Below are positions 1 to 64,000 of a stretch of 64,000 bases of DNA, in pieces. The stretch is from positions 3,100,001-3,164,000 of the forward strand of contig NZ_CP081862.1 in the NCBI RefSeq assembly GCF_019797765.1, read 5' to 3'. The stretch comes from Cellulomonas sp. C5510 (GTDB lineage: Bacteria; Actinomycetota; Actinomycetes; Actinomycetales; Cellulomonadaceae). The notes under the pieces are model-generated. The model did not search any database. It worked only from the letters and a program-made list of their open reading frames with translations, and was not told the origin of the DNA. A program made the position numbers and the translations under genes. Numbering within the stretch: position 1 is the first letter of the stretch; every line of letters begins with the position of its first letter.

Positions 1-1494
1 CTGCCGGTCGCGCTGTCCGGCCACGACATCATCGGCCAGGCCAAGACCGGCACCGGCAAGACGCTGGGCTTCGGCGTCCCCCTGCTGCACCGCGTCGTCG
101 CCCCCGACGAGGAGGGCTTCGACACCCTGCCCGCGCCCGGCAAGCCGCAGGCCCTCGTCGTCGTCCCGACCCGCGAGCTCGCCGTGCAGGTGGCGGGCGA
201 CCTGGAGACGGCGTCCAAGCGCCGCTCCGTGCGGATCGCGCTGCTGTACGGCGGCCGCGCGTACGAGCCGCAGATCGAGATGCTGCAGCGCGGCGTCGAG
301 GTCGTCGTCGGCACGCCGGGCCGCATGATCGACCTGATGAACCAGGGCCACCTGGACCTGACGCGCGTGCGCTGCGTCGTGCTGGACGAGGCCGACGAGA
401 TGCTGGACCTCGGGTTCCTGCCCGACGTCGAGAAGCTGCTGGCCCGCACGCCCGCCTCGCGGCACACGATGCTGTTCTCTGCGACCATGCCGGGTGCCGT
501 CGTCGCGATGGCCCGCCGCTACATGACGCAGCCGACGCACATCCGGGCGAGCGAGCCGGACGACGTCGGCAAGACCGTCAAGAACATCAAGCAGGTCGTG
601 TACCGCGCGCACGCGCTCGACAAGGTCGAGGTGCTCGCGCGGCTGCTGCAGGCCGAGGGCCGCGGGCTGACCATCGTGTTCGCCCGCACCAAGCGCACCG
701 CCGCGAAGGTGGCCGACGAGCTCATCGAGCGGGGGTTCGCCGCCGGCGCGCTGCACGGCGACCTCGGCCAGGGCGCGCGCGAGCAGGCGCTGCGGGCGTT
801 CCGCAACGGCAAGGTCGACGTGCTGGTCGCCACGGACGTCGCGGCGCGCGGCATCGACGTGGACGACGTCACGCACGTCGTGAACTACCAGTGCCCCGAG
901 GACGAGAAGACCTACCTGCACCGGACCGGCCGCACCGGCCGCGCCGGGCACAAGGGCACCGCGGTGACGTTCGTCGACTGGGACGACCTGCCGCGCTGGT
1001 CGCTCATCGACAAGGCGCTGGAGCTCGGCTTCCCGGAGCCCCAGGAGACGTACTCCAGCTCGCCGCACCTGTACACCGACCTCGGCATCCCCGAGGGCAC
1101 GACCGGTCGTCTGCCGCGCTCGAAGCGGACGCGCGAGGGCCTCGACGCCGAGGTGCTCGAGGACCTGGGCGAGACCGGCAAGCGCCACACGCCGGGCCGT
1201 GGCGACGCGGGCGGCCGTGGCCGCGACGGCGGACGGGACGGCCGGCGCGAGGGCGACCGGGACGGCGGGCGGCAGCGCACCCGCCGGCACGGCTCGGGCG
1301 AGCGGGCCCCCGAGGGTGCCGCAGCCGACGCCACTGCTGCCGGTGAGACCCCGGCCGGTGGCCGTCCTGCGGGCGACCGCCCGGAAGGCCACGGCGAGGA
1401 GGGCACCGGCCCCCGCCGGCGCCGCAACCGCCGCCGCACCCGTGGCGGCCGCCCGGCGGGCGAGCAGGGGGCCGCGGCCCCGAGCGAGGGCTGA
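1..1494 (+). CDS. DEAD-box ATP-dependent RNA helicase (5' end outside window)
   Basis: The reading frame is open from base 1, so the N-terminus lies upstream. Visible helicase motifs, numbered from the first codon here: motif I AKTGTGKT (residues 14-21), Ia PTREL (56-60), the DEAD box (129-132), motif III SAT (160-162), and motif VI HRTGRTGRAG in the second RecA domain. After the helicase core comes a tail of about 110 residues rich in Arg, Gly and acidic residues, like the RNA-binding tails of RhlE/CsdA-type helicases. Role: ATP-driven unwinding of short RNA duplexes, in RNA decay, ribosome assembly or cold response; the exact pathway cannot be told from sequence. A strong hairpin follows the stop codon. 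Confidence 0.95.
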   Translation: MPVALSGHDIIGQAKTGTGKTLGFGVPLLHRVVAPDEEGFDTLPAPGKPQALVVVPTRELAVQVAGDLETASKRRSVRIALLYGGRAYEPQIEMLQRGVEVVVGTPGRMIDLMNQGHLDLTRVRCVVLDEADEMLDLGFLPDVEKLLARTPASRHTMLFSATMPGAVVAMARRYMTQPTHIRASEPDDVGKTVKNIKQVVYRAHALDKVEVLARLLQAEGRGLTIVFARTKRTAAKVADELIERGFAAGALHGDLGQGAREQALRAFRNGKVDVLVATDVAARGIDVDDVTHVVNYQCPEDEKTYLHRTGRTGRAGHKGTAVTFVDWDDLPRWSLIDKALELGFPEPQETYSSSPHLYTDLGIPEGTTGRLPRSKRTREGLDAEVLEDLGETGKRHTPGRGDAGGRGRDGGRDGRREGDRDGGRQRTRRHGSGERAPEGAAADATAAGETPAGGRPAGDRPEGHGEEGTGPRRRRNRRRTRGGRPAGEQGAAAPSEG

Positions 1495-1515
1495 GAACCC
1501 GAGGACGCGCACGGA

Positions 1516-1550
1516 CGAGGGCGCCCCGCCGGCACGGCGGGGCGCCCTCG
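1516..1550. terminator. Bidirectional hairpin terminator
   Basis: A perfect 16-bp GC-rich stem (1516-1531 with 1535-1550) closes on a GCA loop, 22 bases after the helicase stop and before the 3' end of the convergent MpaB-family gene. There is no T-tract, as is usual in these genomes, so termination is inferred from stem strength and position. Confidence 0.75.
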
Positions 1551-1660
1551 CGTCGTCGGGGCTCCGCACCTGTGCGGGACCGGCAGGCGCGGGGGCCTGC
1601 GCGCGGAGCCGCGTCATCGGCGCCCGGCGCGCGCCCGGGCGCCGCCGCCCGGCGTCGCTC

Positions 1661-2542
1661 TCAGCGCGAGGTGTCGGCCGTCGGCGGCGGCGGTGTCGTC
1701 GCGAGCGCCCACCGCACCAGCCGGGTGACGACCCGGCCGCCCGCGTCGGCGAGCGTCGCGTCGCGCCACGCGCGGTCGGGCAGACCGAGCGGTGCGCGCG
1801 CGGCGCGGGGCAGGAGCCCGATCGCCGCAGCGGACAGCACCCGGTACGGCGGCAGCGCGGCGGCGGGCACCGGCGGCCGTGCGAGCAGGAACTCCGCGGC
1901 CTCCCTCGCCTCGGGCGTGCCGCGCAGCTCGGGGACGTACGCGTCGAGCGTCGCCCGCAGCCCTGCCACCGTCTCGGGCACGTCGGTGGCGCCGAGCGCC
2001 CGTGCGACCCGGGCGCCCTGCGCCACGTACGCGTCGCAGCCGGCGGCGTCGAGCGGCCTCGCCCCGTACCGCTGGTGCGCCGTGAGGAACGCGTGGGCCT
2101 CCGTGACGTGCACCCACCGCAGCAGGTGCGGGTCGGAGGCGGCGTACGGCAGGCCGTCGGACGTCGTGCCGGAGACGCGGTCGTGGATGCGGCGGACGGC
2201 GTCCACCGCCTGCTGGGCGTGCTCCGCCGTGCCGAAGGTCGTCACCGCCAGGAACGTGCTCGTGCGCTGCAGCCGCCCCCACGGGTCGGACCGGTAGCCG
2301 GAGTGCGCGGCGACCGCCGCCATCGCCAGCGGGTGCCAGGACTGCAGCAGCAGGGCCGTCAGCCCGCCGACGAACATCGACGCGTCGGCGTGCACCCGGC
2401 GGATCGCGTCGTCGGGCCCGAACCAGCGCGGGCCGGGCGTGGCGTGGATGCGCTCACGGACCTGCGCGCCGCGCGGACCCGCGACGCGCGCGAACAGCTC
2501 GTCGCCGAGCCGCCCGCGCAGGGTCGTCGTGGAGGTGGTCAC
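1661..2542 (-). CDS. Oxygenase MpaB family protein (DUF2236)
   Basis: 293 residues. Resembles the MpaB/latex-clearing-protein-like DUF2236 family: an alpha-helical protein with conserved histidines, seen here in LLQSWHPLAMAAVAAHSGYR and in LLRWVHVTEAHAFLTAHQRYG. Family members are thought to bind heme and act as oxygenases, mostly with unknown substrates. The GTG at 2542 is chosen because GAGGA lies about 8 bases upstream; the frame stays open further upstream but that part looks non-coding (Arg/Pro/Gly-rich). No signal peptide. Transcribed alone; it converges on the helicase gene across the 1516-1550 hairpin. Confidence 0.8.
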   Translation of the reverse strand: MTTSTTTLRGRLGDELFARVAGPRGAQVRERIHATPGPRWFGPDDAIRRVHADASMFVGGLTALLLQSWHPLAMAAVAAHSGYRSDPWGRLQRTSTFLAVTTFGTAEHAQQAVDAVRRIHDRVSGTTSDGLPYAASDPHLLRWVHVTEAHAFLTAHQRYGARPLDAAGCDAYVAQGARVARALGATDVPETVAGLRATLDAYVPELRGTPEAREAAEFLLARPPVPAAALPPYRVLSAAAIGLLPRAARAPLGLPDRAWRDATLADAGGRVVTRLVRWALATTPPPPTADTSR

Positions 2543-2659
2543 GCGCCGATCCTCGTACGGACCGCCGCCCGGCGCCACGGCGGCAGCCCGGCCGCGGTGC
2601 GCGCACCTCCGCGGCACCGGGCCGGCGGTCGGGCGCCGGCCCCGTCGGACCGCCCGATC

Positions 2660-2699
2660 GGGACGCGCGGGACGCCCGGGACGCCCGGTCGGGACGCGC
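2660..2699. repeat. 9-bp short tandem repeat after the marC-like gene
   Basis: Units GGGACGCGC, GGGACGCCC, GGGACGCCC, then GGTC and another GGGACGCGC. The array ends two bases before the stop codon of the MarC-family gene (complement of 2702-2704). No protein-coding role is apparent. Confidence 0.6.
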
Positions 2700-2701
2700 G
2701 G

Positions 2702-3325
2702 TCAGGCCGCCTGGACGAACGCGACGACCGCGTCGGCGACGAGCTGCACGGCGATGGCGGCGAGCAGCAGCCCCGCGATGCGCGTGACGAGCGTCGTGCC
2801 CGACTCCCCCAGCAGCCGGTGGATGACGCCGGCGAACCGCATCGCGAGCCACAGGCAGAGGTGCACCAGCACGATGCCGAGCGCGATCGCGGACCAGTCC
2901 GCGATCGTGCCGTCGGACTGCTGGACGAACACCATCACCGCGACGATCGCTCCGGGCCCGGCGAGCAGCGGGGTGCCGAGCGGGACCAGCGCGACGTTCA
3001 CCTTGGAGTTGCCGGACGGCTGCGGCTCCTCGGCCTTGCCGGTCAGCAGCTCCATCGCCACGAGCAGCAGCAGCAGGCCGCCGGACGCCTGCAGTGCGGG
3101 CAGCGAGATGTGCATGTACGACAGCAGGCTCTGACCGAAGACGGCGAACACGAGGATGACGCCGAAGGCCACGACGATCGCCTGCCGGGCGGCGCGGTTG
3201 CGCTGCTGCCGGGTCATCGCCCCGGTGAGGCCCAGGAAGATCGGCACCGTCCCGGGCGGGTCCATGATGACGAACAGGGTGATGAAGACCTCGGAGAGGA
3301 GTCGCCAGTCGAGCACGGTGCTCAT
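2702..3325 (-). CDS. MarC family integral membrane protein
   Basis: 207 residues with six predicted membrane segments. The signature FVIMDPPGTVPIFLGLT near the N-terminus, and PLLAGPGAIVAVMV after a polar loop, are typical of the MarC/SNARE-like membrane family. Despite the name (multiple antibiotic resistance locus), the function is uncertain: some members have been linked to amino-acid transport, and a role in drug resistance was not upheld for E. coli MarC. The start ATG overlaps the stop of the upstream PHP gene (ATGA, four bases shared), so the two are translationally coupled. Confidence 0.88.
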   Translation of the reverse strand: MSTVLDWRLLSEVFITLFVIMDPPGTVPIFLGLTGAMTRQQRNRAARQAIVVAFGVILVFAVFGQSLLSYMHISLPALQASGGLLLLLVAMELLTGKAEEPQPSGNSKVNVALVPLGTPLLAGPGAIVAVMVFVQQSDGTIADWSAIALGIVLVHLCLWLAMRFAGVIHRLLGESGTTLVTRIAGLLLAAIAVQLVADAVVAFVQAA

Positions 3326-4164
3326 GGTCGCACCACCGGGGTGGTGCCCTGGCACTCGATCTCCGCGAGGACCTCCGGGGCGGTGGTGTTCTCCCCCAGG
3401 AGGTTCTCCTTGCCCGCCCCGTGGTAGTCGCTCGACCCGGTGACCAGCAGGCCGAGCCGGTCCGCGAGCTCCGCCAGGCGGGCACGCTGCTCGGGCGTGT
3501 GGTCGCGGTGGTGCACCTCGAGTCCCGCCAGCCCCGCCTCGGCGAGCTCGGTGATCACGGCGTCCGGCACGATCCGCCCGCGGCCGTCAGCCCCGGGGTG
3601 CGCGAAGACCGGGACCCCGCCGGACGCCCGGATCGCCTCGACCGCCTCGCCGGCCTCCGGGGCGTAGTACGGCACGTAGTAGCGGCCCCGCGCCGACAGC
3701 AGGTCGGCGAACGCGGCCGTCCGGTCGGGCACCACGCCGAGCGCGACGAGGGCGTCCGCGATGTGCGGGCGGCCGACGACCGTGCCGGGCGCCTGCTGCG
3801 CGACCACGTCCTCCCAGGTGATCGGCAGGTCGCGCGACAGCCGCTCGACGATCGCCCGCCCGCGGTGGAGCCGCGCCTCCCGCGTGCGCGCGACCACGCC
3901 GGCGAGCGCCGGGTGGGCGGGGTCCTGGAGGTAGGACAGCAGGTGGATGCTGACTCCCCCGCGCAGCGCCGAGACCTCGGTGCCGGGCACCAGCGCGATC
4001 CCGAGCCGCTGCGCGGCACCGGCCGCCTCGGCCCAGCCCGCCGTGGTGTCGTGGTCGGTGAGAGCCACGACGTCGAGCCCGGCGGCCACCGCGGACGCCA
4101 CCACCCCGGCCGGCGGCTCGGTCCCGTCCGAGGCCGTCGAGTGGGTGTGGAGGTCGATGCGCAC
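3322..4164 (-). CDS. PHP domain phosphoesterase (RNase AM/YciV-like)
   Basis: 280 residues. Metal-site motifs of the PHP superfamily are all visible: DLHTHSTASDGT at the N-terminus, LTDHDT, VFAHPG, LEVHH and SDYHG near the C-terminus. The closest familiar group is the trpH/YciV branch, which hydrolyses 3',5'-nucleoside bisphosphates or trims short 5' RNA ends, using three divalent metals. Its GTG start is 6 bases after a TAGGCT hexamer (4176-4171, minus strand), so the message is probably leaderless. First gene of a two-gene operon with the MarC protein. Divergent from the aminopeptidase P gene. Confidence 0.88.
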   Translation of the reverse strand: MRIDLHTHSTASDGTEPPAGVVASAVAAGLDVVALTDHDTTAGWAEAAGAAQRLGIALVPGTEVSALRGGVSIHLLSYLQDPAHPALAGVVARTREARLHRGRAIVERLSRDLPITWEDVVAQQAPGTVVGRPHIADALVALGVVPDRTAAFADLLSARGRYYVPYYAPEAGEAVEAIRASGGVPVFAHPGADGRGRIVPDAVITELAEAGLAGLEVHHRDHTPEQRARLAELADRLGLLVTGSSDYHGAGKENLLGENTTAPEVLAEIECQGTTPVVRP

Positions 4165-4170
4165 CGCGGA

Positions 4171-4176
4171 AGCCTA
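4171..4176 (-). promoter_or_regulatory. -10 hexamer TAGGCT, leaderless start of PHP gene
   Basis: TAGGCT on the minus strand, then six bases, then the GTG at 4164. No Shine-Dalgarno sequence fits between them. This is the TAnnnT-N6-8-start arrangement of leaderless actinobacterial genes. Confidence 0.6.
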
Positions 4177-4246
4177 CTCACCCGTGCCCGGTGGCCGTGC
4201 CCGGGGCCGTGCCCGCCGGCCCGCCCACGGTGCCAGACTGGAGGGC

Positions 4247-5803
4247 ATGGCCACCGAACCCGCTCCCGAGTCCTCGCCCGTCGCCGCCCCGTCGGAGCAG
4301 ACGCTCGCCGACCGCGGCCAGAACCGCAGCCAGCGCCCGTCCTCGGCGGCGTTCCTGGACTGGGTGACCTCGGGCTGGGCGGAGCGTCCCGCGAGCACCG
4401 CCACGCCGGCGGCCGTGGCGCCGTTCGCCGCGGCGCGCCGCGCCCGGCTGGCCGCGCAGTTCCCCGGCGAGCGCCTGGTGGTGCCGGCAGGCGCGTACAA
4501 GGTGCGGTCCAACGACACCGACTACCGGTTCCGCCCCCACTCGGCCTTCGCCCACCTCACGGGGCTGGGCGGGGAGCAGGAGCCGGACGCGGTGCTGGTG
4601 CTGCACCCCGCCGCGGACGGCGAGGGTGACGAGCTGCCCGACGGCAGCCGGTCGACGCACCGCGCCGTGCTGTACATGCGCCCGCTCGCCGGCCGGGACA
4701 CCGAGGAGTTCTTCTCCGACTCCCGGTACGGCGAGTTCTGGGTGGGCCCGCGCCCGACCCTGGAGGACATGCAGACGGTGACGGGCATCAGCACCGCCCA
4801 CAGCGACGAGCTGCGGGACGCGCTGGCCAAGGACGTCGGCACCGACGGCATCCGGCTGCTGGTGGTGCCGGAGGTCGACGAGGCCGTCGAGGCCGTGGTC
4901 GAGGAGATCCGGGCGACCGAGGACGCGGGCGAGCGGGACGCCGCCCTGGTCGAGGCGCTGTCCGAGCTGCGGCTGGTCAAGGACGAGCACGAGGTCGGCG
5001 AGCTCCGCGCGGCCGTCGCGGCGACCGCCGCCGGCTTCGAGCAGGTCGTGCGGCGGCTGCCGGAGGCCGTGGCGCACCGGCGCGGCGAGCGCGTCATCGA
5101 GGGCACGTTCCTGTCGCAGGCCCGCGTCGAGGGCAACTCCGTGGGGTACGAGACGATCGCCGCCGCGGGGGCGCACGCCACGACGCTGCACTGGACCGAC
5201 AACGACGGCGAGGTGCGCGAGGGCGAGCTCGTCCTCATCGACGCCGGCGTCGAGGTCGACTCGCTCTACACCGCGGACGTGACGCGCACGCTGCCGGTGA
5301 CGGGCACGTTCACCGAGGCCCAGCGCCGCGTCTACCAGGCGGTGCTCGACGCGGCCGACGCGGCGTTCGCGGTCGCGGTGCCCGGCAACCGGTTCCGGGA
5401 CGTGCACGCGGCCGCCATGGAGGTCATCGCCGCCCGCCTGGACGAGTGGGGCATGCTGCCCGTCCCCGCCGCCGAGTCGCTCGCCCCCGAGGGCCAGCAG
5501 CACCGCCGCTGGATGGTGCACGGCACGAGCCACCACCTCGGTCTCGACGTCCACGACTGCGCGCAGGCGCGCCGGGAGATGTACCTGGACGCGGTGATCG
5601 AGCCCGGCATGGTGTTCACGATCGAGCCCGGTCTCTACTTCCAGTCCGACGACCTGCGGGTCCCGGAGGAGCTGCGGGGCATCGGCGTGCGGATCGAGGA
5701 CGACGTGCTGGTCACCGCCGACGGCAACGAGAACCTGTCGGCCGCGCTGCCCCGGCGCCCGGAGGACGTCGAGGCGTGGATGGCGGGCCTGCTCGGCCGC
5801 TGA
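4247..5803 (+). CDS. pepP: Aminopeptidase P family protein (Xaa-Pro aminopeptidase)
   Basis: 518 residues, in the range of long actinobacterial aminopeptidase P enzymes. It cleaves N-terminal residues preceding proline using two metal ions. The pita-bread catalytic half carries the expected ligands: LVLIDAGVEVDSLYTADVTRT (two Asp), HGTSHHLGLDVHD (His) and the C-terminal TIEPGLYF and GVRIEDD (two Glu). The N-terminal half holds the creatinase-like domain. The ATG at 4247 follows GGAGGG with very short spacing and also lies 7 bases after CAGACT, so translation could be leaderless. The N-terminal 40 residues are low-complexity. Transcribed alone and closed by the hairpin at 5819-5858. Confidence 0.93.
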   Translation: MATEPAPESSPVAAPSEQTLADRGQNRSQRPSSAAFLDWVTSGWAERPASTATPAAVAPFAAARRARLAAQFPGERLVVPAGAYKVRSNDTDYRFRPHSAFAHLTGLGGEQEPDAVLVLHPAADGEGDELPDGSRSTHRAVLYMRPLAGRDTEEFFSDSRYGEFWVGPRPTLEDMQTVTGISTAHSDELRDALAKDVGTDGIRLLVVPEVDEAVEAVVEEIRATEDAGERDAALVEALSELRLVKDEHEVGELRAAVAATAAGFEQVVRRLPEAVAHRRGERVIEGTFLSQARVEGNSVGYETIAAAGAHATTLHWTDNDGEVREGELVLIDAGVEVDSLYTADVTRTLPVTGTFTEAQRRVYQAVLDAADAAFAVAVPGNRFRDVHAAAMEVIAARLDEWGMLPVPAAESLAPEGQQHRRWMVHGTSHHLGLDVHDCAQARREMYLDAVIEPGMVFTIEPGLYFQSDDLRVPEELRGIGVRIEDDVLVTADGNENLSAALPRRPEDVEAWMAGLLGR

Positions 5804-5818
5804 CCCGCACGGCCACGC

Positions 5819-5858
5819 ACGACGGCCCGGCTCCCCCGCGGGGGTGCCGGGCCGTCGT
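5819..5858. terminator. Bidirectional hairpin terminator
   Basis: A 13-bp stem (5819-5831 with 5846-5858) continues into an inner CCCCC/GGGGG stem. It sits between the stops of pepP and the convergent stress-protein gene and can serve both. Confidence 0.8.
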
Positions 5859-5862
5859 CGCG

Positions 5863-6672
5863 TCAGTCCGACGTGCCGCGCGAGGGCGGGACGTCGGGTG
5901 CCGGCGGCTGCTGCTCGCCCTCGGGCTGCGCGGCCGGGGGCTGCGCGGTCGGCGGCTGTGCGGTCGGCGGCTGCGGGGCGTACTGGCCGTAGCGCGGCTC
6001 CGCCGGCGGGGCGCCGGCACCGGGCGCGTACTGCCCGTACCGCGGCTCGGCGGGCTGGGTCGGCGCGCCGGGGGCGGGCGGCACCGGCGGCACCGGCCCG
6101 GCGTGGCCGGGGGCCGGGTGGCTCGCCGACGGGTCCGACGGCGGTGCACCGAGCGGGGCGGCGGGCGGGACCGGCGTCCGGCCCTCGCCGACGCGCACGG
6201 CACCGACCTCGCGGAGCAGCTGCCGCGCGTCCGCCGCCTTCTCGGACTGGCAGAGCACCGCGTACTGGGACGCCACGATCTGGCTCTGCGAGGTGAAGTC
6301 CCGCTTGCCGCCGGTGAACGAGTAGAAGATCACCGAGAACAGCAGGCCGAAGCCGCCGCCGACCAGCACGGACGTCAGCAGGATGCCGGCGTTGTTGCTG
6401 GTGAGCAGGAACAGCAGGCCGACGAAGACGCCGAACCACGCCCCCGAGCCGAAGCCGCCCATCGCGACGCGGGCGTACGTCAGCCGCCCGGTGACACGCT
6501 CGACCATCTTGAGGTCGGTGCCCACGATGGTGACGAGCTGGACCGGGAACTGGCGGTCCGAGAGGTGGTCGACCGCCTTCTGCGCCTCGAGGTAGGTGCC
6601 GTAGGACGCGACCGTCTCGCCCTGCGGCGGCGTGGGCGTGCGAGGGACGCGGGTGGCTCCGGAGAACGACAT
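5863..6672 (-). CDS. General stress protein YflT-like membrane protein
   Basis: 269 residues. The N-terminal part (VASYGTYLEAQKAVDHLSDRQFPVQLVTIVGTDLK) matches the general stress protein 17M/YflT-like fold found in Bacillus stress proteins. Two hydrophobic segments follow (SGAWFGVFVGLLFLLT and GILLTSVLVGGGFGLLFSVIF), then a soluble stretch, then a Pro/Ala-rich tail with the sequence PRYGQYAP twice. The ATG at 6672 is preceded by a GAGG ribosome site. Likely a stress-linked membrane protein; no enzymatic residues are evident. Convergent with pepP, divergent from the MgtE_N/CBS gene. Confidence 0.78.
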   Translation of the reverse strand: MSFSGATRVPRTPTPPQGETVASYGTYLEAQKAVDHLSDRQFPVQLVTIVGTDLKMVERVTGRLTYARVAMGGFGSGAWFGVFVGLLFLLTSNNAGILLTSVLVGGGFGLLFSVIFYSFTGGKRDFTSQSQIVASQYAVLCQSEKAADARQLLREVGAVRVGEGRTPVPPAAPLGAPPSDPSASHPAPGHAGPVPPVPPAPGAPTQPAEPRYGQYAPGAGAPPAEPRYGQYAPQPPTAQPPTAQPPAAQPEGEQQPPAPDVPPSRGTSD

Positions 6673-6809
6673 GCGCCCATCCTCGCCCAGCGCGGGCCCG
6701 ACCCGCCAGGTGTGCGGGCGGATGCGCAGGCACTTCATGGCCGACGTCCAGGTCCTGCTCAGCCCCGCTGCGGGGCGCGGTCGTGGCGCGCGCCCGCCGA
6801 CCCGGCGTC

Positions 6810-6815
6810 TACTCT
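6810..6815 (+). promoter_or_regulatory. -10 hexamer TACTCT, leaderless start of MgtE_N/CBS gene
   Basis: TACTCT ends six bases before the GTG at 6822, with no ribosome-binding sequence between. Supports the GTG over the upstream in-frame candidate at 6783. Confidence 0.6.
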
Positions 6816-6821
6816 GGCCCC

Positions 6822-8156
6822 GTGAGCGGATCCGCGACCCGGGTGTTCGTCGCGCGGCTCGCCGGGACCTCTGTCTTCGACCCCATCGGCGACCAGGTCG
6901 GGCGTGTGCGCGACGTCGTCGTGCTGCTCCGGCCCAAGGGCGCGCCGCGCGCGGTCGGCCTGGTCGTGGAGGTCCCGGGGCGCCGGCGGGTGTTCGTGCC
7001 CCTGACCCGGGTGACGGCGGTTGACGCCGGCCAGGTCATCTCGACCGGGCTCGTGAACATGCGGCGGTTCGAGCAGCGCCCGTTCGAGACGCTCGTGGTC
7101 GGCGAGCTGTTCGACCGCACCGTGCAGCTGGCGGACGGCTCCGGGGAGGCGACCGTCGAGGACCTCGCCATCGAGCGCCAGCGCAACGGCGACTGGGTGG
7201 CGACGAAGGTGTTCGTGCGCCGTCACCGTGCGGGCCGCGCCGGTCTGCTGCGCCGGCGCGGCGAGCCGGAGCTGCTCGACATCGAGGAGATCACCGGGCT
7301 GGCCCGCACCACCGACCAGCAGGGCGCTGCGCTGCTGCTCGCCCAGTACGACGAGCTGAAGCCGGCCGACCTCGCGGACGTGCTCCACGACCTGGGCACG
7401 CGGCGCCGGCTCGAGGTCGCGGCGGCGCTGGACAACGAGCGCCTGGCCGACGTGCTCGAGGAGCTGCCCGAGGACGACCAGGTCGCGATCCTGTCGGGCC
7501 TGGAGCGCGCCCGCGCCGCGGACGTCCTCGAGGCGATGCAGCCGGACGACGCGGCCGACCTGCTCGGCGAGCTGCCGGACGACCAGGCGGCGGAGCTGCT
7601 GGAGCTCATGGAGCCCGAGGAGGCGCGCGACGTCCGGCGGCTGCTGGCCTACGAGGACAACACCGCGGGCGGTCTCATGACCACCGAGCCGGTGATCCTG
7701 GGCCCGGAGACCCCGATCGCCTCGGCCCTGGCGCACGTGCGGCGGCGCGACCTCACGCCCGCGCTCGCGTCGATGGTGTTCGTCGTGCGGCCTCCCCTGG
7801 AGACCCCCACCGGCCGGTTCATCGGCGTCGTGCACCTGCAGCGGCTGCTGCGCGAGCCCCCGCACGAGGCGATCGGCACGGCGGTCGACACCGACATCGA
7901 GCCCGTCGCGGCCGACGCCCCCCTGCTGGCCGTCACGCGGCGGCTGGCCACCTACGACCTGCTGGCGATCCCCGTGGTCGACGCCGACCGCCGGCTGCTC
8001 GGCGCGGTGAGCGTCGACGACGTGCTCGACCACCTGCTGCCCGAGGACTGGCGCGAGACCGACGAGGAGGTGCAGCCACCGTCCGGTGCGGTGCCCGTCG
8101 TCGTCCCCGGGGACCTGAGTCCCGCCCCGGCACGGAAGGGAGGCCGTCATGCCTGA
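6822..8156 (+). CDS. PRC-barrel/MgtE_N/CBS domain protein, no membrane part
   Basis: 444 residues. Order of domains: a PRC-barrel-like region (FVARLAGTSVFDPIGDQVGRV, about residues 7-75), the MgtE N-terminal helical superhelix with repeated ELPEDDQ/LPDDQAAELLELME blocks (about 175-285), then a CBS pair (GGLMTTEPVILGPE to SVDDVLDHLLPEDW, about 285-425). True MgtE channels add five membrane helices after the CBS pair; none exist here, so this is a soluble sensor or regulator rather than the Mg2+ channel itself. It overlaps the downstream DUF1003 membrane-protein gene by 8 bases, a pairing common in actinobacteria, so the two probably act together, perhaps in divalent-cation homeostasis (inference). 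Confidence 0.85.
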   Translation: MSGSATRVFVARLAGTSVFDPIGDQVGRVRDVVVLLRPKGAPRAVGLVVEVPGRRRVFVPLTRVTAVDAGQVISTGLVNMRRFEQRPFETLVVGELFDRTVQLADGSGEATVEDLAIERQRNGDWVATKVFVRRHRAGRAGLLRRRGEPELLDIEEITGLARTTDQQGAALLLAQYDELKPADLADVLHDLGTRRRLEVAAALDNERLADVLEELPEDDQVAILSGLERARAADVLEAMQPDDAADLLGELPDDQAAELLELMEPEEARDVRRLLAYEDNTAGGLMTTEPVILGPETPIASALAHVRRRDLTPALASMVFVVRPPLETPTGRFIGVVHLQRLLREPPHEAIGTAVDTDIEPVAADAPLLAVTRRLATYDLLAIPVVDADRRLLGAVSVDDVLDHLLPEDWRETDEEVQPPSGAVPVVVPGDLSPAPARKGGRHA

Positions 8157-8700
8157 GCGCCTCGACACACCCAAGGCGTCCCGGCGCCAGATCCTCCCCC
8201 GCCTGCAGGAGGACGCGTTCGGCAAGGTCTCCGAGGGGATCGCCCGGTTCATGGGCACCCCGCGGTTCCTGCTGTGGCTGAGCCTGTTCTGCGTCGCGTG
8301 GCTGGTGTGGAACGCGTGGGGCCCGGAGGACCTGCGGTTCGACTCCGCCGCCAACGGGTTCACCGCCCTGACCCTCATGCTGTCGCTCCAGGCGTCGTAC
8401 TCCGCGCCGCTCATCCTGCTCGCGCAGAACCGGCAGACCGACCGGGACCGCGTGCAGGCCGAGCAGGACCGGCAGCGCGCGGAGCGGAACCTGGCGGACA
8501 CCGAGTTCCTGGCGCGGGAGATGGCGGCGCTGCGCATCGCGCTCTCCGAGGTCGCGACGCGTGACTTCGTGCGCTCGGAGCTGCGCAACCTGCTGGAGGA
8601 CCTGGCCGAGGAGCGCGCGACGGCGGACGAGGACGAGCCGGGGTCCGTCCGGGAGACCGCGCCCGCGGACGCCCGGCCCGCCCCCGGCCCGACGCCCTGA
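8149..8700 (+). CDS. DUF1003 family membrane protein
   Basis: 183 residues. Two hydrophobic helices (FLLWLSLFCVAWLVWNAW and ALTLMLSLQASYSAPLILLAQ) are followed by NRQTDRDRVQAEQDRQRAERN and a charged helical stretch, the hallmark of DUF1003 proteins. The C-terminal 45 residues are acidic and Pro-rich. The family has no assigned function but in actinobacteria regularly follows an MgtE_N/CBS protein and precedes Mrp, exactly the order seen here. Translation is coupled to the upstream gene by an 8-base overlap. Confidence 0.9.
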   Translation: MPERLDTPKASRRQILPRLQEDAFGKVSEGIARFMGTPRFLLWLSLFCVAWLVWNAWGPEDLRFDSAANGFTALTLMLSLQASYSAPLILLAQNRQTDRDRVQAEQDRQRAERNLADTEFLAREMAALRIALSEVATRDFVRSELRNLLEDLAEERATADEDEPGSVRETAPADARPAPGPTP

Positions 8701-8722
8701 CGACCCCGAGGCCCGCCGCACC

Positions 8723-8728
8723 TACGAT
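8723..8728 (+). promoter_or_regulatory. -10 hexamer TACGAT, decides the mrp start
   Basis: TACGAT is followed by 7 bases and the ATG at 8736. An upstream in-frame ATG at 8727 lies inside this hexamer and could not be translated from a message starting downstream of it, so 8736 is taken as the start. Confidence 0.65.
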
Positions 8729-8735
8729 GGACGGC

Positions 8736-9902
8736 ATGCCACCCGTCCTGGACACCCGAGACCCCGAGGCCGTCGCCGCCGCCGTGCGCGAGGCGCTGAC
8801 GCGGGTGGTCGACCCCGAGATCCGCCGCCCCGTCACCGAGCTCGGGATGGTGCGCTCGGTGGACGTGGACACGGCCGCCCCGGGCGGCACGCGCGTCACC
8901 GTGGGGATCGACCTGACGACGGCCGGGTGCCCGCTCAAGGACACGATCACGAAGGACGTCACGTCCGCCGTGCTGGCGGTCGAGGGCGTCGCGGACGTCC
9001 GGATGGCGCTCGGCGTCATGAGCCCCGAGCAGCGCGCCGCCCTGACGGAGCGCCTGCGCGGCGGGCCGGAGCCGGTCATCCCGTTCAGCAAGCCCACGTC
9101 GCTGACGAAGGTGTTCGCGGTCGCGTCCGGCAAGGGCGGCGTGGGCAAGTCGTCGGTCACGGCGAACCTCGCGGTCGCGATGGCGGCCGACGGGCTGCGG
9201 GTGGGCGTCGTGGACGCCGACATCTACGGCTTCTCGATCCCCCGCATGCTCGGCGTGACGCAGCCGCCGACGCGGGTCGACGAGATGCTGCTCCCGCCGA
9301 TCGCCCACGACGTCAAGGTGATCTCCATCGGCATGTTCGTCCCGCCGGGCCAGCCGGTGGTGTGGCGGGGGCCGATGCTGCACCGCGCCCTGCAGCAGTT
9401 CCTCGCGGACGTGTTCTGGGGCGACCTGGACGTGCTGCTGCTGGACCTGCCGCCCGGGACCGGCGACATCGCGATCTCGGTGGCGCAGCTCCTGCCGGGC
9501 TCGGAGCTCGTCGTCGTCACCACGCCCCAGCCCGCCGCGGCCGAGGTCGCGGAGCGGGCCGGGTCCATCGCGACGCAGACCCGCCAGGGCGTGGTCGGTG
9601 TCGTGGAGAACATGGCATGGCTGGAGCAGCCGGACGGGTCGCGGCTGGAGCTGTTCGGCGCCGGTGGCGGCGCGCGCGTCGCCGAGGGGCTGTCGCGCTC
9701 CACGGGCGGGGACGTGCCGGTGCTCGGCCAGGTGCCGCTCGACGTGCGGCTGCGTGAGGCCGGCGACGGCGGGACCCCGGTGGTGCTGACGGCACCGGAC
9801 TCCCCCGCCGCGCTGGCGCTGCGGGGCGTCGCCCGGTCCCTCACGGCGCGGTCGCGCGGGCTCGCGGGACGCTCGCTGGGGCTGACCCCGGTCGGGCGGT
9901 AG
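8736..9902 (+). CDS. mrp: Mrp/ApbC-type Fe-S cluster carrier ATPase
   Basis: 388 residues. An N-terminal MIP18/DUF59 domain (VREALTRVVDPEIRRPVTEL, residues 12-90) is followed by a ParA-like P-loop ATPase with ASGKGGVGKSSVTANLA, DADIYGFSIPRMLG and LDLPPGTGDIAISVAQLLPG. Mrp/Nbp35 proteins bind and transfer 4Fe-4S clusters. The Cys-X-X-Cys pair usually found after the ENM motif is absent: the sequence reads VVENMAWLEQPDGSRLELFG. This Cys-less form is seen in other actinobacterial Mrp proteins as I recall them, so cluster binding may differ. Start chosen from the TACGAT hexamer 7 bases upstream. Confidence 0.9.
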   Translation: MPPVLDTRDPEAVAAAVREALTRVVDPEIRRPVTELGMVRSVDVDTAAPGGTRVTVGIDLTTAGCPLKDTITKDVTSAVLAVEGVADVRMALGVMSPEQRAALTERLRGGPEPVIPFSKPTSLTKVFAVASGKGGVGKSSVTANLAVAMAADGLRVGVVDADIYGFSIPRMLGVTQPPTRVDEMLLPPIAHDVKVISIGMFVPPGQPVVWRGPMLHRALQQFLADVFWGDLDVLLLDLPPGTGDIAISVAQLLPGSELVVVTTPQPAAAEVAERAGSIATQTRQGVVGVVENMAWLEQPDGSRLELFGAGGGARVAEGLSRSTGGDVPVLGQVPLDVRLREAGDGGTPVVLTAPDSPAALALRGVARSLTARSRGLAGRSLGLTPVGR

Positions 9903-9937
9903 CGCCGACGGGCCCGTCGCACCCGGGCGGGGGTCTG

Positions 9938-9966
9938 TTGGTTCGTGTGCGGATCTGGTGGATACT
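9938..9966 (+). promoter_or_regulatory. Promoter of the galactose operon
   Basis: TTGGTT (9938-9943) and GATACT (9961-9966) are separated by exactly 17 bases. The ATG of the DeoR gene begins 6 bases after the -10, so the message should be leaderless. This is one of the best vegetative promoters in the window. Confidence 0.75.
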
Positions 9967-9972
9967 GTCGCC

Positions 9973-10782
9973 ATGCTCGCCAGCCAACGCCAGGACCGCA
10001 TCGTCGCGGAGGTGCGCGCCCACGGCGCCGTCCGCGTCGCGGACCTCGTGGAGAGCCTCGACGTCTCCGAGATGACGGTCCGGCGCGACATCACCGAGCT
10101 CGACCGCGCCGGCCTGGTGCGCCGGGTGCACGGCGGCGCCGTCGCGCCGGACAGCCCCGGACGCCCGACCGACGAGCCCGGGTTCGAGGCGAAGTCCGGC
10201 TGGGCGACCGCCGAGAAGGAGTCGATCGCGCGGCTCGCCGCCCGGACGGTCGAGCCCGGCCAGGCCGTCGCGCTGTCGGCCGGCACCACCACGCACCTGC
10301 TGGCGCAGCACCTCGCCGCCGACCCGGCCCTGCGGCCCCTCACGGTGGTGACGAACTCGCTGCCCGTCGCGCAGACCCTCCACCAGGCGTCCCCGGGCGC
10401 CGGCCCCCTCGACGTCATCCTCACCGGCGGCAGCCGCACCCCGTCGGACGCGCTCGTCGGCCCCGTCGCGGACGCGGCGCTGGCGACCCTGCGGGTGGAC
10501 CGGCTGTTCCTCGGGGTGCACGGCCTGGACGAGTCCGGGCTCATGACGCCGAACCTCGCGGAGGCCGCGACCGACCGCGCGCTGCTGCGGTGCGCCGCCG
10601 CGGTGACCGTGCTGGCGGACCACACCAAGTGGGGCGTCGTCGGGCTCGCGCGGATCGCCTCGCTCACCGAGGTGGACGTGCTGGTCAGCGACGACGCCCT
10701 GCCCGCACCCGCCCGCGCCGTCCTCGCGGACTCCGGCTGCACCCTGCTCGTGCCGACCCCCGCCCCGTCGAAGGAGACCTGA
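9973..10782 (+). CDS. DeoR/GlpR family transcriptional regulator of galactose genes
   Basis: 269 residues. The N-terminal winged HTH reads DRIVAEVRAHGAVRVADLVESLDVSEMTVRRDI, followed by RRVHGGAV, the DeoR signature. The C-terminal sugar-phosphate sensing domain shows the family motifs LSAGTTTHLLAQHL, VVTNSLPVA, LTGGSRTPSDALVGP and DHTKWG. It is the first gene of a compact operon with galT (3 bases between genes) and galK, so it most likely represses this operon and responds to a galactose-derived phosphate (inference from context). ATG at 9973 is preferred to the GTG at 9958, which lies inside the promoter. Confidence 0.92.
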   Translation: MLASQRQDRIVAEVRAHGAVRVADLVESLDVSEMTVRRDITELDRAGLVRRVHGGAVAPDSPGRPTDEPGFEAKSGWATAEKESIARLAARTVEPGQAVALSAGTTTHLLAQHLAADPALRPLTVVTNSLPVAQTLHQASPGAGPLDVILTGGSRTPSDALVGPVADAALATLRVDRLFLGVHGLDESGLMTPNLAEAATDRALLRCAAAVTVLADHTKWGVVGLARIASLTEVDVLVSDDALPAPARAVLADSGCTLLVPTPAPSKET

Positions 10783-10785
10783 CGC

Positions 10786-12015
10786 GTGACCGTGACCGAC
10801 CCCGCGCCGACCGTGGACACCGAGCTGCTGACGCCCGGCGTCCGCCGCACCCGCACCTCGATGGCGGACGGCCGGGAGCTGCTCTACTTCGACGACTCGG
10901 AGCCGTACGTCTCCGGGGCGGCCACGCGCCGGCTCGACGACCCGCGGCCCCTGCCGGACCGGTTCGCGCCCGTCGTCGGCCCCGACGGGGTGGCGCGGCC
11001 GGTGACCGGCCCGGAGCTGCGCCGCGACCCGCTCACCGGGGACTGGATCCCCATGGCGGCCCACCGCATGAACCGGACGTTCCTGCCGCCGGCCGACGCG
11101 AACCCGCTGGCCCCGGCGCGGCCCGGCGCGGCGTACCAGGACGGCGAGGTGCCGGACACGGACTACGACGTGGTCGTCTTCGAGAACCGGTTCCCGTCGC
11201 TGATGGCGGTCCCCGGCGTCCCGGACGTCGTGACCCGGGCGGACGGCGAGGAGCTGTGGCCCACCCGCCCCGCCGCCGGTCGCTGCGAGGTCATCTGCTT
11301 CTCCTCGGACCCCACGGCGTCGCTGCGCACGGTGTCGCCGCGGCGGATGCGCACCGTCGTCGAGGCGTGGGCGGACCGCACCCGCACGCTCGGCGCGCTG
11401 CCCGGCATCGAGCAGGTGTTCGCGTTCGAGAACCGCGGCAAGGAGATCGGCGTCACGCTGCACCACCCGCACGGGCAGATCTACGCCTTCCCGTACCTCA
11501 CCCCGCGCACCCGGACGATGCTCGAGCAGGCGCGCGTGCACGCCGAGCGGACCGGTGGCCTGCTGGGCCGCGACGTGCTGGACGCGGAGCTGCGGCACGG
11601 CACCCGCGTCGTGCTCGAGTCCGAGCACTGGGTGGCGTACGTGCCGTTCGCGGCGCGGTGGCCCGTCGAGGTGCACCTCGCCCCGCGCCGGGACGTGCCC
11701 GACCTGCCGGCCCTCACCGACGCCGAGCGTGACGACCTCGCGACGACCTACCTGGAGCTGCTGCGGCGGCTCGACCTGTTCTTCGTCGACCCGGACGACG
11801 GGAGCCCGATCGCCCTGCCGTACATCTCCGGCTGGCACCAGGCCCCCGTGCGCGAGGGCCGCGACCTGTGCCGCCTGCACCTGCAGGTGTTCTCGGTGCT
11901 GCGCGCGCCGGGCAAGCTCAAGTACCTCGCAGGAGTGGAGTCGGCCATGGCCGCCTGGATCAGCGACACGACGCCCGAGCGGATCGCCGCCCGCCTGCAG
12001 GAGGTGGCCCGGTGA
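10786..12015 (+). CDS. galT: Galactose-1-phosphate uridylyltransferase
   Basis: 409 residues. Transfers UMP from UDP-glucose to galactose-1-phosphate in the Leloir pathway. The catalytic histidine triad signature HPHGQ is in TLHHPHGQIYAFPYL; the conserved FENRFPSL and FENRGKEIG blocks and the LRRDPLTGDWIPMAAHR nucleotide-binding block are also present. GTG start 3 bases after the DeoR stop. Its stop overlaps the galK GTG (GTGA), indicating coupled translation. Confidence 0.96.
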   Translation: MTVTDPAPTVDTELLTPGVRRTRTSMADGRELLYFDDSEPYVSGAATRRLDDPRPLPDRFAPVVGPDGVARPVTGPELRRDPLTGDWIPMAAHRMNRTFLPPADANPLAPARPGAAYQDGEVPDTDYDVVVFENRFPSLMAVPGVPDVVTRADGEELWPTRPAAGRCEVICFSSDPTASLRTVSPRRMRTVVEAWADRTRTLGALPGIEQVFAFENRGKEIGVTLHHPHGQIYAFPYLTPRTRTMLEQARVHAERTGGLLGRDVLDAELRHGTRVVLESEHWVAYVPFAARWPVEVHLAPRRDVPDLPALTDAERDDLATTYLELLRRLDLFFVDPDDGSPIALPYISGWHQAPVREGRDLCRLHLQVFSVLRAPGKLKYLAGVESAMAAWISDTTPERIAARLQEVAR

Positions 12016-13259
12016 CCGGCCCGGTGCAGGTTCCCGCGTGGGAGCCCGCGGACGGCGCCGAGCGGGTGCGGGCGCTGTTCGCGGAGGCGTTCGGCGGCGA
12101 GCCGGACGGCACGTGGTCGGCGCCCGGCCGCGTGAACCTGATCGGCGAGCACACGGACTACAACGGCGGCCTGTGCCTGCCGTTCGCGCTCCCCCACCGC
12201 ACGTACGTGGCGGTGCGCCGTACGGACCGCGCGACCGTGCGGCTGGTGTCCGCGCAGGAGTCGGCCGACGTCCGCGAGGTCACGCTGGACGACGTGGCCC
12301 CCGGCACCGTCGACGGCTGGCCCGCCTACGTGGCCGGGGTCGCGTGGGCGCTGCGCCAGGCCGGCGAGGACCTCGGCGGATTCGACATCGCCGTGGACTC
12401 CTGCGTGCCGTACGGCGCCGGGCTGTCGTCGTCCGCCGCCCTGGAGTGCTCGGCCGCGGTCGCGCTCGACGCCGTCTTCGCGCTGGGCCTCGCCGGGTCC
12501 GCCGCGCAGCCGGACGACGCCGGGCGCACCGCGCTCGCCCAGGCGTGCATCCGCGCGGAGAACGAGATCGCCGGCGCCATGACGGGCGGCATGGACCAGT
12601 CCGTGTCGCTGCGGGCGCGCGACGGCCACGCGCTGCTGCTGGACTGCCGGGACGGCGCCGTGCGGCACGTGCCGTTCGACCTCGCCGCGCACGGGCTCGC
12701 CCTGCTCGTGATCGACACCAAGGCCGAGCACGCCCTGGTGGACGGGCAGTACGCCGCCCGCCGCGCCGCGTGCGAGCAGGCCGCCGCGGTGCTCGGTGTG
12801 CCCACGCTGCGCGAGATCGGCCCGGACGGGCTCGGCGACGCGCTGGCGACGCTCGCGCACGGCACCGGCCCCGTCGGTGCGGGCTCGGACGACGCCGAGG
12901 TGCTCGTGCGCCGGGTGCGGCACGTCGTCACGGAGATCGCGCGCGTCGAGGAGTTCGTGGCGCTGCTGGACGCCGACCGCGTCGCCGAGGTCGGCCCGGT
13001 CATGGACGCCTCGCACGCCTCCCTCCGGGACGACTACGAGGTGTCCTGCCGGGAGCTCGACCTCGCCGTGGAGGCCGCCCGCGACGCGGGGGCGCTCGGG
13101 GCCCGCATGACCGGCGGCGGGTTCGGCGGGTCGGCCATCGCCCTCGTGGCCACGGACGCGGTGGACGACGTGGCGGCGGCCGTGGCAGGCGCGTTCGCGG
13201 ACGCCGACCTGCACGCGCCCGCGTTCCTCGTCGCGACCGCGAGCGGCCCGGCCGCCTGA
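12012..13259 (+). CDS. galK: Galactokinase
   Basis: 415 residues. Phosphorylates galactose with ATP, the first Leloir step. GHMP-kinase motifs are intact: the galactokinase signature GRVNLIGEHTDYNGG (residues 39-53), the ATP loop PYGAGLSSSAALE, and GARMTGGGFGGSAIAL near the C-terminus. The GTG at 12012 overlaps the galT stop and has AGGAGG at 11999-12004, so it is preferred to any upstream start in the open frame. Last gene of the galactose operon. No gene for the UDP-galactose 4-epimerase is in the window. Confidence 0.96.
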   Translation: MTGPVQVPAWEPADGAERVRALFAEAFGGEPDGTWSAPGRVNLIGEHTDYNGGLCLPFALPHRTYVAVRRTDRATVRLVSAQESADVREVTLDDVAPGTVDGWPAYVAGVAWALRQAGEDLGGFDIAVDSCVPYGAGLSSSAALECSAAVALDAVFALGLAGSAAQPDDAGRTALAQACIRAENEIAGAMTGGMDQSVSLRARDGHALLLDCRDGAVRHVPFDLAAHGLALLVIDTKAEHALVDGQYAARRAACEQAAAVLGVPTLREIGPDGLGDALATLAHGTGPVGAGSDDAEVLVRRVRHVVTEIARVEEFVALLDADRVAEVGPVMDASHASLRDDYEVSCRELDLAVEAARDAGALGARMTGGGFGGSAIALVATDAVDDVAAAVAGAFADADLHAPAFLVATASGPAA

Positions 13260-13412
13260 CGCGCCGATCCGCGGGCGCGCGGGGGTTCCCGCGACGTCAG
13301 CGGGCGGCGCCCGCACGGCTTCCTCGGGCAGCGAGGTGCGCGGGGGCGTCCACCGGCCCGGCGTCGGCGACCCGGACGCCCGAGCAGGCGGGCCGAGGCG
13401 CCCCGCAGCCCG

Positions 13413-14219
13413 TCAGACGTCGTAGGCCACGACCACCGGCGCGTGGTCGCTGAACCGGGCGTCGTACGTCGCGGCGCGGTCGATCTCCACCGACCGCACG
13501 CGGTCCGCCAGCCCCGGCGTCGCGAGCTGGTAGTCGATCCGCCAGCCGGAGTCGTTGTCGAACGCCTGCCCGCGCCACGACCACCACGTGTACGGCCCGG
13601 GCCCCTCCCCGCCGTGCTCGCGGCCGAGGTCCCGCCAGCCCTGCTCGTCGAACCACACGTCCAGGTACGCCCGCTCCTCCGGGAGGAACCCGGCGGCCTT
13701 GCGGTTGCCGCGCCAGTTCTTGATGTCCACCTCGCGGTGCGCGATGTTGAGGTCCCCGGCGACGACCACGTCGTGCTCCCCGCCGGCGAGCTCCGCGAGG
13801 CGCTTGGTCATGACGTCGAGGAACGCGAACTTCTCGTCCATCTTCGGCGTCCCGGCCTGCCCGGAGTGGACGTAGGCGGACACGACGGTGAGCAGACCGC
13901 CCCCGGGCAGCTCGAGGTCGGCCTCCACCCAGCGCCCCGAGTCGGCCGGCACGCCCGTGCCGATGCCGATCCGCACCGCGCTCATCGGCAGCCGGGACGC
14001 GATCGCCACGCCCGCCCGGCCCTTCGTCTCGCTGGCCTCGTGCGCCAGGTCCCAGCCGTCCGCGGCCAGGTGGTCGGCGAGGATCTCGTCCGACGCGCGC
14101 ACCTCCTGCAGCAGCAGCACGTCCGGCCGGCGGGTGGCCAGCCAGTCGCCCATGCCCCGCCTGAAGGCGGCCCGGATCCCGTTCACGTTCGCAGTCGCTA
14201 CCGTCAGCACGCGGACCAT
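13413..14219 (-). CDS. xth: Exodeoxyribonuclease III (AP endonuclease family)
   Basis: 268 residues, normal for ExoIII. Catalytic landmarks: TANVNGIRA at the N-terminus, LLLQEVRA (metal-binding Glu), GDLNIAHREVDIKNW (Asp/Asn), TWWSWRGQAFDNDSGWRIDY and the terminal SDHAPVV (general-base Asp/His). It nicks DNA 5' to abasic sites and removes 3' blocks in base-excision repair. The ATG at 14219 is used; a start a few codons upstream (VSVAWGW...) cannot be excluded as no clear ribosome site is seen. Divergent from the aminotransferase gene and convergent with galK. Confidence 0.93.
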   Translation of the reverse strand: MVRVLTVATANVNGIRAAFRRGMGDWLATRRPDVLLLQEVRASDEILADHLAADGWDLAHEASETKGRAGVAIASRLPMSAVRIGIGTGVPADSGRWVEADLELPGGGLLTVVSAYVHSGQAGTPKMDEKFAFLDVMTKRLAELAGGEHDVVVAGDLNIAHREVDIKNWRGNRKAAGFLPEERAYLDVWFDEQGWRDLGREHGGEGPGPYTWWSWRGQAFDNDSGWRIDYQLATPGLADRVRSVEIDRAATYDARFSDHAPVVVAYDV

Positions 14220-14376
14220 CCAACCCCATGCCACCGACACGCCCGCCGGCTGGACGGGGTCGCGCGGCCTGCCCCGGGTGTCGCGTTCGTCTCGTCCGGG
14301 GCCTCGTCCCTGGTGGGCCCGGCCGCACGGTGGTGGGATGGCCCGGGACCTCCGCAACCACCCGAGGGGACGGACG

Positions 14377-15558
14377 ATGGACAGCGCACGCACCGGCCTC
14401 GACCCCGCCGTGGACCGCCGCACGGTGGCGGACCTGCGCGCCGCCGGCGGGCTGAAGTGGTCGCTGTTCCCGGACAGCATCGGGGCGTTCGTCGCCGAGT
14501 CCGACCTGGGGACCGCGCCGGCCGTCCGGGAGGCGCTGCGGGAGGCCGTCGAGCGCGAGCGGTTCGGCTACCTGCCGCCGGCGCTGGCCGACGACCTCGC
14601 CGCGGCGTACGCCGGGTGGTCCGCCGCCCGGTACGGCTGGGCGCCCGACCCGGCGCGCGTGCGGCCGGTCGGCGACGTCATGGCGGCGTTCCGGGCCACC
14701 GTCCGGCACCTCACCGCGCCGGGATCGACCATCGTCCTGCCGACCCCCGCGTACATGCCGTTCCTCACCGTGCCCGCGACGCTCGGCCGGCGGGTCGTCG
14801 AGGTCCCGCTCGTCCCGGACGGCGACCGGCTGGTGCACGACCTGGACGCGATCGGGCGGGCGCTCGCCGACGGCGGCGGTCTGCTCGTGCTCTGCAACCC
14901 GCACAACCCGACCGGCCGGGTGCTCGACCGCGAGGAGCTGCTGGGCATCGCCCGCGTGGCCGACGCGCACGGCGCCCGGGTGTTCGCGGACGAGATCCAC
15001 GCCCCGCTCGTCTACGCCGGCCGGCGGCACGTGCCGTACACGTCGGTCGACCCGGTCGCCGCGGCGCACGCCGTCACCGCGACGTCGGCGTCGAAGGCGT
15101 GGAACATCCCGGGGCTGAAGTGCGCCCAGGTGGTGCTCGGGTCCGACGCGGACGCCGCCCGCTGGAGGGAGGTCGGCGAGGAGTACGAGCACGGTGCGTC
15201 GACCCCCGGCGTCCTGGCGAGCACCGCCGCCTACACCGACGGTGGCCCGTGGCTCGACGACCTGCTGGCGTACCTCGACGGCAACCGGCGCCTGCTCGCC
15301 GACCTGCTGGCCGAGCAGCTCCCCGCCGTCCGGTACACCCCGCCCGAGGGCACCTACCTGGCGTGGCTCGACTGCCGCGGCCTCGGCCTCGGCGACCACC
15401 CCGGCCGGCACTTCGCCGACGCGGGCGTCGCGCTGACCGACGGCCCGGCGTGCGGGCGCGCCGGCCACGGGTTCGCCCGGTACACGCTCGCCACGCCGCG
15501 CCCGGTGCTGCGGGAGACCGTCGCGCGGCTCGCCGCGTCCGTCCCGCCGCCCGCCTGA
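14377..15558 (+). CDS. MalY/PatB family PLP-dependent aminotransferase or C-S beta-lyase
   Basis: 393 residues, fold-type I PLP enzyme. Typical PatB features are present: KWSLFPDSIGAFVAESDLG at the N-terminus, FGYLPPALADDLAAAYAGW, NPHNPTGRVLDREEL, ADEIHAPLVY and the PLP lysine in TATSASKAWNIPGLKCAQ. PatB/MalY enzymes cleave the C-S bond of cystathionine or cysteine conjugates, and some act as transaminases. ATG 14377 has GAGGGGA 7 bases upstream. The gene is 35 bases upstream of an NCS1 permease and coupled through it to an amidohydrolase, suggesting a small catabolic operon. Confidence 0.88.
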   Translation: MDSARTGLDPAVDRRTVADLRAAGGLKWSLFPDSIGAFVAESDLGTAPAVREALREAVERERFGYLPPALADDLAAAYAGWSAARYGWAPDPARVRPVGDVMAAFRATVRHLTAPGSTIVLPTPAYMPFLTVPATLGRRVVEVPLVPDGDRLVHDLDAIGRALADGGGLLVLCNPHNPTGRVLDREELLGIARVADAHGARVFADEIHAPLVYAGRRHVPYTSVDPVAAAHAVTATSASKAWNIPGLKCAQVVLGSDADAARWREVGEEYEHGASTPGVLASTAAYTDGGPWLDDLLAYLDGNRRLLADLLAEQLPAVRYTPPEGTYLAWLDCRGLGLGDHPGRHFADAGVALTDGPACGRAGHGFARYTLATPRPVLRETVARLAASVPPPA

Positions 15559-15593
15559 CCCCGCACCGCTCCCCCGAGGCCCGAGGAGGCCCG

Positions 15594-17147
15594 ATGTCCG
15601 TCCCGCCCCCGGCCGGTCCCGCGCCCGACGCGGCGCCCGGCCTCGCCCCGTCCGGCGGCGCCCCGTCCGGCGGCGCCCTGACCGTGGAGTCGGCCGGCGT
15701 CGACATCATCGCCGACCGCGACCGCAAGGGGACCCCGCGCCAGCTGTTCTGGCCGTGGTTCGCGGCGAACGTGTCCGTGCTCGGCCTGTCCTACGGCGCC
15801 TGGGTGCTCGACTTCGGTGTCTCCTTCACGCAGGCGCTCGTGGCGAGCGTCGTCGGCATCGTGTTCTCGTTCCTGCTGTGCGGGGTCGTCGCCCTGGCCG
15901 GCAAGCGCGGGTCCGCCCCGACGATGGTCCTGTCCCGCGCAGCGCTCGGCGTCCAGGGCAACCGGGTCGCCGCGGTGCTGTCCTGGCTGCTCACGGTCGG
16001 CTGGGAGACCATCCTCACCGCGCTCGCGACGCTGGCCACCGCCACCGTCGTCGAGGCGCTCGGCTGGGGCGGCGGCAGCGGCGTGCAGGTGGTGGCCCTC
16101 GTCGTGGTGGCGGCGCTCATCATCGCGGGCGGCGTGTTCGGGTTCGACCTCATCATGCGGATGCAGACGGTCATCACGGTCGTCACCGCCGTGCTCACGG
16201 TCGGGTACGTGCTGCTGGTGCTCGACCACATCGACACCGCCGCGGTCACCGCGTTGCCCGCAGGCACCGCTCAGGCGTTCATCGGGGCGCTCGTGTTCAT
16301 GATGACCGGGTTCGGGCTGGGCTGGGTCAACATGGCCGCCGACTACTCCCGGTACCTGCCCCGGCACACCTCCGGCCGCGGCGTCGTCGGGTGGACCACG
16401 TTCGGCGCCTCGCTCGCCCCGGTGGTCCTGCTCGTGTTCGGCCTGCTGCTCGCGGGCTCCGACCCGGAGCTGCGGACGGCGATCTCCGCCGACCCGATCG
16501 GCGCGCTCACCACGATCCTGCCGACCTGGTACCTGGTGCCGTTCGCGGTGGTGGCGGTGCTCGGCCTCGTCGGCGGGGCGGTGCTCGACATCTACTCGTC
16601 CGGCCTCGCGCTGGTCTCCACCGGCCTGCCCGTGTCCCGGCCCGTCGCCGCCGGGATCGACGGCGTCATCATGGTGCTCGGCACGGTCTACATCGTGTTC
16701 GGATCCGACACGTTCTTCGGCGTCTTCCAGGGCTTCCTCATCACGCTCGGCGTCCCGATCGCCGCATGGGCCGGGATCATGCTCGCCGACGTCCTGCTGC
16801 GCCGGAGCGACTACGACGACCTCGACCTGTACGACCCGCGCGGCCGCTACGGCCGGGCCGCCGGCGTGCCGCTGGCCCTGCTCGCGGTCGGGACCGTGCT
16901 GGGCTGGGGGCTCGTCACCAACGCGTCCGCGGCGTGGCTGTCCTGGCAGGGCTACCTGCTCGGTGCGGTGGGCCTCGGCGGCAAGGACGGCGCGTGGGCG
17001 TACGCGAACCTCGGCGTGCTCGTGGCGCTGGTCGTCGGGTTCGGCGGGACGCTGCTGCTGCGCCGCGGTGCCGTGCGCCGGCAGGAGGCGCTGCGGCCGT
17101 CGGGGGCGGGAGCGGACGCGGGCTCCGGCGCGGGGGCAGCGCGGTGA
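15594..17147 (+). CDS. NCS1 family purine-cytosine permease-like transporter
   Basis: 517 residues with about twelve membrane segments. The N-terminal RKGTPRQLFWPWFAANVSVLGLSYGAWVLDFG and the downstream FGLGWVNMAADYSRYLPRHTSG block are characteristic of the cytosine/purine/hydantoin permease (NCS1) family, which imports nucleobases and related rings with cations. Substrate cannot be read from sequence. ATG 15594 follows GAGGAGG by 5 bases. It lies between a C-S lyase-type enzyme and an isochorismatase-like hydrolase, whose GTG overlaps its stop. The C-terminal tail is Gly/Ala-rich. Confidence 0.9.
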   Translation: MSVPPPAGPAPDAAPGLAPSGGAPSGGALTVESAGVDIIADRDRKGTPRQLFWPWFAANVSVLGLSYGAWVLDFGVSFTQALVASVVGIVFSFLLCGVVALAGKRGSAPTMVLSRAALGVQGNRVAAVLSWLLTVGWETILTALATLATATVVEALGWGGGSGVQVVALVVVAALIIAGGVFGFDLIMRMQTVITVVTAVLTVGYVLLVLDHIDTAAVTALPAGTAQAFIGALVFMMTGFGLGWVNMAADYSRYLPRHTSGRGVVGWTTFGASLAPVVLLVFGLLLAGSDPELRTAISADPIGALTTILPTWYLVPFAVVAVLGLVGGAVLDIYSSGLALVSTGLPVSRPVAAGIDGVIMVLGTVYIVFGSDTFFGVFQGFLITLGVPIAAWAGIMLADVLLRRSDYDDLDLYDPRGRYGRAAGVPLALLAVGTVLGWGLVTNASAAWLSWQGYLLGAVGLGGKDGAWAYANLGVLVALVVGFGGTLLLRRGAVRRQEALRPSGAGADAGSGAGAAR

Positions 17148-17917
17148 CGGCCGGGATCGGGCGGGCCGCCGCGGACGACGCCCCGTCGCCGGGCGGGCGG
17201 GACACCACGTCGCCCGGCGGGCACGACGCCCCGTCGCCGGGCGGGCACGACACCACGTCGCCAGGCGCGCACGACACCACATCGCCAGGCGCGCACGACA
17301 CCACATCGCCGGGCGCGCACGCCCCGACGGCCGGGTCCGGCGCGACGCCGGGGCGGGCGGTCCTCGTCGTCGTCGACATGCAGCCGGTGTTCGCCGACCC
17401 GGGCAGCCCGTGGGCGGCACCGCGGTTCGCCGAGGCCCTGCCCGTCGTGCGGTCGCTCGCCGAGGCCGCCGGCGCCGAGCGGACGGTGTTCACGCGGTTC
17501 GTCGCGCCCGAGCGTCCCACCGGCGCGTGGGTGGCGTACTACGCCGACTGGCCGTTCGCCCTCCAGCCGGAGGACGCCCCCGCGTACGCGGTCGTCCCGG
17601 AGCTCGCCGACCTGGCGGCGCGCGCCCCGGTCGTGACCGCCACGACGTTCGGCAAGTGGGGTCCCGACCTCGCGGCCCACGTCGGCCCCGGGGACACGAT
17701 GCTGCTGGCCGGCGTCTCCACCGACTGCTGCGTGCTGTCCACCGCGCTCGCCGCCGCGGACGCCGGCGTGGCGGTCCGCGTGGTCGCGCAGGCGTGCGCG
17801 GGCGCCGACGACGCGGCTCACGCCCGCGCGCTCGACGCGATGCGGCTCTACGCCCCGCTGGCCGACGTGATCGACGCGACCACGGCCCGCGCGGTCCTGG
17901 CGACGACACCCGCCTGA
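17144..17917 (+). CDS. Isochorismatase-like cysteine hydrolase with octapeptide-repeat N-terminus
   Basis: 257 residues. The isochorismatase-like fold begins near residue 67 (RAVLVVVDMQPVF) and has the full catalytic triad: Asp in VVVDMQ, Lys in FGKWGPDL, Cys in GVSTDCCVLSTALAA, with the usual cis-peptide just before the Cys. Relatives include nicotinamidase, ureidoacrylate hydrolase and N-carbamoyl hydrolases. Residues 15-62 are six tandem copies of an eight-residue unit based on SPGxHDTT, encoded by a 24-bp minisatellite; catalytic families do not need such a segment. The GTG at 17144 overlaps the permease stop. A later start after the repeats cannot be excluded, but no good ribosome site is visible there. 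Confidence 0.85.
   Translation: MTAGIGRAAADDAPSPGGRDTTSPGGHDAPSPGGHDTTSPGAHDTTSPGAHDTTSPGAHAPTAGSGATPGRAVLVVVDMQPVFADPGSPWAAPRFAEALPVVRSLAEAAGAERTVFTRFVAPERPTGAWVAYYADWPFALQPEDAPAYAVVPELADLAARAPVVTATTFGKWGPDLAAHVGPGDTMLLAGVSTDCCVLSTALAAADAGVAVRVVAQACAGADDAAHARALDAMRLYAPLADVIDATTARAVLATTPA
17186..17329 (+). repeat. 24-bp coding minisatellite, six copies
   Basis: Six in-frame units of 24 bases begin at 17186, 17210, 17234, 17258, 17282 and 17306. Translation: SPGGRDTT, SPGGHDAP, SPGGHDTT, SPGAHDTT, SPGAHDTT, SPGAHAPT. The fourth and fifth units are near-identical at the DNA level, suggesting recent duplication by slippage or unequal exchange. Because 24 is a multiple of three, copy-number changes keep the frame. 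Confidence 0.9.
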
Positions 17918-17988
17918 CCGCGCGCCCCGGCCCCACCCCGCCACGCCTTCCGCACCCCGCACCCGCGCCCTCCGGGCACACGCAGACG

Positions 17989-18048
17989 CCGAGAGTCCAG
18001 GACACGCCGGCGCGCGGCCGCGAACCCGGGCGTGTCCTGGACTCTCGG
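17989..18048. repeat. Long inverted repeat, possible dispersed palindromic element or terminator
   Basis: Perfect 20-bp arms (17989-18008 and 18029-18048) around a 20-base loop. The arm CCGAGAGTCCAGGACACGCC is less GC-rich than the other hairpins of the window. It lies between the convergent amidohydrolase and folD genes and could simply be a terminator, but the composition hints at a mobile palindromic repeat. No second copy was noticed here. Confidence 0.7.
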
Positions 18049-18127
18049 TGAGCGCGGTCCGCGCGCGCGGGCGCAGCCGAGGGCGTCGGGGCGGACGGGT
18101 TGCCCGCCCCGACGTGCGGCGGGGGCG

Positions 18128-19006
18128 TCAGGCCTGGCGCTCGGCCGCCTCGACGACGTTCGCGAGCAGCATCGCGCGGGTCATCGGCCCGACGCCGCCG
18201 GGGTTCGGGCTCACCCACGCGGCCACCTCGGCCACGCCGGCGTCGACGTCACCGGCGATCCGGCTCCTGCCCGTCTCCGGGTCGGACACCCGGGAGACGC
18301 CCACGTCGACCACCACGGCGCCCGGCTTCACCAGGTCGGCCGTGAGGATCCCCGGCACGCCGGCGGCGGCCACGATCACGTCGGCGTTCCGGGTGTGCTC
18401 CGCGAGGTCGGCGGTCCCCGTGTGCGTGAGGGTCACCGTCGCGTTCACGGCGCGGCGGGTCAGCAGCAGCCCGATGGACCGCCCGACCGTGGTGCCGCGC
18501 CCGATGACCGTGACGTCCGCCCCCGCGAGGGAGACCCCGTGCCGCGTCAGCAGCTCGATGATGCCGCGCGGCGTGCAGGGCAGCGGGGAGTCGATCTCCT
18601 CGTTGACCCGCAGCACCAGGCGCCCGAGGTTGGTCGGGTGCAGGCCGTCGGCGTCCTTGTCGGGGTCGACGAGCTCGAGCACCCGGTTGGTGTCGATGCC
18701 GCGCGGCAGCGGGAGCTGCACGATGAACCCGGTGCACGCCGGGTCCTCGTTCAGCCGCTGCACGGCGGCCTCGATCTGCTCCTGCGTGGCGTCGGCGGGC
18801 AGGTCCTCGCGGATCGAGGCGATGCCGACCTCCGCGCAGTCGCGGTGCTTGCCGGCGACGTAGGACACCGACCCCGGGTCCTCCCCCACCAGCAGGGTGC
18901 CGAGCCCGGGCGTGACGCCGCGCTCCGCCAGCACCCGCACGCGCGCCGCGAGCTCCGTCTTGATCGCGGCGGCCGTGGCCTTGCCGTCGAGCGTCTTCGC
19001 CGTCAT
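18128..19006 (-). CDS. folD: Bifunctional methylene-THF dehydrogenase/cyclohydrolase
   Basis: 292 residues. Interconverts 5,10-methylene-, methenyl- and 10-formyl-tetrahydrofolate with NADP. Motifs: [15 protein letters not shown] with the catalytic Lys, [13 protein letters not shown], the NADP-site [17 protein letters not shown] and [13 protein letters not shown] at the C-terminus. ATG 19006 lies 13 bases after the glyA stop, so folD is co-transcribed with glyA and controlled by the ZTP riboswitch in front of glyA. Both enzymes supply one-carbon units for purines. Confidence 0.96.
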
Positions 19007-19019
19007 GTCGCGGCCCCGA

Positions 19020-20309
19020 TCAGTACTGCTGCAGGCCGGGGTACAGCGGGAACGCGTCGGCCAGCTTCGCCACGCGCGCCCGCAGCGCCTCGACGTCGGC
19101 GGCGGCACCGGCGGTCAGCGCGGTCGCGATGATGTCCGCGACCTCGGTGAACTCGGCGTCGCCGAACCCGCGGGTCGCGAGCGCCGGGGTGCCGATGCGC
19201 AGGCCGGAGGTGACTCGCGGGGGGCGCGGGTCGAACGGCACCGCGTTGCGGTTCACCGTGATGCCGACGTCGTGCAGGAGGTCCTCGGCCTGCTGGCCGT
19301 CCAGCGACGAGCTCCGCAGGTCCACCAGCACCAGGTGCACGTCGGTGCCACCGGTCAGCACGGACACGCCCGCGGCGGCGACCTCGGGCGAGACCAGCCG
19401 GTCGGCGATGATCCGCGCGCCGTCGATGGTGCGCTGCTGGCGGTCCTTGAAGTCGTCGCCAGCGGCGATCTTGAACGACACGGCCTTCGCGGCGATGACG
19501 TGCATGAGCGGGCCGCCCTGCTGGCCCGGGAACACCGCGGAGTCGATCTTCTTCGCGTACTCCTCGCGGCTCAGGATGAAGCCCGAGCGCGGGCCGCCGA
19601 TCGTCTTGTGCACGGTGGACGACACGACGTCCGCGTACGGCACGGGCGACGGGTGCAGCCCCGCGGCCACGAGGCCGGCGAAGTGCGCCATGTCGACCCA
19701 GAGCCTCGCGCCGACCTCGTCGGCGATCTCGCGCATCGCGGCGAAGTCGAGGTGCCGCGGGTAGGCGGACCAGCCGCCGATGATGACCTGCGGGCGGTGC
19801 TTGAGGGCGGCCTCGCGGATCGCCTCCGGCTCGATGAGGAACGTGTCCGGGTTCACGCCGTACGCGCCGACGTCGTAGAGCTTGCCGGAGAAGTTGATCT
19901 TCATGCCGTGCGTCAGGTGACCGCCGTGCGCGAGCTCGAGGCCGAGGATGCGGTCGCCGGCGCTGGCGAGGGCGTGCAGCACGGCCGCGTTCGCGGTGGC
20001 GCCGGAGTGCGGCTGGACGTTGGCGTGCTCGGCGCCGAACAGGTCCTTCGCGCGGGCGATCGCGAGGTTCTCGGCGATGTCGACCTGCTCGCAGCCGCCG
20101 TAGTAGCGGCGGCCCGGGTAGCCCTCGGCGTACTTGTTGGTCAGCACGGAGCCCTGGGCCTGCAGGACGGCACGCGGGACGAAGTTCTCGGACGCGATCA
20201 TCTCGAGCGTGCCCTGCTGGCGGGCGAGCTCCCCGTCCAGGACCGCCGCGATCTCCGGGTCCACCTGGGACAGGTTCTGGTCGAGCAGGGGCGTGGTCTC
20301 GGCGCTCAT
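19020..20309 (-). CDS. glyA: Serine hydroxymethyltransferase
   Basis: 429 residues. PLP enzyme converting serine and THF to glycine and methylene-THF. Visible motifs: [38 protein letters not shown], and the PLP lysine in [20 protein letters not shown] 20309 has GAGGAGA about 5 bases upstream. The 140-base leader contains a ZTP aptamer (20450 down to about 20366), and a -10 hexamer TAGGCT precedes the aptamer. First gene of the glyA-folD operon. Confidence 0.97.
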
Positions 20310-20365
20310 GCGTCTCCTCGGCAGTCGGCGTGCGCGGTCTGTCGACCGCACACCGGTGGTGTGGG

Positions 20366-20450
20366 GTGACCGCGGGGCCCAGGCGTCCGACCCGACGTCG
20401 CTCAAGCTCTGTCGCTCCCCGGTGGTGACCCACCTGCGCCAGTCGCGACC
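20366..20450 (-). ncRNA. ZTP riboswitch (pfl motif) upstream of glyA
   Basis: Reading the minus strand from 20450: P1 GTCGC pairs with GCGAC, the conserved CGACTGGCG follows, P2 is GGTGG-loop-CCACC, then the invariant CCACCGGGGAGC. After a variable spacer comes ACGCCTGGGC, the second conserved half of the pfl aptamer. The aptamer senses ZTP/ZMP, which accumulate when 10-formyl-THF is short, and turns on folate/purine genes. Downstream, CGCGGTC can pair with GACCGCG around an inner CACACC/GGTGTG hairpin, a possible expression platform. No T-tract is visible, so translational control is more likely than classical termination (inference). Confidence 0.93.
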
Positions 20451-20455
20451 GGGCC

Positions 20456-20461
20456 AGCCTA
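20456..20461 (-). promoter_or_regulatory. -10 hexamer TAGGCT of the glyA leader
   Basis: TAGGCT on the minus strand ends 5 bases before the first paired base of the ZTP aptamer (GGTCGC at 20450), so transcription would begin essentially at the aptamer's first nucleotide. The same hexamer and spacing recurs before the purH aptamer. Confidence 0.65.
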
Positions 20462-20574
20462 GCAACGTCCGGGCGCGCGGTGCGGCCGCAGTCCGCAGCG
20501 CGGAACCAAGGTCCCACCCCGTGCGGCGGTTCCCGGGCTACGGTCGCCCGACCGACGACAGGAGGACGAGGACC

Positions 20575-21291
20575 GTGACCGCACCGGCGCGGAGCACCCC
20601 GGGCCTCCCGGCCCGTGCGCGGCTCCGGCTCGTGCTCGCCCGGGACCTGACGCGGTCGACCATCGCCATCGGTGCGGGCCTGGTCCCCGGTCTCGCCCTG
20701 TCGTGGGCGGACACGGCGGACGACCGCTGGTCGTTCTGGGAGGCGTACGCGCGCTCGATGCTCGTCGTCCTCACCGGGGCCTCGATCGGGTACGGCGTCC
20801 TGACCGTGCTGGCATTCGGCGGGCTGGCCGGCCCGCGGCTGCAGGAGGCGCTGCGGGCGGGGCGCGGCACACCCGGCTCGCGCCGCCCCTGGATCGAGCT
20901 CGGGACGGGGGCGGTCGGCTGGTCGCTCGTGACGTCGGCCGGCGCGCTCGTCACCGGGGTGTCGCTCGCCCGCGGCTCGGCGTGGGTCGGCGGCACCGGC
21001 GGGCTGGTGCTCGGCCTGCTCCTGGTCGCCTCGGCGTGGCTGACGATGGTCGCCGCCTACGCCGTGCACTACGCCCGCCGGGACGCCACGCAGGGCGGGA
21101 TGGAGTTCCCCGGCTCGGGCGAGCGCGCGTTCTCCGACTACGTGTACCTCGCGGTGGCGGTCGGCACGACCTTCGCCCCGAACGACGTCGTGGTCACCTG
21201 CCGGGCGATGCGTCGCACCCTGTCCGGGCACGCCGTCGTCGCGTTCGCGTTCAACGCCGTGATCGTCGGCCTCGTGGTCGCGATCCTCTGA
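20575..21291 (+). CDS. DUF1345 family integral membrane protein
   Basis: 238 residues, about five or six membrane helices. The family signature is near the C-terminus: ARRDATQGGMEFPGSGERAFSDYVYLAVAVGTTFAPNDV followed by MRRTLSGHAVVAFAFNAVIVGLVV. Function is unknown in all members. The GTG at 20575 follows a GGAGGACGAGGA purine-rich ribosome site. Divergent from glyA, with the shared 265-base region holding the glyA promoter and riboswitch. Confidence 0.82.
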   Translation: MTAPARSTPGLPARARLRLVLARDLTRSTIAIGAGLVPGLALSWADTADDRWSFWEAYARSMLVVLTGASIGYGVLTVLAFGGLAGPRLQEALRAGRGTPGSRRPWIELGTGAVGWSLVTSAGALVTGVSLARGSAWVGGTGGLVLGLLLVASAWLTMVAAYAVHYARRDATQGGMEFPGSGERAFSDYVYLAVAVGTTFAPNDVVVTCRAMRRTLSGHAVVAFAFNAVIVGLVVAIL

Positions 21292-21333
21292 CGCCGCGAC
21301 GGCCCCGGCCTCCGCTCGGGGCACGGCCGGGCG

Positions 21334-21840
21334 TCAGACGGAGGCGGGCGCCTCCGCGTCGTCGTCCCCGAGGATCCGCCGCAGGTACGCGTACGTGAGG
21401 TCACCGACGGTCTGGTCGTGCTCGTGGGTGTAGCCGTGCTTCTCGTAGAGCGCGAGGTTCTGGACGGAGTCGCGGCCGGTGAACACCCAGATCTCCTCCA
21501 CGTCCTCGGGCAGGTGCGGGAGGATCGCGAGCAGCAGCTGCGTCCCGATTCCGTGCCCCTGCTGGTCGGGGGCCACCGCGAACCGGCCGAGCGTGGCCTT
21601 ACGACCCTCGATGACGACGCGGATGGACCCGACCAGGCGGTGCCCGGCCCACGCGCCCAGGGTGACGACGCCCTCGGCCGCCAGGTCCGCGCGCAGCTCC
21701 GACAGGGTCTGCGTGAGCGGGGGGATGTGCGGGTCGTCGTACTGCTGCGCCTCGGTGACGAACGCGGCGCGGCGCAGGGTCAGCAGCTCACCCGCCTCGG
21801 CGTCGGCGACGGGCCGGATGGTCACCTCGGTCTCGCTCAT
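21334..21840 (-). CDS. GNAT family N-acetyltransferase
   Basis: 168 residues. Single GNAT domain: beta-rich VTIRPVADAEAGELLTLRRAAF start, acetyl-CoA pyrophosphate loop VAPDQQGHGIGTQLL (R/Q-x-x-G-x-G/A type), and NLALYEKHGYTHEHDQTVG at the C-terminus. Such proteins transfer acetyl groups to amines of small molecules or protein N-termini; the substrate is not predictable. ATG 21840 is preferred to an ATG three codons upstream. Convergent with the DUF1345 gene, divergent from purU. Confidence 0.85.
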   Translation of the reverse strand: MSETEVTIRPVADAEAGELLTLRRAAFVTEAQQYDDPHIPPLTQTLSELRADLAAEGVVTLGAWAGHRLVGSIRVVIEGRKATLGRFAVAPDQQGHGIGTQLLLAILPHLPEDVEEIWVFTGRDSVQNLALYEKHGYTHEHDQTVGDLTYAYLRRILGDDDAEAPASV

Positions 21841-21947
21841 GCACCCCATCGTCTCAGGCCGCGCGCGACCCGGACCACCCACAGGTCCCGACGCGCGGGT
21901 GAACGGCCGCATCCCGGGCGCCGCTGCCCCGCGGGGCGGGCCGCGGG

Positions 21948-21953
21948 TACCCT
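21948..21953 (+). promoter_or_regulatory. -10 hexamer TACCCT, leaderless start of purU
   Basis: TACCCT is followed by 8 bases and the purU GTG at 21962, without an intervening Shine-Dalgarno sequence. Confidence 0.5.
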
Positions 21954-21961
21954 CCCGTCTC

Positions 21962-22816
<855 letters not shown>

Positions 22817-22844
22817 CCGTCAGCGCGGGACCCGCCGCTCGGGG

Positions 22845-23618
22845 TCAGATCGCGGCGGGGCGGTGCGGCCGGGCCATCCGACCCGTCGGCGTGATGCCGG
22901 TGATCGCCGCGATGAGGTCCTCGTAGGACGCGTGCTGCGCGTCGAAGTCCCCGTTGATCCGCCCGAGGCGCAGCACGACGATCCGGTCGGCCACCGCCTG
23001 CACGTCCACCATCGAGTGGCTGATCATGACGACCCCGAGGCCGCTCTCCCGCAGCCGCTCGACCATGTTGAGCACCTCGGCGGTCTGCGAGATGCCGAGC
23101 GACGCCAGCGGCTCGTCCAGGACGACGACCCGCGGGTTGCCGACCAGGGCCCGGGCGACCGCGACGGCCTGCCGCTGCCCGCCCGACAGGGCCCGGACGG
23201 GCGCCCGCACGGAGGGCACCCGGGCCGCGAGCTGGCTCAGCACCTCCCACGCGCGCCGCTCCATCTGCCGCTCGTCGAGCATGCCGCCGCGCCGGAGCTC
23301 CTGCCCGAGGAACAGGTTCTGGACCACGTCGAGGTTCTCGCAGAGCGCGAGGTCCTGGAACACGGTGGCGATGCCGAGCTCGCGGGCCTGGCGCGTCGAC
23401 GGGATCGCGACCGGCGTGCCGTCCACCTCGATGTGGCCGGAGTCCGGGGCCAACGCACCGGACATGACGCGCGCGAGCGTGGACTTGCCGGCCCCGATGT
23501 CGCCGACGATGGCGACCACCTCGTGCGCGTGGATGTCGAGGTCGACGTCGACGAGTGCGCGCACGGCGCCGTAGTTGCGGGACACGCCCCGCACCGACAG
23601 GACGGGTGTCGTCGTCAT
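22845..23618 (-). CDS. Single-domain sugar ABC transporter ATP-binding protein (CUT2 type)
   Basis: 257 residues, one ABC domain. Walker A GDIGAGKST (positions after the first G differ from the usual GENGAGKST of RbsA-type proteins but keep GxxGxGKS/T), Q-loop VFQDLALCENLDVVQNLFLG, signature LSGGQRQAVAVARAL, Walker B VVVLDEPLASLG and H-loop MISHSM. Sequence style matches one half of RbsA/XylG, as in FrcA. No permease or binding-protein gene is adjacent, so partners lie elsewhere. ATG 23618 has GGAGGA upstream. It follows a ROK regulator by 49 bases on the same strand, probably one operon. Confidence 0.88.
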   Translation of the reverse strand: MTTTPVLSVRGVSRNYGAVRALVDVDLDIHAHEVVAIVGDIGAGKSTLARVMSGALAPDSGHIEVDGTPVAIPSTRQARELGIATVFQDLALCENLDVVQNLFLGQELRRGGMLDERQMERRAWEVLSQLAARVPSVRAPVRALSGGQRQAVAVARALVGNPRVVVLDEPLASLGISQTAEVLNMVERLRESGLGVVMISHSMVDVQAVADRIVVLRLGRINGDFDAQHASYEDLIAAITGITPTGRMARPHRPAAI

Positions 23619-23667
23619 CGGACGTCCTCCTCCGCTGCGTCGCTCCCCTGCGCCGTGCTGCACCGGG

Positions 23668-24852
23668 TCATCCTGCCACTGCCACCGAGCGGGCAATACC
23701 GGCGTGGTCGAGCGCCAGGGCCAGCGCCCCGCGGACCTCCGCCGCCGTGCCGAGCTCGGAGACGACCACCTCGACGGGCCCCGCGGTGCTCGGCAGCGTG
23801 CGCTGGGCGAGGACGCCGCGGAACGTGTCGAGCAGGATCGGCCCCGCCTCCGCCAGGCGCCCGCCGACGACGACGAGCTCGGGGTCGAACAGGTTGCAGG
23901 TGTTGGCCGCGGCGACGGCGAGCGCCCGGCCCGCGTCCGAGATGACGCGCCGGCAGCCCGGGTCCCCCTCCTGCGCGCGGGAGATCACGTCCGGCAGCGT
24001 GAGGTGCCCGTGGCTGGCCTCGAGCATCGAGAGCAGCGCGGGCGCGCCGATGAAGGTCTCCAGGCAGCCGCGGTTGCCGCAGCGGCAGATCGGGCCGTTG
24101 TCGTCGATGGTGATGTGCCCGAACTCCCCCGCCGCACCCGACCGGCCGTGGTAGACGCGGCCGTCGAGGACCAGGCCGCTGCCGACACCGTGCGACAGAC
24201 GCAGGTACAGCACGTGCCGCTTGCCGCGCGCGGCCCCGAGCCGCACCTCCGCCAGGGCGCCGAGGTTCGAGTCGTTGTCGACCTGCACCGGCACGCCGAG
24301 CCGGCGCTCGAGCACCTCGGTCACGGAGACGCCGTCCCAGCCGCGCAGCACGCCGACGGACACGATGCGCCCCGACGCCGGGTCGACCGGGGCGGGCACG
24401 CCGACGCCGACGGCGAGGACCTCGGACATCGTGGCCTCGACGGAGTCGACGAGCTCGGTCAGGAGCAGCGACGCGCGCTCCAGGCCCGCGTCGGCGCGGT
24501 GGTCCGGGGGCAGCGGCATGCGCTGGTCGGCGACGACGCGGTGCGCGACGTCCGCGACGGCGACGCGCAGGGAGCGGGCGCCGAAGTGCACGCCGCCGAC
24601 GAGGCCGAGGTTGCGCGCGAGGGTGACCTGCTGGGCGCGGCGGCCGCTGCGGGAGGTCGGCGTGGTGTGCAGGACGCCGGCGCCCGTGAGCTCCTTGACG
24701 ATGTTCGACACGGTGGCCGGCGATAGCCCCGTGACACCGGCCAGCTCGACCTGCGTGATCGAGCCACGCTGCTGGACGGCACTCACGATCCGGGCACGGT
24801 TGGCTTCACGGAGTGAAGACTGCGAGCCCGGGGTCACCCGATCAGTGCCCAC
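23668..24852 (-). CDS. ROK family transcriptional regulator
   Basis: 394 residues. N-terminal winged HTH (ARIVSAVQQRGSITQVELAGVTGLSPATVSNIVKEL), then a ROK sugar-kinase-like domain with GVPAPVDPASG, QVDNDSNLGALAE, HGVGSGLVLDG and the zinc-site signature GEFGHITIDDNGPICRCGNRGCLE. Regulators of this type usually repress sugar transport genes and are released by a sugar. The downstream single-domain ABC ATPase is the obvious target (inference). GTG start 7 bases after TATCCT, so probably leaderless. Confidence 0.9.
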   Translation of the reverse strand: MGTDRVTPGSQSSLREANRARIVSAVQQRGSITQVELAGVTGLSPATVSNIVKELTGAGVLHTTPTSRSGRRAQQVTLARNLGLVGGVHFGARSLRVAVADVAHRVVADQRMPLPPDHRADAGLERASLLLTELVDSVEATMSEVLAVGVGVPAPVDPASGRIVSVGVLRGWDGVSVTEVLERRLGVPVQVDNDSNLGALAEVRLGAARGKRHVLYLRLSHGVGSGLVLDGRVYHGRSGAAGEFGHITIDDNGPICRCGNRGCLETFIGAPALLSMLEASHGHLTLPDVISRAQEGDPGCRRVISDAGRALAVAAANTCNLFDPELVVVGGRLAEAGPILLDTFRGVLAQRTLPSTAGPVEVVVSELGTAAEVRGALALALDHAGIARSVAVAG

Positions 24853-24859
24853 GGCGTCG

Positions 24860-24865
24860 AGGATA
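24860..24865 (-). promoter_or_regulatory. -10 hexamer TATCCT, leaderless start of ROK gene
   Basis: On the minus strand TATCCT, 7 bases, then GTG at 24852. The hexamer is close to the TATAAT consensus. The rest of the 289-base gap up to the icd stop shows nothing further. Confidence 0.7.
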
Positions 24866-25141
24866 CAGCCGCGACGACCCGCGCCGTGACGCGCGCCGGG
24901 CCTGCCACGGGTGCCTTCACGACGTGACGCCAGACCCTGCTCGCCGCGGCGCGGGCCGTCCCCGGTGGGCCGCGGTGCCCCTGGTGCCGGCGGTCGCGGA
25001 CGGCACCGTGCGCGACGTGCCGCTCGTCGCGGGTGCGCTCAGCCGCCACCGGCGACCCGCCGCGGCGCCCGGCCGCTCACGACGACGCCCGCCGCCCGGC
25101 CCGTCGTGGCGGGCAGCGGGCCGGCGGGCGCCGGTGCGGGG

Positions 25142-26359
25142 TCAGCCGAGGCGGGCGGCGAGGTTCTCGTCGAGCGCCGCGAGGAACTCCTCGGTGGTCA
25201 GCCACGCCTGCTCGGGACCGACGAGCAGCGCGAGGTCCTTGGTCATCTTGCCGCTCTCGACCGTCTTGACCACGACGTCCTCGAGAGTCTCCGCGAACTG
25301 CGTGACCTCGGGGGTGCCGTCCAGCTTCCCGCGGTGCTTGAGGCCGCCGGTCCAGGCGAAGATCGACGCGATCGGGTTGGTCGACGTCGGCTTGCCCGCC
25401 TGGTGCTGGCGGTAGTGCCGGGTGACGGTGCCGTGCGCGGCCTCCGCCTCGACGGTCCGGCCGTCGGGGGTCATGAGGACCGAGGTCATGAGGCCGAGCG
25501 AGCCGAAGCCCTGCGCGACGGTGTCGGACTGCACGTCGCCGTCGTAGTTCTTGCAGGCCCAGACGTAGCCGCCCTCCCACTTCATGGCGGAGGCCACCAT
25601 GTCGTCGATGAGGCGGTGCTCGTACGTCAGGCCGGCCTCGGCGAACGCGGCGGCGAACTCGGCGTCGAACACCTCCTGGAACAGGTCCTTGAACCGGCCG
25701 TCGTAGGCCTTGAGGATCGTGTTCTTGGTCGACAGGTACACCGGGTACTGCCGCTGCAGGCCGTACGCGAACGAGGCGCGCGCGAAGTCGCGGATCGACT
25801 CGTCGAAGTTGTACATCGCCATCGCGACGCCCCCGCCCTCGGGGTACGTCACGACCTCCTGCTGGATCGGCTCGGAGCCGTCAGCCGGGGTGAACGTCAG
25901 GGTCAGCGTTCCGGCGCCCTGCACGCGGAAGTCGGTCGCCTTGTACTGGTCGCCGTGGGCGTGGCGGCCGATGATGATCGGCTTGTTCCACCCCGGGACC
26001 AGGCGCGGGATGTTGCTGATGATGATCGGCTCGCGGAACACGACGCCGCCGAGGATGTTGCGGATCGTGCCGTTCGGGGAGCGCCACATCTTCTTGAGGC
26101 CGAACTCCTCGACGCGCGCCTCGTCCGGCGTGATGGTCGCGCACTTCACGCCGACGCCGTGCTCCTTGATCGCGTGCGCCGCGTCGATCGTGACCTGGTC
26201 GTCCGTCGCGTCACGGTTCTCGATCGACAGGTCGTAGTAGCGCAGGTCGATGTCGAGGTACGGATGGATCAGGCGGTCCTTGATGAACTGCCAGATGATC
26301 CGCGTCATCTCGTCACCGTCGAGCTCGACGACCGGTCCAACCACCTTGATCTTCGCCAT
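25142..26359 (-). CDS. icd: NADP-dependent isocitrate dehydrogenase (homodimeric, eukaryote-like)
   Basis: 405 residues, the length and sequence style of the eukaryotic-type homodimeric IDH ([23 protein letters not shown]). Converts isocitrate to 2-oxoglutarate with NADP. Substrate and metal motifs: [56 protein letters not shown] and [16 protein letters not shown] 26359 lies 7 bases after TAATCT and lacks a ribosome site, so the message is probably leaderless. A palindrome related to one before sucC overlaps the -10 region. Confidence 0.97.
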
Positions 26360-26366
26360 GGGCGCC

Positions 26367-26387
26367 AGATTACTTGACGTCGAGAGA
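26367..26387 (-). promoter_or_regulatory. icd promoter: -10 TAATCT overlapped by a CTTGACGTCGAG palindrome
   Basis: The -10 TAATCT occupies 26372-26367 on the minus strand with 7 bases to the ATG. Centred on the ACGT at 26377-26380 is an imperfect palindrome, CTTGACGTCGAG on the plus strand, which runs to the edge of the -10. A similar ACGT-centred palindrome precedes sucC. Confidence 0.5.
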
Positions 26388-26537
26388 CTTCGCGGAGCGC
26401 GGCGGCAGCCCGGGGCCCCGCGCTGCACAGGGAACGCTGGCATGCTGGGTGGACGTGCCCGGTGCACACCGCGGACCACGTCCGCCGCGTGCACCCGCCG
26501 GCGACGGCCGGCACCCACCCGCACCCGGACGAAACGG

Positions 26538-27635
26538 ATGACCATGTCGAAGGACAACCCCGCCGAGGTCCCGGACGCCCCCGAGGCGACCGGCCGACCC
26601 CAGGACGGGACGCCCGCGCCGTCGACCGACGCCTCCGCCGCGGCACCGACCGCCGCAGCGCCGACGGCGGGCGCAGCGCCGACGGCGGGCGCAGCGGCCG
26701 CCGACGGACCGACCGCCGCTCCCTCCCCCGCCGCGGCGCCCGCCCCGGCCGCCGTGCCCGTGGGCTACGGCGCCGCGGCCGGCTACGGCACGGCCACGGC
26801 CGACGCGGAGGACGACGTGGAGGTCGAGGCCGTGGCCGCGACGCTCACCGGCCCCTCGCTGGCCGCGCGGCTCGGCGCGGAGCTGTTCGGCTCGTTCGTC
26901 GTCATGCTCGCGGTGATCGGCGCCGGGCTGTTCGCGCAGTTCACCGGTCAGACGCTGGCCGTGGCGCTCGCGTACGGCTTCGGCGTGATCGCGGCGTTCG
27001 TCGCCGTCGCGCACGTCTCCGGCGGGCACGTCAACCCGGCGGTGACCCTCGGCTCGGCGGTCGCCGGCCGCACGCCGTGGTCGCACGTGCTGCCCTACTG
27101 GGCCGCCCAGCTGCTCGGCGGCGCACTGGCCGCGGCCGTGCTGTTCGTCGTCGCCTCGTCGTTCCCGCTGCTCGACGGCCGTGAGCGCGAGTTCTTCGGC
27201 GGCGCCGCGAACGGCTTCGACGCCCACTCGCCGCTCGCGCTGCAGACCAGCAGCACCGAGGGCTTCAGCGTGGTCGCGGCCCTACTCATCGAGGCCGTGC
27301 TCGTCGCGGTCCTCGTGGGCGTCTACCTCGCCGCGACCGGCCGGCGCGCGTCCCGGGGCCAGGCCGGTGTCGCCATCGGCCTCACGGTCGGCTTCGCGAC
27401 GCTCGTGGCGCTGCCGGTCACCAACGCCGCCCTCAACCCGGCCCGCGCCACCGCGGCGGCGATCTTCGCCGAGTCGTGGGCGTGGGGCCAGGTGTGGGTC
27501 TTCTGGGTCGGCCCGCTCGTGGGCGCGCTCGTCGCGGGCGTGCTGTACCGCGCGTTCGCTCCCGCACCGCAGGACGACGAGCTGCTCGACGAGGAGCTCG
27601 AGATCGCGGCCCTGGACGTCGAGCCGCTGCGCTGA
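26538..27635 (+). CDS. MIP family channel (aquaporin) with long low-complexity N-terminus
   Basis: 365 residues. Six membrane helices and both pore motifs of the aquaporin family: [16 protein letters not shown] and the second in AALNPARAT. Passes water or small uncharged solutes. Residues 1 to about 100 are an Ala/Pro-rich, partly repeated stretch ([22 protein letters not shown]) that aquaporins normally lack; the channel proper begins near [13 protein letters not shown]. The C-terminus is acidic. The start may be ATG 26538 or 26544, two codons later; neither has a strong ribosome site. Divergent from icd. Confidence 0.9.
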
Positions 27636-27652
27636 CCTGCGCGACGCGACGC

Positions 27653-27688
27653 CGAGGGGCGGTGACCCGGTCGGGTCGCCGCCCCTCG
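27653..27688. terminator. Hairpin terminator after the aquaporin gene
   Basis: 16-bp stem (27653-27668 with 27673-27688, one G-T pair) with a GGTC loop, 17 bases after the stop codon. It precedes a tandem repeat and the convergent DUF3017 gene. Confidence 0.78.
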
Positions 27689-27750
27689 TGCGTCCCGGGG
27701 CTCGTGCGTCCCGGGGTTCGTGCGTCCCCGGGGCTCGTGCGTCCCCGGGC
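27686..27750. repeat. 16/17-bp tandem repeat, four copies
   Basis: Units begin at 27686, 27702, 27718 and 27735 with consensus TCGTGCGTCCCGGGGC. The array runs from the terminator hairpin to the base before the DUF3017 stop (complement of 27752-27754). Not coding. Confidence 0.8.
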
Positions 27751-27751
27751 G

Positions 27752-28387
27752 TCAGGGCGCCGGGACGGGCACGACCTGCGACAGCACGGCGATGGTCACC
27801 GCGAGGCCGGCCAGGACCGTCACGTCGGTGGCCCGGCTCCGCACCACCAGCGCGGCCGGCCCGCCGCGCACCACCCCCCGCACGACCGCGCAGCACGCGA
27901 GGAACGCCGCGAGCGCCAGGGCACCGACGGCGGTGCCGGCCACCACGGCGAGCGAGACGGACAGCACCACCGCGAGGGAGATGACCCACAGCGACCAGTT
28001 GCGGTCGGCGTCGAGCGAGGCCCGGGCGATCGCGCGCGGGTCGAGGGGCCGGCCGTCGGCGTCGAACCGCTCCTGCTCCGCGTGGTCGGGTGCACCGGGG
28101 CCGACCGGCGCGGCGTCCGGCGTCGGGACGGCGGGGACGGGCGACGTCCCCGCCGCGTGGTCCGGCGGCGCCCCGCCGGGGAGGGCGGGCCAGGTCCCGG
28201 GCCCGGTGGTGGTGCCGGGGCCGTCGGCGCCCGGGCCGACCGTCCCGGGAACGCCGGCGCCGGAGCTGCCCGCGCCGGAGCTGCCCGCGCCGGAGCTGCC
28301 CGCGCCGAGGGTGCCCGCCCCGTCCAGCGGGGGCCCTGCCGGGTCGTCGGACCCGGTGCCGCCGTCGCCGCGGGTCTCGCCGCTCAC
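27752..28387 (-). CDS. DUF3017-like membrane protein
   Basis: 211 residues. The first 120 residues are Gly/Pro/Ala-rich with three perfect 15-bp repeats encoding SGAGS near 28260-28306. The C-terminal 90 residues hold three hydrophobic helices (WVISLAVVLSVSLAVVAG, ALALAAFLACCAVVRGVV and VTVLAGLAVTIAVLSQVVPV), with LVVRSRATDV before the last, the pattern of actinobacterial DUF3017 proteins. Function unknown; relatives often accompany folD. ATG 28387 is followed by SGETRGDGG; AGGGAGCACC gives a plausible ribosome site. The family assignment is from pattern only. Confidence 0.6.
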   Translation of the reverse strand: MSGETRGDGGTGSDDPAGPPLDGAGTLGAGSSGAGSSGAGSSGAGVPGTVGPGADGPGTTTGPGTWPALPGGAPPDHAAGTSPVPAVPTPDAAPVGPGAPDHAEQERFDADGRPLDPRAIARASLDADRNWSLWVISLAVVLSVSLAVVAGTAVGALALAAFLACCAVVRGVVRGGPAALVVRSRATDVTVLAGLAVTIAVLSQVVPVPAP

Positions 28388-28473
28388 CTGGTGCTCCCTC
28401 CGGTGCGCGCACCGGGGGCGCGCCGGATCCCGAGCGTACCCGGGCCGTGCGACGCACCGGGAGCGGCCCCGGC

Positions 28474-28479
28474 TACGGT
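28474..28479 (+). promoter_or_regulatory. -10 hexamer TACGGT, leaderless start of FAD oxidoreductase
   Basis: TACGGT followed by 6 bases and GTG at 28486, no ribosome site. Fixes the start well downstream of the open frame's beginning. Confidence 0.55.
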
Positions 28480-28485
28480 GACGAC

Positions 28486-29811
28486 GTGCCCGTCTCCGAC
28501 CGTCCCGCCGCCGTCCCGCCGCACGAGGGGCCGCCGGCGCCCCCCGGTTCGGTCGTCGTCGTCGGGGCCGGCCTGGCCGGTGCGCGGACGGTGCTGGAGC
28601 TGCGGGCGCAGGGGTTCACCGGGCGGGTGACCGTGCTGGGGGCGGAGCCCGTCGCCCCGTACGACCGGCCCCCGCTGTCGAAGCACCTGCTGGACCGGCC
28701 CGCGCCCGCGTGGCTGGCGGACGAGCTCGGCGCGGACGCCCTGGAGCTCGCGGACGAGGTGCGGCTCGGCACGCCGGCGACGGGCCTGGACCTGACGGGA
28801 CCGGGGGTGGTCGTGCGGACCGCGGACGGCGGCGTGGCCGGGGACGCCGTCGTCGTCGCGACCGGCGCGGCAGCGGTGCGGCCGCCGGGCTGGGACGCGG
28901 CGCTCACCCTGCACACCGCGCGGGACGCCGAGCGGCTGCGGGCGGCGCTCGGGGTCGCCGTCCCCGCGTCGTCCGCGGCGCCGGCCGACGCGCGCGGCGT
29001 CCCCGCCGGGCGGCGGCTCGTCGTGGTCGGCGCCGGGTGGGTCGGTGCCGAGGTCGCGACCGTCGCCGCGGCGGCCGGGGCCGACGTCACCGTGGTCGAG
29101 GCCCGGCCCGAGCCGCTCGGCGCCGTGCTCGGTCCGCGGGTCGGCTCGCTGACCGCGCCCTGGTACGCGGCCGCGGGCGTGCGGCTGCGCGCCGGCGTCC
29201 CGGTCGCGGCCGTCGCCCCCGATGCCGTCACGCTGGCGGACGGCACCGTGCTGCCGGCGGACGCGGTGCTCGTGGCCGTCGGCGCGCGGCCCGCGACGGC
29301 CTGGCTCGGCGGGGCGCTGGCCACCGGGCCGGACGGCGCCGTGCCGGTCGACGAGCTCTACGCCCCGATCGGCGGCCCGGCGCGCGTCCGGGTGGTCGGC
29401 GACGCGGCGACGCGCCGCTCCGCCCGGCACGGCTGGGTGCCGGGCGGTCACTGGGACGCCGCGCTGCGCGGGCCGGCGGTCGCGGTGGCCGGCCTGCTCG
29501 GGCGGGAACCCGCCGAGCCGGACGTCGCGCCCTACGTGTTCTCGACGCAGCTCGGGCACGAGCTGGCGCTGCACGGCGTGCCCGGGGCGGCCGACGAGGT
29601 GCTGCTGCGCGGCGACCCAGCGGCGGCCGACGGCTGGTCCGCGCTGTGGTTCGAGCCCGGGACGGATCGGCTCACGGCCGTGTTCTGCGTCGACCGGCCG
29701 CGCGACGTCGGCGGGGCGCGCCGGCTGTTCTCGGGCGCGGTGCTGCCGGTGCTCGACCGCGGGCGGGCCGCGGACCCCGCCGTGCCGCTCGCCCGGGCGC
29801 TCGCGGGCTGA
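28486..29811 (+). CDS. FAD-dependent pyridine nucleotide-disulfide oxidoreductase (ferredoxin reductase type)
   Basis: 441 residues. Two Rossmann motifs: the FAD site VVVGAGLAGARTVLELRAQGF near residue 25 and the NAD(P)H site VVVGAGWVGAEVATVAAAAGADVTVVEA. The segment PYDRPPLSKHLL is diagnostic of the rhodocoxin/putidaredoxin reductase branch, as is VVGDAA before the C-terminal reductase domain. Likely passes electrons from NAD(P)H to a ferredoxin serving a P450 or oxygenase; no such partner is adjacent. Start inferred from the TACGGT hexamer. Confidence 0.88.
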   Translation: MPVSDRPAAVPPHEGPPAPPGSVVVVGAGLAGARTVLELRAQGFTGRVTVLGAEPVAPYDRPPLSKHLLDRPAPAWLADELGADALELADEVRLGTPATGLDLTGPGVVVRTADGGVAGDAVVVATGAAAVRPPGWDAALTLHTARDAERLRAALGVAVPASSAAPADARGVPAGRRLVVVGAGWVGAEVATVAAAAGADVTVVEARPEPLGAVLGPRVGSLTAPWYAAAGVRLRAGVPVAAVAPDAVTLADGTVLPADAVLVAVGARPATAWLGGALATGPDGAVPVDELYAPIGGPARVRVVGDAATRRSARHGWVPGGHWDAALRGPAVAVAGLLGREPAEPDVAPYVFSTQLGHELALHGVPGAADEVLLRGDPAAADGWSALWFEPGTDRLTAVFCVDRPRDVGGARRLFSGAVLPVLDRGRAADPAVPLARALAG

Positions 29812-29843
29812 CGGCGGCCGACCACGCCACGGCGGCGGCGCGG

Positions 29844-30863
29844 TCAGCCGGCCGGTGAGGCGCTCGGCGTGGGCGACGCGCTCGGCGACGGGCTCGGGGA
29901 CGCGCTCGCCTGGGCCGCCGCGGCGAGCTGCCCCGCCACCTCCGTGACGAACGCGCTCAGCGCCGCCGGGTCGTCGAGCGCCCCCGTGTACTCGCGCCCG
30001 CCGACCAGCAGCACCGGGCTGGTCGTCACGCTGCCCACGTCGAACGGGACGGAGTCCGCCGCCCGGTCGGTCGCCTCGCGCGCCCAGTCCGTGAAGTCGC
30101 CGGCGCGCACGCAGTCCGCCACGGCGTCGTCCCGGGCTCCGGCGTCCTGCACGAGCGCGACGAGCTCGTCGTCGTCCAGCCCGTCCGCGTCGAGCCCCGG
30201 CTGGGCGGTCAGCAGCGCCTGGTGCACGGCGAGCACCGCGTCGGGCTGCCCGTCCACGACGCAGGCGAGCGCCCCGGCGGCGCGCAGGGAGTAGTCGCCG
30301 GTGGTGGCGGTGGCCGACGGGGACGGCTCCGGGGACGCGGACGCGGACGGCGACGCCGAGGACGTGGGCGCCGCCACCGTGGTGCCGTCCAGCAGGGCGA
30401 GCGGGTGCACCTCCAGCGTGGCGTTCCCGGCCGTCACCCACTGCGCCAGCACCGACCCGTCCGCCTGCCAGAGCGCCGCGGCCTCCGGCGAGCGGTAGTC
30501 GACGTACAGGACGAGGTCGAGCACGCCGGACGTGCGGTCGACCGCCGTGGCCACCGGGGCACCGCCGGCGGGGATCCCGCCGGTCGAGACCGGAGAGACC
30601 GTGGAGCCGTCGCCGGCCAGCACCACGCCGTCGGACAGCATGCCGAGCGGCCCGACCTGCCCGGCGCGCACCGACGCCTGGACGAGCAGCACGGCGACGA
30701 CGCCCGCGGCGACCGCCCCGGTCCCCGCCCCGGCCCAGCCGAGCCGCCTGTTCCGGCGCCGGCGGCGCGCCTGCCGCTCCCGCTCGAGGCGGGCGAGCTC
30801 GCGGGCGAGCGCCTTGCGCTCCTTCTTGGGCAGCTTCTGCTGGTCGGCGGGGCGCGCGGTCAT
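29844..30863 (-). CDS. DsbA-like thioredoxin-fold membrane-anchored protein lacking the active-site cysteines
   Basis: 339 residues. A Lys/Arg-rich cytoplasmic N-terminus (residues 10-40), one membrane anchor (LGWAGAGTGAVAAGVVAVLLVQA), then an extracellular DsbA-type fold. Where DsbA/BdbD proteins have FxDFxCPxC, this one reads LYVDYRSPEAAALW, so no CxxC. The cis-proline region TTSPVLLVGGREYTGALDDP is kept. Ser/Pro/Ala-rich stretches interrupt the domain (about 165-190) and form the C-terminus. It therefore cannot be a classical thiol oxidoreductase; it may bind or scaffold a partner (inference). Starts downstream (3' side) of the mannosidase-operon terminator. Confidence 0.8.
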   Translation of the reverse strand: MTARPADQQKLPKKERKALARELARLERERQARRRRRNRRLGWAGAGTGAVAAGVVAVLLVQASVRAGQVGPLGMLSDGVVLAGDGSTVSPVSTGGIPAGGAPVATAVDRTSGVLDLVLYVDYRSPEAAALWQADGSVLAQWVTAGNATLEVHPLALLDGTTVAAPTSSASPSASASPEPSPSATATTGDYSLRAAGALACVVDGQPDAVLAVHQALLTAQPGLDADGLDDDELVALVQDAGARDDAVADCVRAGDFTDWAREATDRAADSVPFDVGSVTTSPVLLVGGREYTGALDDPAALSAFVTEVAGQLAAAAQASASPSPSPSASPTPSASPAG

Positions 30864-30887
30864 CGGTGGCTTCCTGGACGGGGGCGA

Positions 30888-30920
30888 CGGTCCGGTGACG
30901 GGCGCGCCGTCACCGGACCG
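30888..30920 (-). terminator. Hairpin terminator of the mannosidase operon
   Basis: 14-bp perfect stem (30888-30901 with 30907-30920), loop GCGCG, 68 bases after the alpha-mannosidase stop on the minus strand and upstream of the DsbA-like gene's start. Confidence 0.75.
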
Positions 30921-30988
30921 AGGCTCCCGCGGTCACCTGGCCGGGACCTGGGCCGGGGCTGCGGGGAACCTGTGCGTGGGGAGGCGCG

Positions 30989-33900
30989 TCACCCCCGCGC
31001 GAACCGCAGCGTCACCAGCTGGAACGGCCGCACCTCGAGCGCGGCAGCAGCCCCGTCCGTCCCGGTCAGGGCGCGCGGCTCCACCTCCCGCTCCAGGAGG
31101 TCCACCTCCGTCACGCCGGACGCGGCGAACCGCGGCGTCACGACCGCCCGCCCGCGGGTCCCGTGCGCCTCGTACAGCCGCACGACCACGTCCCCGGAGC
31201 CGTCGTCCGCCAGCTTCACGGCCTCCACGACGGCCCCTTCGCCCGCGACGGCGACCAGGGGCTCGACGGCCACCGCGCCCCGGACCTCGCGGACCGGCAG
31301 GTTCGTCCGGTAGCCGTCCACCACCGCCTCGGGGATGCCCGCCCCGACGTGCAGCACCGTGCGGAACCGGTGCGCGCCCTGGTCGGCCTCCGGGTCGGGG
31401 AACAGCGGCGCCCGCAGCAGCGACTGGCGCACCACGGTGGCGGTGCCGCCCCCGGGCAGCGCGGCGCGCGTCACGTCGTGGCCGTAGGTGGCGTCGTTCG
31501 CGACGGAGACGCCGTAGCCGGGCTCGCCGACGTGCACCCAGCGGTGCGCGCAGATCTCGTACCGCGCCGCGTCCCACGACGTGTTCGTGTGCGTCGGCCG
31601 GACGACGTGGCCGAACTGCGTCTCGGCCGCCGAGCGGTCGGCGTGCACGTCCAGCGGGAACGCCAGCTTGAGCAGGCGCTGCCGCTCGTGCCAGTCGACC
31701 TCGGTGTCGATCTCGACGGCACGCGTGCCCGGGCGGAAGGTCAGCTCCTGCACGATCGTGGACTCCCCGACCCGCCGGGAGGTGCGGACGACCGCCCGGT
31801 CCGGCTTCTCGGCCACCACCTCGACCACGTCGGCGTCGACGAGGTCCTGCACGGTCCGGCGGTACTCGGCGTCGATGTCCCACGCGTCCCACTGCCGGGG
31901 CACGTCCCGGTGCAGCTGCAGCAGGTTCGCCACGGCACCCGGCGGGACCGCCTCCCGGTCGGCCACCAGGTCCCGCACGGAGGCGAGCTGGCCGCCCGCG
32001 GTCAGCCGGACGTCCAGCACGCCGGTCCGCACCCGCAGCGTGCCGTCGTCGCTGCGCAGCACCTGCACGGAGCCCGGCCCGTCGGCGCCCGGCCCGCCGC
32101 CCGCCACCGCGTCGGTCGCCCCCACCGAGCCGTCGGCCGCGACCGCGCCGCCCAGCGCGGGCAGCCCGTCGCGCGCGTGCGGCGCCGCGTTGAGCCGGAC
32201 GGTCGCGTCGCCGTCGCCGACGAGGACCGCGAGCGCCGCCCCGATCACGGCCTCCGCCCGCCGCTCGACGTCGGCGTACGCCTCCTCCGCCTGCCGGTAC
32301 ACCCAGCCGATCGACGACCCCGGCAGGATGTCGTGGAACTGGTGCAGCAGGACCACCCGCCACAGCGCGCGCAGCTCGTCGGCCGGGTAGTCCGCCCCGG
32401 TCCGCACCGCGGCGGTCGCCGCCCACAGCTCCGCCTCGCGCAGCAGGTGCTCGCTGCGCCGGTTGCCCCGCTTGGTCCGCGCCTGCGACGTGTACGTGCC
32501 GCGGTGGTACTCCAGGTACATCTCCCCGGACCAGACGGCCGGCGCCCCGGGACCGGCGGCGGCCAGCTCGGCCTCGGCGCGCTCGAAGAACGCGTTCGGC
32601 GAGCCCAGCTCCACCTCGGGCAGCCCGCCGAGGGACCGCGCCCGGTCGGCGGCGGCGAGCATCTCCCGCGTCGGGCCACCGCCCCCGTCTCCCCAGCCGA
32701 ACGGCACGAGCGACTCGGACGCGACGTCCTTGTCCGCGAAGTTCCGCTCCGCGTGCACGAGCTCGCGCGGGGACAGGTCGGAGTTGTACGTGTCGACCGG
32801 CGGGAAGTGCGCGAGCACCCGGGAGCCGTCGATGCCCTCCCACGCGAACGTGTGGTGCGGCATCCGGTTGGTGTCGTTCCAGGACAGCTTCTGCGACAGG
32901 AACCACCGCGAGCCGGCGGCGCGGACGATCTGCGGCAGCGCGCCGGTGTACCCGAAGGAGTCCGGCAGCCAGACGTCCTGCGTCTCGACGCCGAGCTCCT
33001 CGAGGAAGTACCGCTTGCCCTCGACCATCTGCCGGGCGAGCGCCTCGCCGCCGGGCATGTTCGTGTCCGACTCGACCCACATCCCGCCGACCGGGACGAA
33101 CTGCCCCGCCGCGACCTTCGCGCGGATCCGCTCGAACAGCTCGGGGTGCCGCTCGGCGACCCACGCGTACTGCTGCGCGGACGAGCAGGCGAACACGAAG
33201 TCCGGCCGCTCGTCCATGAGCGCGACCACGCTGGCGAACGTCCGAGAGCACTTGCGCACGGTCTCCCGGGCGGGCCACAGCCACGCGGAGTCGATGTGCG
33301 CGTGCCCGGTGGCGAGCACGCGGTGCCCGCCCGGCGCCGCGGGCACGTCGAGCACAGGTCGCAGCACCGCCCGGCCGGCGGCCACGGTGCCGGCGACGTC
33401 CCGCGGGTCGACCGCGTCGACCACGAGGTCCAGCGCCCGCAGCGCGCGCGCCCAGCGGGTGGTCCCGCGGTCCCCGGTCTCGACGAGCCCCTGCACCACC
33501 AGCAGGTCCTGCCACAGCTCCCACACCTCGACGTCGCGCAGCACCACGTCGGCGGACCGCAGCGCGTACAGCGGGTCCGAGCCGGCGGTCAGCGGGTCGC
33601 CGAGCGGCGTCGGCCCGTACCAGGTGCTGCTGCCGACGTCGGGGTTGCCGGCGGCCTCGACGTACACGTCCACGCGCGGGTCGGTCCACGGCACCGCCTG
33701 GTTGCGCGGCGACAGGCCCTTCACGGCGACGCCGTCGGGCCGCAGCACGAGGCCCTCCGCCTGGAAGCCGGGCTGCGTGGTCGTGAACCCGAGGTCGATC
33801 GCGAGCTCGACGGCGTGCCGCCCGTCCCGCACGGCGTCGGAGGCCAGCCAGCCCTCCGGCACGGCGCCGGTCATCCGGAACCACGTGGTGCTCCACGGCG

Positions 33901-34093
33901 CGCCCCACGCGGTCCCCGGGGGCGCGGCCGCGTACTCCTGCGCGACCGCCTCCGTGAACGGCACGGGCTCCCCCGGCGCGGTCCAGGCGGTGACGGTGAG
34001 CGGCGCCCGGCCGGCGACCAGGGCGGGGGCGAGGCGCTCGTGCAGGAACCGCTGCACGCGCTGCAGGACGGTGGCGGCGGCGTCGACGGGCAT
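30989..34093 (-). CDS. Alpha-mannosidase, glycoside hydrolase family 38
   Basis: 1034 residues, usual for bacterial GH38. Removes alpha-linked mannose with a zinc-assisted retaining mechanism. Zinc ligands are in GHAHIDSAWLWPARET; the nucleophile Asp is in DVWLPDSFGYTGALPQI; a further zinc His lies in LLHQFHDILPGSS. The C-terminal half carries the beta-sandwich domains. No signal peptide, so it acts in the cytoplasm on imported mannosides. ATG 34093 has GGAAGG upstream. Last gene of an operon with a sugar-binding lipoprotein and two permeases. Confidence 0.95.
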   Translation of the reverse strand: MPVDAAATVLQRVQRFLHERLAPALVAGRAPLTVTAWTAPGEPVPFTEAVAQEYAAAPPGTAWGAPWSTTWFRMTGAVPEGWLASDAVRDGRHAVELAIDLGFTTTQPGFQAEGLVLRPDGVAVKGLSPRNQAVPWTDPRVDVYVEAAGNPDVGSSTWYGPTPLGDPLTAGSDPLYALRSADVVLRDVEVWELWQDLLVVQGLVETGDRGTTRWARALRALDLVVDAVDPRDVAGTVAAGRAVLRPVLDVPAAPGGHRVLATGHAHIDSAWLWPARETVRKCSRTFASVVALMDERPDFVFACSSAQQYAWVAERHPELFERIRAKVAAGQFVPVGGMWVESDTNMPGGEALARQMVEGKRYFLEELGVETQDVWLPDSFGYTGALPQIVRAAGSRWFLSQKLSWNDTNRMPHHTFAWEGIDGSRVLAHFPPVDTYNSDLSPRELVHAERNFADKDVASESLVPFGWGDGGGGPTREMLAAADRARSLGGLPEVELGSPNAFFERAEAELAAAGPGAPAVWSGEMYLEYHRGTYTSQARTKRGNRRSEHLLREAELWAATAAVRTGADYPADELRALWRVVLLHQFHDILPGSSIGWVYRQAEEAYADVERRAEAVIGAALAVLVGDGDATVRLNAAPHARDGLPALGGAVAADGSVGATDAVAGGGPGADGPGSVQVLRSDDGTLRVRTGVLDVRLTAGGQLASVRDLVADREAVPPGAVANLLQLHRDVPRQWDAWDIDAEYRRTVQDLVDADVVEVVAEKPDRAVVRTSRRVGESTIVQELTFRPGTRAVEIDTEVDWHERQRLLKLAFPLDVHADRSAAETQFGHVVRPTHTNTSWDAARYEICAHRWVHVGEPGYGVSVANDATYGHDVTRAALPGGGTATVVRQSLLRAPLFPDPEADQGAHRFRTVLHVGAGIPEAVVDGYRTNLPVREVRGAVAVEPLVAVAGEGAVVEAVKLADDGSGDVVVRLYEAHGTRGRAVVTPRFAASGVTEVDLLEREVEPRALTGTDGAAAALEVRPFQLVTLRFARG

Positions 34094-34149
34094 GGCAGGA
34101 CCTTCCGGTGGGGTGCGGGGCTGGGGTGCGGGACGGGGAGACGGGCCGG

Positions 34150-35055
34150 TCAGCCCTTGACGGCGCCGGACATGGCGAACGAGCTGCCGGAGAACCGCTG
34201 CACCAGCAGGTACAGCACGAGCACCGGCACGGAGTACAGGATCGAGAACGCGGCGAGCCGGCCGTAGGCGACCGTGCCGTACGTGCCGAAGAAGCTGTAG
34301 ATCGCCACGGCTGCCGGCTGGTGGTCGGGCGAGAACAGCAGGACGAACGGGACGAAGAAGTTCCCCCACGCCTGCGTGAACACGAAGATGAACACCACCG
34401 CGATGCCGGGCCGCATGAGCGGGACGACGATGCGCCGCAGGGCGGTCATCGACCCGGCGCCGTCCACCCACGCGGCCTCCTCCAGGGACACCGGGACGGA
34501 GTCCATGAAGTTCTTGGTCATCCAGATGGCCATCGGCAGGGACGTCGCCGCGAGGAAGAGCACCGTGCCGGGCACCGAGTCGAGCAGCCCGAGGTACACG
34601 AACAGGGCGTAGACCGGGACCATCATCGCGGTGACCGGCAGGCAGGTGCCGAACAGGATGGCGTAGAGGAACGGCTTGCGGAACCGCATCTGGTAGCGCG
34701 ACAGCGGGTAGGCGGCCAGCACGGACGCGAGCACCGTGAGGACCGCCGTCCCGCCGGAGATCAGCGTGGAGTTCCACAGCGGCCGGAACGTCGCGTCCCA
34801 CGTGAGGATCTGCGCGAAGTTCTCTGTCGTGAGGGAGTCCGGCACCCGCACCGAGACGGTCGCCGCGGGGTCGAGGGACGCCAGCAGGATCCACGCGAGC
34901 GGCACCAGGAACGCGACGCCGACGAGCACCAGCGCCGCCGCGACGAGCACGCGGCCGCTGCGCCGCCGGGGGGAGGCGACGGACGGCGCGGGCCGGGAGC
35001 GGCGCGGGCGGCCGGGCGGTGCGACGGGGGCGGTCGGGGCGGTGAGCGCGGCCAT
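34150..35055 (-). CDS. Carbohydrate ABC transporter permease (MalG type, CUT1)
   Basis: 301 residues, six membrane helices. The EAA motif, which contacts the ATPase, is EEAAWVDGAGSMTALRRIVVPLMRPG. The long N-terminal helix and NSTLISGGTAVLTVLASVLAAYPLSRY are typical of MalG/LacG-like permeases. ATG 35055 overlaps the preceding permease stop by one base (TGATG). Works with the MalF-type permease and binding protein to import a mannose-containing oligosaccharide (inferred from the linked mannosidase). Confidence 0.93.
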   Translation of the reverse strand: MAALTAPTAPVAPPGRPRRSRPAPSVASPRRRSGRVLVAAALVLVGVAFLVPLAWILLASLDPAATVSVRVPDSLTTENFAQILTWDATFRPLWNSTLISGGTAVLTVLASVLAAYPLSRYQMRFRKPFLYAILFGTCLPVTAMMVPVYALFVYLGLLDSVPGTVLFLAATSLPMAIWMTKNFMDSVPVSLEEAAWVDGAGSMTALRRIVVPLMRPGIAVVFIFVFTQAWGNFFVPFVLLFSPDHQPAAVAIYSFFGTYGTVAYGRLAAFSILYSVPVLVLYLLVQRFSGSSFAMSGAVKG

Positions 35056-35987
35056 CAGTCGACCTCCGGCTTGAGCACGCGGATGTACACGATCGAGAAC
35101 ACGGCCCCGACCAGCAGCGTCACGGTCGCGATGGCGGTGCCGTAGCCGACCTGGGCGAACTTGAACGCCTCCTGGTACGCCAGCACCGGCAGCGTCGAGG
35201 AGTCGGTGCCCGGCCCGCCGCCGGTCATCACCCAGATGAGCGTGAAGACCGCCAGCGTCTGGAGCGTGGTGAGCATGAGGTTCGTCGACACCGACCGCCG
35301 GATCATCGGCAGCGTGATGCGGAAGAACCGCTGCGGCCCGGTGGCGCCGTCGATCGCGGCGGCCTCGGTGACGTCGGGCGGCACCTCCGACAGCGCGGCG
35401 CCGTAGACCATCATCGAGAACGCCGTGCCGCGCCAGACGTTCGCGAGGACCACGGCGAGCATCGGGAACGTGATGAGCCACGTCGGCCCGGTCAGCCCGA
35501 CCCACCCGAGCACCTGGTTGAGCGTGCCGTCGGTGGAGAAGAACGCGTAGAGCGCGAACGCCGCCACGATCTCCGGCAGCACCCACGCGACCACGACCAG
35601 CGCCGACACCACCGCGCGCAGCGGCCGGGCCGCCGCCCGCAGCAGCAGCGCGAGCGCCATGCCGAGCACGTTCTGCCCGACCACCGCCGACGCTCCGACG
35701 AACACGACCGTGAGCACGACGGCCTTCCAGAAGTCCCCGTCCGCGACCAGCGACGCGTAGTTGTCGAGCCCGACGAACTCGGGGTTCGCGGCGCGGTACC
35801 CGGTCAGGGCCTGGTTGGTGAGCGAGCCGTAGAACGACCACAGCACCGGCCCGGCGAGGAACACCGCCATGAGCGCGACGGCCGGCAGCAGGGGCGCCAG
35901 CCGCAGCGCGGTGCGCCCGGGGCGTCGGCGGGGCCGGGAGCCGGGCCCCCGGTCCGCCGCCGCCCGGTCGAGCGTGACGGCCGACAT
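35055..35987 (-). CDS. Carbohydrate ABC transporter permease (MalF type, CUT1)
   Basis: 310 residues, six membrane helices after an Arg-rich N-terminus. EAA motif: TEAAAIDGATGPQRFFRITLPMIRR. The conserved ATPase-docking Gly is kept. ATG 35987 overlaps the binding-protein stop (TGATG). The set has no ATPase gene, as is common for actinobacterial CUT1 importers served by a shared MsiK-like ATPase elsewhere. Confidence 0.93.
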   Translation of the reverse strand: MSAVTLDRAAADRGPGSRPRRRPGRTALRLAPLLPAVALMAVFLAGPVLWSFYGSLTNQALTGYRAANPEFVGLDNYASLVADGDFWKAVVLTVVFVGASAVVGQNVLGMALALLLRAAARPLRAVVSALVVVAWVLPEIVAAFALYAFFSTDGTLNQVLGWVGLTGPTWLITFPMLAVVLANVWRGTAFSMMVYGAALSEVPPDVTEAAAIDGATGPQRFFRITLPMIRRSVSTNLMLTTLQTLAVFTLIWVMTGGGPGTDSSTLPVLAYQEAFKFAQVGYGTAIATVTLLVGAVFSIVYIRVLKPEVD

Positions 35988-37345
35988 CAGCCGGCGGCCT
36001 GCGTCGCGTCCTCGCCGACGATGGACACCAGCCCCTCGTCGTACGCGGCGGCGGCTTCCTCGGGCGTCGCCTGCCCGGTGGCCACGGACTCGGCCGCGAC
36101 CTGGATGTTGGACGAGATCTGCGAGTAGTCGGGGGTCGCGGGCCGGAAGTGCGTGTACGGGACCAACGAGCTGAAGAACTCGAACGACGGGTTGAAGTCC
36201 AGGTACTCGGGGTCCTCCGCCACGTCGGTCCGCACCGCGATCTGGGAGTTCTCGGTGTCGTACTTCAGCGAGTTCTCGCGGTTCAGGGCGGTGGCGATGA
36301 AGTCGAACGCGGCCTGCGGGTCGTTCGCGTGCGCGCCGACGGCGAGCGTCCAGCCGCCGGACATCGACGTGAAGCCCGGGTCCTGGCCGTCCTGGGTGGG
36401 CATCGCGGCCATGCCCAGCGTGTCCTCCCACTCGGGCCACGCGTTGTCACCGGTGATCCACCCGCCGGGCAGCCAGGAGCCGTCGACGGCCATGGCGAGC
36501 GTGCCCTGGGGCAGCAGCTCGGTGGCGACGCGGGCCCCGACGGACGCGTCGAGCGCGATGTCGAGCGACGGCGCGAGGCCCTCCGAGTAGATGGTCTGCA
36601 GGAACCCGAGCGAGTCGACGAAGCCCTGCGAGCCGGTGATCCACTTCTGGGAGTCGGCGTCGTACAGCTCGTCGTCCGTGCCGTAGAGCAGCATCTCGAA
36701 GCCCTGCATCGTGGTGGCCTCGCCGGCGGCCTTGCCGGCGTAGACGTTGAGCGGCGTCACGTCGGGCAGCTCGGCCTTGATGGTGCGGGCGGCCTCGAGC
36801 ACGTCGTCCCAGGTCTCGGGCTGCCAGTCGGTCGGCAGGCCCGCCTGCTCGAAGAGGTCCTTGTTGTAGAAGATGCCGCGGGTGTCGGTGCCCATCGAGA
36901 CGCCGTACACCTGCCCGTCGTCGCCGAGGCCGGCCTGCCGGGCGTTCTCGGGGAACTGGTCCCAGTCCTCCCACGCCTCGACGTACTCGTCGATCGGCTG
37001 GAGGTACCCGGCCGCGGCGTCGGAGCGGATCTGGAACGTGTCCTCGTAGATCACGTCGGGCGCGGTGCCGGCGGAGCCGTTCATGAGGGCGAGCTTGGTG
37101 AAGTACTGGTCCTGCTCGGCCTCGATGGCCACCAGGTCGACGGTCATGCCCTCGTGGGCGGCCTCGTACTCGTCCTTGGCCTTCTTCAGGACGTCGTCGA
37201 GCTGCACGAACTGCGCGGTCTTCTGGTAGGCGACGGTGATGGTGGTGTCGTCGCCGGCGCTGTCGCCCCCGCCGCTCCCGCAGGCGGCCACGAGGCCGAG
37301 GGCGAGGACGGCTCCGGACGCGAGGACGGGCTTCTGCAGACGCAT
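35987..37345 (-). CDS. Extracellular sugar-binding lipoprotein of an ABC importer
   Basis: 452 residues. Lipoprotein signal: MRLQKPVLASGAVLALGLVAAC with the lipidated Cys at position 22. The mature part resembles family 1 solute-binding proteins (VYGVSMGTDTRGIFYNKDLFEQAGL, GTLAMAVDGSWLPGGW). Captures the substrate outside the membrane for the two downstream permeases. ATG 37345 has AAAGGAG 5 bases upstream. First gene of the operon, with a strong promoter 50 bases further up. Confidence 0.93.
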   Translation of the reverse strand: MRLQKPVLASGAVLALGLVAACGSGGGDSAGDDTTITVAYQKTAQFVQLDDVLKKAKDEYEAAHEGMTVDLVAIEAEQDQYFTKLALMNGSAGTAPDVIYEDTFQIRSDAAAGYLQPIDEYVEAWEDWDQFPENARQAGLGDDGQVYGVSMGTDTRGIFYNKDLFEQAGLPTDWQPETWDDVLEAARTIKAELPDVTPLNVYAGKAAGEATTMQGFEMLLYGTDDELYDADSQKWITGSQGFVDSLGFLQTIYSEGLAPSLDIALDASVGARVATELLPQGTLAMAVDGSWLPGGWITGDNAWPEWEDTLGMAAMPTQDGQDPGFTSMSGGWTLAVGAHANDPQAAFDFIATALNRENSLKYDTENSQIAVRTDVAEDPEYLDFNPSFEFFSSLVPYTHFRPATPDYSQISSNIQVAAESVATGQATPEEAAAAYDEGLVSIVGEDATQAAG

Positions 37346-37360
37346 GGATGCTCCTTTGCT

Positions 37361-37379
37361 CCACGGGCACGGTCCGTGG
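37361..37379. promoter_or_regulatory. Inverted repeat in the leader of the mannosidase operon
   Basis: CCACGG (37361-37366) and CCGTGG (37374-37379) with a 7-base spacer lie between the predicted transcription start and the ribosome site. It could be an operator or a leader hairpin. Confidence 0.35.
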
Positions 37380-37401
37380 CGGCGCTGCCAGGACCCCGAT
37401 A

Positions 37402-37430
37402 ACTACAACGTCTGGATGAATTGCTGTCAA
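37402..37430 (-). promoter_or_regulatory. Promoter of the sugar ABC-mannosidase operon
   Basis: On the minus strand TTGACA (37430-37425), a spacer of exactly 17 bases, and TGTAGT (37407-37402). The -35 is a perfect consensus. Transcription should start about 50 bases before the lipoprotein ATG. Confidence 0.78.
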
Positions 37431-37471
37431 GAGGTCGCCCCCGCACGGCGCCGACCGGGGCCGTCGAGTGA

Positions 37472-37489
37472 TGTCAAAGATGTTTGACA
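37472..37489. promoter_or_regulatory. Operator 1: 18-bp palindrome TGTCAAAGATGTTTGACA
   Basis: Arms TGTCAAA and TTTGACA around GATG. Its right arm contains the TTGACA -35 (37484-37489) of the promoter that drives the small membrane-protein/XRE/dehydrogenase operon. Operator 2 is its exact reverse complement, 47 bp downstream. Confidence 0.8.
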
Positions 37490-37513
37490 CGGCTCGCACC
37501 GCGCCCCTACCGT
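37484..37513 (+). promoter_or_regulatory. Promoter of the XRE operon
   Basis: TTGACA (37484-37489), an 18-base spacer, TACCGT (37508-37513). The start site falls at about 37520, at the left edge of operator 2. Confidence 0.7.
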
Positions 37514-37518
37514 GGTGA

Positions 37519-37536
37519 TGTCAAACATCTTTGACA
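37519..37536. promoter_or_regulatory. Operator 2: 18-bp palindrome TGTCAAACATCTTTGACA
   Basis: Identical over all 18 bases to the reverse complement of operator 1 and placed over the predicted transcription start. Two such sites flanking one promoter suggest cooperative repression, most likely by the XRE protein encoded by the second gene. Confidence 0.8.
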
Positions 37537-37555
37537 CGCCGGAGAGCGAGGGGCC

Positions 37556-37981
37556 ATGTCCTACCAGGAGAAGAACACCTGGGCGTACGGCGTCGTCGCC
37601 GTGCTCGGGTACGTCACCTACCTCGCCGTGGTGCTGCGGCGGGCGGACGGCGGACCGCTGGCGGACGTCGCGTACGCCGGCCCGCTGCTCGCCACTGTCG
37701 GCGCCGCGGTGGCCGCCGGGATCCTCGCGGGGATCGTGCTCGGCGCCCTGTCGCCCGACCGCGCGGTCCGGGACGAGCGGGAGCGGGAGATCGAGCGGCT
37801 CGGCGAGCACGTCGGCCAGGCGTTCCTCGTGCTCGGCGGGGTCGGGGCCCTCCTGCTCGCCCTGCGGGAGGCGGACCACTTCTGGATCGCCAACACGCTG
37901 TACCTCGGCTTCGTGCTGTCGGCGGTGCTGTCCGCCGCCGCGCGGCTCGTGGCGTTCCGGCGCGGGGTCGGCCCGTGGTGA
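37556..37981 (+). CDS. Small four-helix membrane protein, unknown function
   Basis: 141 residues: MSYQEKNTWAYGVVAVLGYVTYLAVVL forms the first helix, followed by three more (LLATVGAAVAAGILAGIVLGAL, VGQAFLVLGGVGALLLAL and TLYLGFVLSAVLSAAARLV). A charged stretch DERERIEIERLGEH-like (actual DEREREIERLGEHVG) joins helices two and three. Proteins of this form often sit directly before a small XRE repressor, as here (GTGA overlap), and may transmit a membrane signal to it. ATG 37556 has a GAGGGG-type site. No family function known to me. Confidence 0.78.
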   Translation: MSYQEKNTWAYGVVAVLGYVTYLAVVLRRADGGPLADVAYAGPLLATVGAAVAAGILAGIVLGALSPDRAVRDEREREIERLGEHVGQAFLVLGGVGALLLALREADHFWIANTLYLGFVLSAVLSAAARLVAFRRGVGPW

Positions 37982-38202
37982 GGTCCACGTCGGTGACCAA
38001 CCGGATCCGCGCGCTGCGCACGGAGCGGGGACTCACGCAGGCGCAGCTGGCCGCGACCCTCGGCGTCACGCGCCAGACCGTCATCGCCGTCGAGCAGGGG
38101 CGGTACTCGCCCTCGCTCGAGCTGGCGTTCCAGATCGCCCGCGCGCTGGGGCGACCGATCGACCAGGTGTTCACGTACGAGCCGGAGGGAGACCGGGCAT
38201 GA
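37978..38202 (+). CDS. Small XRE-family transcriptional regulator
   Basis: 74 residues, essentially only an HTH: RIRALRTERGLTQAQLAATLGVTRQTVIAVEQGRYSPSLELAFQIARALGRPIDQVF. This matches the compact Cro/CI-like repressors of the YozG kind. The GTG at 37978 overlaps the membrane-protein stop; a GTG five codons later is an alternative. Middle gene of a three-gene operon, and the probable ligand of the paired palindromes at 37472-37536. Confidence 0.9.
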   Translation: MRSTSVTNRIRALRTERGLTQAQLAATLGVTRQTVIAVEQGRYSPSLELAFQIARALGRPIDQVFTYEPEGDRA

Positions 38203-39197
38203 GGGCGGTGGTGCGGGAGCGGTACGGGGACTCGTCGGTGCTGCAGGTGGTGCAGCGGGCCGACCCGCCGGCGCCGGTGCGCGACCAGGTGCTCGTCGAG
38301 GTGGGGACCGCGGGCGTGAACATGGCGGACTGGCACCTCATGACGGGGCTGCCGTCGGTGGCCCGGCTGGTGTTCGGCGTGCGGGCCCCTCGCGAGCACG
38401 GGCTGGGCCGTGACCTCGCCGGCGTCGTCCGGGCGGTCGGTCCCGAGGTCGCGTCGCTGCGGCCCGGCGACGCCGTGCTCGGCACGGCGCCGGCCGCGTT
38501 CGCGGAGCTGGCGCTGACCCGTGAGCGCGCCCTGGCCCGGATCCCGGACGGGGTCCGTCCCGAGCACGCCGCCGCAGTCCCGACCGCGGGGGCGACGGCC
38601 CTGCACGCCCTGCGGGCGGCGCGGGTGGGCCAGGGCTCGCGGCTCCTGGTCCTGGGGGCCGGCGGCGGGGTGGGGTCGCTCGCGGTGCGGCTGGCGGTCC
38701 TCGCGGGGGCCCGGGTCACGGCGGCGACCTCCCCGGGCAAGGCCGCGACGGTCCGTGCGCTGGGGCCGGAGTCGGTGGTGGACCGGTCCGACCGGTCCGC
38801 GTGGGGCACGGGGTACGACGGCGTGGTCGTCACCGGCGGGCTGGACCCGCTGCGCGACCTGCGCCGCCTGCTCGCCCCGCGCGGCGCGCTCGCCCTCGTC
38901 GGGGCCGAGGGTGGCGGCGACGTGCTCGGCGGCGGCACCACCCGCCAGCTGCGGGCCGCGCTGCTGTCGCCGTTCGTGCGGCAGCGGCTGGTCGGCGTCG
39001 TCTCCCGCGACGACCCGGCCGCTCTGGCCCGGTTGTGCGAGCTGCTCGCCGACGGCTCGCTCGTGCCCGCCGTGGAGCGCGTGCTGCCGCTCGAGGGAGT
39101 CGCCGAGGCGATCGACCACCTGGCGTCGGGTGCCGCCCGCGGGAAGGTGCTGCTCGGGGTCAGCTCACCAGCAGCAGGTCCGTCGGCCGCGGGGTGA
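38199..39197 (+). CDS. Zinc-type alcohol dehydrogenase/quinone oxidoreductase family protein (MDR)
   Basis: 332 residues. Medium-chain reductase fold: N-terminal GroES-like part (VLVEVGTAGVNMADWHLMTGLPSVARLVFG, GRDLAGVVRAVGPEV) and a nucleotide-binding part (LLVLGAGGGVGSLAVRLAVLAGARVTAATS). Zinc-binding Cys/His are absent, so this is the zinc-free NADPH:quinone reductase or enoyl reductase-like branch. ATG 38199 overlaps the XRE stop (ATGA). Its 3' end overlaps that of the opposite-strand ROK gene by 38 bases. Confidence 0.88.
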   Translation: MRAVVRERYGDSSVLQVVQRADPPAPVRDQVLVEVGTAGVNMADWHLMTGLPSVARLVFGVRAPREHGLGRDLAGVVRAVGPEVASLRPGDAVLGTAPAAFAELALTRERALARIPDGVRPEHAAAVPTAGATALHALRAARVGQGSRLLVLGAGGGVGSLAVRLAVLAGARVTAATSPGKAATVRALGPESVVDRSDRSAWGTGYDGVVVTGGLDPLRDLRRLLAPRGALALVGAEGGGDVLGGGTTRQLRAALLSPFVRQRLVGVVSRDDPAALARLCELLADGSLVPAVERVLPLEGVAEAIDHLASGAARGKVLLGVSSPAAGPSAAG

Positions 39198-40389
39198 ACG
39201 CCCGGCCCAGCAGGATGCAGCCGGCGCCGACCGCGCCGACCTGCGGCCCGAACTCGGACGACGCCACGGTGAGCGGGTGCCCGCCGGGCACGGGGTGCGC
39301 GGCGATCTCCGCGGCAAGCGCGTCCCCCGCGAACGGGGCGATGCGGTCCCACAGCGGCCCGCCGACCAGGATCGCCGGCACGTCCAGCAGGTCCGTCAGC
39401 ACGCCGGCCGCCATGCCGACGCGGCGTCCCGCGAGGCGCAGCACGTCCCGCGCGCCGGCGTGGCCGGACGCCGCCGCGGCGCAGAGTGCGGAGACCGCCT
39501 CGTCGACCGCGCGCGGGTCGCTGCCGTCGCCCCAGTCCGGCAGGACGACGCCCGCCGCGCGCCCCTGCTCCGCCAGCGCCTCCGCCCGCAGCACCGCGCC
39601 CAGGCAGCCCCGGCGACCGCACCAGCAGGGCGCCCCGTCCGGGTCGGCGACCAGGTGGCCGGACTCCCCCGCGTTGCCCGACACGCCGCGCACGACCTCG
39701 TCGTGCAGCACCGTCGACACCGCGACGCCCGTCCCGAGGTAGAAGAACACGAAGTCCGACGACCGCTCCTGCGGGTGCCACAGGTGGGCGCACGCCGCGG
39801 CGGTCACGTCCTTGTCGAGCACCGCCCGCAGGCCCGTCCGCTCGGCGACCGCGTCCCGCAGCGGGACGTCGTGCCAGCCCGGCAGGTGCGGCGGGTCCAG
39901 CACCACGCCGGCGTCCACGTCGATCGGGCCCGGAGTCGCGATGCCCACCCCGAGGACCCGGTCGCGGTCGACGCCCGCCGATGCCAGGAGCCCCTCGATC
40001 TCCCCCACCAGACCGTCCACGACGGCCCCCGGGTCCTCCGGCACCGGCGTGGGGCGCTGCCGCCGCGCGACCACGGCACCCGACAGGTCCAGCAGCACGA
40101 ACGTCATCGTCGCCGGGTCCAGGTGCACGCCCACGGCGAACCGGCTGACCGGGTTCAGCCGCAGCAGCGTGCCCGGCCGCCCGGGTCCCGAGCGCGCGGT
40201 GGCGCCCTCCTCCACGACGAGCCCCAGGTCGAGCAGCCGCCGGGCGACGTTGGTGACCGTCTGCGGCGACAGCCCCGTGCGCCGCGCGACGTCGGCGCGC
40301 GCGAGGCCGCCCCCGGCGCGCCGGACGACGTCGAGGACCACCGTCTGGTTGAAGTCCCCCATCCGGGGCAGGTTGGTCCCGCGCCGCAT
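39160..40389 (-). CDS. ROK family transcriptional regulator or sugar kinase-like repressor
   Basis: 409 residues. N-terminal winged HTH (NQTVVLDVVRRAGGGLARADVARRTGLSPQTVTNVARRL), then a ROK domain with GIATPGPIDVDAGV, DKDVTAAACAHLW and the zinc signature GESGHLVADPDGAPCWCGRRGC. ATG 40389 has GGGGAGG upstream. Distinct from the ROK protein at 23.7-24.9 kb. It faces the XRE operon; since the mannosidase ABC operon lies just beyond, it could govern that operon (inference only). Its 3' end overlaps the dehydrogenase gene. Confidence 0.9.
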   Translation of the reverse strand: MRRGTNLPRMGDFNQTVVLDVVRRAGGGLARADVARRTGLSPQTVTNVARRLLDLGLVVEEGATARSGPGRPGTLLRLNPVSRFAVGVHLDPATMTFVLLDLSGAVVARRQRPTPVPEDPGAVVDGLVGEIEGLLASAGVDRDRVLGVGIATPGPIDVDAGVVLDPPHLPGWHDVPLRDAVAERTGLRAVLDKDVTAAACAHLWHPQERSSDFVFFYLGTGVAVSTVLHDEVVRGVSGNAGESGHLVADPDGAPCWCGRRGCLGAVLRAEALAEQGRAAGVVLPDWGDGSDPRAVDEAVSALCAAAASGHAGARDVLRLAGRRVGMAAGVLTDLLDVPAILVGGPLWDRIAPFAGDALAAEIAAHPVPGGHPLTVASSEFGPQVGAVGAGCILLGRAFTPRPTDLLLVS

Positions 40390-40494
40390 GCCGCCTCCCC
40401 TCGCACCGACCGGCGCCGCAGCCCTGCGTCGCCCGCCCGGCTGCATCATGGCAGACGGGCCGGGCCGGGCCGCCGGACCGTGGTCCCGCCACGT

Positions 40495-40539
40495 GGTCCG
40501 AGCGGTCCGAGCGGTCCGGTCGGCCCGGTCGGCCCGGTC
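40495..40539. repeat. 9-bp short tandem repeat beside the purH stop
   Basis: Five 9-base units: GGTCCGAGC twice, GGTCCGGTC, GGCCCGGTC twice; a sixth decayed unit runs into the purH stop codon (complement of 40543-40545). Non-coding. Confidence 0.75.
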
Positions 40540-40542
40540 GGC

Positions 40543-42177
40543 TCAGTGCGCGAAGTGCCGGGTGCCCGTCAGGTACAGCGTCACACCCGCGGCCTGCGCC
40601 GCCGCGACGACCTCCTCGTCCCGCACCGAGCCGCCGGGCTGCACGACCGCGCGCACGCCCGCGTCGAGCAGCACCTGCAGGCCGTCCGCGAACGGGAAGA
40701 ACGCGTCCGAGGCCGCCACGGCGCCGCGCGCCCGCTCGGCGTCGCCGGCGTTCGCGCGCTCCACCGCGAGCCGGCAGGAGTCGACCCGGTTGACCTGCCC
40801 CATCCCGACGCCGACCGACGCGCCGCCGTCGGCCAGCAGGATCGCGTTCGACTTCACGGCGCGCACCGCCCGCCACGCGAACGCCAGGTCCGCCAGCGTC
40901 GCCGCGTCGGCGGCGTCTCCGGCGGCGAGCGTCCACGTCGCCGGGTCGTCGCCGGGTGCGTCGACCCGGTCGACCTGCTGCACGAGCAGCCCGCCGCTCA
41001 CCGGGCGCATCTCGACGCCGCCGGAGGGGGTGCCCTCGACCACCAGCAGCCGGATGTTCTTCTTGCGCTGCAGCACCTCGAGCGCCTCGGGCTCGTACGC
41101 CGGCGCGACGACGACCTCCGTGAACACGTCGGCGATCTGCTGCGCCGCCGCGAGCGTCACCGTCCCGTTGGCGGCGACGACCCCGCCGAACGCGGAGACC
41201 GGGTCGCAGGCGTGCGCCTTGGCGTGGGCGTCCGCGATGTCCGTGCCGACGGCGATGCCGCACGGGTTCGCGTGCTTGATGATCGCGACCGCCGGCCCCT
41301 CGTGGTCGTGGGCCGCGCGCCAGGCGGCGTCGGCGTCGACGTAGTTGTTGTACGACATGGCCTTGCCGTGCAGCTGCGTCGCCTGCGCGAGCCCGGCCGG
41401 GCCGTGCGCCGAGGTGTAGACGGCCGCGCGCTGGTGCGGGTTCTCGCCGTACCGCAGCACGTCCGAGCGCTCCCACGTCGCCCCCACCCAGGCGGGGAAC
41501 CCGGTGCTGACGCCGTCCACCTCGTCCGTCGTCGTCGCGACGTTCCCCATCCAGGAGGCCACGGCCACGTCGTACGTGGCGGTGTGCACGAACGCCTGCG
41601 CGGCGAGCCGGGTGCGCTCCGCCAGCGTGAAGCCGCCCGCACGGACCGCGGCCGCGACGTCCCCGTAGGCCGCAGGGTCGACGACCACCGCGACGCTCGG
41701 GTGGTTCTTCGCGGCCGCGCGCACCATCGACGGGCCGCCGATGTCGATCTGCTCGACGCACTCGTCCGGCGTCGCCCCGGAGGCCACCGTCTGCGTGAAC
41801 GGGTACAGGTTGACCACCACCAGCTCGAACGGGGCGACGCCCAGCTCGTCGAGCTGCGCGAGGTGCTCCGGCCGGCGCGTGTCCGCGAGGATCCCGGCGT
41901 GCACGCGGGGGTGCAGCGTCTTCACCCGCCCGTCCAGGCACTCCGGGAAGCCCGTGAGGTCCTCCACGCGCGTCACGGGGACGCCGGCCGCGGCGACGGT
42001 CGCCGCCGTCGAGCCCGTGGACACCAGCTCGACGCCCGCCTCGTGCAGCGCGGTCGCGAGCTCGACGAGGCCGGCCTTGTCGTAGACGGACAGCAGCGCA
42101 CGGCGGACGGGCCGTCGGGTGGCGTCGGCGGTCGGGTCGGCCACGGGTGCGACGGGGGGCGGGCTGGCGTGGGACAT
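40543..42177 (-). CDS. purH: Bifunctional AICAR transformylase/IMP cyclohydrolase
   Basis: 544 residues. Completes IMP synthesis: formylates AICAR (ZMP) with 10-formyl-THF, then closes the ring. N-terminal IMP cyclohydrolase domain ([55 protein letters not shown]) and C-terminal transformylase with [12 protein letters not shown] and the terminal [14 protein letters not shown] 42177 has GGAGGA upstream. Preceded by its own promoter and a ZTP aptamer, whose ligand's monophosphate form is this enzyme's substrate. purN lies directly upstream. Confidence 0.97.
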
Positions 42178-42227
42178 GCGGTCCTCCGGGTCGGGCGGGC
42201 ACCACGGCGGGTGCCACGGTGATCGGA

Positions 42228-42310
42228 CCCGAGCACCCAGGCGGACGGTGCGACGGCGGGAACTGCGGCCGCTCCCCGGTGGTCGATTCCACCTCTCGCC
42301 AGTCACGGCC
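42228..42310 (-). ncRNA. ZTP riboswitch (pfl motif) upstream of purH
   Basis: From 42310 on the minus strand: P1 GGCCG pairs with CGGCC, conserved CGTGACTGGCG, P2 GTGG-loop-CCAC, invariant CCACCGGGGAGC, and after a spacer CCGCCTGGGTGC. P1 differs from the glyA copy by compensating changes (GTCGC/GCGAC there), supporting a real RNA fold. Downstream, GGGTCC can pair with the GGACC/GACCC around the ribosome site (GGAGGACC), suggesting ligand-controlled access to the ribosome site (inference). Confidence 0.93.
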
Positions 42311-42316
42311 GGGACG

Positions 42317-42322
42317 AGCCTA
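42317..42322 (-). promoter_or_regulatory. -10 hexamer TAGGCT of purH, containing the purN stop codon
   Basis: The TAG of TAGGCT (42322-42320) is the purN stop codon. Six bases later the aptamer begins. Same hexamer and geometry as at glyA, so purH can be transcribed alone as well as read through from purN. Confidence 0.65.
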
Positions 42323-43012
42323 CCCGAGCCCGACGGTGACCGACCGGCCCTCCACCCGCATCCCCTCGGCGACGAGCCGGCCCACCCACGTGACGAGCAG
42401 CTCGCGCTCCGCGACCTTGATCCGCTCGTGCAGCGTCGGCTCGTCGTCCCCGTCGAGCACCGGCACGGCGACCTGCGCCACGACGGGCCCGGTGTCGACG
42501 CCGGCGTCCACCACGTGCAGCGTGCAGCCCGTGACCTTCGCGCCGAACGCCAGCGCGTCGCGGACGGCGTGCGCCCCCGGGAACGACGGCAGCAGGGCGG
42601 GGTGGGTGTTCACGACCCGGTTCTCCCAGCGCTGGAGCACCGGCGCCCCGAGGATGCGCATGAACCCCGCCGACACCACGAGGTCCGGCCGGAACACGCC
42701 GATCGCGTCCGCCAGGGCCCGGTCCCAGGCGGCTCGGTCCTCGAACTCCCCCGGCGCCACCACAGCGGTCGGCACGCCGGCGTCGCGGGCCAGCTCCAGG
42801 CCGCCGGCGGCCCCTCGGTCGGACACCACCCCGACGACGCGCGCCGGGTACCCGGGGGCGTCGTGCGCGGCGAGCAGGGCCGCGAGGTTCGTGCCCGCGC
42901 CGGAGACCAGGACGACGACGCGTCCCGCCGCGCGGGTGCCCGGCCGGTGGGGCGTCGCGGGGCCGGCCGGGACGGAGGCGGGGCCGGACGGGCTCGCAGG
43001 GGCGGGGCTCAC
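42320..43012 (-). CDS. purN: Phosphoribosylglycinamide formyltransferase 1
   Basis: 230 residues. Transfers formyl from 10-formyl-THF to GAR in purine synthesis. N-terminal [17 protein letters not shown] phosphate loop, catalytic Asn/His in [22 protein letters not shown] and Asp in [14 protein letters not shown]. The first 28 residues are Pro/Ala-rich and unusual for the family. GTG 43012 lies 8 bases after TAGGGT, probably leaderless. purH follows after 142 bases. Confidence 0.94.
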
Positions 43013-43020
43013 GGGGCGAC

Positions 43021-43026
43021 ACCCTA
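43021..43026 (-). promoter_or_regulatory. -10 hexamer TAGGGT, leaderless start of purN
   Basis: TAGGGT, 8 bases, GTG 43012 on the minus strand. It lies in the 40-base gap to the divergent small membrane-protein gene. Confidence 0.45.
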
Positions 43027-43052
43027 GCCGGGCGGTGCGGGAGAATGCCGGG

Positions 43053-43693
43053 GTGAGCAACCCGTACGCGCCGCCGCCGGCCGGCCCGCAGCGCCCGCCC
43101 GCCCGGGAGGACGTCCCGGTGCGCACCGGGCAGGACGACGAACCGCGCGGCGCCCGGGACGCGGGCGACCGCGGCACCGCGCGGCCGGAGGACGGGACGC
43201 GACCGCCGGCCGGCCGCGCGCCGGGACGCACCGCCCGGGCCCGCACCCCGGCCCGCGCGCCGGGGTCCCTGCCGCGCGTCCCGCGTTGCCCTCGCCGCCC
43301 CCCGACCCCGAGGCGGTGCTGCGGGTCGGGCGACTGGTGCGGCACTTCGGCGTCTGGCTGCTCGCCGGTGTCGCGGTCAGCCTGCTGCCGCTGCCCTGGC
43401 GCGTCGCGACCGCGGCCTTCCTGGCCGGTGCGGTGGTCACCGGGATCCGCGCCCTGCGGGCGGTCGCGGCGGCGCGGCTGCGCGGCGGCCTGCTGCCGCT
43501 GCTGGTCGCCGGCCTCGCGCTCACGGGGCTGCTCGGCGCGGGGACGCTCGGGTCGTTCGCCCTGTGGCCCGCGGAGACCGCCCGGCAGGAGTGCCTCGCG
43601 GGAGCGCTCACCGTCTCGGCGCGGGCCACGTGCGACCGCGCCTACCAGGACGCGCTGGACGACCTCACCGGCGGGATCACCGGCGGGCCGTGA
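43053..43693 (+). pseudogene. Small membrane-protein gene interrupted by a one-base frameshift
   Basis: Two abutting coding frames read as one family protein. The first (GTG 43053 to about 43285) gives SNPYAPPPAGPQRPPAREDV and a Pro/Arg-rich tail with strong GC at third positions; the second, in the -1 frame from about 43286, gives LPSPPPDPEAVLRVGRLVRHFG, two or three membrane helices, and QECLAGALTVSARATCDRAYQDAL. Related small proteins, as I recall them, carry both parts in one chain. The shift lies between 43283 and 43304, near a C6 run (43298-43303). Causes: sequencing error, true mutation, or a -1 slip at C-CCC-CCG. Function unknown. Divergent from purN. Confidence 0.7.
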
Positions 43694-43730
43694 CACCCCC
43701 GCTCCCCCGGGGCACGCGGTCCCGGGTGCG

Positions 43731-45119
43731 TCAGGCCCCGTCGGCCCCGTCCGGGCGGGACGCGCTGCCCGCACCGGTCGCCGCTCCGGACGCGCCCGCT
43801 GCGGAGGCCTCGCGCTCGGCCCCGCCGCCCGCGACCGGCGCCTGCGTGCGCCGCACCGTCCCGGACACCGCGTCCCGGGAGCGCCGGAGCCCGGACGCCA
43901 CGGCCGCACGGACGTGCCGGTCCCCGGGCAGGAGGACCACCAGCGCGCCGACCGCGACCCCGGCGGCCACCGCGAGGCCGACGGCCAGCGGGTCCGGACC
44001 GAGGTCGGCCATCCGGCCCGGACCGATGCCCCCGCGCGCCAGGGCCGCCAGGAGCACCGCTCCGATCCCGGCGGTCACGGCGGCCGTCGCGCCGGCCACG
44101 AACGGGTCCCGGGCGCGTTGCGTGACGAGCCGGCGCCGCAGCACCGCGGCGGTCACGGCCCCGGCGAGCACGGTCACCGCGGGCGCGGCCAGCAGCACCC
44201 CGCCCGTCACGTCGGGGGCAGGCAGGGCGCCGAGCAGCGGCACGGCGGGCAGGGCACCGGCGTCGACCGCGGCGATCCCGACGCTCGTGCCGGTCCCGAC
44301 GGCGAACCCCGGCCCGACCAGCCAGGACAGCGCCCAGAGCACCAGCGTCGGCACGTAGGCCAGCTCGGCCACCGCGAGCACGGCCCCGCCCACGGGGTCG
44401 AGGTCCAGGCTGCGCACCACCTCCGCCACGGCGGTGCGGCCGGTCACCACCCACAGCGCGGCGAGCAGCGTCGCGACCAGCACGAGCGTGGCCAGGGCGG
44501 TCGTCCCGGCCGCGACGCCGTGGGCCACCGGCTCGGGCAGCCGGGCACGGACCGGCTCGAGCACGTCCCGCAGCCGTGGCGCCTCCGGCCGGCGCAGCAG
44601 CCCGGACGCCAGCCCGACGGCGGAGAGCACGGCCGCGCCGAGCACCCCGGCGCCGATGTGCAGCAGGGGCACCCCGGTGGCGAGTCCGGCGACGAGCACG
44701 ACGCCCGTGTACGCGGCGACGCCTGCGCCCAGCGCGGACCGCGTGGCGTAGCCGGACCGGCGCGCGGAGGCGTAGCAGCCGAACAGCGCGAGCGCGGTGA
44801 GGCCGAGCGGCACCAGCGTGACACCCGGTGCCAGCGTCATCGGCACGCCGTGCGCGAGCAGCCACAGCCCGGTGGCGATCGACACGGCGTGCGTCCACGG
44901 CACGTCGGAGGCGGCCGGCGCCGAGGACGTCGCGACGTACGCCGCGACGGACGGCAGCACCACGACGAGCAGCGACAGCAGCGCCGCCTGCAGCCCGGCG
45001 AGCAGGCCGCCCACCCAGCGCGGGGCGCCGTCCAGGTCGCTGACGAAGAACCGCGGCGGCGCCGAGTCGTCCAGCACCCGGCGACGCGGGCGGGGACGGG
45101 TTCCGGGCGCGCTGCTCAC
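43731..45119 (-). CDS. DUF6350 family multi-pass membrane protein
   Basis: 462 residues, about ten membrane helices, starting with RWVGGLLAGLQAALLSLLVVVLPSVAAYVATSS. DUF6350 genes are found between sucCD and purN in many actinobacteria, as here. Function is unknown. Tail of about 50 Ala/Gly/Ser residues. GTG 45119; the frame stays open upstream but the extra part looks non-coding. A hexamer GACCAT 6 bases before the GTG may be its -10. Confidence 0.82.
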   Translation of the reverse strand: MSSAPGTRPRPRRRVLDDSAPPRFFVSDLDGAPRWVGGLLAGLQAALLSLLVVVLPSVAAYVATSSAPAASDVPWTHAVSIATGLWLLAHGVPMTLAPGVTLVPLGLTALALFGCYASARRSGYATRSALGAGVAAYTGVVLVAGLATGVPLLHIGAGVLGAAVLSAVGLASGLLRRPEAPRLRDVLEPVRARLPEPVAHGVAAGTTALATLVLVATLLAALWVVTGRTAVAEVVRSLDLDPVGGAVLAVAELAYVPTLVLWALSWLVGPGFAVGTGTSVGIAAVDAGALPAVPLLGALPAPDVTGGVLLAAPAVTVLAGAVTAAVLRRRLVTQRARDPFVAGATAAVTAGIGAVLLAALARGGIGPGRMADLGPDPLAVGLAVAAGVAVGALVVLLPGDRHVRAAVASGLRRSRDAVSGTVRRTQAPVAGGGAEREASAAGASGAATGAGSASRPDGADGA

Positions 45120-45158
45120 CGCCCCATGGTCGCCGCCCGCACGGCCCCGGACGCCGAA

Positions 45159-45202
45159 CCGCCCCGGCGCGCCGCGGGATGACCCGGGGCGCGCCGGGGC
45201 GG
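45159..45202 (-). terminator. Terminator after sucD
   Basis: 15-bp perfect stem (45159-45173 with 45188-45202) with an inner CGGG-ATGA-CCCG hairpin. Lies 18 bases after the sucD stop on the minus strand, between sucD and the DUF6350 gene. Confidence 0.8.
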
Positions 45203-45219
45203 CCGGCGTGGCGTGCGCG

Positions 45220-46116
45220 TCAGGACAGCAGCGCCCGGGCGAGCTCCGCGGTCTCGGTCGGGGTGGTCCCGACCTTGACTCCCGCGGCCTCGAGGGCCTC
45301 CTTCTTGGCCTGCGCGGTGCCGGCCGAGCCAGACACGATGGCGCCGGCGTGACCCATCGTCTTGCCCTCCGGCGCGGTGAACCCGGCGACGTACGCGACG
45401 ACCGGCTTCGTGACGTGCTCGGCGATGTACGCCGCCGCACGCTCCTCCGCGTCGCCGCCGATCTCGCCGATGAGCACGACGAGGTCGGTCTCCGGGTCGG
45501 CCTCGAACGCCGCCAGCGCGTCGATGTGCGTCGTGCCGATGATCGGGTCCCCGCCGATGCCGACCGCCGTGGAGAACCCGAGGTCCCGCAGCTCGTACAT
45601 CATCTGGTAGGTCAGCGTGCCGGACTTCGACACCAGACCGATACGGCCGGGCCCCGTGATGTCCGCGGGGATGATGCCGACGTTCGACTTCCCCGGGCTG
45701 ATGAGACCCGGGCAGTTCGGGCCGACGAGGCGCACGCCCTTGTCCTGCGCGTAGGCGAAGAACTCGGCGGTGTCGGCCACCGGCACACCCTCGGTGATGA
45801 TCACGATCAGCGGCACGCCCGCGTCGACGGCCTCGATCACGGCCGCCTTGGTGAAGGCCGGCGGCACGAAGATCACGGACACGTCGGCCCGGGTCGCCTC
45901 GACGGCGTCGCGCACCGTGCCGAACACCGGGATCGCCACGGTGAGGCCGGAGCCGTCGCCGCGCGGGTACTCCACGCTGGTGCCGGCCTTGCGCGGGTTC
46001 ACGCCGCCGACGATGGTCGTGCCGGCGGCGAGCATGCGGGTGGTGTGCTTGCTGCCTTCGGACCCGGTCATGCCCTGCACGATGACCTTGGAGTCCGCGG
46101 TCAGGAAGATCGCCAT
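45220..46116 (-). CDS. sucD: Succinate-CoA ligase alpha subunit
   Basis: 298 residues. CoA-binding Rossmann part ([39 protein letters not shown]), [17 protein letters not shown] and the phospho-histidine in [18 protein letters not shown]. Forms with SucC the enzyme making succinate and ATP/GTP in the TCA cycle. 44 bases after sucC. Weak ribosome site (GAGAGA). Confidence 0.97.
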
Positions 46117-46160
46117 GGGGTTGGTCTCTCGTCTCTCGCGTCGCTGCGTTCGGTCGGTCG

Positions 46161-47345
46161 TCAGGCGGTCGCGGCCAGGCGGGCGGCCTCGGCCGCACCC
46201 CCGTCCATCGTCTCGGCCAGCGTGACGAGCGGGTGGGCCGCGTCCCTCAGGATGCGCCGGCCCGCGACCACGTTGTTGCCGTCGAGGCGCACGACGAGCG
46301 GCTTGGTGGCCTGGTCGCCCAGGATGCCCAGCGCCGCGACGATGCCGTTGGCGACCGCGTCGCACGCCGTGATGCCGCCGAACACGTTGACGAACACGGC
46401 CTTCACCTGCGGGTCCGACAGGATGATGTCGAGACCGGCCGCCATGACCTCCGCCGAGGCGCCGCCGCCGATGTCGAGGAAGTTCGCCGGCTTGACGCCG
46501 CCGTGCTCCCGGCCGGCGTACGCGACCACGTCCAGCGTGCTCATGACCAGACCGGCGCCGTTGCCGATGACGCCGACCTCGCCGTCGAGCTTCACGTAGT
46601 TGAGGTCCTTCGCCTTGGCCCTCGCCTCGAGCGGGTCCGCCGCGGCGGCGTCCTCGAGGGCCGCGTGGTCCTCGTGACGGAACTCCGCGTTGCCGTCGAG
46701 CGTGACCTTGCCGTCGAGCGCGACCACGTCGCCCGCCTCGGTCAGGACGAGCGGGTTCACCTCGACGAGCGTGGCGTCCTCCTCGCGGTAGACGTCCCAC
46801 AGCCGGGTCAGCACGGCGGCGACCTTCGGGGCCACCGCGGCGTCGAAGCCGGCGGCCGCGACGATCTCGTCGGCCTTCGCGGCGTCGATGCCGGTCCGCG
46901 GGTCCACCGGGACGCGCGCGAGCGCCTCCGGGCGCTCCACCGCGAGCTGCTCGATCTCCATGCCGCCCTCGACGCTCGCCATGGCGAGGTACCGGCGCTC
47001 GGCGCGGTCGAGCAGCAGGGAGAAGTAGTACTCCTCCGCGATGCTCGCGCCCGCGGCGACCATCACGCGGTGCACCGTGTGGCCCTTGATGTCCATGCCG
47101 AGGATCTCGGCGGCCCGCGCCTCGGCCTCGTCGGCGGAGCGGGCGATCTTCACGCCGCCGGCCTTGCCGCGGCCGCCGGTCTTCACCTGCGCCTTGACGA
47201 CGACCACGCCCGTGGCGCCCTCGGCGGCCAGCAGGGTCTCGGCCGCGGTCCGCGCCTCGGCGGGCGTCGTCGCGACGATCCCTCCCAGGACGGGTACCCC
47301 GTGCCGCTCGAACATGTCACGTGCCTGGTACTCGAACAGGTCCAC
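46161..47345 (-). CDS. sucC: Succinate-CoA ligase (ADP/GDP-forming) beta subunit
   Basis: 394 residues. ATP-grasp domain beginning [18 protein letters not shown], with [16 protein letters not shown] and the C-terminal [14 protein letters not shown] and [16 protein letters not shown] that bind the phosphate and CoA side. GTG start with GGAAGGA about 10 bases upstream. First gene of sucCD; an ACGT-centred palindrome lies 90 bases upstream. Confidence 0.97.
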
Positions 47346-47430
47346 CTGCTGCGGTCCTTCCGTCGCCCTGCGTCCCGTGGCGGGATCCGGCTGCTCTGCC
47401 GCGGACGATGGTAGCCCCGCGCCGGCGGTT

Positions 47431-47448
47431 TATCTCTACGTCGAGATA
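47431..47448. promoter_or_regulatory. Operator-like palindrome upstream of sucC
   Basis: TATCTCTACGTCGAGATA is symmetric at 16 of 18 bases around ACGT. It lies in the promoter region of sucC and shares the TCTCGACGT core with the site over the icd -10 (26370-26387). Confidence 0.55.
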
Positions 47449-47482
47449 TGTGACCCGGGTCGCAGGGGTCGCGACGGACGGC

Positions 47483-47498
47483 GTCAATCGCGGTTGAC
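47483..47498. promoter_or_regulatory. Operator A of the HTH/Clp_N operon
   Basis: GTCAATCGCGGTTGAC: arms GTCAA and TTGAC with a 6-base centre. The right arm is part of a TTGACA -35 (47494-47499). Confidence 0.7.
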
Positions 47499-47523
47499 AC
47501 CCGAGCGGCCCGTCAAGCATGGT
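47494..47523 (+). promoter_or_regulatory. Promoter of the HTH/Clp_N operon
   Basis: TTGACA (47494-47499), 18 bases, CATGGT (47518-47523), then 6 bases to the ATG at 47530: a leaderless start. The -10 lies inside operator B. Confidence 0.6.
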
Positions 47524-47527
47524 TGAC
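47512..47527. promoter_or_regulatory. Operator B of the HTH/Clp_N operon
   Basis: GTCAAGCATGGTTGAC, same GTCAA/TTGAC arms as operator A, 29 bp away, covering the -10 and ending two bases before the start codon. Confidence 0.7.
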
Positions 47528-47529
47528 AC

Positions 47530-47754
47530 ATGACCGAGGCCCCCGATCCCACCGGCGCTCTGGCCGACGCCACCGCCGCCGACCCGGCCGCCGGCCTGCG
47601 CGCCGTCCGGTCCCTGCGCGCGCTCGCCGACCGCCTCGAGACGCTGCAGGTGCTCCGGGCACGCGAGCTCGGCTGGTCGTGGCAGGACATCGCCGACGCC
47701 CTCGGCGTGAGCCGGCAAGCCGTGCACCAGAAGCACCACCGCCGGACCGCCTGA
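47530..47754 (+). CDS. Small HTH DNA-binding protein
   Basis: 74 residues. A single helix-turn-helix at the C-terminus (LGWSWQDIADALGVSRQAVHQKHHRR) with an acidic Ala-rich N-terminus and the amphipathic LRALADRLETLQVLRARE helix. Found next to a Clp N-domain protein (22 bases between genes), a pairing I know from other actinobacteria. It likely represses its own operon via the two GTCAA-N6-TTGAC sites. Confidence 0.85.
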   Translation: MTEAPDPTGALADATAADPAAGLRAVRSLRALADRLETLQVLRARELGWSWQDIADALGVSRQAVHQKHHRRTA

Positions 47755-47776
47755 CCCGCCCGACGAGGAGGACGAC

Positions 47777-48316
47777 ATGTTCGAGAGGTTCACCACCGGC
47801 GCGCGGCAGGCCGTCGTCGCCGCGCAGGAGGTCGCACGCGACCTCGGCGACCCGCAGATCTCCCCCGCGCACCTCGTCGTCGCGGTCGCGTCGGCCCCGG
47901 ACCCGGCCGCGGAGGCGCTCGCCGCGCACGGCGCGGACCGGCAGGCCCTGCTCGACCGGTTCGACACGGACGGGCTGGACGCCTCGGCGCTCGCCGCGCT
48001 CGGCATCGACCTCGAGGCCGTCCGGCGCCGGGCCGACGCCGTCTTCGGCGCCGGCGCCCTGGAGCGCGCCGGCCGCCGGCACCACGCCCCGTCCGGGCAC
48101 GTCCCGTTCACGCGGGACGCGAAGAAGACGCTCGAGGTCGCGCTGCGGGAGGCCGTCCGGCTGGGGCACCGCCGCATCGAGGCCGGGCACGTCCTGCTCG
48201 CGGTCATCCGGCTGCACGGGACCGACGGGCACCTCCTGCTGCTCCGGTGCGGGGTCGACCCCGCCGCGCTCGCCGCCGACGTCACCGCACGCCTGGCGGA
48301 CGGCGCCGCGGCCTGA
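47777..48316 (+). CDS. Clp N-terminal domain protein without ATPase
   Basis: 179 residues with two Clp_N repeats: FTTGARQAVVAAQEVARDLGDPQISPAHLVVAV (residues 4-60) and FTRDAKKTLEVALREAVRLGHRRIEAGHVLLAVI (110-170). These four-helix repeats are the substrate and adaptor docking domain of ClpA/ClpC; no Walker motifs follow, so it is a free-standing N-domain that might modulate ClpC or bind substrates. ATG 47777 follows GAGGAGGA. Confidence 0.88.
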   Translation: MFERFTTGARQAVVAAQEVARDLGDPQISPAHLVVAVASAPDPAAEALAAHGADRQALLDRFDTDGLDASALAALGIDLEAVRRRADAVFGAGALERAGRRHHAPSGHVPFTRDAKKTLEVALREAVRLGHRRIEAGHVLLAVIRLHGTDGHLLLLRCGVDPAALAADVTARLADGAAA

Positions 48317-48405
48317 CGCGTCCCCGGGCGGGTGACGCGTCACCGCACGTCATCCGCCCGCGTCGGCTAGCGTGCCCTCGGACGTCGAGACACCCCGGGG
48401 GCGAG

Positions 48406-49101
48406 ATGACTTCGATCGACGAGACGCTGGCGCGGCTGCGCCGGGCGGCGGACTCGACCGCCGCGACGCTGGCGGCGGTGCGCGCCGCGGCGCCGGAGGA
48501 GACCACCGCGACCGACGACAGCGGTGCCGTCGCGGTCGCCGTGGACCGGCGCGGGCGCCCCGTGGGCGTGCGCGTCGCGGACGACTGGAACCGGCGCACG
48601 ACGCCGGAGGAGCTGGGCCGCGCGGTGCTCGCCGCGGCCGGGGCCGCCTCCGCCGACCTGGGCCGCGCGATGTCCGAGGCGCTGCGCGGCGGCGCCGCCC
48701 GGGCGTCCGACGCGCTGCCCGTCGAGCCGGTGGCCGTGCCCGTGTTCGAGGGCACGCCGCGGCCGCTCGCCGACCTGGCCGAGCTCGCCGTCGCGCAGCT
48801 CGACGGCGCCGCGACCGCGCAGCCCGCGACGCCCGCCACCGCGACCGGCTCGGCCGGCGCGCACGTGGCCGTCACGCTCGCCGACGCCGGGCTCGTCGGC
48901 TGCGACGTGGACGGCCGGTGGGCGGCGACGCAGTCCGGGGTCGCGCTGTCGACCGCGGTCAACCAGGCGCTCGGCGAGGCGGCGCGGGCACTGGCCGCCC
49001 TCGACCAGCGCCGGCAGGAGCAGGACACCGTGCTGGCGGAGGCGTTCGCGCACCTGCGTGCCCTCGCACCGGCCCCCGCCGACGGGGAGGCGCGGGCATG
49101 A
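48406..49101 (+). CDS. YbaB/EbfC-like protein with a second, similar domain
   Basis: 231 residues. Residues 1-95 look like the YbaB/EbfC nucleoid-associated fold seen in actinobacterial type VII secretion loci: a helix, then GAVAVAVDRRGRPVGVRVADDW, then a long helix (PEELGRAVLAAAGAASADLGRAMSEAL). Residues 150-205 repeat the pattern (AHVAVTLADAGLVGCDVDGRW, then ALSTAVNQALGEAARALAAL). First gene of four overlapping or closely spaced genes. ATG 48406 is preceded by GGGGGCGAG. Family by pattern, not by search. Confidence 0.6.
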   Translation: MTSIDETLARLRRAADSTAATLAAVRAAAPEETTATDDSGAVAVAVDRRGRPVGVRVADDWNRRTTPEELGRAVLAAAGAASADLGRAMSEALRGGAARASDALPVEPVAVPVFEGTPRPLADLAELAVAQLDGAATAQPATPATATGSAGAHVAVTLADAGLVGCDVDGRWAATQSGVALSTAVNQALGEAARALAALDQRRQEQDTVLAEAFAHLRALAPAPADGEARA

Positions 49102-49397
49102 GCGAGATCGACGTCGTCACGAGCGCGCTGCGCTCGGAGGCGCAGACGTGGGACGGGGAGGCCGACGCCATCGGGCAGGTCGCCGCGTCCGTCGAGGGGC
49201 TGCGGCTGAACTACCTGACCGCCGGCATCTTCGCCCTCGTGGTGGCCGACCACGAGGCCGCGGTGGACCAGGTCGCCGCGCGGTGCCGCGAGGGGGCGAC
49301 CGCCATGCGCGACATCGCCACCGCGCTGCGCGCCAACGCCCAGGCCTACGAGGACCGCGATGCCGACGTCGCCGACCACGTCGACGGCGCGTACTGA
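49098..49397 (+). CDS. Type VII secretion-associated small protein (EspC/DUF2580-like)
   Basis: 99 residues, all-helical. Contains WDG at residues 18-20 (WXG-like) and, near the C-terminus, YEDRD (Tyr84-Asp88), which fits the YxxxD export signal of type VII substrates. The helix-turn-helix hairpin pattern with AANAQAYEDRDADVADHV-type ending (actual LRANAQAYEDRDADV) resembles EspC/DUF2580 proteins. ATG overlaps the upstream stop (ATGA). Probably a secretion partner or effector chaperone; no ESX core genes are in the window. Confidence 0.7.
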   Translation: MSEIDVVTSALRSEAQTWDGEADAIGQVAASVEGLRLNYLTAGIFALVVADHEAAVDQVAARCREGATAMRDIATALRANAQAYEDRDADVADHVDGAY

Positions 49398-49409
49398 CGA
49401 GGGGGACGG

Positions 49410-50147
49410 ATGAGCGACTTCAGCACGGCCACGTTCCAGGCCACCATCGAGGGCCTGCAGACCGGGCTCTCCGACCTGTCCGGGCAGCTCGCGCGCGTCG
49501 GCCCGGCCGTCCGCTCCGCCACGTCGGTCCCGCTGATGCCCGACTGGGTCAAGGACGGGCTGGTGTGGTGCGGCGAGAAGCTGCTGGAGATCGGGCAGGC
49601 GGTGCTCGACAAGATCGGCGAGCTGCTGCTCGGGGCGGCCGCACCCGTGGCGTTCTTCTTCCGCGCGTCCGACTGGCACGAGAACGTCGGCGGGCCGGCG
49701 TCGGGCGTGGCGGCGTCGGTCAACCCGAACGCGCTGCGCGCCACCCGCGACTGGACCGGTGACGCGGCGACGTCCTACTCCCGCTCGGTCGCCGGGCAGA
49801 CGACGGCCGCCGCCGCGATCCAGGGCGTCTCCTCCAGCATGGCGACGTCGATGGTCACGTGCGCGGTCGCCGGCCTCGCGTTCTACGTCGCGATCGGCGT
49901 CATCCTCGTCAAGCTCATCGTCGCGACGATCGCGGCCATCGCGGCGCTCGGCTCCGTGGTGTTCTCCTGGGCGGGCGTCGGCATCATCATCGAGGAGGCC
50001 GCCGTGAACACCGGGCTCATCGTCGCCGCCGTGACCACCCTCGTCGCCGTGCTCGGCGCGCAGGGCAACGCGATCGTGCAGATCAAGGGCGCGGTGTCGT
50101 CCGGCGCCGCGTTCCCGGGCGGCGCGTGGCCGGAGGGCGCCGCGTGA
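49410..50147 (+). CDS. WXG-containing protein with hydrophobic C-terminal half
   Basis: 245 residues. The N-terminal 30 residues form a helix (TATFQATIEGLQTGLSDLSGQL), followed by a hydrophobic stretch around 53-85, a WTG motif at 115-117 followed by DAATSYSRSVAGQTTAAAAIQ, and three membrane-type helices (147-165, 167-188, 203-218). The W-x-G-x-A-A-x-x-Y pattern recalls type VII secretion substrates or pore-forming partners. Twelve bases after the EspC-like gene. ATG 49410 has GAGGGGGA. No toxin motif is visible. Confidence 0.6.
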   Translation: MSDFSTATFQATIEGLQTGLSDLSGQLARVGPAVRSATSVPLMPDWVKDGLVWCGEKLLEIGQAVLDKIGELLLGAAAPVAFFFRASDWHENVGGPASGVAASVNPNALRATRDWTGDAATSYSRSVAGQTTAAAAIQGVSSSMATSMVTCAVAGLAFYVAIGVILVKLIVATIAAIAALGSVVFSWAGVGIIIEEAAVNTGLIVAAVTTLVAVLGAQGNAIVQIKGAVSSGAAFPGGAWPEGAA

Positions 50148-50563
50148 CCGGGCCGTCCGGCGCGCCCGGCGTCCCGGACCCGCGGGGTCCGCTGTCCCCC
50201 GGGGCGCAGGAGCGTCGCCGGCGCACGGCGCTCGGCGTGATCGGCGGTGTCGCCGCCGTGGTACTGCTCGCGATCGCCTGGGCCCTCGGGCGCAGCGTCG
50301 GTGCCGGCGCGGTCGTCGTGCTGCTCGGGCTGGTCGTCGTGATCGGAGCCCTGGCCGCGCTCCTCATCGGGTCGGACCGCCGGCGGCGCGCCGCGACCGC
50401 GCCCGCCGACCCGACGCTGCGCGCCACCCCGGCGCTCGACCTCGACCGGGTGCGGGCGCAGCACGCGCAGGGCGGCACGGCCGCGGCGGTCCGCGAGGTC
50501 CGGCGCCAGGCGCCCTGGCTGAGCCTCGCGGAGGCCGCCGCGGTGGTGGAGCGGCTCGGCTGA
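50144..50563 (+). CDS. Two-helix membrane protein with L7/L12-like C-terminal helix-turn-helix
   Basis: 139 residues: a Pro-rich start, two membrane helices (LGVIGGVAAVVLLAIAWALG and AVVVLLGLVVVIGALAALLIG), then a cytoplasmic tail VRAQHAQGGTAAAVREVRRQAPWLSLAEAAAVVERLG. The tail matches the pattern of the ribosomal L7/L12 C-terminal domain (GKIxAIKxVRExTGxxLxEAK), found in various small actinobacterial proteins. The GTG overlaps the upstream stop (GTGA). Last gene of the type VII-like operon. Confidence 0.62.
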   Translation: MTGPSGAPGVPDPRGPLSPGAQERRRRTALGVIGGVAAVVLLAIAWALGRSVGAGAVVVLLGLVVVIGALAALLIGSDRRRRAATAPADPTLRATPALDLDRVRAQHAQGGTAAAVREVRRQAPWLSLAEAAAVVERLG

Positions 50564-50564
50564 C

Positions 50565-50590
50565 GGCGGGCCGGCCCGGGTCGGCCCGCC
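50565..50590. terminator. Hairpin terminator between convergent genes
   Basis: GGCGGGCCG (50565-50573) pairs with CGGCCCGCC (50582-50590), loop of eight bases, right after the stop of the type VII-like operon and before the AIM24 stop. Confidence 0.6.
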
Positions 50591-50609
50591 CGGGCCGGGC
50601 GGGCCGGGT

Positions 50610-51275
50610 TCAGGCCGTCGGGACCGGGTAGCCCTCCGACGGCTGCACGACCACGAAGCCCGGGCCGTGGAACGCGTACTGGAACGCCTCGCCGGTGCCG
50701 CCGCGCAGCATCGACGTCATGTTCATGCTCGACACGACCCCGGGCGTGAGGTTCGCGGACCAGCACACCGCCGCGTTCGGGTCCACGTACGTCGGCTGCT
50801 GCGAGCAGTCGAGCACCATCGGCTGCCCGTGCGAGGTGAGCGCGACGGTGCCCTGCCCCTGGATCAGCGTGTTGAAGAGGCCGGCGGTCATCATCCCGGC
50901 GCCCTTGGTGCGGTGCATGTCCCATTGCAGGGCGGCGTCGAACGCGAGCAGCGACGCCCCGCCGACGCTGATCGCGTCGCCCTCGAGCTGCAGCAGGAAC
51001 ACGTGCTCGGCGGCGCGCGCGAAGAACACCTCCCCGGGACCGGACACCCGCATGAGCGCCTGGTCGTCGGAGCTGACGGCGCGCTTCACGAACCGGGCGA
51101 GCGACCCGGACGACTCGTGGTGGAACTGCACCTGGCCCTGGTGGGCGACCATCGCGCCCTTAGCGGCGAGCACGTCCGGTCCGAGGGTGACCTTGAGCAT
51201 CTTGTCGCTCTGCAGGACGAAGCGGTCGGCGGACTGGACCTCGGTGTGGGCCTGGTCGAAGAGGGGGCTGCGCAT
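50610..51275 (-). CDS. AIM24 family protein
   Basis: 221 residues. AIM24/TIGR00266-type beta-sandwich: SDKMLKVTLGPDVLAAKGAMVAHQGQVQFHHE and ALMRVSGPGEVFFARAAEHVFLLQLEGDAISV, GTVALTSHGQPMVLD. Function unknown in bacteria; yeast AIM24 is mitochondrial. ATG 51275 is six bases after CATGAT, possibly leaderless. Convergent with the type VII-like operon. Confidence 0.82.
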   Translation of the reverse strand: MRSPLFDQAHTEVQSADRFVLQSDKMLKVTLGPDVLAAKGAMVAHQGQVQFHHESSGSLARFVKRAVSSDDQALMRVSGPGEVFFARAAEHVFLLQLEGDAISVGGASLLAFDAALQWDMHRTKGAGMMTAGLFNTLIQGQGTVALTSHGQPMVLDCSQQPTYVDPNAAVCWSANLTPGVVSSMNMTSMLRGGTGEAFQYAFHGPGFVVVQPSEGYPVPTA

Positions 51276-51342
51276 GCCCCGATCATGCCGGAGCCGCCGC
51301 ACGCCCGTGACCGACGACGCACCCGCGGTGCGCGCCCCTGCG

Positions 51343-53871
51343 TCAGAGCTTCGTGACCGGCGAGTACCGCAGCAGCAGCCGCTTCGTGCCCTCGGTGCCG
51401 AAGTCCACCTTCGCCACCGCGTTCGGGCCGCCGCCCTCGATGGAGACGACGGTCCCCAGGCCGTACGCGTCGTGCGTCACGCGGTCCCCGACGGCGAGGG
51501 TCGGGATGTCGGCGTCCTTGCGCGGCGTCGCGGAGCCGAACGTGGCGCCGCCCGCCCCCGGCGCGGGCCGGTCGCCGGAGCGCGAGGCCGCCGAGCTCTT
51601 CTTCCAGCTCGTCTGGCTGCCCGACCCGGTGCGCTCGCGGGAGCCGTAGCCACCGCCCGCGGCGTACCCGGACCGGCCGCCGAGGAACCCGCCGGGCCCC
51701 CGCAGCCGGTCGGTCGAGGACTCGCGGCGCCGCCAGTCCAGCAGCTCCTCCGGGAGGTCGTCGAGGAACCGGCTCGGCGGGAACTCGTTCGGCACGCCCC
51801 ACGCGGTCCGTACCGCGGCACGGGAGATGTACAGCCGCTGCCGCGCCCGGGTCAGGCCCACGTAGGCGAGCCGGCGCTCCTCGGCGAGCTGGTCGGTGTC
51901 CGCCAGCGACCGCATGTGCGGGAACGTCCCGTCCTCCATGCCGGTGAGGAACACGACCGGGAACTCCAGGCCCTTCGCGGTGTGCAGCGTCATGAGCGTG
52001 ACGACGCCCTGGTCGGGCTTCGCCTCGTCGCCGCCGTCGTCGGACGGGATCTGGTCGGAGTCCGCGACCAGCGAGACGCGCTCCAGGAAGTCCGCGAGGT
52101 TCCCCTCCGGCTCCGCCTGCTCGAACTCGCTCGCCACGGCGTGCAGCTCCGCGAGGTTCTCGACGCGGGTCTGGTCCTGCGGGTCCTCGCTGGCGCGCAG
52201 CTCGGCGAGGTAGCCGGAACGGTCGAGCGCCGCGCCCAGCACCTCGGACGGCCCCGCACCGGACTCGTCGAGCGCCCGCAGGTCCGCCATCATGCCCGCG
52301 AACTGGCGCAGGCCGGTGATCGCCCGCGTCCCCAGGCCCGGCACCTCGTCGACGCGGTCGAGCGCCGCCCCGAACGAGATGCGCTCGCGCTCCGCGAAGC
52401 CGGCGACCATCGCCTCCGACCGGTCGCCCAGCCCGCGCTTCGGCACGTTGAGGATCCGGCGCAGGTTCACGTCGTCGTCCGGGTTCGCCACGGCCCGCAG
52501 GTACGCGACGGCGTCCTTGATCTCGCGCCGCTCGTAGAACCGCGTGCCGCCGACGACCTTGTAGGGCAGGCCGACGCGGATCAGCACCTCCTCCAGCGCC
52601 CGGGACTGCGCGTTGGCGCGGTAGAAGACCGCCACGTCGCCGGGGCGCACGCCGTCGGAGTCGCCCAGGCGGTCGATCTCCTCCGCGACGAACCGCGCCT
52701 CCTCGTGCTCGTTGTCCGCGACGTAGGCGACGATCTTCGGGCCCGACCCGGAGTCCGTCCACAGCCGCTTCGGCTTGCGGCCCGGGTTCTTGCTGATGAC
52801 CGAGTTCGCGGCGGACAGGATGGTCTGCGTCGAGCGGTAGTTCTGCTCCAGCAGGATCGTCGTGGCGTCCGGGTAGTCGGCCTCGAACTCCATGATGTTG
52901 CGGATGCTCGCGCCGCGGAACGCGTAGATGGACTGGTCGGCGTCGCCGACCACCGTCAGCTCGCCGCGAGGCAGGTCGTCGCCGTCCGTCCCCGCGCCGG
53001 CGAGCTCGCGCACCAGCACGTACTGCGCGTGGTTCGTGTCCTGGTACTCGTCCACCAGCACGTGCCGGAACCGGCGGCGGTAGTGCTCCGCCACGGCCGG
53101 GAACGCCTGCAGCAGGTTGACGGTCGTCATGATGAGGTCGTCGAAGTCGAGGGCGTTCGCCTGCCGCAGCCGCTGCTGGTAGCGGGTGTAGACCTGCGCG
53201 AGCACCTGGTCGACGTCGTTCCCCGACGACCCGCCCGACGTCGAGGCGAACGACTCGGGGTCGACCAGCTCGTCCTTGAGGTTCGAGATCTTCGCGCCCA
53301 GGGCCTTGGGCGGGTAGCGCTTCGGGTCCAGGTCGAGCTCACGCGCCACCAGGGTGAGCAGCCGCTGGGAGTCGGCGGCGTCGTAGATCGAGAACGACGA
53401 GCGCAGCCCGAGCGTCTGGGCCTCGCGGCGCAGGATGCGCACGCAGGCCGAGTGGAACGTCGACACCCACATCGCGCGCGCCGACGGCCCGACCAGGGCG
53501 GCGACCCGCTCGCGCATCTCCGCGGCGGCCTTGTTGGTGAAGGTGATGGCGAGGATCTCCCCCGCGCGCGCCTGCCGGGTGGCCAGCAGGTGCGCGATGC
53601 GGTGCGTCAGCACCCGGGTCTTGCCGGAACCGGCTCCCGCGACGATGAGCAGCGGGCCGCCGTGGTGCAGCACCGCGGCGCGCTGCTGCGGGTTGAGCCC
53701 GACCAGCAGGGCGTCGGCGTCGACCGACGGGGCGCGCCCGCGCCCGCCGCGGTCGTCGGCGCCGTCCCGGGCGTCACCGTCCCGGGCGTCGGCGCGGGGC
53801 GGCACGGCGGCGGGCAGCCGTCCGAGGTCGGCGAGGCCGGGCAGGGGCAGGTTCTCGAAGAGCGACGTCAT
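51343..53871 (-). CDS. pcrA: ATP-dependent DNA helicase PcrA/UvrD
   Basis: 842 residues. Superfamily 1A 3'-5' helicase used in repair and removal of stalled polymerases. Motifs: LNPQQRAAVLHHGGPLLIVAGAGSGKT (Q motif and Walker A), ITFTNKAAAEM (Ia), LVDEYQDTN (II), VVGDADQSIYAFRGA (III), EQNYRSTQTIL (IV), VTLMTLHTAKGLEFPVVF (V), VGLTRARQRLYI (VI). The C-terminal tail ends in a domain beginning ALAVGDRVTHDAYGLGTVVSIEG, a Tudor-like fold of PcrA. ATG 53871 is chosen 17 codons into the open frame, at MTSLFENL. Confidence 0.97.
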   Translation of the reverse strand: MTSLFENLPLPGLADLGRLPAAVPPRADARDGDARDGADDRGGRGRAPSVDADALLVGLNPQQRAAVLHHGGPLLIVAGAGSGKTRVLTHRIAHLLATRQARAGEILAITFTNKAAAEMRERVAALVGPSARAMWVSTFHSACVRILRREAQTLGLRSSFSIYDAADSQRLLTLVARELDLDPKRYPPKALGAKISNLKDELVDPESFASTSGGSSGNDVDQVLAQVYTRYQQRLRQANALDFDDLIMTTVNLLQAFPAVAEHYRRRFRHVLVDEYQDTNHAQYVLVRELAGAGTDGDDLPRGELTVVGDADQSIYAFRGASIRNIMEFEADYPDATTILLEQNYRSTQTILSAANSVISKNPGRKPKRLWTDSGSGPKIVAYVADNEHEEARFVAEEIDRLGDSDGVRPGDVAVFYRANAQSRALEEVLIRVGLPYKVVGGTRFYERREIKDAVAYLRAVANPDDDVNLRRILNVPKRGLGDRSEAMVAGFAERERISFGAALDRVDEVPGLGTRAITGLRQFAGMMADLRALDESGAGPSEVLGAALDRSGYLAELRASEDPQDQTRVENLAELHAVASEFEQAEPEGNLADFLERVSLVADSDQIPSDDGGDEAKPDQGVVTLMTLHTAKGLEFPVVFLTGMEDGTFPHMRSLADTDQLAEERRLAYVGLTRARQRLYISRAAVRTAWGVPNEFPPSRFLDDLPEELLDWRRRESSTDRLRGPGGFLGGRSGYAAGGGYGSRERTGSGSQTSWKKSSAASRSGDRPAPGAGGATFGSATPRKDADIPTLAVGDRVTHDAYGLGTVVSIEGGGPNAVAKVDFGTEGTKRLLLRYSPVTKL

Positions 53872-53943
53872 GGCGGGACCCAGCCTAGGCGCCCCCACCG
53901 ACACCCGGGACCGCCCGGCCACCGCCCGCGGCGGTGCCCCGCG

Positions 53944-54429
53944 TCACGTCGCGAGCAGCCCCGCGACCCACGCCGCCGTGGCGACCAGCGCGCCGGCCAG
54001 CTCGACGAGGATCGCGATCCCCGTCGCGCGCAGCGCCGCCAGCGTCGCGCGCCAGGCCTGGTCGTGGGGGTGCTGCTCGACGACGCGCTCCGCCAGGTAG
54101 ACGCCGCCGACGAAGCCCACGGGCAGCCCGACGACCGGGATCACGAAGAACCCGACCACGCCGAGCACCCCGCCCCACACCAGCACGCGGTTCCGGACGC
54201 CGGTGCGCACGAGGTGTCGCCCGGCCAGGAGGTACTTGACGACCCCGGCGACGACCGTCGCGACGGTCGCCACGGCGAGCACCACCCAGGCGGTCGTGCC
54301 GCCCGTGACCACGGCCCACACCGCGACCGCGCCGAGCACCAGCAGCGCCCCGGGCAGCACCTGCACCACGACGCCGACCAGCCCGACGACGATCGCGAGG
54401 CCGACGAGGACCTCGCCGAGCGCGCTCAC
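53944..54429 (-). CDS. DUF456 family membrane protein
   Basis: 161 residues, five hydrophobic helices, with GVVKYLLAGRHLVRTGVRNRVLVWGGVLGVVGFFVIPVVGLPVGFVGGVYLAE, the DUF456 core. Function unknown. GTG 54429. It lies 28 bases downstream of another small membrane-protein gene, and pcrA follows on the same strand, so the three may be one unit. Confidence 0.85.
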   Translation of the reverse strand: MSALGEVLVGLAIVVGLVGVVVQVLPGALLVLGAVAVWAVVTGGTTAWVVLAVATVATVVAGVVKYLLAGRHLVRTGVRNRVLVWGGVLGVVGFFVIPVVGLPVGFVGGVYLAERVVEQHPHDQAWRATLAALRATGIAILVELAGALVATAAWVAGLLAT

Positions 54430-54457
54430 CCGCGCCCCGCGCGGACCCGCGCGGGCG

Positions 54458-54808
54458 TCACCGCCACAGGACGGCGACGAGCACGTTCAGCAGCGTCAGC
54501 CCGAGGGTCGCGCCGACGAGCCCGCGCGAGACACGGTCGGGACGCCGGGTCCCGAACCAGACCAGGCCCGTCACGACCAGCGCGACCACGAGCTTGACCG
54601 CGATCTTCGCGTTGTCCGGCGGCTCCAGGTCGCCGACCTCGGCGGCCCGCAGGCCGGTCATGACGATGCCGGTGACCAGCGCGGTCAGCGCGCCGTGCAG
54701 CGCCCCCTTCGGGAAGGCCGGCTGGCGGAGCGTGACGAGGCACCCTCCCAGCACGATCGCCCAGCCGACGAGGTGCAGCACGACCAGCAGGCCGTACACG
54801 GTGTCCAT
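54458..54808 (-). CDS. Small four-helix membrane protein
   Basis: 116 residues: MDTVYGLLVVLHLVGWAIVLGGCLVTLRQP then three further helices (GALTALVTGIVMTGLRAAEVG, IAVKLVVALVVTGLVWFGTR, LVGATLGLTLLNVLVAVLWR). Resembles small actinobacterial membrane proteins of unknown role. ATG 54808 with AGGGGA upstream. Confidence 0.75.
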   Translation of the reverse strand: MDTVYGLLVVLHLVGWAIVLGGCLVTLRQPAFPKGALHGALTALVTGIVMTGLRAAEVGDLEPPDNAKIAVKLVVALVVTGLVWFGTRRPDRVSRGLVGATLGLTLLNVLVAVLWR

Positions 54809-54910
54809 GGTTCGCGGTCCCCTGTCCTCGGTGACGTCGGTAAGCCCCGAGCATCGCACGCGCGCGCACCCGGGCCCCGCAGGGCGCGACGACGGACGGT
54901 GCGGGCCTCG

Positions 54911-55570
54911 TCACAGCAGCCGGCGTGCGGCCGCCCAGCGGGTGAGCTCGTGGCGGGAGGACAGCTGGAGCTTGCGCAGCACCGCGGACACGTGGGTCTC
55001 GACCGTCTTGATCGAGATGAACAGCTCGCCGGCGACCTCCCGGTACGAGTACCCGCGCGCGATGAGCCGCATGACCTCCCGCTCGCGTGCGGACAGCCGG
55101 TCCAGCTCGTCGTCGCCGGTCGCGACATCGCCGGCCGCGGCGCCGAACGCGTCCAGCACGAAGCCGGCCAGCCGCGGGGAGAAGACCGCGTCGCCACCCG
55201 CCACGCGCAGCACCGCGTCGCACAGGTCCGGCCCCGAGATCGCCTTCGTCACGTAGCCGCGGGCACCCGCGCGGATGACCGCCACGACGTCCTCCGCGGC
55301 GTCCGAGACCGACAGGGCGAGGAACCGCGTGCCCCCGAGCAGGTCCGTGCAGGCCCGGATCACCTCGGCCCCGCCGCCGCCGTCGCCGCCCGGCAGGTGC
55401 ACGTCGAGGAGCACCACCGGCGGGCGCGTCGCGTGCACTACCTGGACCGCCTCGTCGACCGTCGCGGCCTCGCCGACGACGCGCACGCGCCCGTCCAGCG
55501 AGGCGCGCACGCCCGCGCGGAACATCAGGTGGTCGTCGACCAGCACCACGTCGACCGGAGCGTCGTTCAT
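54911..55570 (-). CDS. NarL/LuxR-family response regulator
   Basis: 219 residues. Receiver domain with the phosphorylated Asp56 in VVLLDVHLPGGDG, acidic pair VDDH (11-14) and Lys in YVTKAIS; LuxR HTH at the C-terminus (LSAREREVMRLIARGYSYREVAGELFISIKTVETHVSAVLRKLQL). The ATG overlaps the stop of the PspC-domain sensor kinase (ATGA), its cognate partner. Likely controls envelope-stress genes, including the divergent PspC gene. Confidence 0.95.
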   Translation of the reverse strand: MNDAPVDVVLVDDHLMFRAGVRASLDGRVRVVGEAATVDEAVQVVHATRPPVVLLDVHLPGGDGGGGAEVIRACTDLLGGTRFLALSVSDAAEDVVAVIRAGARGYVTKAISGPDLCDAVLRVAGGDAVFSPRLAGFVLDAFGAAAGDVATGDDELDRLSAREREVMRLIARGYSYREVAGELFISIKTVETHVSAVLRKLQLSSRHELTRWAAARRLL

Positions 55571-56907
55571 GCCTGCATCGTCCTCTCGTCGTCGCCGTCC
55601 GCGGCCCGGTCCGGCGCCGTGGCGTCGGGGACCGTCCCCGGCCCCGTCCCCTCCGGGGCGGCGCGCAGCACCGGCACCCGCAGCCGCACCTCCGTGCCAC
55701 CGCCGTCCTTGCACACCACCGACGCCCGACCGCCGCGACGCCGCACCCGCCCGAGGATGGACTCCCGGACGCCGAAGCGGTCCGGCGGCACGGCGTCCGG
55801 GTCGAACCCGTCGCCGCGGTCCCGCACGAACACCTCGACCTCCTCGGGCCCGGCCTCCAGGTACAGCGAGACGGGCGGGCGGCCGTGGCGCACGGCGTTC
55901 AGCAGCGCCTCGCGGGTGGCCTGCAGCAGGGCGTCGGTGTTCGCGTCGGGCTCGGTGTCCCCCACCACGACGGTCTCGATCGTCACCGCCTCGCCGTCGG
56001 GCCCGGTGCGGGTGTCCTCGATCTCGGCGACGATCGCCGCGAGCGCCCCCGCGACCGACGTCCCGGGTGCCGGTCGGTCGTCGTACAACCACGCCCGCAG
56101 CTCGCGCTCCTGGGCGCGGGCCATCCGCGCGACCTCGGTGGGGTCGTCGGCCCGGGACCGGATCAGCGCGAGCGTCTGGAGCACGGAGTCGTGCAGGTGC
56201 GCGGCGATGTCCGCCCGCTCCGACTCCCTCGCCCGGGCGGCCCGCTCGTCCCCGAGCTCCCGCACCAGGCGCAGCCACCAGGGCGCGAGGACCAGCGCGA
56301 CGCCGCCGAGCACCGCCACCGCCGCGACGGTCGACTGCACGAGCGCTCCGGGCGGCGCGTCCTGCCCGACGAGCAGCAGCACGCCCACGCCCGCGATCAC
56401 GAGTCCGCCGGCGAGCCGGAGCCCGCTGACCGGGCGCCGCGAGCCCGACCGCCGCTCCCGCTGCACCGCGTCGAGCTGGCTCCAGGCGAGGGCCGCGCCG
56501 GCGACCAGCAGCAGCACCGGGACGACCCACGTGCTGACGCTCCTGGTGCCCGTGCGGGTCAGGAGCATGGCCGCGGCGCCCGCGAGCAGCGCGACACCGA
56601 CCGCGATCTCCGTCCAGGGGAGCCGGCGCAGCCGCTCGACGGGGTCGTCCTGCTGGGGGCGGGCCAGCCGCTGCAGGCTCGCCGGCCGCTCGGCACCGGC
56701 CACCGCCAGGGGGTCGCCCACGGGGACGGTCACCCACCAGAAGACGTACAGCAGCACGCCGACGCCGCCGACGGGCGTCAGCAGCACGAACAGCAGCCGC
56801 ACGAGCCGCACGGGCAGGTCGAGGTGCAGCGCGAGGCCGGCCGCGACGCCGCCGACGACGCGGCCGCGGTCCGGGCGGCGCAGCGGCAGGCGGGGACGGG
56901 GCTCCAT
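55567..56907 (-). CDS. Sensor histidine kinase with N-terminal PspC domain
   Basis: 446 residues. N-terminal PspC domain (RVVGGVAAGLALHLDLPVRLVRLLFVLLTPVGGVGVLLY, residues 15-62), further membrane helices (100-117, 125-142, 165-181, 192-212), then a HisKA_3 kinase with the phospho-acceptor His239 in AAHLHDSVLQTLALIR and the ATP-binding ATREALLNAVRHG and GDGFDP. The PspC domain suggests sensing of membrane stress. ATG 56907 lies 6 bases after GACGAT. Divergent from a PspC-LiaF-like gene. Confidence 0.95.
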   Translation of the reverse strand: MEPRPRLPLRRPDRGRVVGGVAAGLALHLDLPVRLVRLLFVLLTPVGGVGVLLYVFWWVTVPVGDPLAVAGAERPASLQRLARPQQDDPVERLRRLPWTEIAVGVALLAGAAAMLLTRTGTRSVSTWVVPVLLLVAGAALAWSQLDAVQRERRSGSRRPVSGLRLAGGLVIAGVGVLLLVGQDAPPGALVQSTVAAVAVLGGVALVLAPWWLRLVRELGDERAARARESERADIAAHLHDSVLQTLALIRSRADDPTEVARMARAQERELRAWLYDDRPAPGTSVAGALAAIVAEIEDTRTGPDGEAVTIETVVVGDTEPDANTDALLQATREALLNAVRHGRPPVSLYLEAGPEEVEVFVRDRGDGFDPDAVPPDRFGVRESILGRVRRRGGRASVVCKDGGGTEVRLRVPVLRAAPEGTGPGTVPDATAPDRAADGDDERTMQA

Positions 56908-57042
56908 GCAGAGATCGTCACACGTCCCGACCCCGGCGCGGGGTCCTCAGGGCCCAGGATCAGGGGCCCCGGCACGTCTTTCAGGGGTGGCTCAGGGGGG
57001 TTCCCGATGTCCCGGTGGTGGCCTCCCGGCCAGGATCGAGGC

Positions 57043-58449
57043 ATGACGAACGACAGCGCCGGCCGCGGGCCCGGCCCCGTGCCTCCCCCGGCACCGCCCG
57101 CACCCGGCCCGAACGGGTTCTTCGCGGCGATCCGCCGGACCGGCCTGGTCCGTTCCCAGGACCGCTGGGTCGGCGGCGTCGCCGGCGGCCTCGCGGCACG
57201 GTTCGGCCTCGACCCCCTGCTCGTCCGCGGCCTCGTGGGGGTGACCCTGCTCATGGGCTTCGGCTTCGTGCTGTACGGCATCGCGTGGGCGCTGCTGCCG
57301 GAGCAGGGTGACGGCCGCATCCACCTCGAGGAGACCATCCGCGGCAGCTTCGACGTCGCGCTGCTCGGCGCGATCGCCCTGGTGGTGATCGGACTGTCGT
57401 GGGGCGACCGGTGGTTCGGCTGGGGCCCCTGGGGGACCGGCTGGCTCGGCGCCTTCGCCTGGGCGGCGGCGGTGGTCGTCGGGATCGTGATCGTCGCCAG
57501 CGCCGTCCGCCAGCGCAAGGACCGCCACCCGGGGCCGCCGGCGTGGCAGCCCCCGTCCCAGGAAGGACACACCCCCATGACCAGCACCAGCCCGGCCGGC
57601 ACCCCCGCCGGACCCCCGGCGGCGGGCGCACCGGTCCCACCGGCCCCCGGCGGCCGCGGCCCGGCACCCGCGTCGGCCCCGACGTGGTCCGCACCGCCGA
57701 CGTGGGCCGCCGCGCCCGCCCCGGCGCGCGGCTGGAACCCGCCGCCCCCCGCTCCCCCGGTCCCGCCGGTGCCTCCGGTGCCGCCCGCCCCGCCGCGGCC
57801 CCCGCGTCGCGGGCCGGGCGCGGCCCTCACGGGCGTCGTCGTGGCGGTCATCCTGCTCGGGCTCGCCGGCCTGCTCGCCGCCGACCGCGCGGGCTGGTAC
57901 ACCGGCCCGATCGGCCCCGTCGTCATCGGCGGCGGCGTGGTCCTCGTCGGCGTCGCGATCATCGTGTCCGGCCTGCGCGGCCGCACCGCCGGGGGGCTGA
58001 CCGCCCTCGCGATCATCGGCATGCTGATCGCCGGGCCGGCGGTCGTGGTCGACGGGCGCGGCGAGTGGCGGGTGGACCGCGACGCCTTCCGTGACGTCGA
58101 CGTCGCGGTGACGAGCCGCGAGGCCGCCGAGCGGGGCTTCTCGTTCGGCATCGGCGACGCCCACGTGGACCTCACCGACGTCCCCCTGACGGACGAGACG
58201 CTCGTCGTGCCCGTCAGCGGCGGTCTCGGCGACATCACCGTCGTCGTCCCGGAGGGCACCGCCGTGACCGCCGAGGTCACGTCCGGGGTCGGCGAGGTCG
58301 ACTGGCGCGTCGACGGCAACCGGCAGCGGGCCGACGGCGTCGGCAACGACCGGCGCTTCAGCAGCGAGGCCATGGCCGACGGCCGCGACGCGGAGATCGC
58401 GCTGACCATCGAGCTCGGCGTCGGCAGCATCACCATCGAGGAGGACTGA
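57043..58449 (+). CDS. PspC domain protein with LiaF-like C-terminal part
   Basis: 468 residues. PspC motif RWVGGVAGGLAARFGLDPLLVRGLVGVTLLMGFGFVLYGIAW near residues 40-82, a Pro-rich linker (about 175-265), two or three more membrane helices, and a C-terminal beta-rich domain (VTSREAAERGFSFGIGDAHVDLT, GLGDITVVVPEGTAVTAEVTSGVGEV) like the cell wall-active antibiotic response domain of LiaF/VraT. Likely a membrane stress output of the kinase-regulator pair. ATG 57043 with GAGG nearby and CAGGAT 6 bases upstream. Confidence 0.88.
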   Translation: MTNDSAGRGPGPVPPPAPPAPGPNGFFAAIRRTGLVRSQDRWVGGVAGGLAARFGLDPLLVRGLVGVTLLMGFGFVLYGIAWALLPEQGDGRIHLEETIRGSFDVALLGAIALVVIGLSWGDRWFGWGPWGTGWLGAFAWAAAVVVGIVIVASAVRQRKDRHPGPPAWQPPSQEGHTPMTSTSPAGTPAGPPAAGAPVPPAPGGRGPAPASAPTWSAPPTWAAAPAPARGWNPPPPAPPVPPVPPVPPAPPRPPRRGPGAALTGVVVAVILLGLAGLLAADRAGWYTGPIGPVVIGGGVVLVGVAIIVSGLRGRTAGGLTALAIIGMLIAGPAVVVDGRGEWRVDRDAFRDVDVAVTSREAAERGFSFGIGDAHVDLTDVPLTDETLVVPVSGGLGDITVVVPEGTAVTAEVTSGVGEVDWRVDGNRQRADGVGNDRRFSSEAMADGRDAEIALTIELGVGSITIEED

Positions 58450-59048
58450 TGACCAGCACCGGACCCGGCACCCCCCGGCCCGACGACGCGGCCGAGCCGG
58501 TGACCGAGCGGATCGACCGCCCCGCGGCCGACGGGCCGACGGAGCAGATCGCCCACGTCGAGCCCGCCGACGGGACCGTGAAGCTCGCCGCGGCCCAGCC
58601 CGTGGCGGAGACGGAGCAGATCGCGCCGGTCGACGCCACGCGCGAGATGCGGTCGACGACCGACACCGCGGGCGGGACCGGCCCGGCGCCGGCGCAGCCC
58701 GCCCCCGGCCCCGCCCCCCGGCCGTACCCGGCCGCCGCACCCGGGTACGGCACCGGCCCGACCCCCGGGGCACCGGCGCCCGCCCGCACCGCCGCGCCCG
58801 CCGGTGCACCCGCGCCCGCTCAGCCGCCGGTCGCACCCGAGGACCGCGGCCCGCGGTCCGCCACCGTCGTGTGGGGTCTGATCGTCACGGTGGTCGGCAT
58901 CGGCATCCTCGCCGCCGCCGCGGGCGCGCGGATCGACGTGCAGCTCGCGCTCATCGTGCTGCTCGCCGGGGCGGGGCTCGCCCTGCTGGTCGGCTCGGTG
59001 CTCACCACCGCCCGCCGCCGCAGCCGCGACGGGCGGGCCGGCCGCTGA
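58449..59048 (+). CDS. Pro/Ala-rich protein with two C-terminal membrane helices
   Basis: 199 residues. Residues 1-130 are low-complexity, with the twice-occurring sequences TEQIA; residues 137-180 contain two helices (TVVWGLIVTVVGIGILAAAAG and LALIVLLAGAGLALLVGSVL). The last residues RRRSRDGRAGR are basic. ATG overlaps the upstream stop by one base (TGATG), so it belongs to the PspC output operon. No known family. Confidence 0.75.
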   Translation: MTSTGPGTPRPDDAAEPVTERIDRPAADGPTEQIAHVEPADGTVKLAAAQPVAETEQIAPVDATREMRSTTDTAGGTGPAPAQPAPGPAPRPYPAAAPGYGTGPTPGAPAPARTAAPAGAPAPAQPPVAPEDRGPRSATVVWGLIVTVVGIGILAAAAGARIDVQLALIVLLAGAGLALLVGSVLTTARRRSRDGRAGR

Positions 59049-59071
59049 CCGGCGCGCCACCCCCTCGTACG

Positions 59072-59113
59072 ACGACGGAGGCCGGGACCCGATCGGGTCC
59101 CGGCCTCCGTCGT
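59072..59113. terminator. Bidirectional terminator, perfect palindrome
   Basis: A 42-base perfect inverted repeat (two 21-base arms with no spacer, leaving a small loop when folded) between the convergent PspC operon and the following membrane-protein gene. The strongest hairpin in the window. Confidence 0.85.
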
Positions 59114-59127
59114 GCCGTGCGGGTGGT

Positions 59128-59619
59128 TCAGGCCTTGAGGCCCGCGTCCGCCGGGGTGGTGCCGCGCGTGTCGGCGACGGTCGCGACCGAGCGGCCGGCG
59201 ATGGCCCACAGCGCGTAGCCGACGAGGATGAACATCACGCCGAGGCCCATGACCAGCGCCGCGACGCCGAACGCCACGACCGAGGTGAAGAGCGAGGCCC
59301 GGAGGAACGACGCGTTCATCGCGGTGTCGCGCAGCGGGTCCTCGCGGTCGAGCTCGGCGTAGGTCTTGCCGCCGGTCGCGTCGAGGGCGTGGTGGTTGAT
59401 GATGTCCGCCTGGGCGAACGCGGTCCACGGCGTCGTGACCGGCTGCCCGCCGAAGTTCGCCGCGTCCTCGGAGACGGTGATGTTCTCGTCGGCGAGGTGG
59501 CTGGAGACCGAGCCCCAGGTGACACCGCCGGCGATGATGAGGACGAGACCGGCGACCGCCGAGATGATGCCGATGACGCGCGCAGCCTTCGAGCCGCCCG
59601 TCGCTGCCACGGTAGACAT
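59128..59619 (-). CDS. Membrane protein often labelled LigA-like
   Basis: 163 residues. Helices at 14-34 (VIGIISAVAGLVLIIAGGVTW) and 108-142 (LFTSVVAFGVAALVMGLGVMFILVGYALWAI) flank an extracellular segment with AADENITVSED-like sequence (actual LADENITVSEDAANFGG) and PWTAFAQADIINHHALDATGGKTYAEL. Actinobacterial proteins of this form are often annotated as aromatic ring-opening dioxygenase LigA, which the membrane architecture does not support. ATG 59619 with AAGGGA upstream. Confidence 0.7.
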   Translation of the reverse strand: MSTVAATGGSKAARVIGIISAVAGLVLIIAGGVTWGSVSSHLADENITVSEDAANFGGQPVTTPWTAFAQADIINHHALDATGGKTYAELDREDPLRDTAMNASFLRASLFTSVVAFGVAALVMGLGVMFILVGYALWAIAGRSVATVADTRGTTPADAGLKA

Positions 59620-59796
59620 GTGGTGATCCCTTCAGATACCCCCGTTGCGGACCGACCCCTTGCCGGCCCGGTGGAACCTGTGAGCCCCACGGGAAGAGCG
59701 TCTCCCACGCGGCGGTCGGAGAGTGGGACGTTGGTCATGCGCGCCGCCCGGAGAGGCTTCGTGACGCCACGCACAAACACCGGATTCTCGCCGATC

Positions 59797-59810
59797 GGGT
59801 CTTTCGTCCC
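59797..59810. promoter_or_regulatory. DevR/DosR-type box candidate
   Basis: GGGTCTTTCGTCCC differs at one base from the GGGACTTTNGTCCC core bound by DevR/DosR-family dormancy regulators. It lies in the 281-base intergenic region, 91 bases before aroD and 178 before the LigA-like gene. The rest of this gap shows no other clear element. Confidence 0.4.
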
Positions 59811-59900
59811 ACGCGGAGTGGCCCGCCCGGCCTAGGACAGAGGTCCCGGTCTCCGGGAGGCGGGCCCGTCGGCTAGCCTCGGCGCGGACCAGGAGGACCC

Positions 59901-60746
59901 ATGACGACGACCCCCGGAGCAGCCCCGAGCGGCGGCCCCAGCGCCGGAGCCGACGGGCCGGCGGAGCGACCCGCCCTGCCCGCCCGGCGCCCGGTGACCG
60001 TCCGCGGCACGACGCTCGGAGGGCCGAGGCCCGCCGTCGTCGTCCCGGTCACCGCCACGGAGCCGGACACGCTCCGGGCCGAGGCCGCCGCGGCCGCCGC
60101 AGCGCGCCCGGACGTCGTCGAGTGGCGCGCCGACCACCTCGCGGCCGGGGTCGCGGACCCCACGGCCGTCGCCCGGGCCGCCCTCGTCGTCCGCGACGCC
60201 GTCGGCGACCTCCCCCTGCTCGTCACCGTCCGGACCACCGCGGAGGGCGGGCACGCCGACGTCGAGGGCGACGCGTACGCCGCGCCCCTCCTCGCCGTGC
60301 TGGCGACCGGGGCGGCGGACCTCCTGGACGTCGAGGTGGCCCGTGACCCCGCCACGGTGCGACGACTGCTCGACGCCGCGCACGCCGCGGGCGTCCCCGT
60401 CGTGGGGTCCAGCCACGACTTCGCCGGCACGCCGTCCCGCGACGCGCTCGTCGGCCGGCTGCTCGCGATGGCCGACCTGGGTGCCGACGTCCTCAAGGTC
60501 GCCGTGACCCCGCACGACCCGGACGACGTGCTCACGCTGCTCGCGGCGACCCTGGACGCGAGCCGGCGCACCGACCGCCCGCTCGTCACGATGGCCATGG
60601 GCCCGCTCGGCGTGGTGTCCCGCGTCGGCGGCGGCGTGTTCGGCTCCGCGGCGACGTTCGGCACCGTCGGGGCGGCGTCCGCCCCCGGTCAGGTCCGGCT
60701 CGGCGCCCTGCGCGCGGCGCTCGACGTGGTGCACGGCCCGGCCTGA
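59901..60746 (+). CDS. aroD: Type I 3-dehydroquinate dehydratase
   Basis: 281 residues. Class I aldolase-like dehydratase of the shikimate pathway: VEWRADHL (residues 74-80), GSSHDF with the catalytic His172, and the Schiff-base Lys199 in DVLKVAVTP. The Arg in TVRTTAEGG binds substrate carboxylate. N-terminal 30 residues are low-complexity. ATG 59901 has AGGAGG 5 bases upstream. Many actinobacteria instead use the unrelated type II enzyme. Alone; closed by the hairpin at 60768-60800. Confidence 0.9.
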   Translation: MTTTPGAAPSGGPSAGADGPAERPALPARRPVTVRGTTLGGPRPAVVVPVTATEPDTLRAEAAAAAAARPDVVEWRADHLAAGVADPTAVARAALVVRDAVGDLPLLVTVRTTAEGGHADVEGDAYAAPLLAVLATGAADLLDVEVARDPATVRRLLDAAHAAGVPVVGSSHDFAGTPSRDALVGRLLAMADLGADVLKVAVTPHDPDDVLTLLAATLDASRRTDRPLVTMAMGPLGVVSRVGGGVFGSAATFGTVGAASAPGQVRLGALRAALDVVHGPA

Positions 60747-60767
60747 GGCGACGCGCCGGGCGACGCA

Positions 60768-60800
60768 GCGGCCCGGCACCCCCTCGGGGTCCCGGGCCGC
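60768..60800. terminator. Bidirectional hairpin terminator
   Basis: 15-bp stem with one mismatch (60768-60782 with 60786-60800), CTC loop, between the convergent aroD and guaA stops. Confidence 0.75.
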
Positions 60801-60824
60801 CGTCCACCACGCCTCAGCGGCGCG

Positions 60825-62441
60825 TCACTCCCACTCGATGGTGCCCGGCGGCTTGCTCGTCACGTCGAGCACCACGCGGTTGACCTCGGGCACCTCGTTG
60901 GTGATCCGGGTCGAGATGGTCGCGAGCACGTCGTAGGGCAGCCGCGTCCAGTCGGCGGTCATCGCGTCCTCGGAGGACACCGGGCGCAGCACCACCGGGT
61001 GCCCGTACGTCCGGCCGTCGCCCTGCACGCCCACCGAGCGCACGTCGGCGAGCAGCACGACGGGGCACTGCCAGATCTCGCGGTCCAGGCCGGCGCGGGT
61101 CAGCTCCTCGCGGGCGATGAGGTCGGCGGCGCGCAGCACGTCGAGGCGCTCGGCCGTGACCTCCCCGATGATGCGGATGCCGAGCCCCGGGCCGGGGAAC
61201 GGCTGCCGCCACACGATGGACTCCGGGACGCCGAGCTCCAGGCCGACCGCCCGCACCTCGTCCTTGAACAGGGCGCGCAGCGGCTCGACCAGCTCGAACT
61301 GCAGGTCGTCCGGCAGCCCGCCGACGTTGTGGTGGCTCTTGATGTTCGCCGCGCCCTCGCCGCCGCCGGACTCGACGACGTCGGGGTACAGCGTGCCCTG
61401 CACGAGGAACCGCACCTCCTCGCCGTGGGCGCCCGCCTCCTCGACGACCTCGCGCGCCGCGTCCTCGAACACGCGGATGAACTCGCGGCCGATGATCTTG
61501 CGCTTCGTCTCCGGGTCGGTGTGGCCGGCCAGCGCGGCGAGGAACCGCTCGCGGGCGTCGACGACCTTGAGGTTCACGCCGGTGGAGGCGACGAAGTCCT
61601 GCTCGACCTGCTCGGCCTCGCCGGTGCGCAGCAGGCCGTGGTCGACGAACACGCACGTGAGCTGGTCGCCGACGGCCCGCTGCACCAGCGCCGCGGCGAC
61701 GGAGGAGTCCACGCCGCCGGACAGCCCGCAGATCACCCGGGCCGTCCCGACCTGGGCGCGGATCCGCTCGACCTGGTCGGCGATGACGTTGCCCGGGTTC
61801 CAGTCGGGGGTCAGCCCGGCGCCCTCGTACAGGAAGTGCTCGAGCGTCCGCTGACCGAGCGGCGAGTGCTTGACCTCCGGGTGCCACTGCACGCCGAACA
61901 GGCGGCGCGCGCGGTCCTCGAACGCCGCGACCGGCGAGCCGGCGGAGGTCGCCAGGACCTCGAACCCCTCGGGGGCGGCGTGGACGGCGTCTCCGTGGCT
62001 CATCCAGACGGTCTGCTGCTCGGGGCTGTCCGCGAGGACGGTGCCCGTGCTGACGACGTCCACCGGCGTGCCGCCGTACTCGCGGTTGCCGGTCTGCGCG
62101 ACCTCGCCGCCGAGGGCCTTGGCCATGGCCTGGAACCCGTAGCAGATGCCCAGCACCGGCACGCCCGCCTCGAACAGCGCCGGGTCGACGAACGGCGCCC
62201 CCTCGGCGTACACCGAGGACGGCCCGCCGGACAGGATGATCGCCGACGGGTCCTTGGCCAGCATGTCCTGCACGGAGGCGGTGTGCGGCACGATCTCGGA
62301 GTACACGCTGGCCTCGCGGACGCGGCGCGCGATGAGCTGGGCGTACTGGGCCCCGAAGTCGACCACGAGCACCGGGCGGTGCTGGTCGGCGGGCGAGGAG
62401 CCGGGGGGCGGTGGCACGGGCACGGGAGAGGCGTCGGTCAC
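60825..62441 (-). CDS. guaA: GMP synthase (glutamine-hydrolysing)
   Basis: 538 residues. Amidates XMP to GMP with glutamine ammonia. Class I glutaminase triad: Cys100 in GICYGFQ, His187 and Glu189 in [11 protein letters not shown]-pyrophosphatase P-loop SGGVDSS at 241-247; C-terminal dimerisation domain ending KPPGTIEWE. The first 20 residues are Pro-rich and extra. GTG 62441 lies 6 bases after TACCCT: probably leaderless. Confidence 0.97.
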
Positions 62442-62447
62442 CGGACC

Positions 62448-62453
62448 AGGGTA
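62448..62453 (-). promoter_or_regulatory. -10 hexamer TACCCT, leaderless start of guaA
   Basis: On the minus strand TACCCT, 6 bases, GTG 62441. No ribosome site. Confidence 0.6.
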
Positions 62454-62483
62454 GTGCTCCGCGGGAGGGCCACGGCCGCGCGC

Positions 62484-62903
62484 TCAGGAGCCGGAGCGGT
62501 CCCCGATGCGGCGCTGCCGGGAGATCTCCTGGCGGAGGCTCTCGTGGAAGTCCTCGGCGACGGCGAGCTGCTCGCGCAGCGCCCGCGAGCGCTCCTCCGC
62601 GGCCAGCCGGTACATCGCGAGGCGCTCCAGCAGCTCGTCGTGGTCCTCCTGGCTGACGCCGGGGGCGTTGATGCGGTCGAGGACGCCCAGCAGGTCGCCC
62701 ATCTCGTCGAGGGAGAAGTCGAGCGGCTTCATGCGCTTGATCAGCTCCAGCCGTGCGATGTCGGGCTCGGTGTACAGGCGGAAGCCGCCGTGCGTGCGGG
62801 CCGAGGGCCGGACCAGGCCGACCTCGCCGTAGTAGCGGATGGTGCGCAGGGACAGGCCGGTGCGCTCCGCGACCTCGCCGATCTGCATCAGGTGCAGGGA
62901 CAC
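62484..62903 (-). CDS. MerR family transcriptional regulator
   Basis: 139 residues. N-terminal HTH and wing (QIGEVAERTGLSLRTIRYYGEVGLVRPSARTHGGFRLY), followed by LELIKRMKPLDFSLDEMGDLLGVLD and a coiled-coil tail (HDELLERLAMYRLAAEERSRALREQLAVAEDF). No effector Cys pattern as in metal-sensing MerR. GTG 62903 is fixed by AAGGAGGT 7 bases upstream, ahead of the ATG at 62888. Target unknown; divergent from the acyltransferase gene. Confidence 0.92.
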   Translation of the reverse strand: MSLHLMQIGEVAERTGLSLRTIRYYGEVGLVRPSARTHGGFRLYTEPDIARLELIKRMKPLDFSLDEMGDLLGVLDRINAPGVSQEDHDELLERLAMYRLAAEERSRALREQLAVAEDFHESLRQEISRQRRIGDRSGS

Positions 62904-63103
62904 GGGCGACACCTCCTTCCGGCTCGGCGCGGCACAGCATAGTCGCGCCGGGCGCCGCGCTGACCTGCGCGGACGGAGGGGCCGGGTGCGGGCACGGCTC
63001 CCACCCTCCTGTGACGTGAGCGTCGACACCCCGGGGGCGGGCCCGCACCGCCGGTCGGGGGAGTCCCCGGCCTGCGGACTTCCCAAAACGCGCAATTCGG
63101 ACA

Positions 63104-63109
63104 TATCTT
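63104..63109 (+). promoter_or_regulatory. -10 hexamer TATCTT, leaderless start of the acyltransferase gene
   Basis: TATCTT, 7 bases, GTG 63117. It sits in a notably AT-rich short patch for this genome (63080-63116). Confidence 0.65.
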
Positions 63110-63116
63110 CCGTTAC

Positions 63117-64000
63117 GTGAGAGATGCCGACGCGACGCCCCGCCGCCTGCCCGGCCTCGACGCGCTCCGCGGCCTCGCCGTGTCGCTGGTCCTGCTCAAC
63201 CACGCCTGGCCCGCGACGTTCGGCGCCGCCGGCGTGGTCGGCGTGACGATCTTCTTCGCCCTCTCCGGCTGGCTCATCACCGGCCTGCTGCTCCGCGACG
63301 TCGAGCAGCACGGCCGCGTGCGCTACGGGCGCTTCGCCGCCGCGCGGGCCCTGCGCCTGTACCCGCCGATGCTGTTCATGCTCGCCGGGTTCGTCGTGGT
63401 CGAGGGCGCCCTGGACCACCTCGGCGACCGCCACCTGGTCCCGGAGTCGCTGCTGGCCGCCGTGACCTACACGATGAACCTGCCGCTGCTCCCCCACGGG
63501 AGCGAGTCGCTCTACCACTTCTGGACCCTGGCGACCGAGGAGCAGTTCTACCTGCTGTGGCCTCTCGTCCTGGCCTGGGGGTGGCGGCGCGGCCTGCTCC
63601 GGGTGGCCGTCGGGATCGGCGTCCTGGGCACCCTCGCGGCGTGCACGGTGACGATGCTGCTGGTCGCCCCCGACATCGCGCGCATCTACGCCCTGCCCAC
63701 GTCCTGGGCGGCTGCGCTGCTCGTCGGCTGCGCGGGCCGGCTCGGGCAGGACACGCTGCTGCAGCTGCTGCCCCCCGAGCGCGGTCCCCGTCGCCGGCTC
63801 CTCGTCGTGCTGGTCACGCTGCTGCTCGCGGCCTCGCTGTCCGGGCCGACCGGCGCGCACCCCTGGTGGTACCTGCTGGGCGTGCCGGCCGTCGCGGCGG
63901 CGACCGTCGTGCTCGTGTCGTACGCCGGGCGCTGGCCCGTGCTGCCCAGCGGGCTGCTGCGCCCGGCGGTCGCGCTCGGCACGGTCTCCTACGCCGCCTA
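63117..64000 (+). CDS. Acyltransferase 3 family membrane protein (3' end outside window)
   Basis: 294 codons visible, frame open to the window end. Multi-pass O-acyltransferase of the OafA/NolL family: N-terminal RLPGLDALRGLAVSLVLLNHAWP with the family His, VGVTIFFALSGWLITGLLLRD, and the conserved SLYHFWTLATEEQFYLLWPLVL. Such enzymes acetylate sugars of cell-surface polymers, antibiotics or glycolipids. Translation of the plus strand from GTG 63117 was done by hand; the start follows TATCTT. Divergent from the MerR regulator, which might control it (inference). Confidence 0.85.
   Translation, partial: MRDADATPRRLPGLDALRGLAVSLVLLNHAWPATFGAAGVVGVTIFFALSGWLITGLLLRDVEQHGRVRYGRFAAARALRLYPPMLFMLAGFVVVEGALDHLGDRHLVPESLLAAVTYTMNLPLLPHGSESLYHFWTLATEEQFYLLWPLVLAWGWRRGLLRVAVGIGVLGTLAACTVTMLLVAPDIARIYALPTSWAAALLVGCAGRLGQDTLLQLLPPERGPRRRLLVVLVTLLLAASLSGPTGAHPWWYLLGVPAVAAATVVLVSYAGRWPVLPSGLLRPAVALGTVSYAA

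What the first reader, a model, noticed from the sequence alone, without database searches (positions are those of the whole stretch)
48406..50563. Orphan four-gene operon of type VII secretion-like proteins
Seen: four coupled genes (ATGA overlap, 12-base gap, GTGA overlap): a YbaB-like protein, a 99-residue helical protein with WDG and YEDRD, a WXG-containing protein with a hydrophobic half, and a two-helix membrane protein with an L7/L12-like tail. Known: EspC-like proteins and YbaB-like proteins occur in ESX loci, and YxxxD is an export signal. No EccC, EccB, mycosin or toxin gene is present. Inferred: a satellite effector or membrane-complex module exported by an ESX machine encoded elsewhere.
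Basis: partly seen in the sequence, partly recalled or inferred. Interest (0 to 1): 0.72.

Follow-up and report, generated by a model that had tools for sequence, protein, structure and literature searches.

The report
Satellite type VII secretion cargo operon
Four neighbouring genes in a non-mycobacterial actinobacterium look like a detachable cargo kit (a likely pair of export proteins, their likely helper and a membrane protein) for a protein-export machine encoded elsewhere in the same genome, resembling a kit known from mycobacteria.

Summary
In detail: four tightly coupled genes at 48406-50563. A (231 aa) is a tandem YbaB-like protein, B (99 aa) an EspC-family protein (Pfam E 1.3e-9, over cut-off) ending in YxxxD, C (245 aa) a WxG protein with a hydrophobic half, D (139 aa) a small membrane protein. 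It is not orphaned at genome level: 2.7 Mb away lies an ESX locus (EccB, EccC, EccD, mycosin, WXG100 pair) that itself carries a paralogous A'-B'-C' cassette. Profiles built only from satellite copies recover B and C in 11 of 11 other cassettes and A in 8 of 11, with no other hit among 265 proteins. All 10 genus members with C carry EccC (41 of 81 do overall). Best reading: B and C form an EspC/EspA-like heterodimeric ESX substrate (YxxxD on one partner, WxG on the other), A is its dedicated YbaB-fold chaperone (as proposed for EspD/EspH in mycobacteria), D an optional membrane partner; an espACD-like satellite outside mycobacteria. Secretion, B-C pairing and chaperone action are inferred, not shown. 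The L7/L12 tail and 'WDG' as a WXG turn were not confirmed; C misses the EspA/EspE cut-off.

The parts
48406..49101 (+). gene A: 231-aa tandem YbaB-like protein, proposed dedicated chaperone
   Evidence: PF02575 in 12 of 12 aligned homologues at E <= 1; only PDB profile hit at E <= 1 is a YbaB-family protein, 5yrx, E 1.5e-4; top Foldseek hit of a low-confidence model is YbaB 1j8b, TMt 0.80, E 6.4e-3
48493..48720 (+). A, first YbaB-like half (residues 30-105)
   Evidence: N- versus C-half hhalign E 2.3e-9, probability 96; Pfam match residues 28-94
48823..49050 (+). A, second YbaB-like half (residues 140-215)
   Evidence: PDB profile match at profile positions 133-208
49098..49397 (+). gene B: 99-aa EspC-family protein
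   Evidence: PF10824 E 1.3e-9, over cut-off; 12 of 16 homologues match at E <= 1
49347..49361 (+). YEDRD, YxxxD/E motif of B
   Evidence: Y and [DE] in 16 of 16 aligned; background 21 of 436
49410..50147 (+). gene C: 245-aa WxG protein with hydrophobic half, proposed EspA-like partner of B
   Evidence: alignment; weak EspA_EspE match in 9 of 16 at E <= 1, best 0.0021, below cut-off; dN/dS 0.06
49752..49760 (+). WTG, W-x-G turn of C (W115-x-G117-x-A119-x-x-x-Y123)
   Evidence: W115 and Y123 invariant in 16 of 16; G in 13 of 16
49839..50078 (+). hydrophobic, membrane-type stretch of C (residues 144-223)
   Evidence: hydropathy; mean pairwise identity among satellite C proteins 0.69 for residues 151-200 and 0.52 for 201-235
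50144..50563 (+). gene D: 139-aa membrane protein (hydrophobic residues 26-79)
   Evidence: hydropathy; among the 8 other satellite copies a homologue only in G057, G058 and G021, the other five having the next gene within 100 bp or overlapping
50435..50560 (+). C-terminal tail of D, the part matched in the G021 homologue (67% over 37 residues)
   Evidence: no Pfam family

Best explanation
The operon is an accessory substrate cassette for the genome's own ESX (type VIIa) secretion system, built like the mycobacterial espACD satellite. B (EspC-like, YxxxD) and C (WxG helical protein with a membrane-type half) pair as a heterodimer that presents a bipartite export signal to EccC. A, a tandem YbaB-fold protein, holds the aggregation-prone C-B pair in the cytosol until export. 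After export, C's hydrophobic helices probably act at a membrane or the cell wall. D, when present, is a small integral membrane partner or anchor. Shown here: gene structure, family relations, recurrence of A-B-C order, a paralogous cassette inside the ESX locus, co-occurrence with EccC. Inferred: B-C pairing, chaperone action of A, secretion, and the roles of C and D.
For: ESX locus in the same genome: EccC 759 bits against a cut-off of 347, which no control genome passes (0 of 14); EccD, EccB, S8 mycosin and a WXG100 pair. Paralogous A'-B'-C' in the same order inside that locus. Profiles from satellite copies alone, against 265 proteins of other loci, hit at E <= 0.01 only B and C of 11 of 11 other cassettes and A of 8 of 11; second-type profiles against 221 proteins likewise hit only cassette genes. 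In G267, another family of the order, a cassette lies on the EccC contig about 27 kb from EccC. EccC in 10 of 10 genus genomes with C (41 of 81 overall, Fisher 6e-4) and in 10 of 10 class genomes with a B hit (114 of 296, Fisher 5.6e-5). YxxxD/E in 16 of 16 B; WxG turn in C. A is YbaB-like. Passages read: EspH is predicted YbaB-like and binds EspE; its homologue EspD stabilises EspA/EspC and is encoded more than 260 kb from ESX-1 (PMC6107294); EspL has a predicted YbaB-type domain and co-precipitates with EspD; the bipartite WXG + YxxxD/E signal is stated (PMC6319747).
Against: C does not pass the EspA/EspE cut-off (best E 0.0021), and an ordinary WXG100 protein of this genome also hits that model (E 0.00088), so C's match may reflect only the WXG turn. 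The EspC model is not wholly ESX-specific: it rings in 3 of 14 control genomes, over the cut-off in 1. A matched only YbaB in Pfam at E <= 1; no direct comparison with EspD/EspH was made. Gene order differs from espA-espC-espD. A was not found in the G019 satellite copy. The 11 other cassettes were mostly found through P0002/P0003, so recovery of B and C is partly by selection. Of 8 further loci brought in by A (L084-L091), 2 show B and C; of 7 further loci brought in by B (L094-L100), 0 show A and 1 a weak C (gene calls failed in part). Of 32 class genomes with an A hit, 6 lack EccC. Counts are not corrected for relatedness.
Confidence: 0.7

Rival explanations
1. Toxin and immunity: C is a membrane-damaging toxin exported with B, and D (GTGA-coupled, membrane-bound) is its immunity protein, in the manner of TspA/TsaI of Staphylococcus.
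For: C has a hydrophobic half. A small protein, hydrophobic by eye, follows C in 5 of 5 type II cassettes read, 3 of 3 type III cassettes and in G267, with unlike sequences. D has sub-cut-off hits to a holin family (E 0.017) and to the SdpC toxin family (E 0.27). TspA depolarises membranes and is neutralised by TsaI (abstract in the listing, PMC9484751).
Against: In satellite copies D is absent in 5 of 9 while C is kept; neither G329 cassette has such a gene right after C. C shows no hypervariable end: mean pairwise identity 0.69 for residues 151-200, 0.52 for 201-235, 0.66 for 236-245, against 0.42 for 1-45 (7 satellite copies; near-identical G058 dropped, G057 not aligned), and dN/dS is 0.06. 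No toxin family over cut-off for C or D.
Confidence: 0.13
2. A is a YbaB/EbfC-type DNA-binding regulator of the operon, not a chaperone.
For: Pfam names the family DNA-binding; A and A' are the only YbaB-family hits in the genome at E <= 0.1, so one might serve as a nucleoid protein.
Against: A-type genes sit directly before B-C pairs in satellite and other cassettes. For EspH the authors tested transcription and proposed chaperone action, with EspH binding EspE; loss of EspL deregulated only whiB6 (passages of PMC6107294 and PMC6319747).
Confidence: 0.1
3. The proteins form a structural envelope or membrane accessory complex of ESX rather than exported cargo.
For: Hydrophobic parts of C and D; a cassette inside the ESX locus in G000 and G058.
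Against: 31 of 41 genus genomes with EccC lack C at E <= 1e-3, so the core machine does not need it. The YxxxD/E motif is kept in 16 of 16 aligned B proteins.
Confidence: 0.15

Closest known systems
espA-espC-espD satellite operon of Mycobacterium (with its ESX-1-locus paralogues espE/espF/espH)
   Same: unlinked from its ESX locus; EspC-family protein; WxG partner; YbaB-like helper; a paralogous set inside the ESX locus (passages)
   Different: gene order; C below the EspA/EspE cut-off; A is a tandem YbaB and matched only the YbaB model in Pfam; extra membrane gene D; the host is a Micrococcales actinobacterium (title of the record with a 98%-identical C), recalled to lack a mycomembrane
YbaB/EbfC family (PF02575)
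   Same: sequence profile and, tentatively, fold
   Different: two copies in one chain; lies with T7SS-type genes; P0001 misses the curated cut-off
WXG100 / EsxA-EsxB pairs (PF06013)
   Same: size of B; WxG and YxxxD motifs split over two partners
   Different: C is 245 aa with a hydrophobic half; B matches EspC, not WXG100, over cut-off
EspL (YbaB-like component of mycobacterial ESX-1)
   Same: YbaB-type domain linked to Esp substrate stability (PMC6319747 passages)
   Different: EspL is 115 aa and sits in the ESX-1 cluster; A is a duplicated domain in a satellite operon

Membership tests
EspC family (PF10824), for B | score over the curated cut-off | tested here: met
   38.8 bits against 23.5, E 1.3e-9; 12 of 16 homologues match at E <= 1; the model rings in 3 of 14 control genomes, over cut-off in 1
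EspC family (PF10824), for B | C-terminal YxxxD/E export motif | tested here: met
   16 of 16 aligned B proteins
EspA/EspE family (PF18879), for C | score over the curated cut-off | tested here: not met
   10.6 bits against 27 for P0003; best of 16 E 0.0021; a plain WXG100 protein scores E 0.00088
EspA/EspE family (PF18879), for C | WxG turn, hydrophobic segment, encoded next to an EspC-type protein | tested here: met
YbaB/EbfC (PF02575), for A | score over the curated cut-off | tested here: not met
   21.1 against 25.5 bits for P0001
YbaB/EbfC (PF02575), for A | YbaB fold | tested here: inconclusive
   top PDB match is YbaB 1j8b, TMt 0.80, E 6.4e-3, but mean pLDDT is 55, no match reaches E 0.001, and 10 of the top 20 are mitoribosome chains; profile hit to 5yrx E 1.5e-4
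EspD/EspH chaperones, for A | sequence family membership | tested here: inconclusive
   only PF02575 reported at E <= 1 for P0001; no direct comparison with EspD or EspH was made
EspD/EspH chaperones, for A | stabilises its cognate EspC/EspA-type pair | not testable with these tools
   needs expression or deletion
ESX (T7SS) substrate cassette | genome encodes an EccC machine | tested here: met
   10 of 10 carriers in the genus
ESX (T7SS) substrate cassette | EccC-dependent secretion | not testable with these tools
   needs secretome of an eccC deletion
T7SS polymorphic toxin-immunity locus | variable C-terminal toxin domain | tested here: not met
   no hypervariable end in C, dN/dS 0.06
T7SS polymorphic toxin-immunity locus | immunity gene always present | tested here: not met
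   D in 4 of 9 satellite copies

The most novel reading that the evidence does not exclude
YbaB-EspC-EspA-like cassettes are an old, portable cargo kit of actinobacterial ESX systems, of which mycobacterial espACD/espEFH is one late, host-adapted descendant; tandem YbaB proteins are a general class of T7SS substrate chaperones, so a fold named for DNA binding was widely reused for secretion, also in cells that have no mycomembrane.
Probability: 0.4. Interest if true: 0.68.

Novelty: new variant of a known kind. Interest (0 to 1): 0.52.

Why it matters
In the papers seen here the EspA/EspC/EspD module is studied as a virulence device of mycobacteria, with its exact job unsettled. A family of simple cassettes in a non-mycobacterial genus, some inside the ESX locus and some moved away, would give varied material to test the B-C heterodimer, the YbaB-chaperone idea and the bipartite export signal, and would argue that the module's basic role does not depend on a mycomembrane or on mycobacterial virulence.

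Tried and rejected
AF2 for C: mean pLDDT 43, not searched further. P0001 against A' by plain BLASTP is weak (E 0.026); A-A' homology rests on profiles (satellite-only profile hits A' at E 7.7e-9). The type III first gene is YbaB-like by Pfam (3 of 3 at E <= 1, best 1.7e-4), but the satellite profile does not reach it at E 0.01 and profile-profile similarity is modest (E 9.6e-4). L7/L12 tail of D: not found. Promoter and terminator scan of 47300-50700: no promoter-like site, one terminator-like site inside C, uninformative. PDB profile searches for B gave mostly WXG100 proteins and designed helices, for C no meaningful relative. An EccC-subtype association (10 of 10 carriers among 22 genomes with the high-scoring subtype, p 3e-7) was defined after seeing the data and is not relied on. 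A third weak C hit in G021 (E 4e-4) was not followed.

In print: ten searches held 3, 1, 19, 129 (20 listed), 3, 9, 1, 3, 3 and 1 papers; no listed title or start of abstract describes such cassettes outside mycobacteria. Only passages of PMC6107294 and PMC6319747 were read; all others were seen as listings. Only open-licence papers are held.

Full report
WHAT IS THERE. The window lies at 3,100,001-3,164,000 of contig C1 of a two-contig, 4.15-Mb high-GC genome. A record carrying a 98%-identical C is titled Micrococcales; the genus is unnamed. Comparison with the near relative G058 shows purifying selection on all four, strongest on C (dN/dS 0.06; sucC 0.02).

THE PROTEINS. B passes the Pfam EspC cut-off (38.8 against 23.5 bits, E 1.3e-9), a model that also rings in 3 of 14 control genomes, over the cut-off in 1. 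Its tyrosine 84 is invariant and starts a YxxxD/E in 16 of 16 aligned homologues; such a motif in the last 35 residues occurs in 21 of 436 other called proteins of 80-1000 aa, and in 17 of 56 of 80-130 aa, a group that includes EsxA/B-type proteins. A is built of two YbaB-like halves: N- against C-half hhalign E 2.3e-9. Pfam YbaB matches 12 of 12 homologues at E <= 1, best 4.1e-9, though P0001 itself misses the cut-off (21.1 against 25.5). The one PDB profile hit at E <= 1 is 5yrx, a nucleoid-associated protein, E 1.5e-4, on the second half. A weak AF2 model (pLDDT 55) shows helix, three strands, helices twice; its top PDB match is YbaB (1j8b, TMt 0.80, E 6.4e-3), no match reaches E 0.001, and 10 of the top 20 are mitoribosome chains. 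C has invariant W115 and Y123 around a W-x-G turn (G in 13 of 16) and a hydrophobic stretch. Its match to EspA/EspE is below cut-off (9 of 16 at E <= 1, best 0.0021), and a plain WXG100 protein of the ESX locus matches that model too (0.00088), so C is called EspA-like by architecture and position only. D is a membrane protein with no family over cut-off.

NOT ORPHAN AT GENOME LEVEL. The same genome holds an ESX locus at C1:439.7-460.4 kb, 2.7 Mb away: EccC (759 bits, cut-off 347), EccD, EccB, an S8 mycosin, two further S8 proteases and a WXG100 pair; EccE and EccA were not sought. Inside it lies a cassette A' (449699-450442), B' (449371-449682), C' (448658-449359) on the minus strand, followed by a membrane-type protein unlike D. 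Genome-wide, C finds C' at E 7e-7 and B finds B' at E 1.6e-6. A and A' are the only two YbaB-family hits in the genome at E <= 0.1, both below cut-off.

A RECURRING CASSETTE. In the genus (81 genomes) C occurs in 10 at E <= 1e-3. Nine carry the satellite type near sucC: B and C in 9 of 9, A in 8 of 9, D in 4 of 9. Further cassettes: a second type inside the ESX locus of G000 and G058, away from EccC in G021, G008 and G019, and on a short contig in G057 (B and C hits only; not read further); a third type with an added gene that looks like WXG100 (not scanned) in G008, G020 and G031. Outside the genus: G267, another family of the order, on the EccC contig about 27 kb from EccC and next to genes that look like EccB and mycosin; two in G329; and G125 and G367. 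Most of these loci were chosen by their B or C, so B-C adjacency is partly by selection; A was not selected for, except in G125 and G367. Profiles from satellite copies only, run on 265 proteins from the other loci, hit at E <= 0.01 only the matching cassette genes: B 11 of 11, C 11 of 11, A 8 of 11 (the three misses are type III, whose first gene is YbaB-like by Pfam, 3 of 3). Second-type profiles against 221 proteins likewise hit only cassette genes. Against this: of 8 further loci brought in by A (L084-L091) 2 show B and C, and of 7 further loci brought in by B (L094-L100) 0 show A and 1 a weak C, with gene calls failing in part.

CO-OCCURRENCE. EccC over the family cut-off is found in 41 of 81 genus genomes and in 10 of 10 with C (Fisher 6e-4). 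In a class sample of 296, EccC is in 114, in 10 of 10 with a B hit (5.6e-5), 3 of 3 with a C hit (0.056) and 26 of 32 with an A hit (2e-7; six lack it). These counts ignore relatedness, and the class searches scored only 4-16 candidates per genome, so absences are soft.

ACCESSORY, GAINED OR LOST. Of 30 sucC loci fetched, 4 carry the cassette and 26 show no cassette hit within about 1.5 kb. In nine of the 26 the ClpN-like gene is followed by aim24 with 6-253 bases between, against 2,293 bases holding A-D in the window. 31 of 41 EccC genomes of the genus lack C, so the cassette is optional, not core machinery.

MECHANISM. Passages of two papers supply the model: ESX-1 substrates as heterodimers with WXG on one partner and YxxxD/E on the other; EspD, a homologue of the predicted YbaB-like EspH, stabilises EspA/EspC; EspH binds EspE; EspL has a predicted YbaB-type domain and co-precipitates with EspD; espACD lies more than 260 kb from ESX-1 (PMC6107294; PMC6319747). 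The window operon has the same roles in one gene string: B (YxxxD) plus C (WxG) as substrate pair, A as dedicated chaperone, D as optional membrane partner. Shown: relations, order, co-occurrence. Inferred: pairing, chaperoning, export, and what C does outside. The toxin-immunity rival is weakened by the lack of a hypervariable end in C and by D's absence in 5 of 9 copies, but not excluded.

VERDICT. Observation confirmed; interpretation supported with corrections. A new variant of a known kind: an espACD-like satellite outside mycobacteria, with a tandem-YbaB chaperone candidate and an added membrane gene.

Noticed in passing
G000:C1:451930-454845 (L029:6930-9845): Two adjacent S8 proteases of 441 aa with near-identical ends lie in the ESX locus besides the mycosin at 459254-460417; the neighbouring genes at 450456 and 453255 share an N-terminal segment. 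This looks like a recent tandem duplication.
   Followed up: partly
47530-48316: An HTH protein and a stand-alone Clp_N-domain protein (no ATPase domain found) form a pair beside sucC in 15 of 30 fetched sucC loci, with or without the cassette.
   Followed up: partly
G000 whole genome: No conventional YbaB/EbfC nucleoid protein was found at E <= 0.1; the only two hits are A and A'.
   Followed up: partly
L066:6845-9385, L068:7047-9387, L069:7527-9976: Third cassette type with a leading WXG100-looking gene, then YbaB-like, EspC-like, C-like and a small hydrophobic protein; no EccC in the stretch fetched.
   Followed up: partly
G267:C21 about 57-80 kb (L079-L080): Repeated blocks of WXG-type genes and protease-like genes, and a further 387-aa C-like protein (profile E 3e-5) near the EccC gene.
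   Followed up: no
28001-30000: GC content rises to 82.6% against 74.7% and 77.2% in the neighbouring 2-kb stretches.
   Followed up: no
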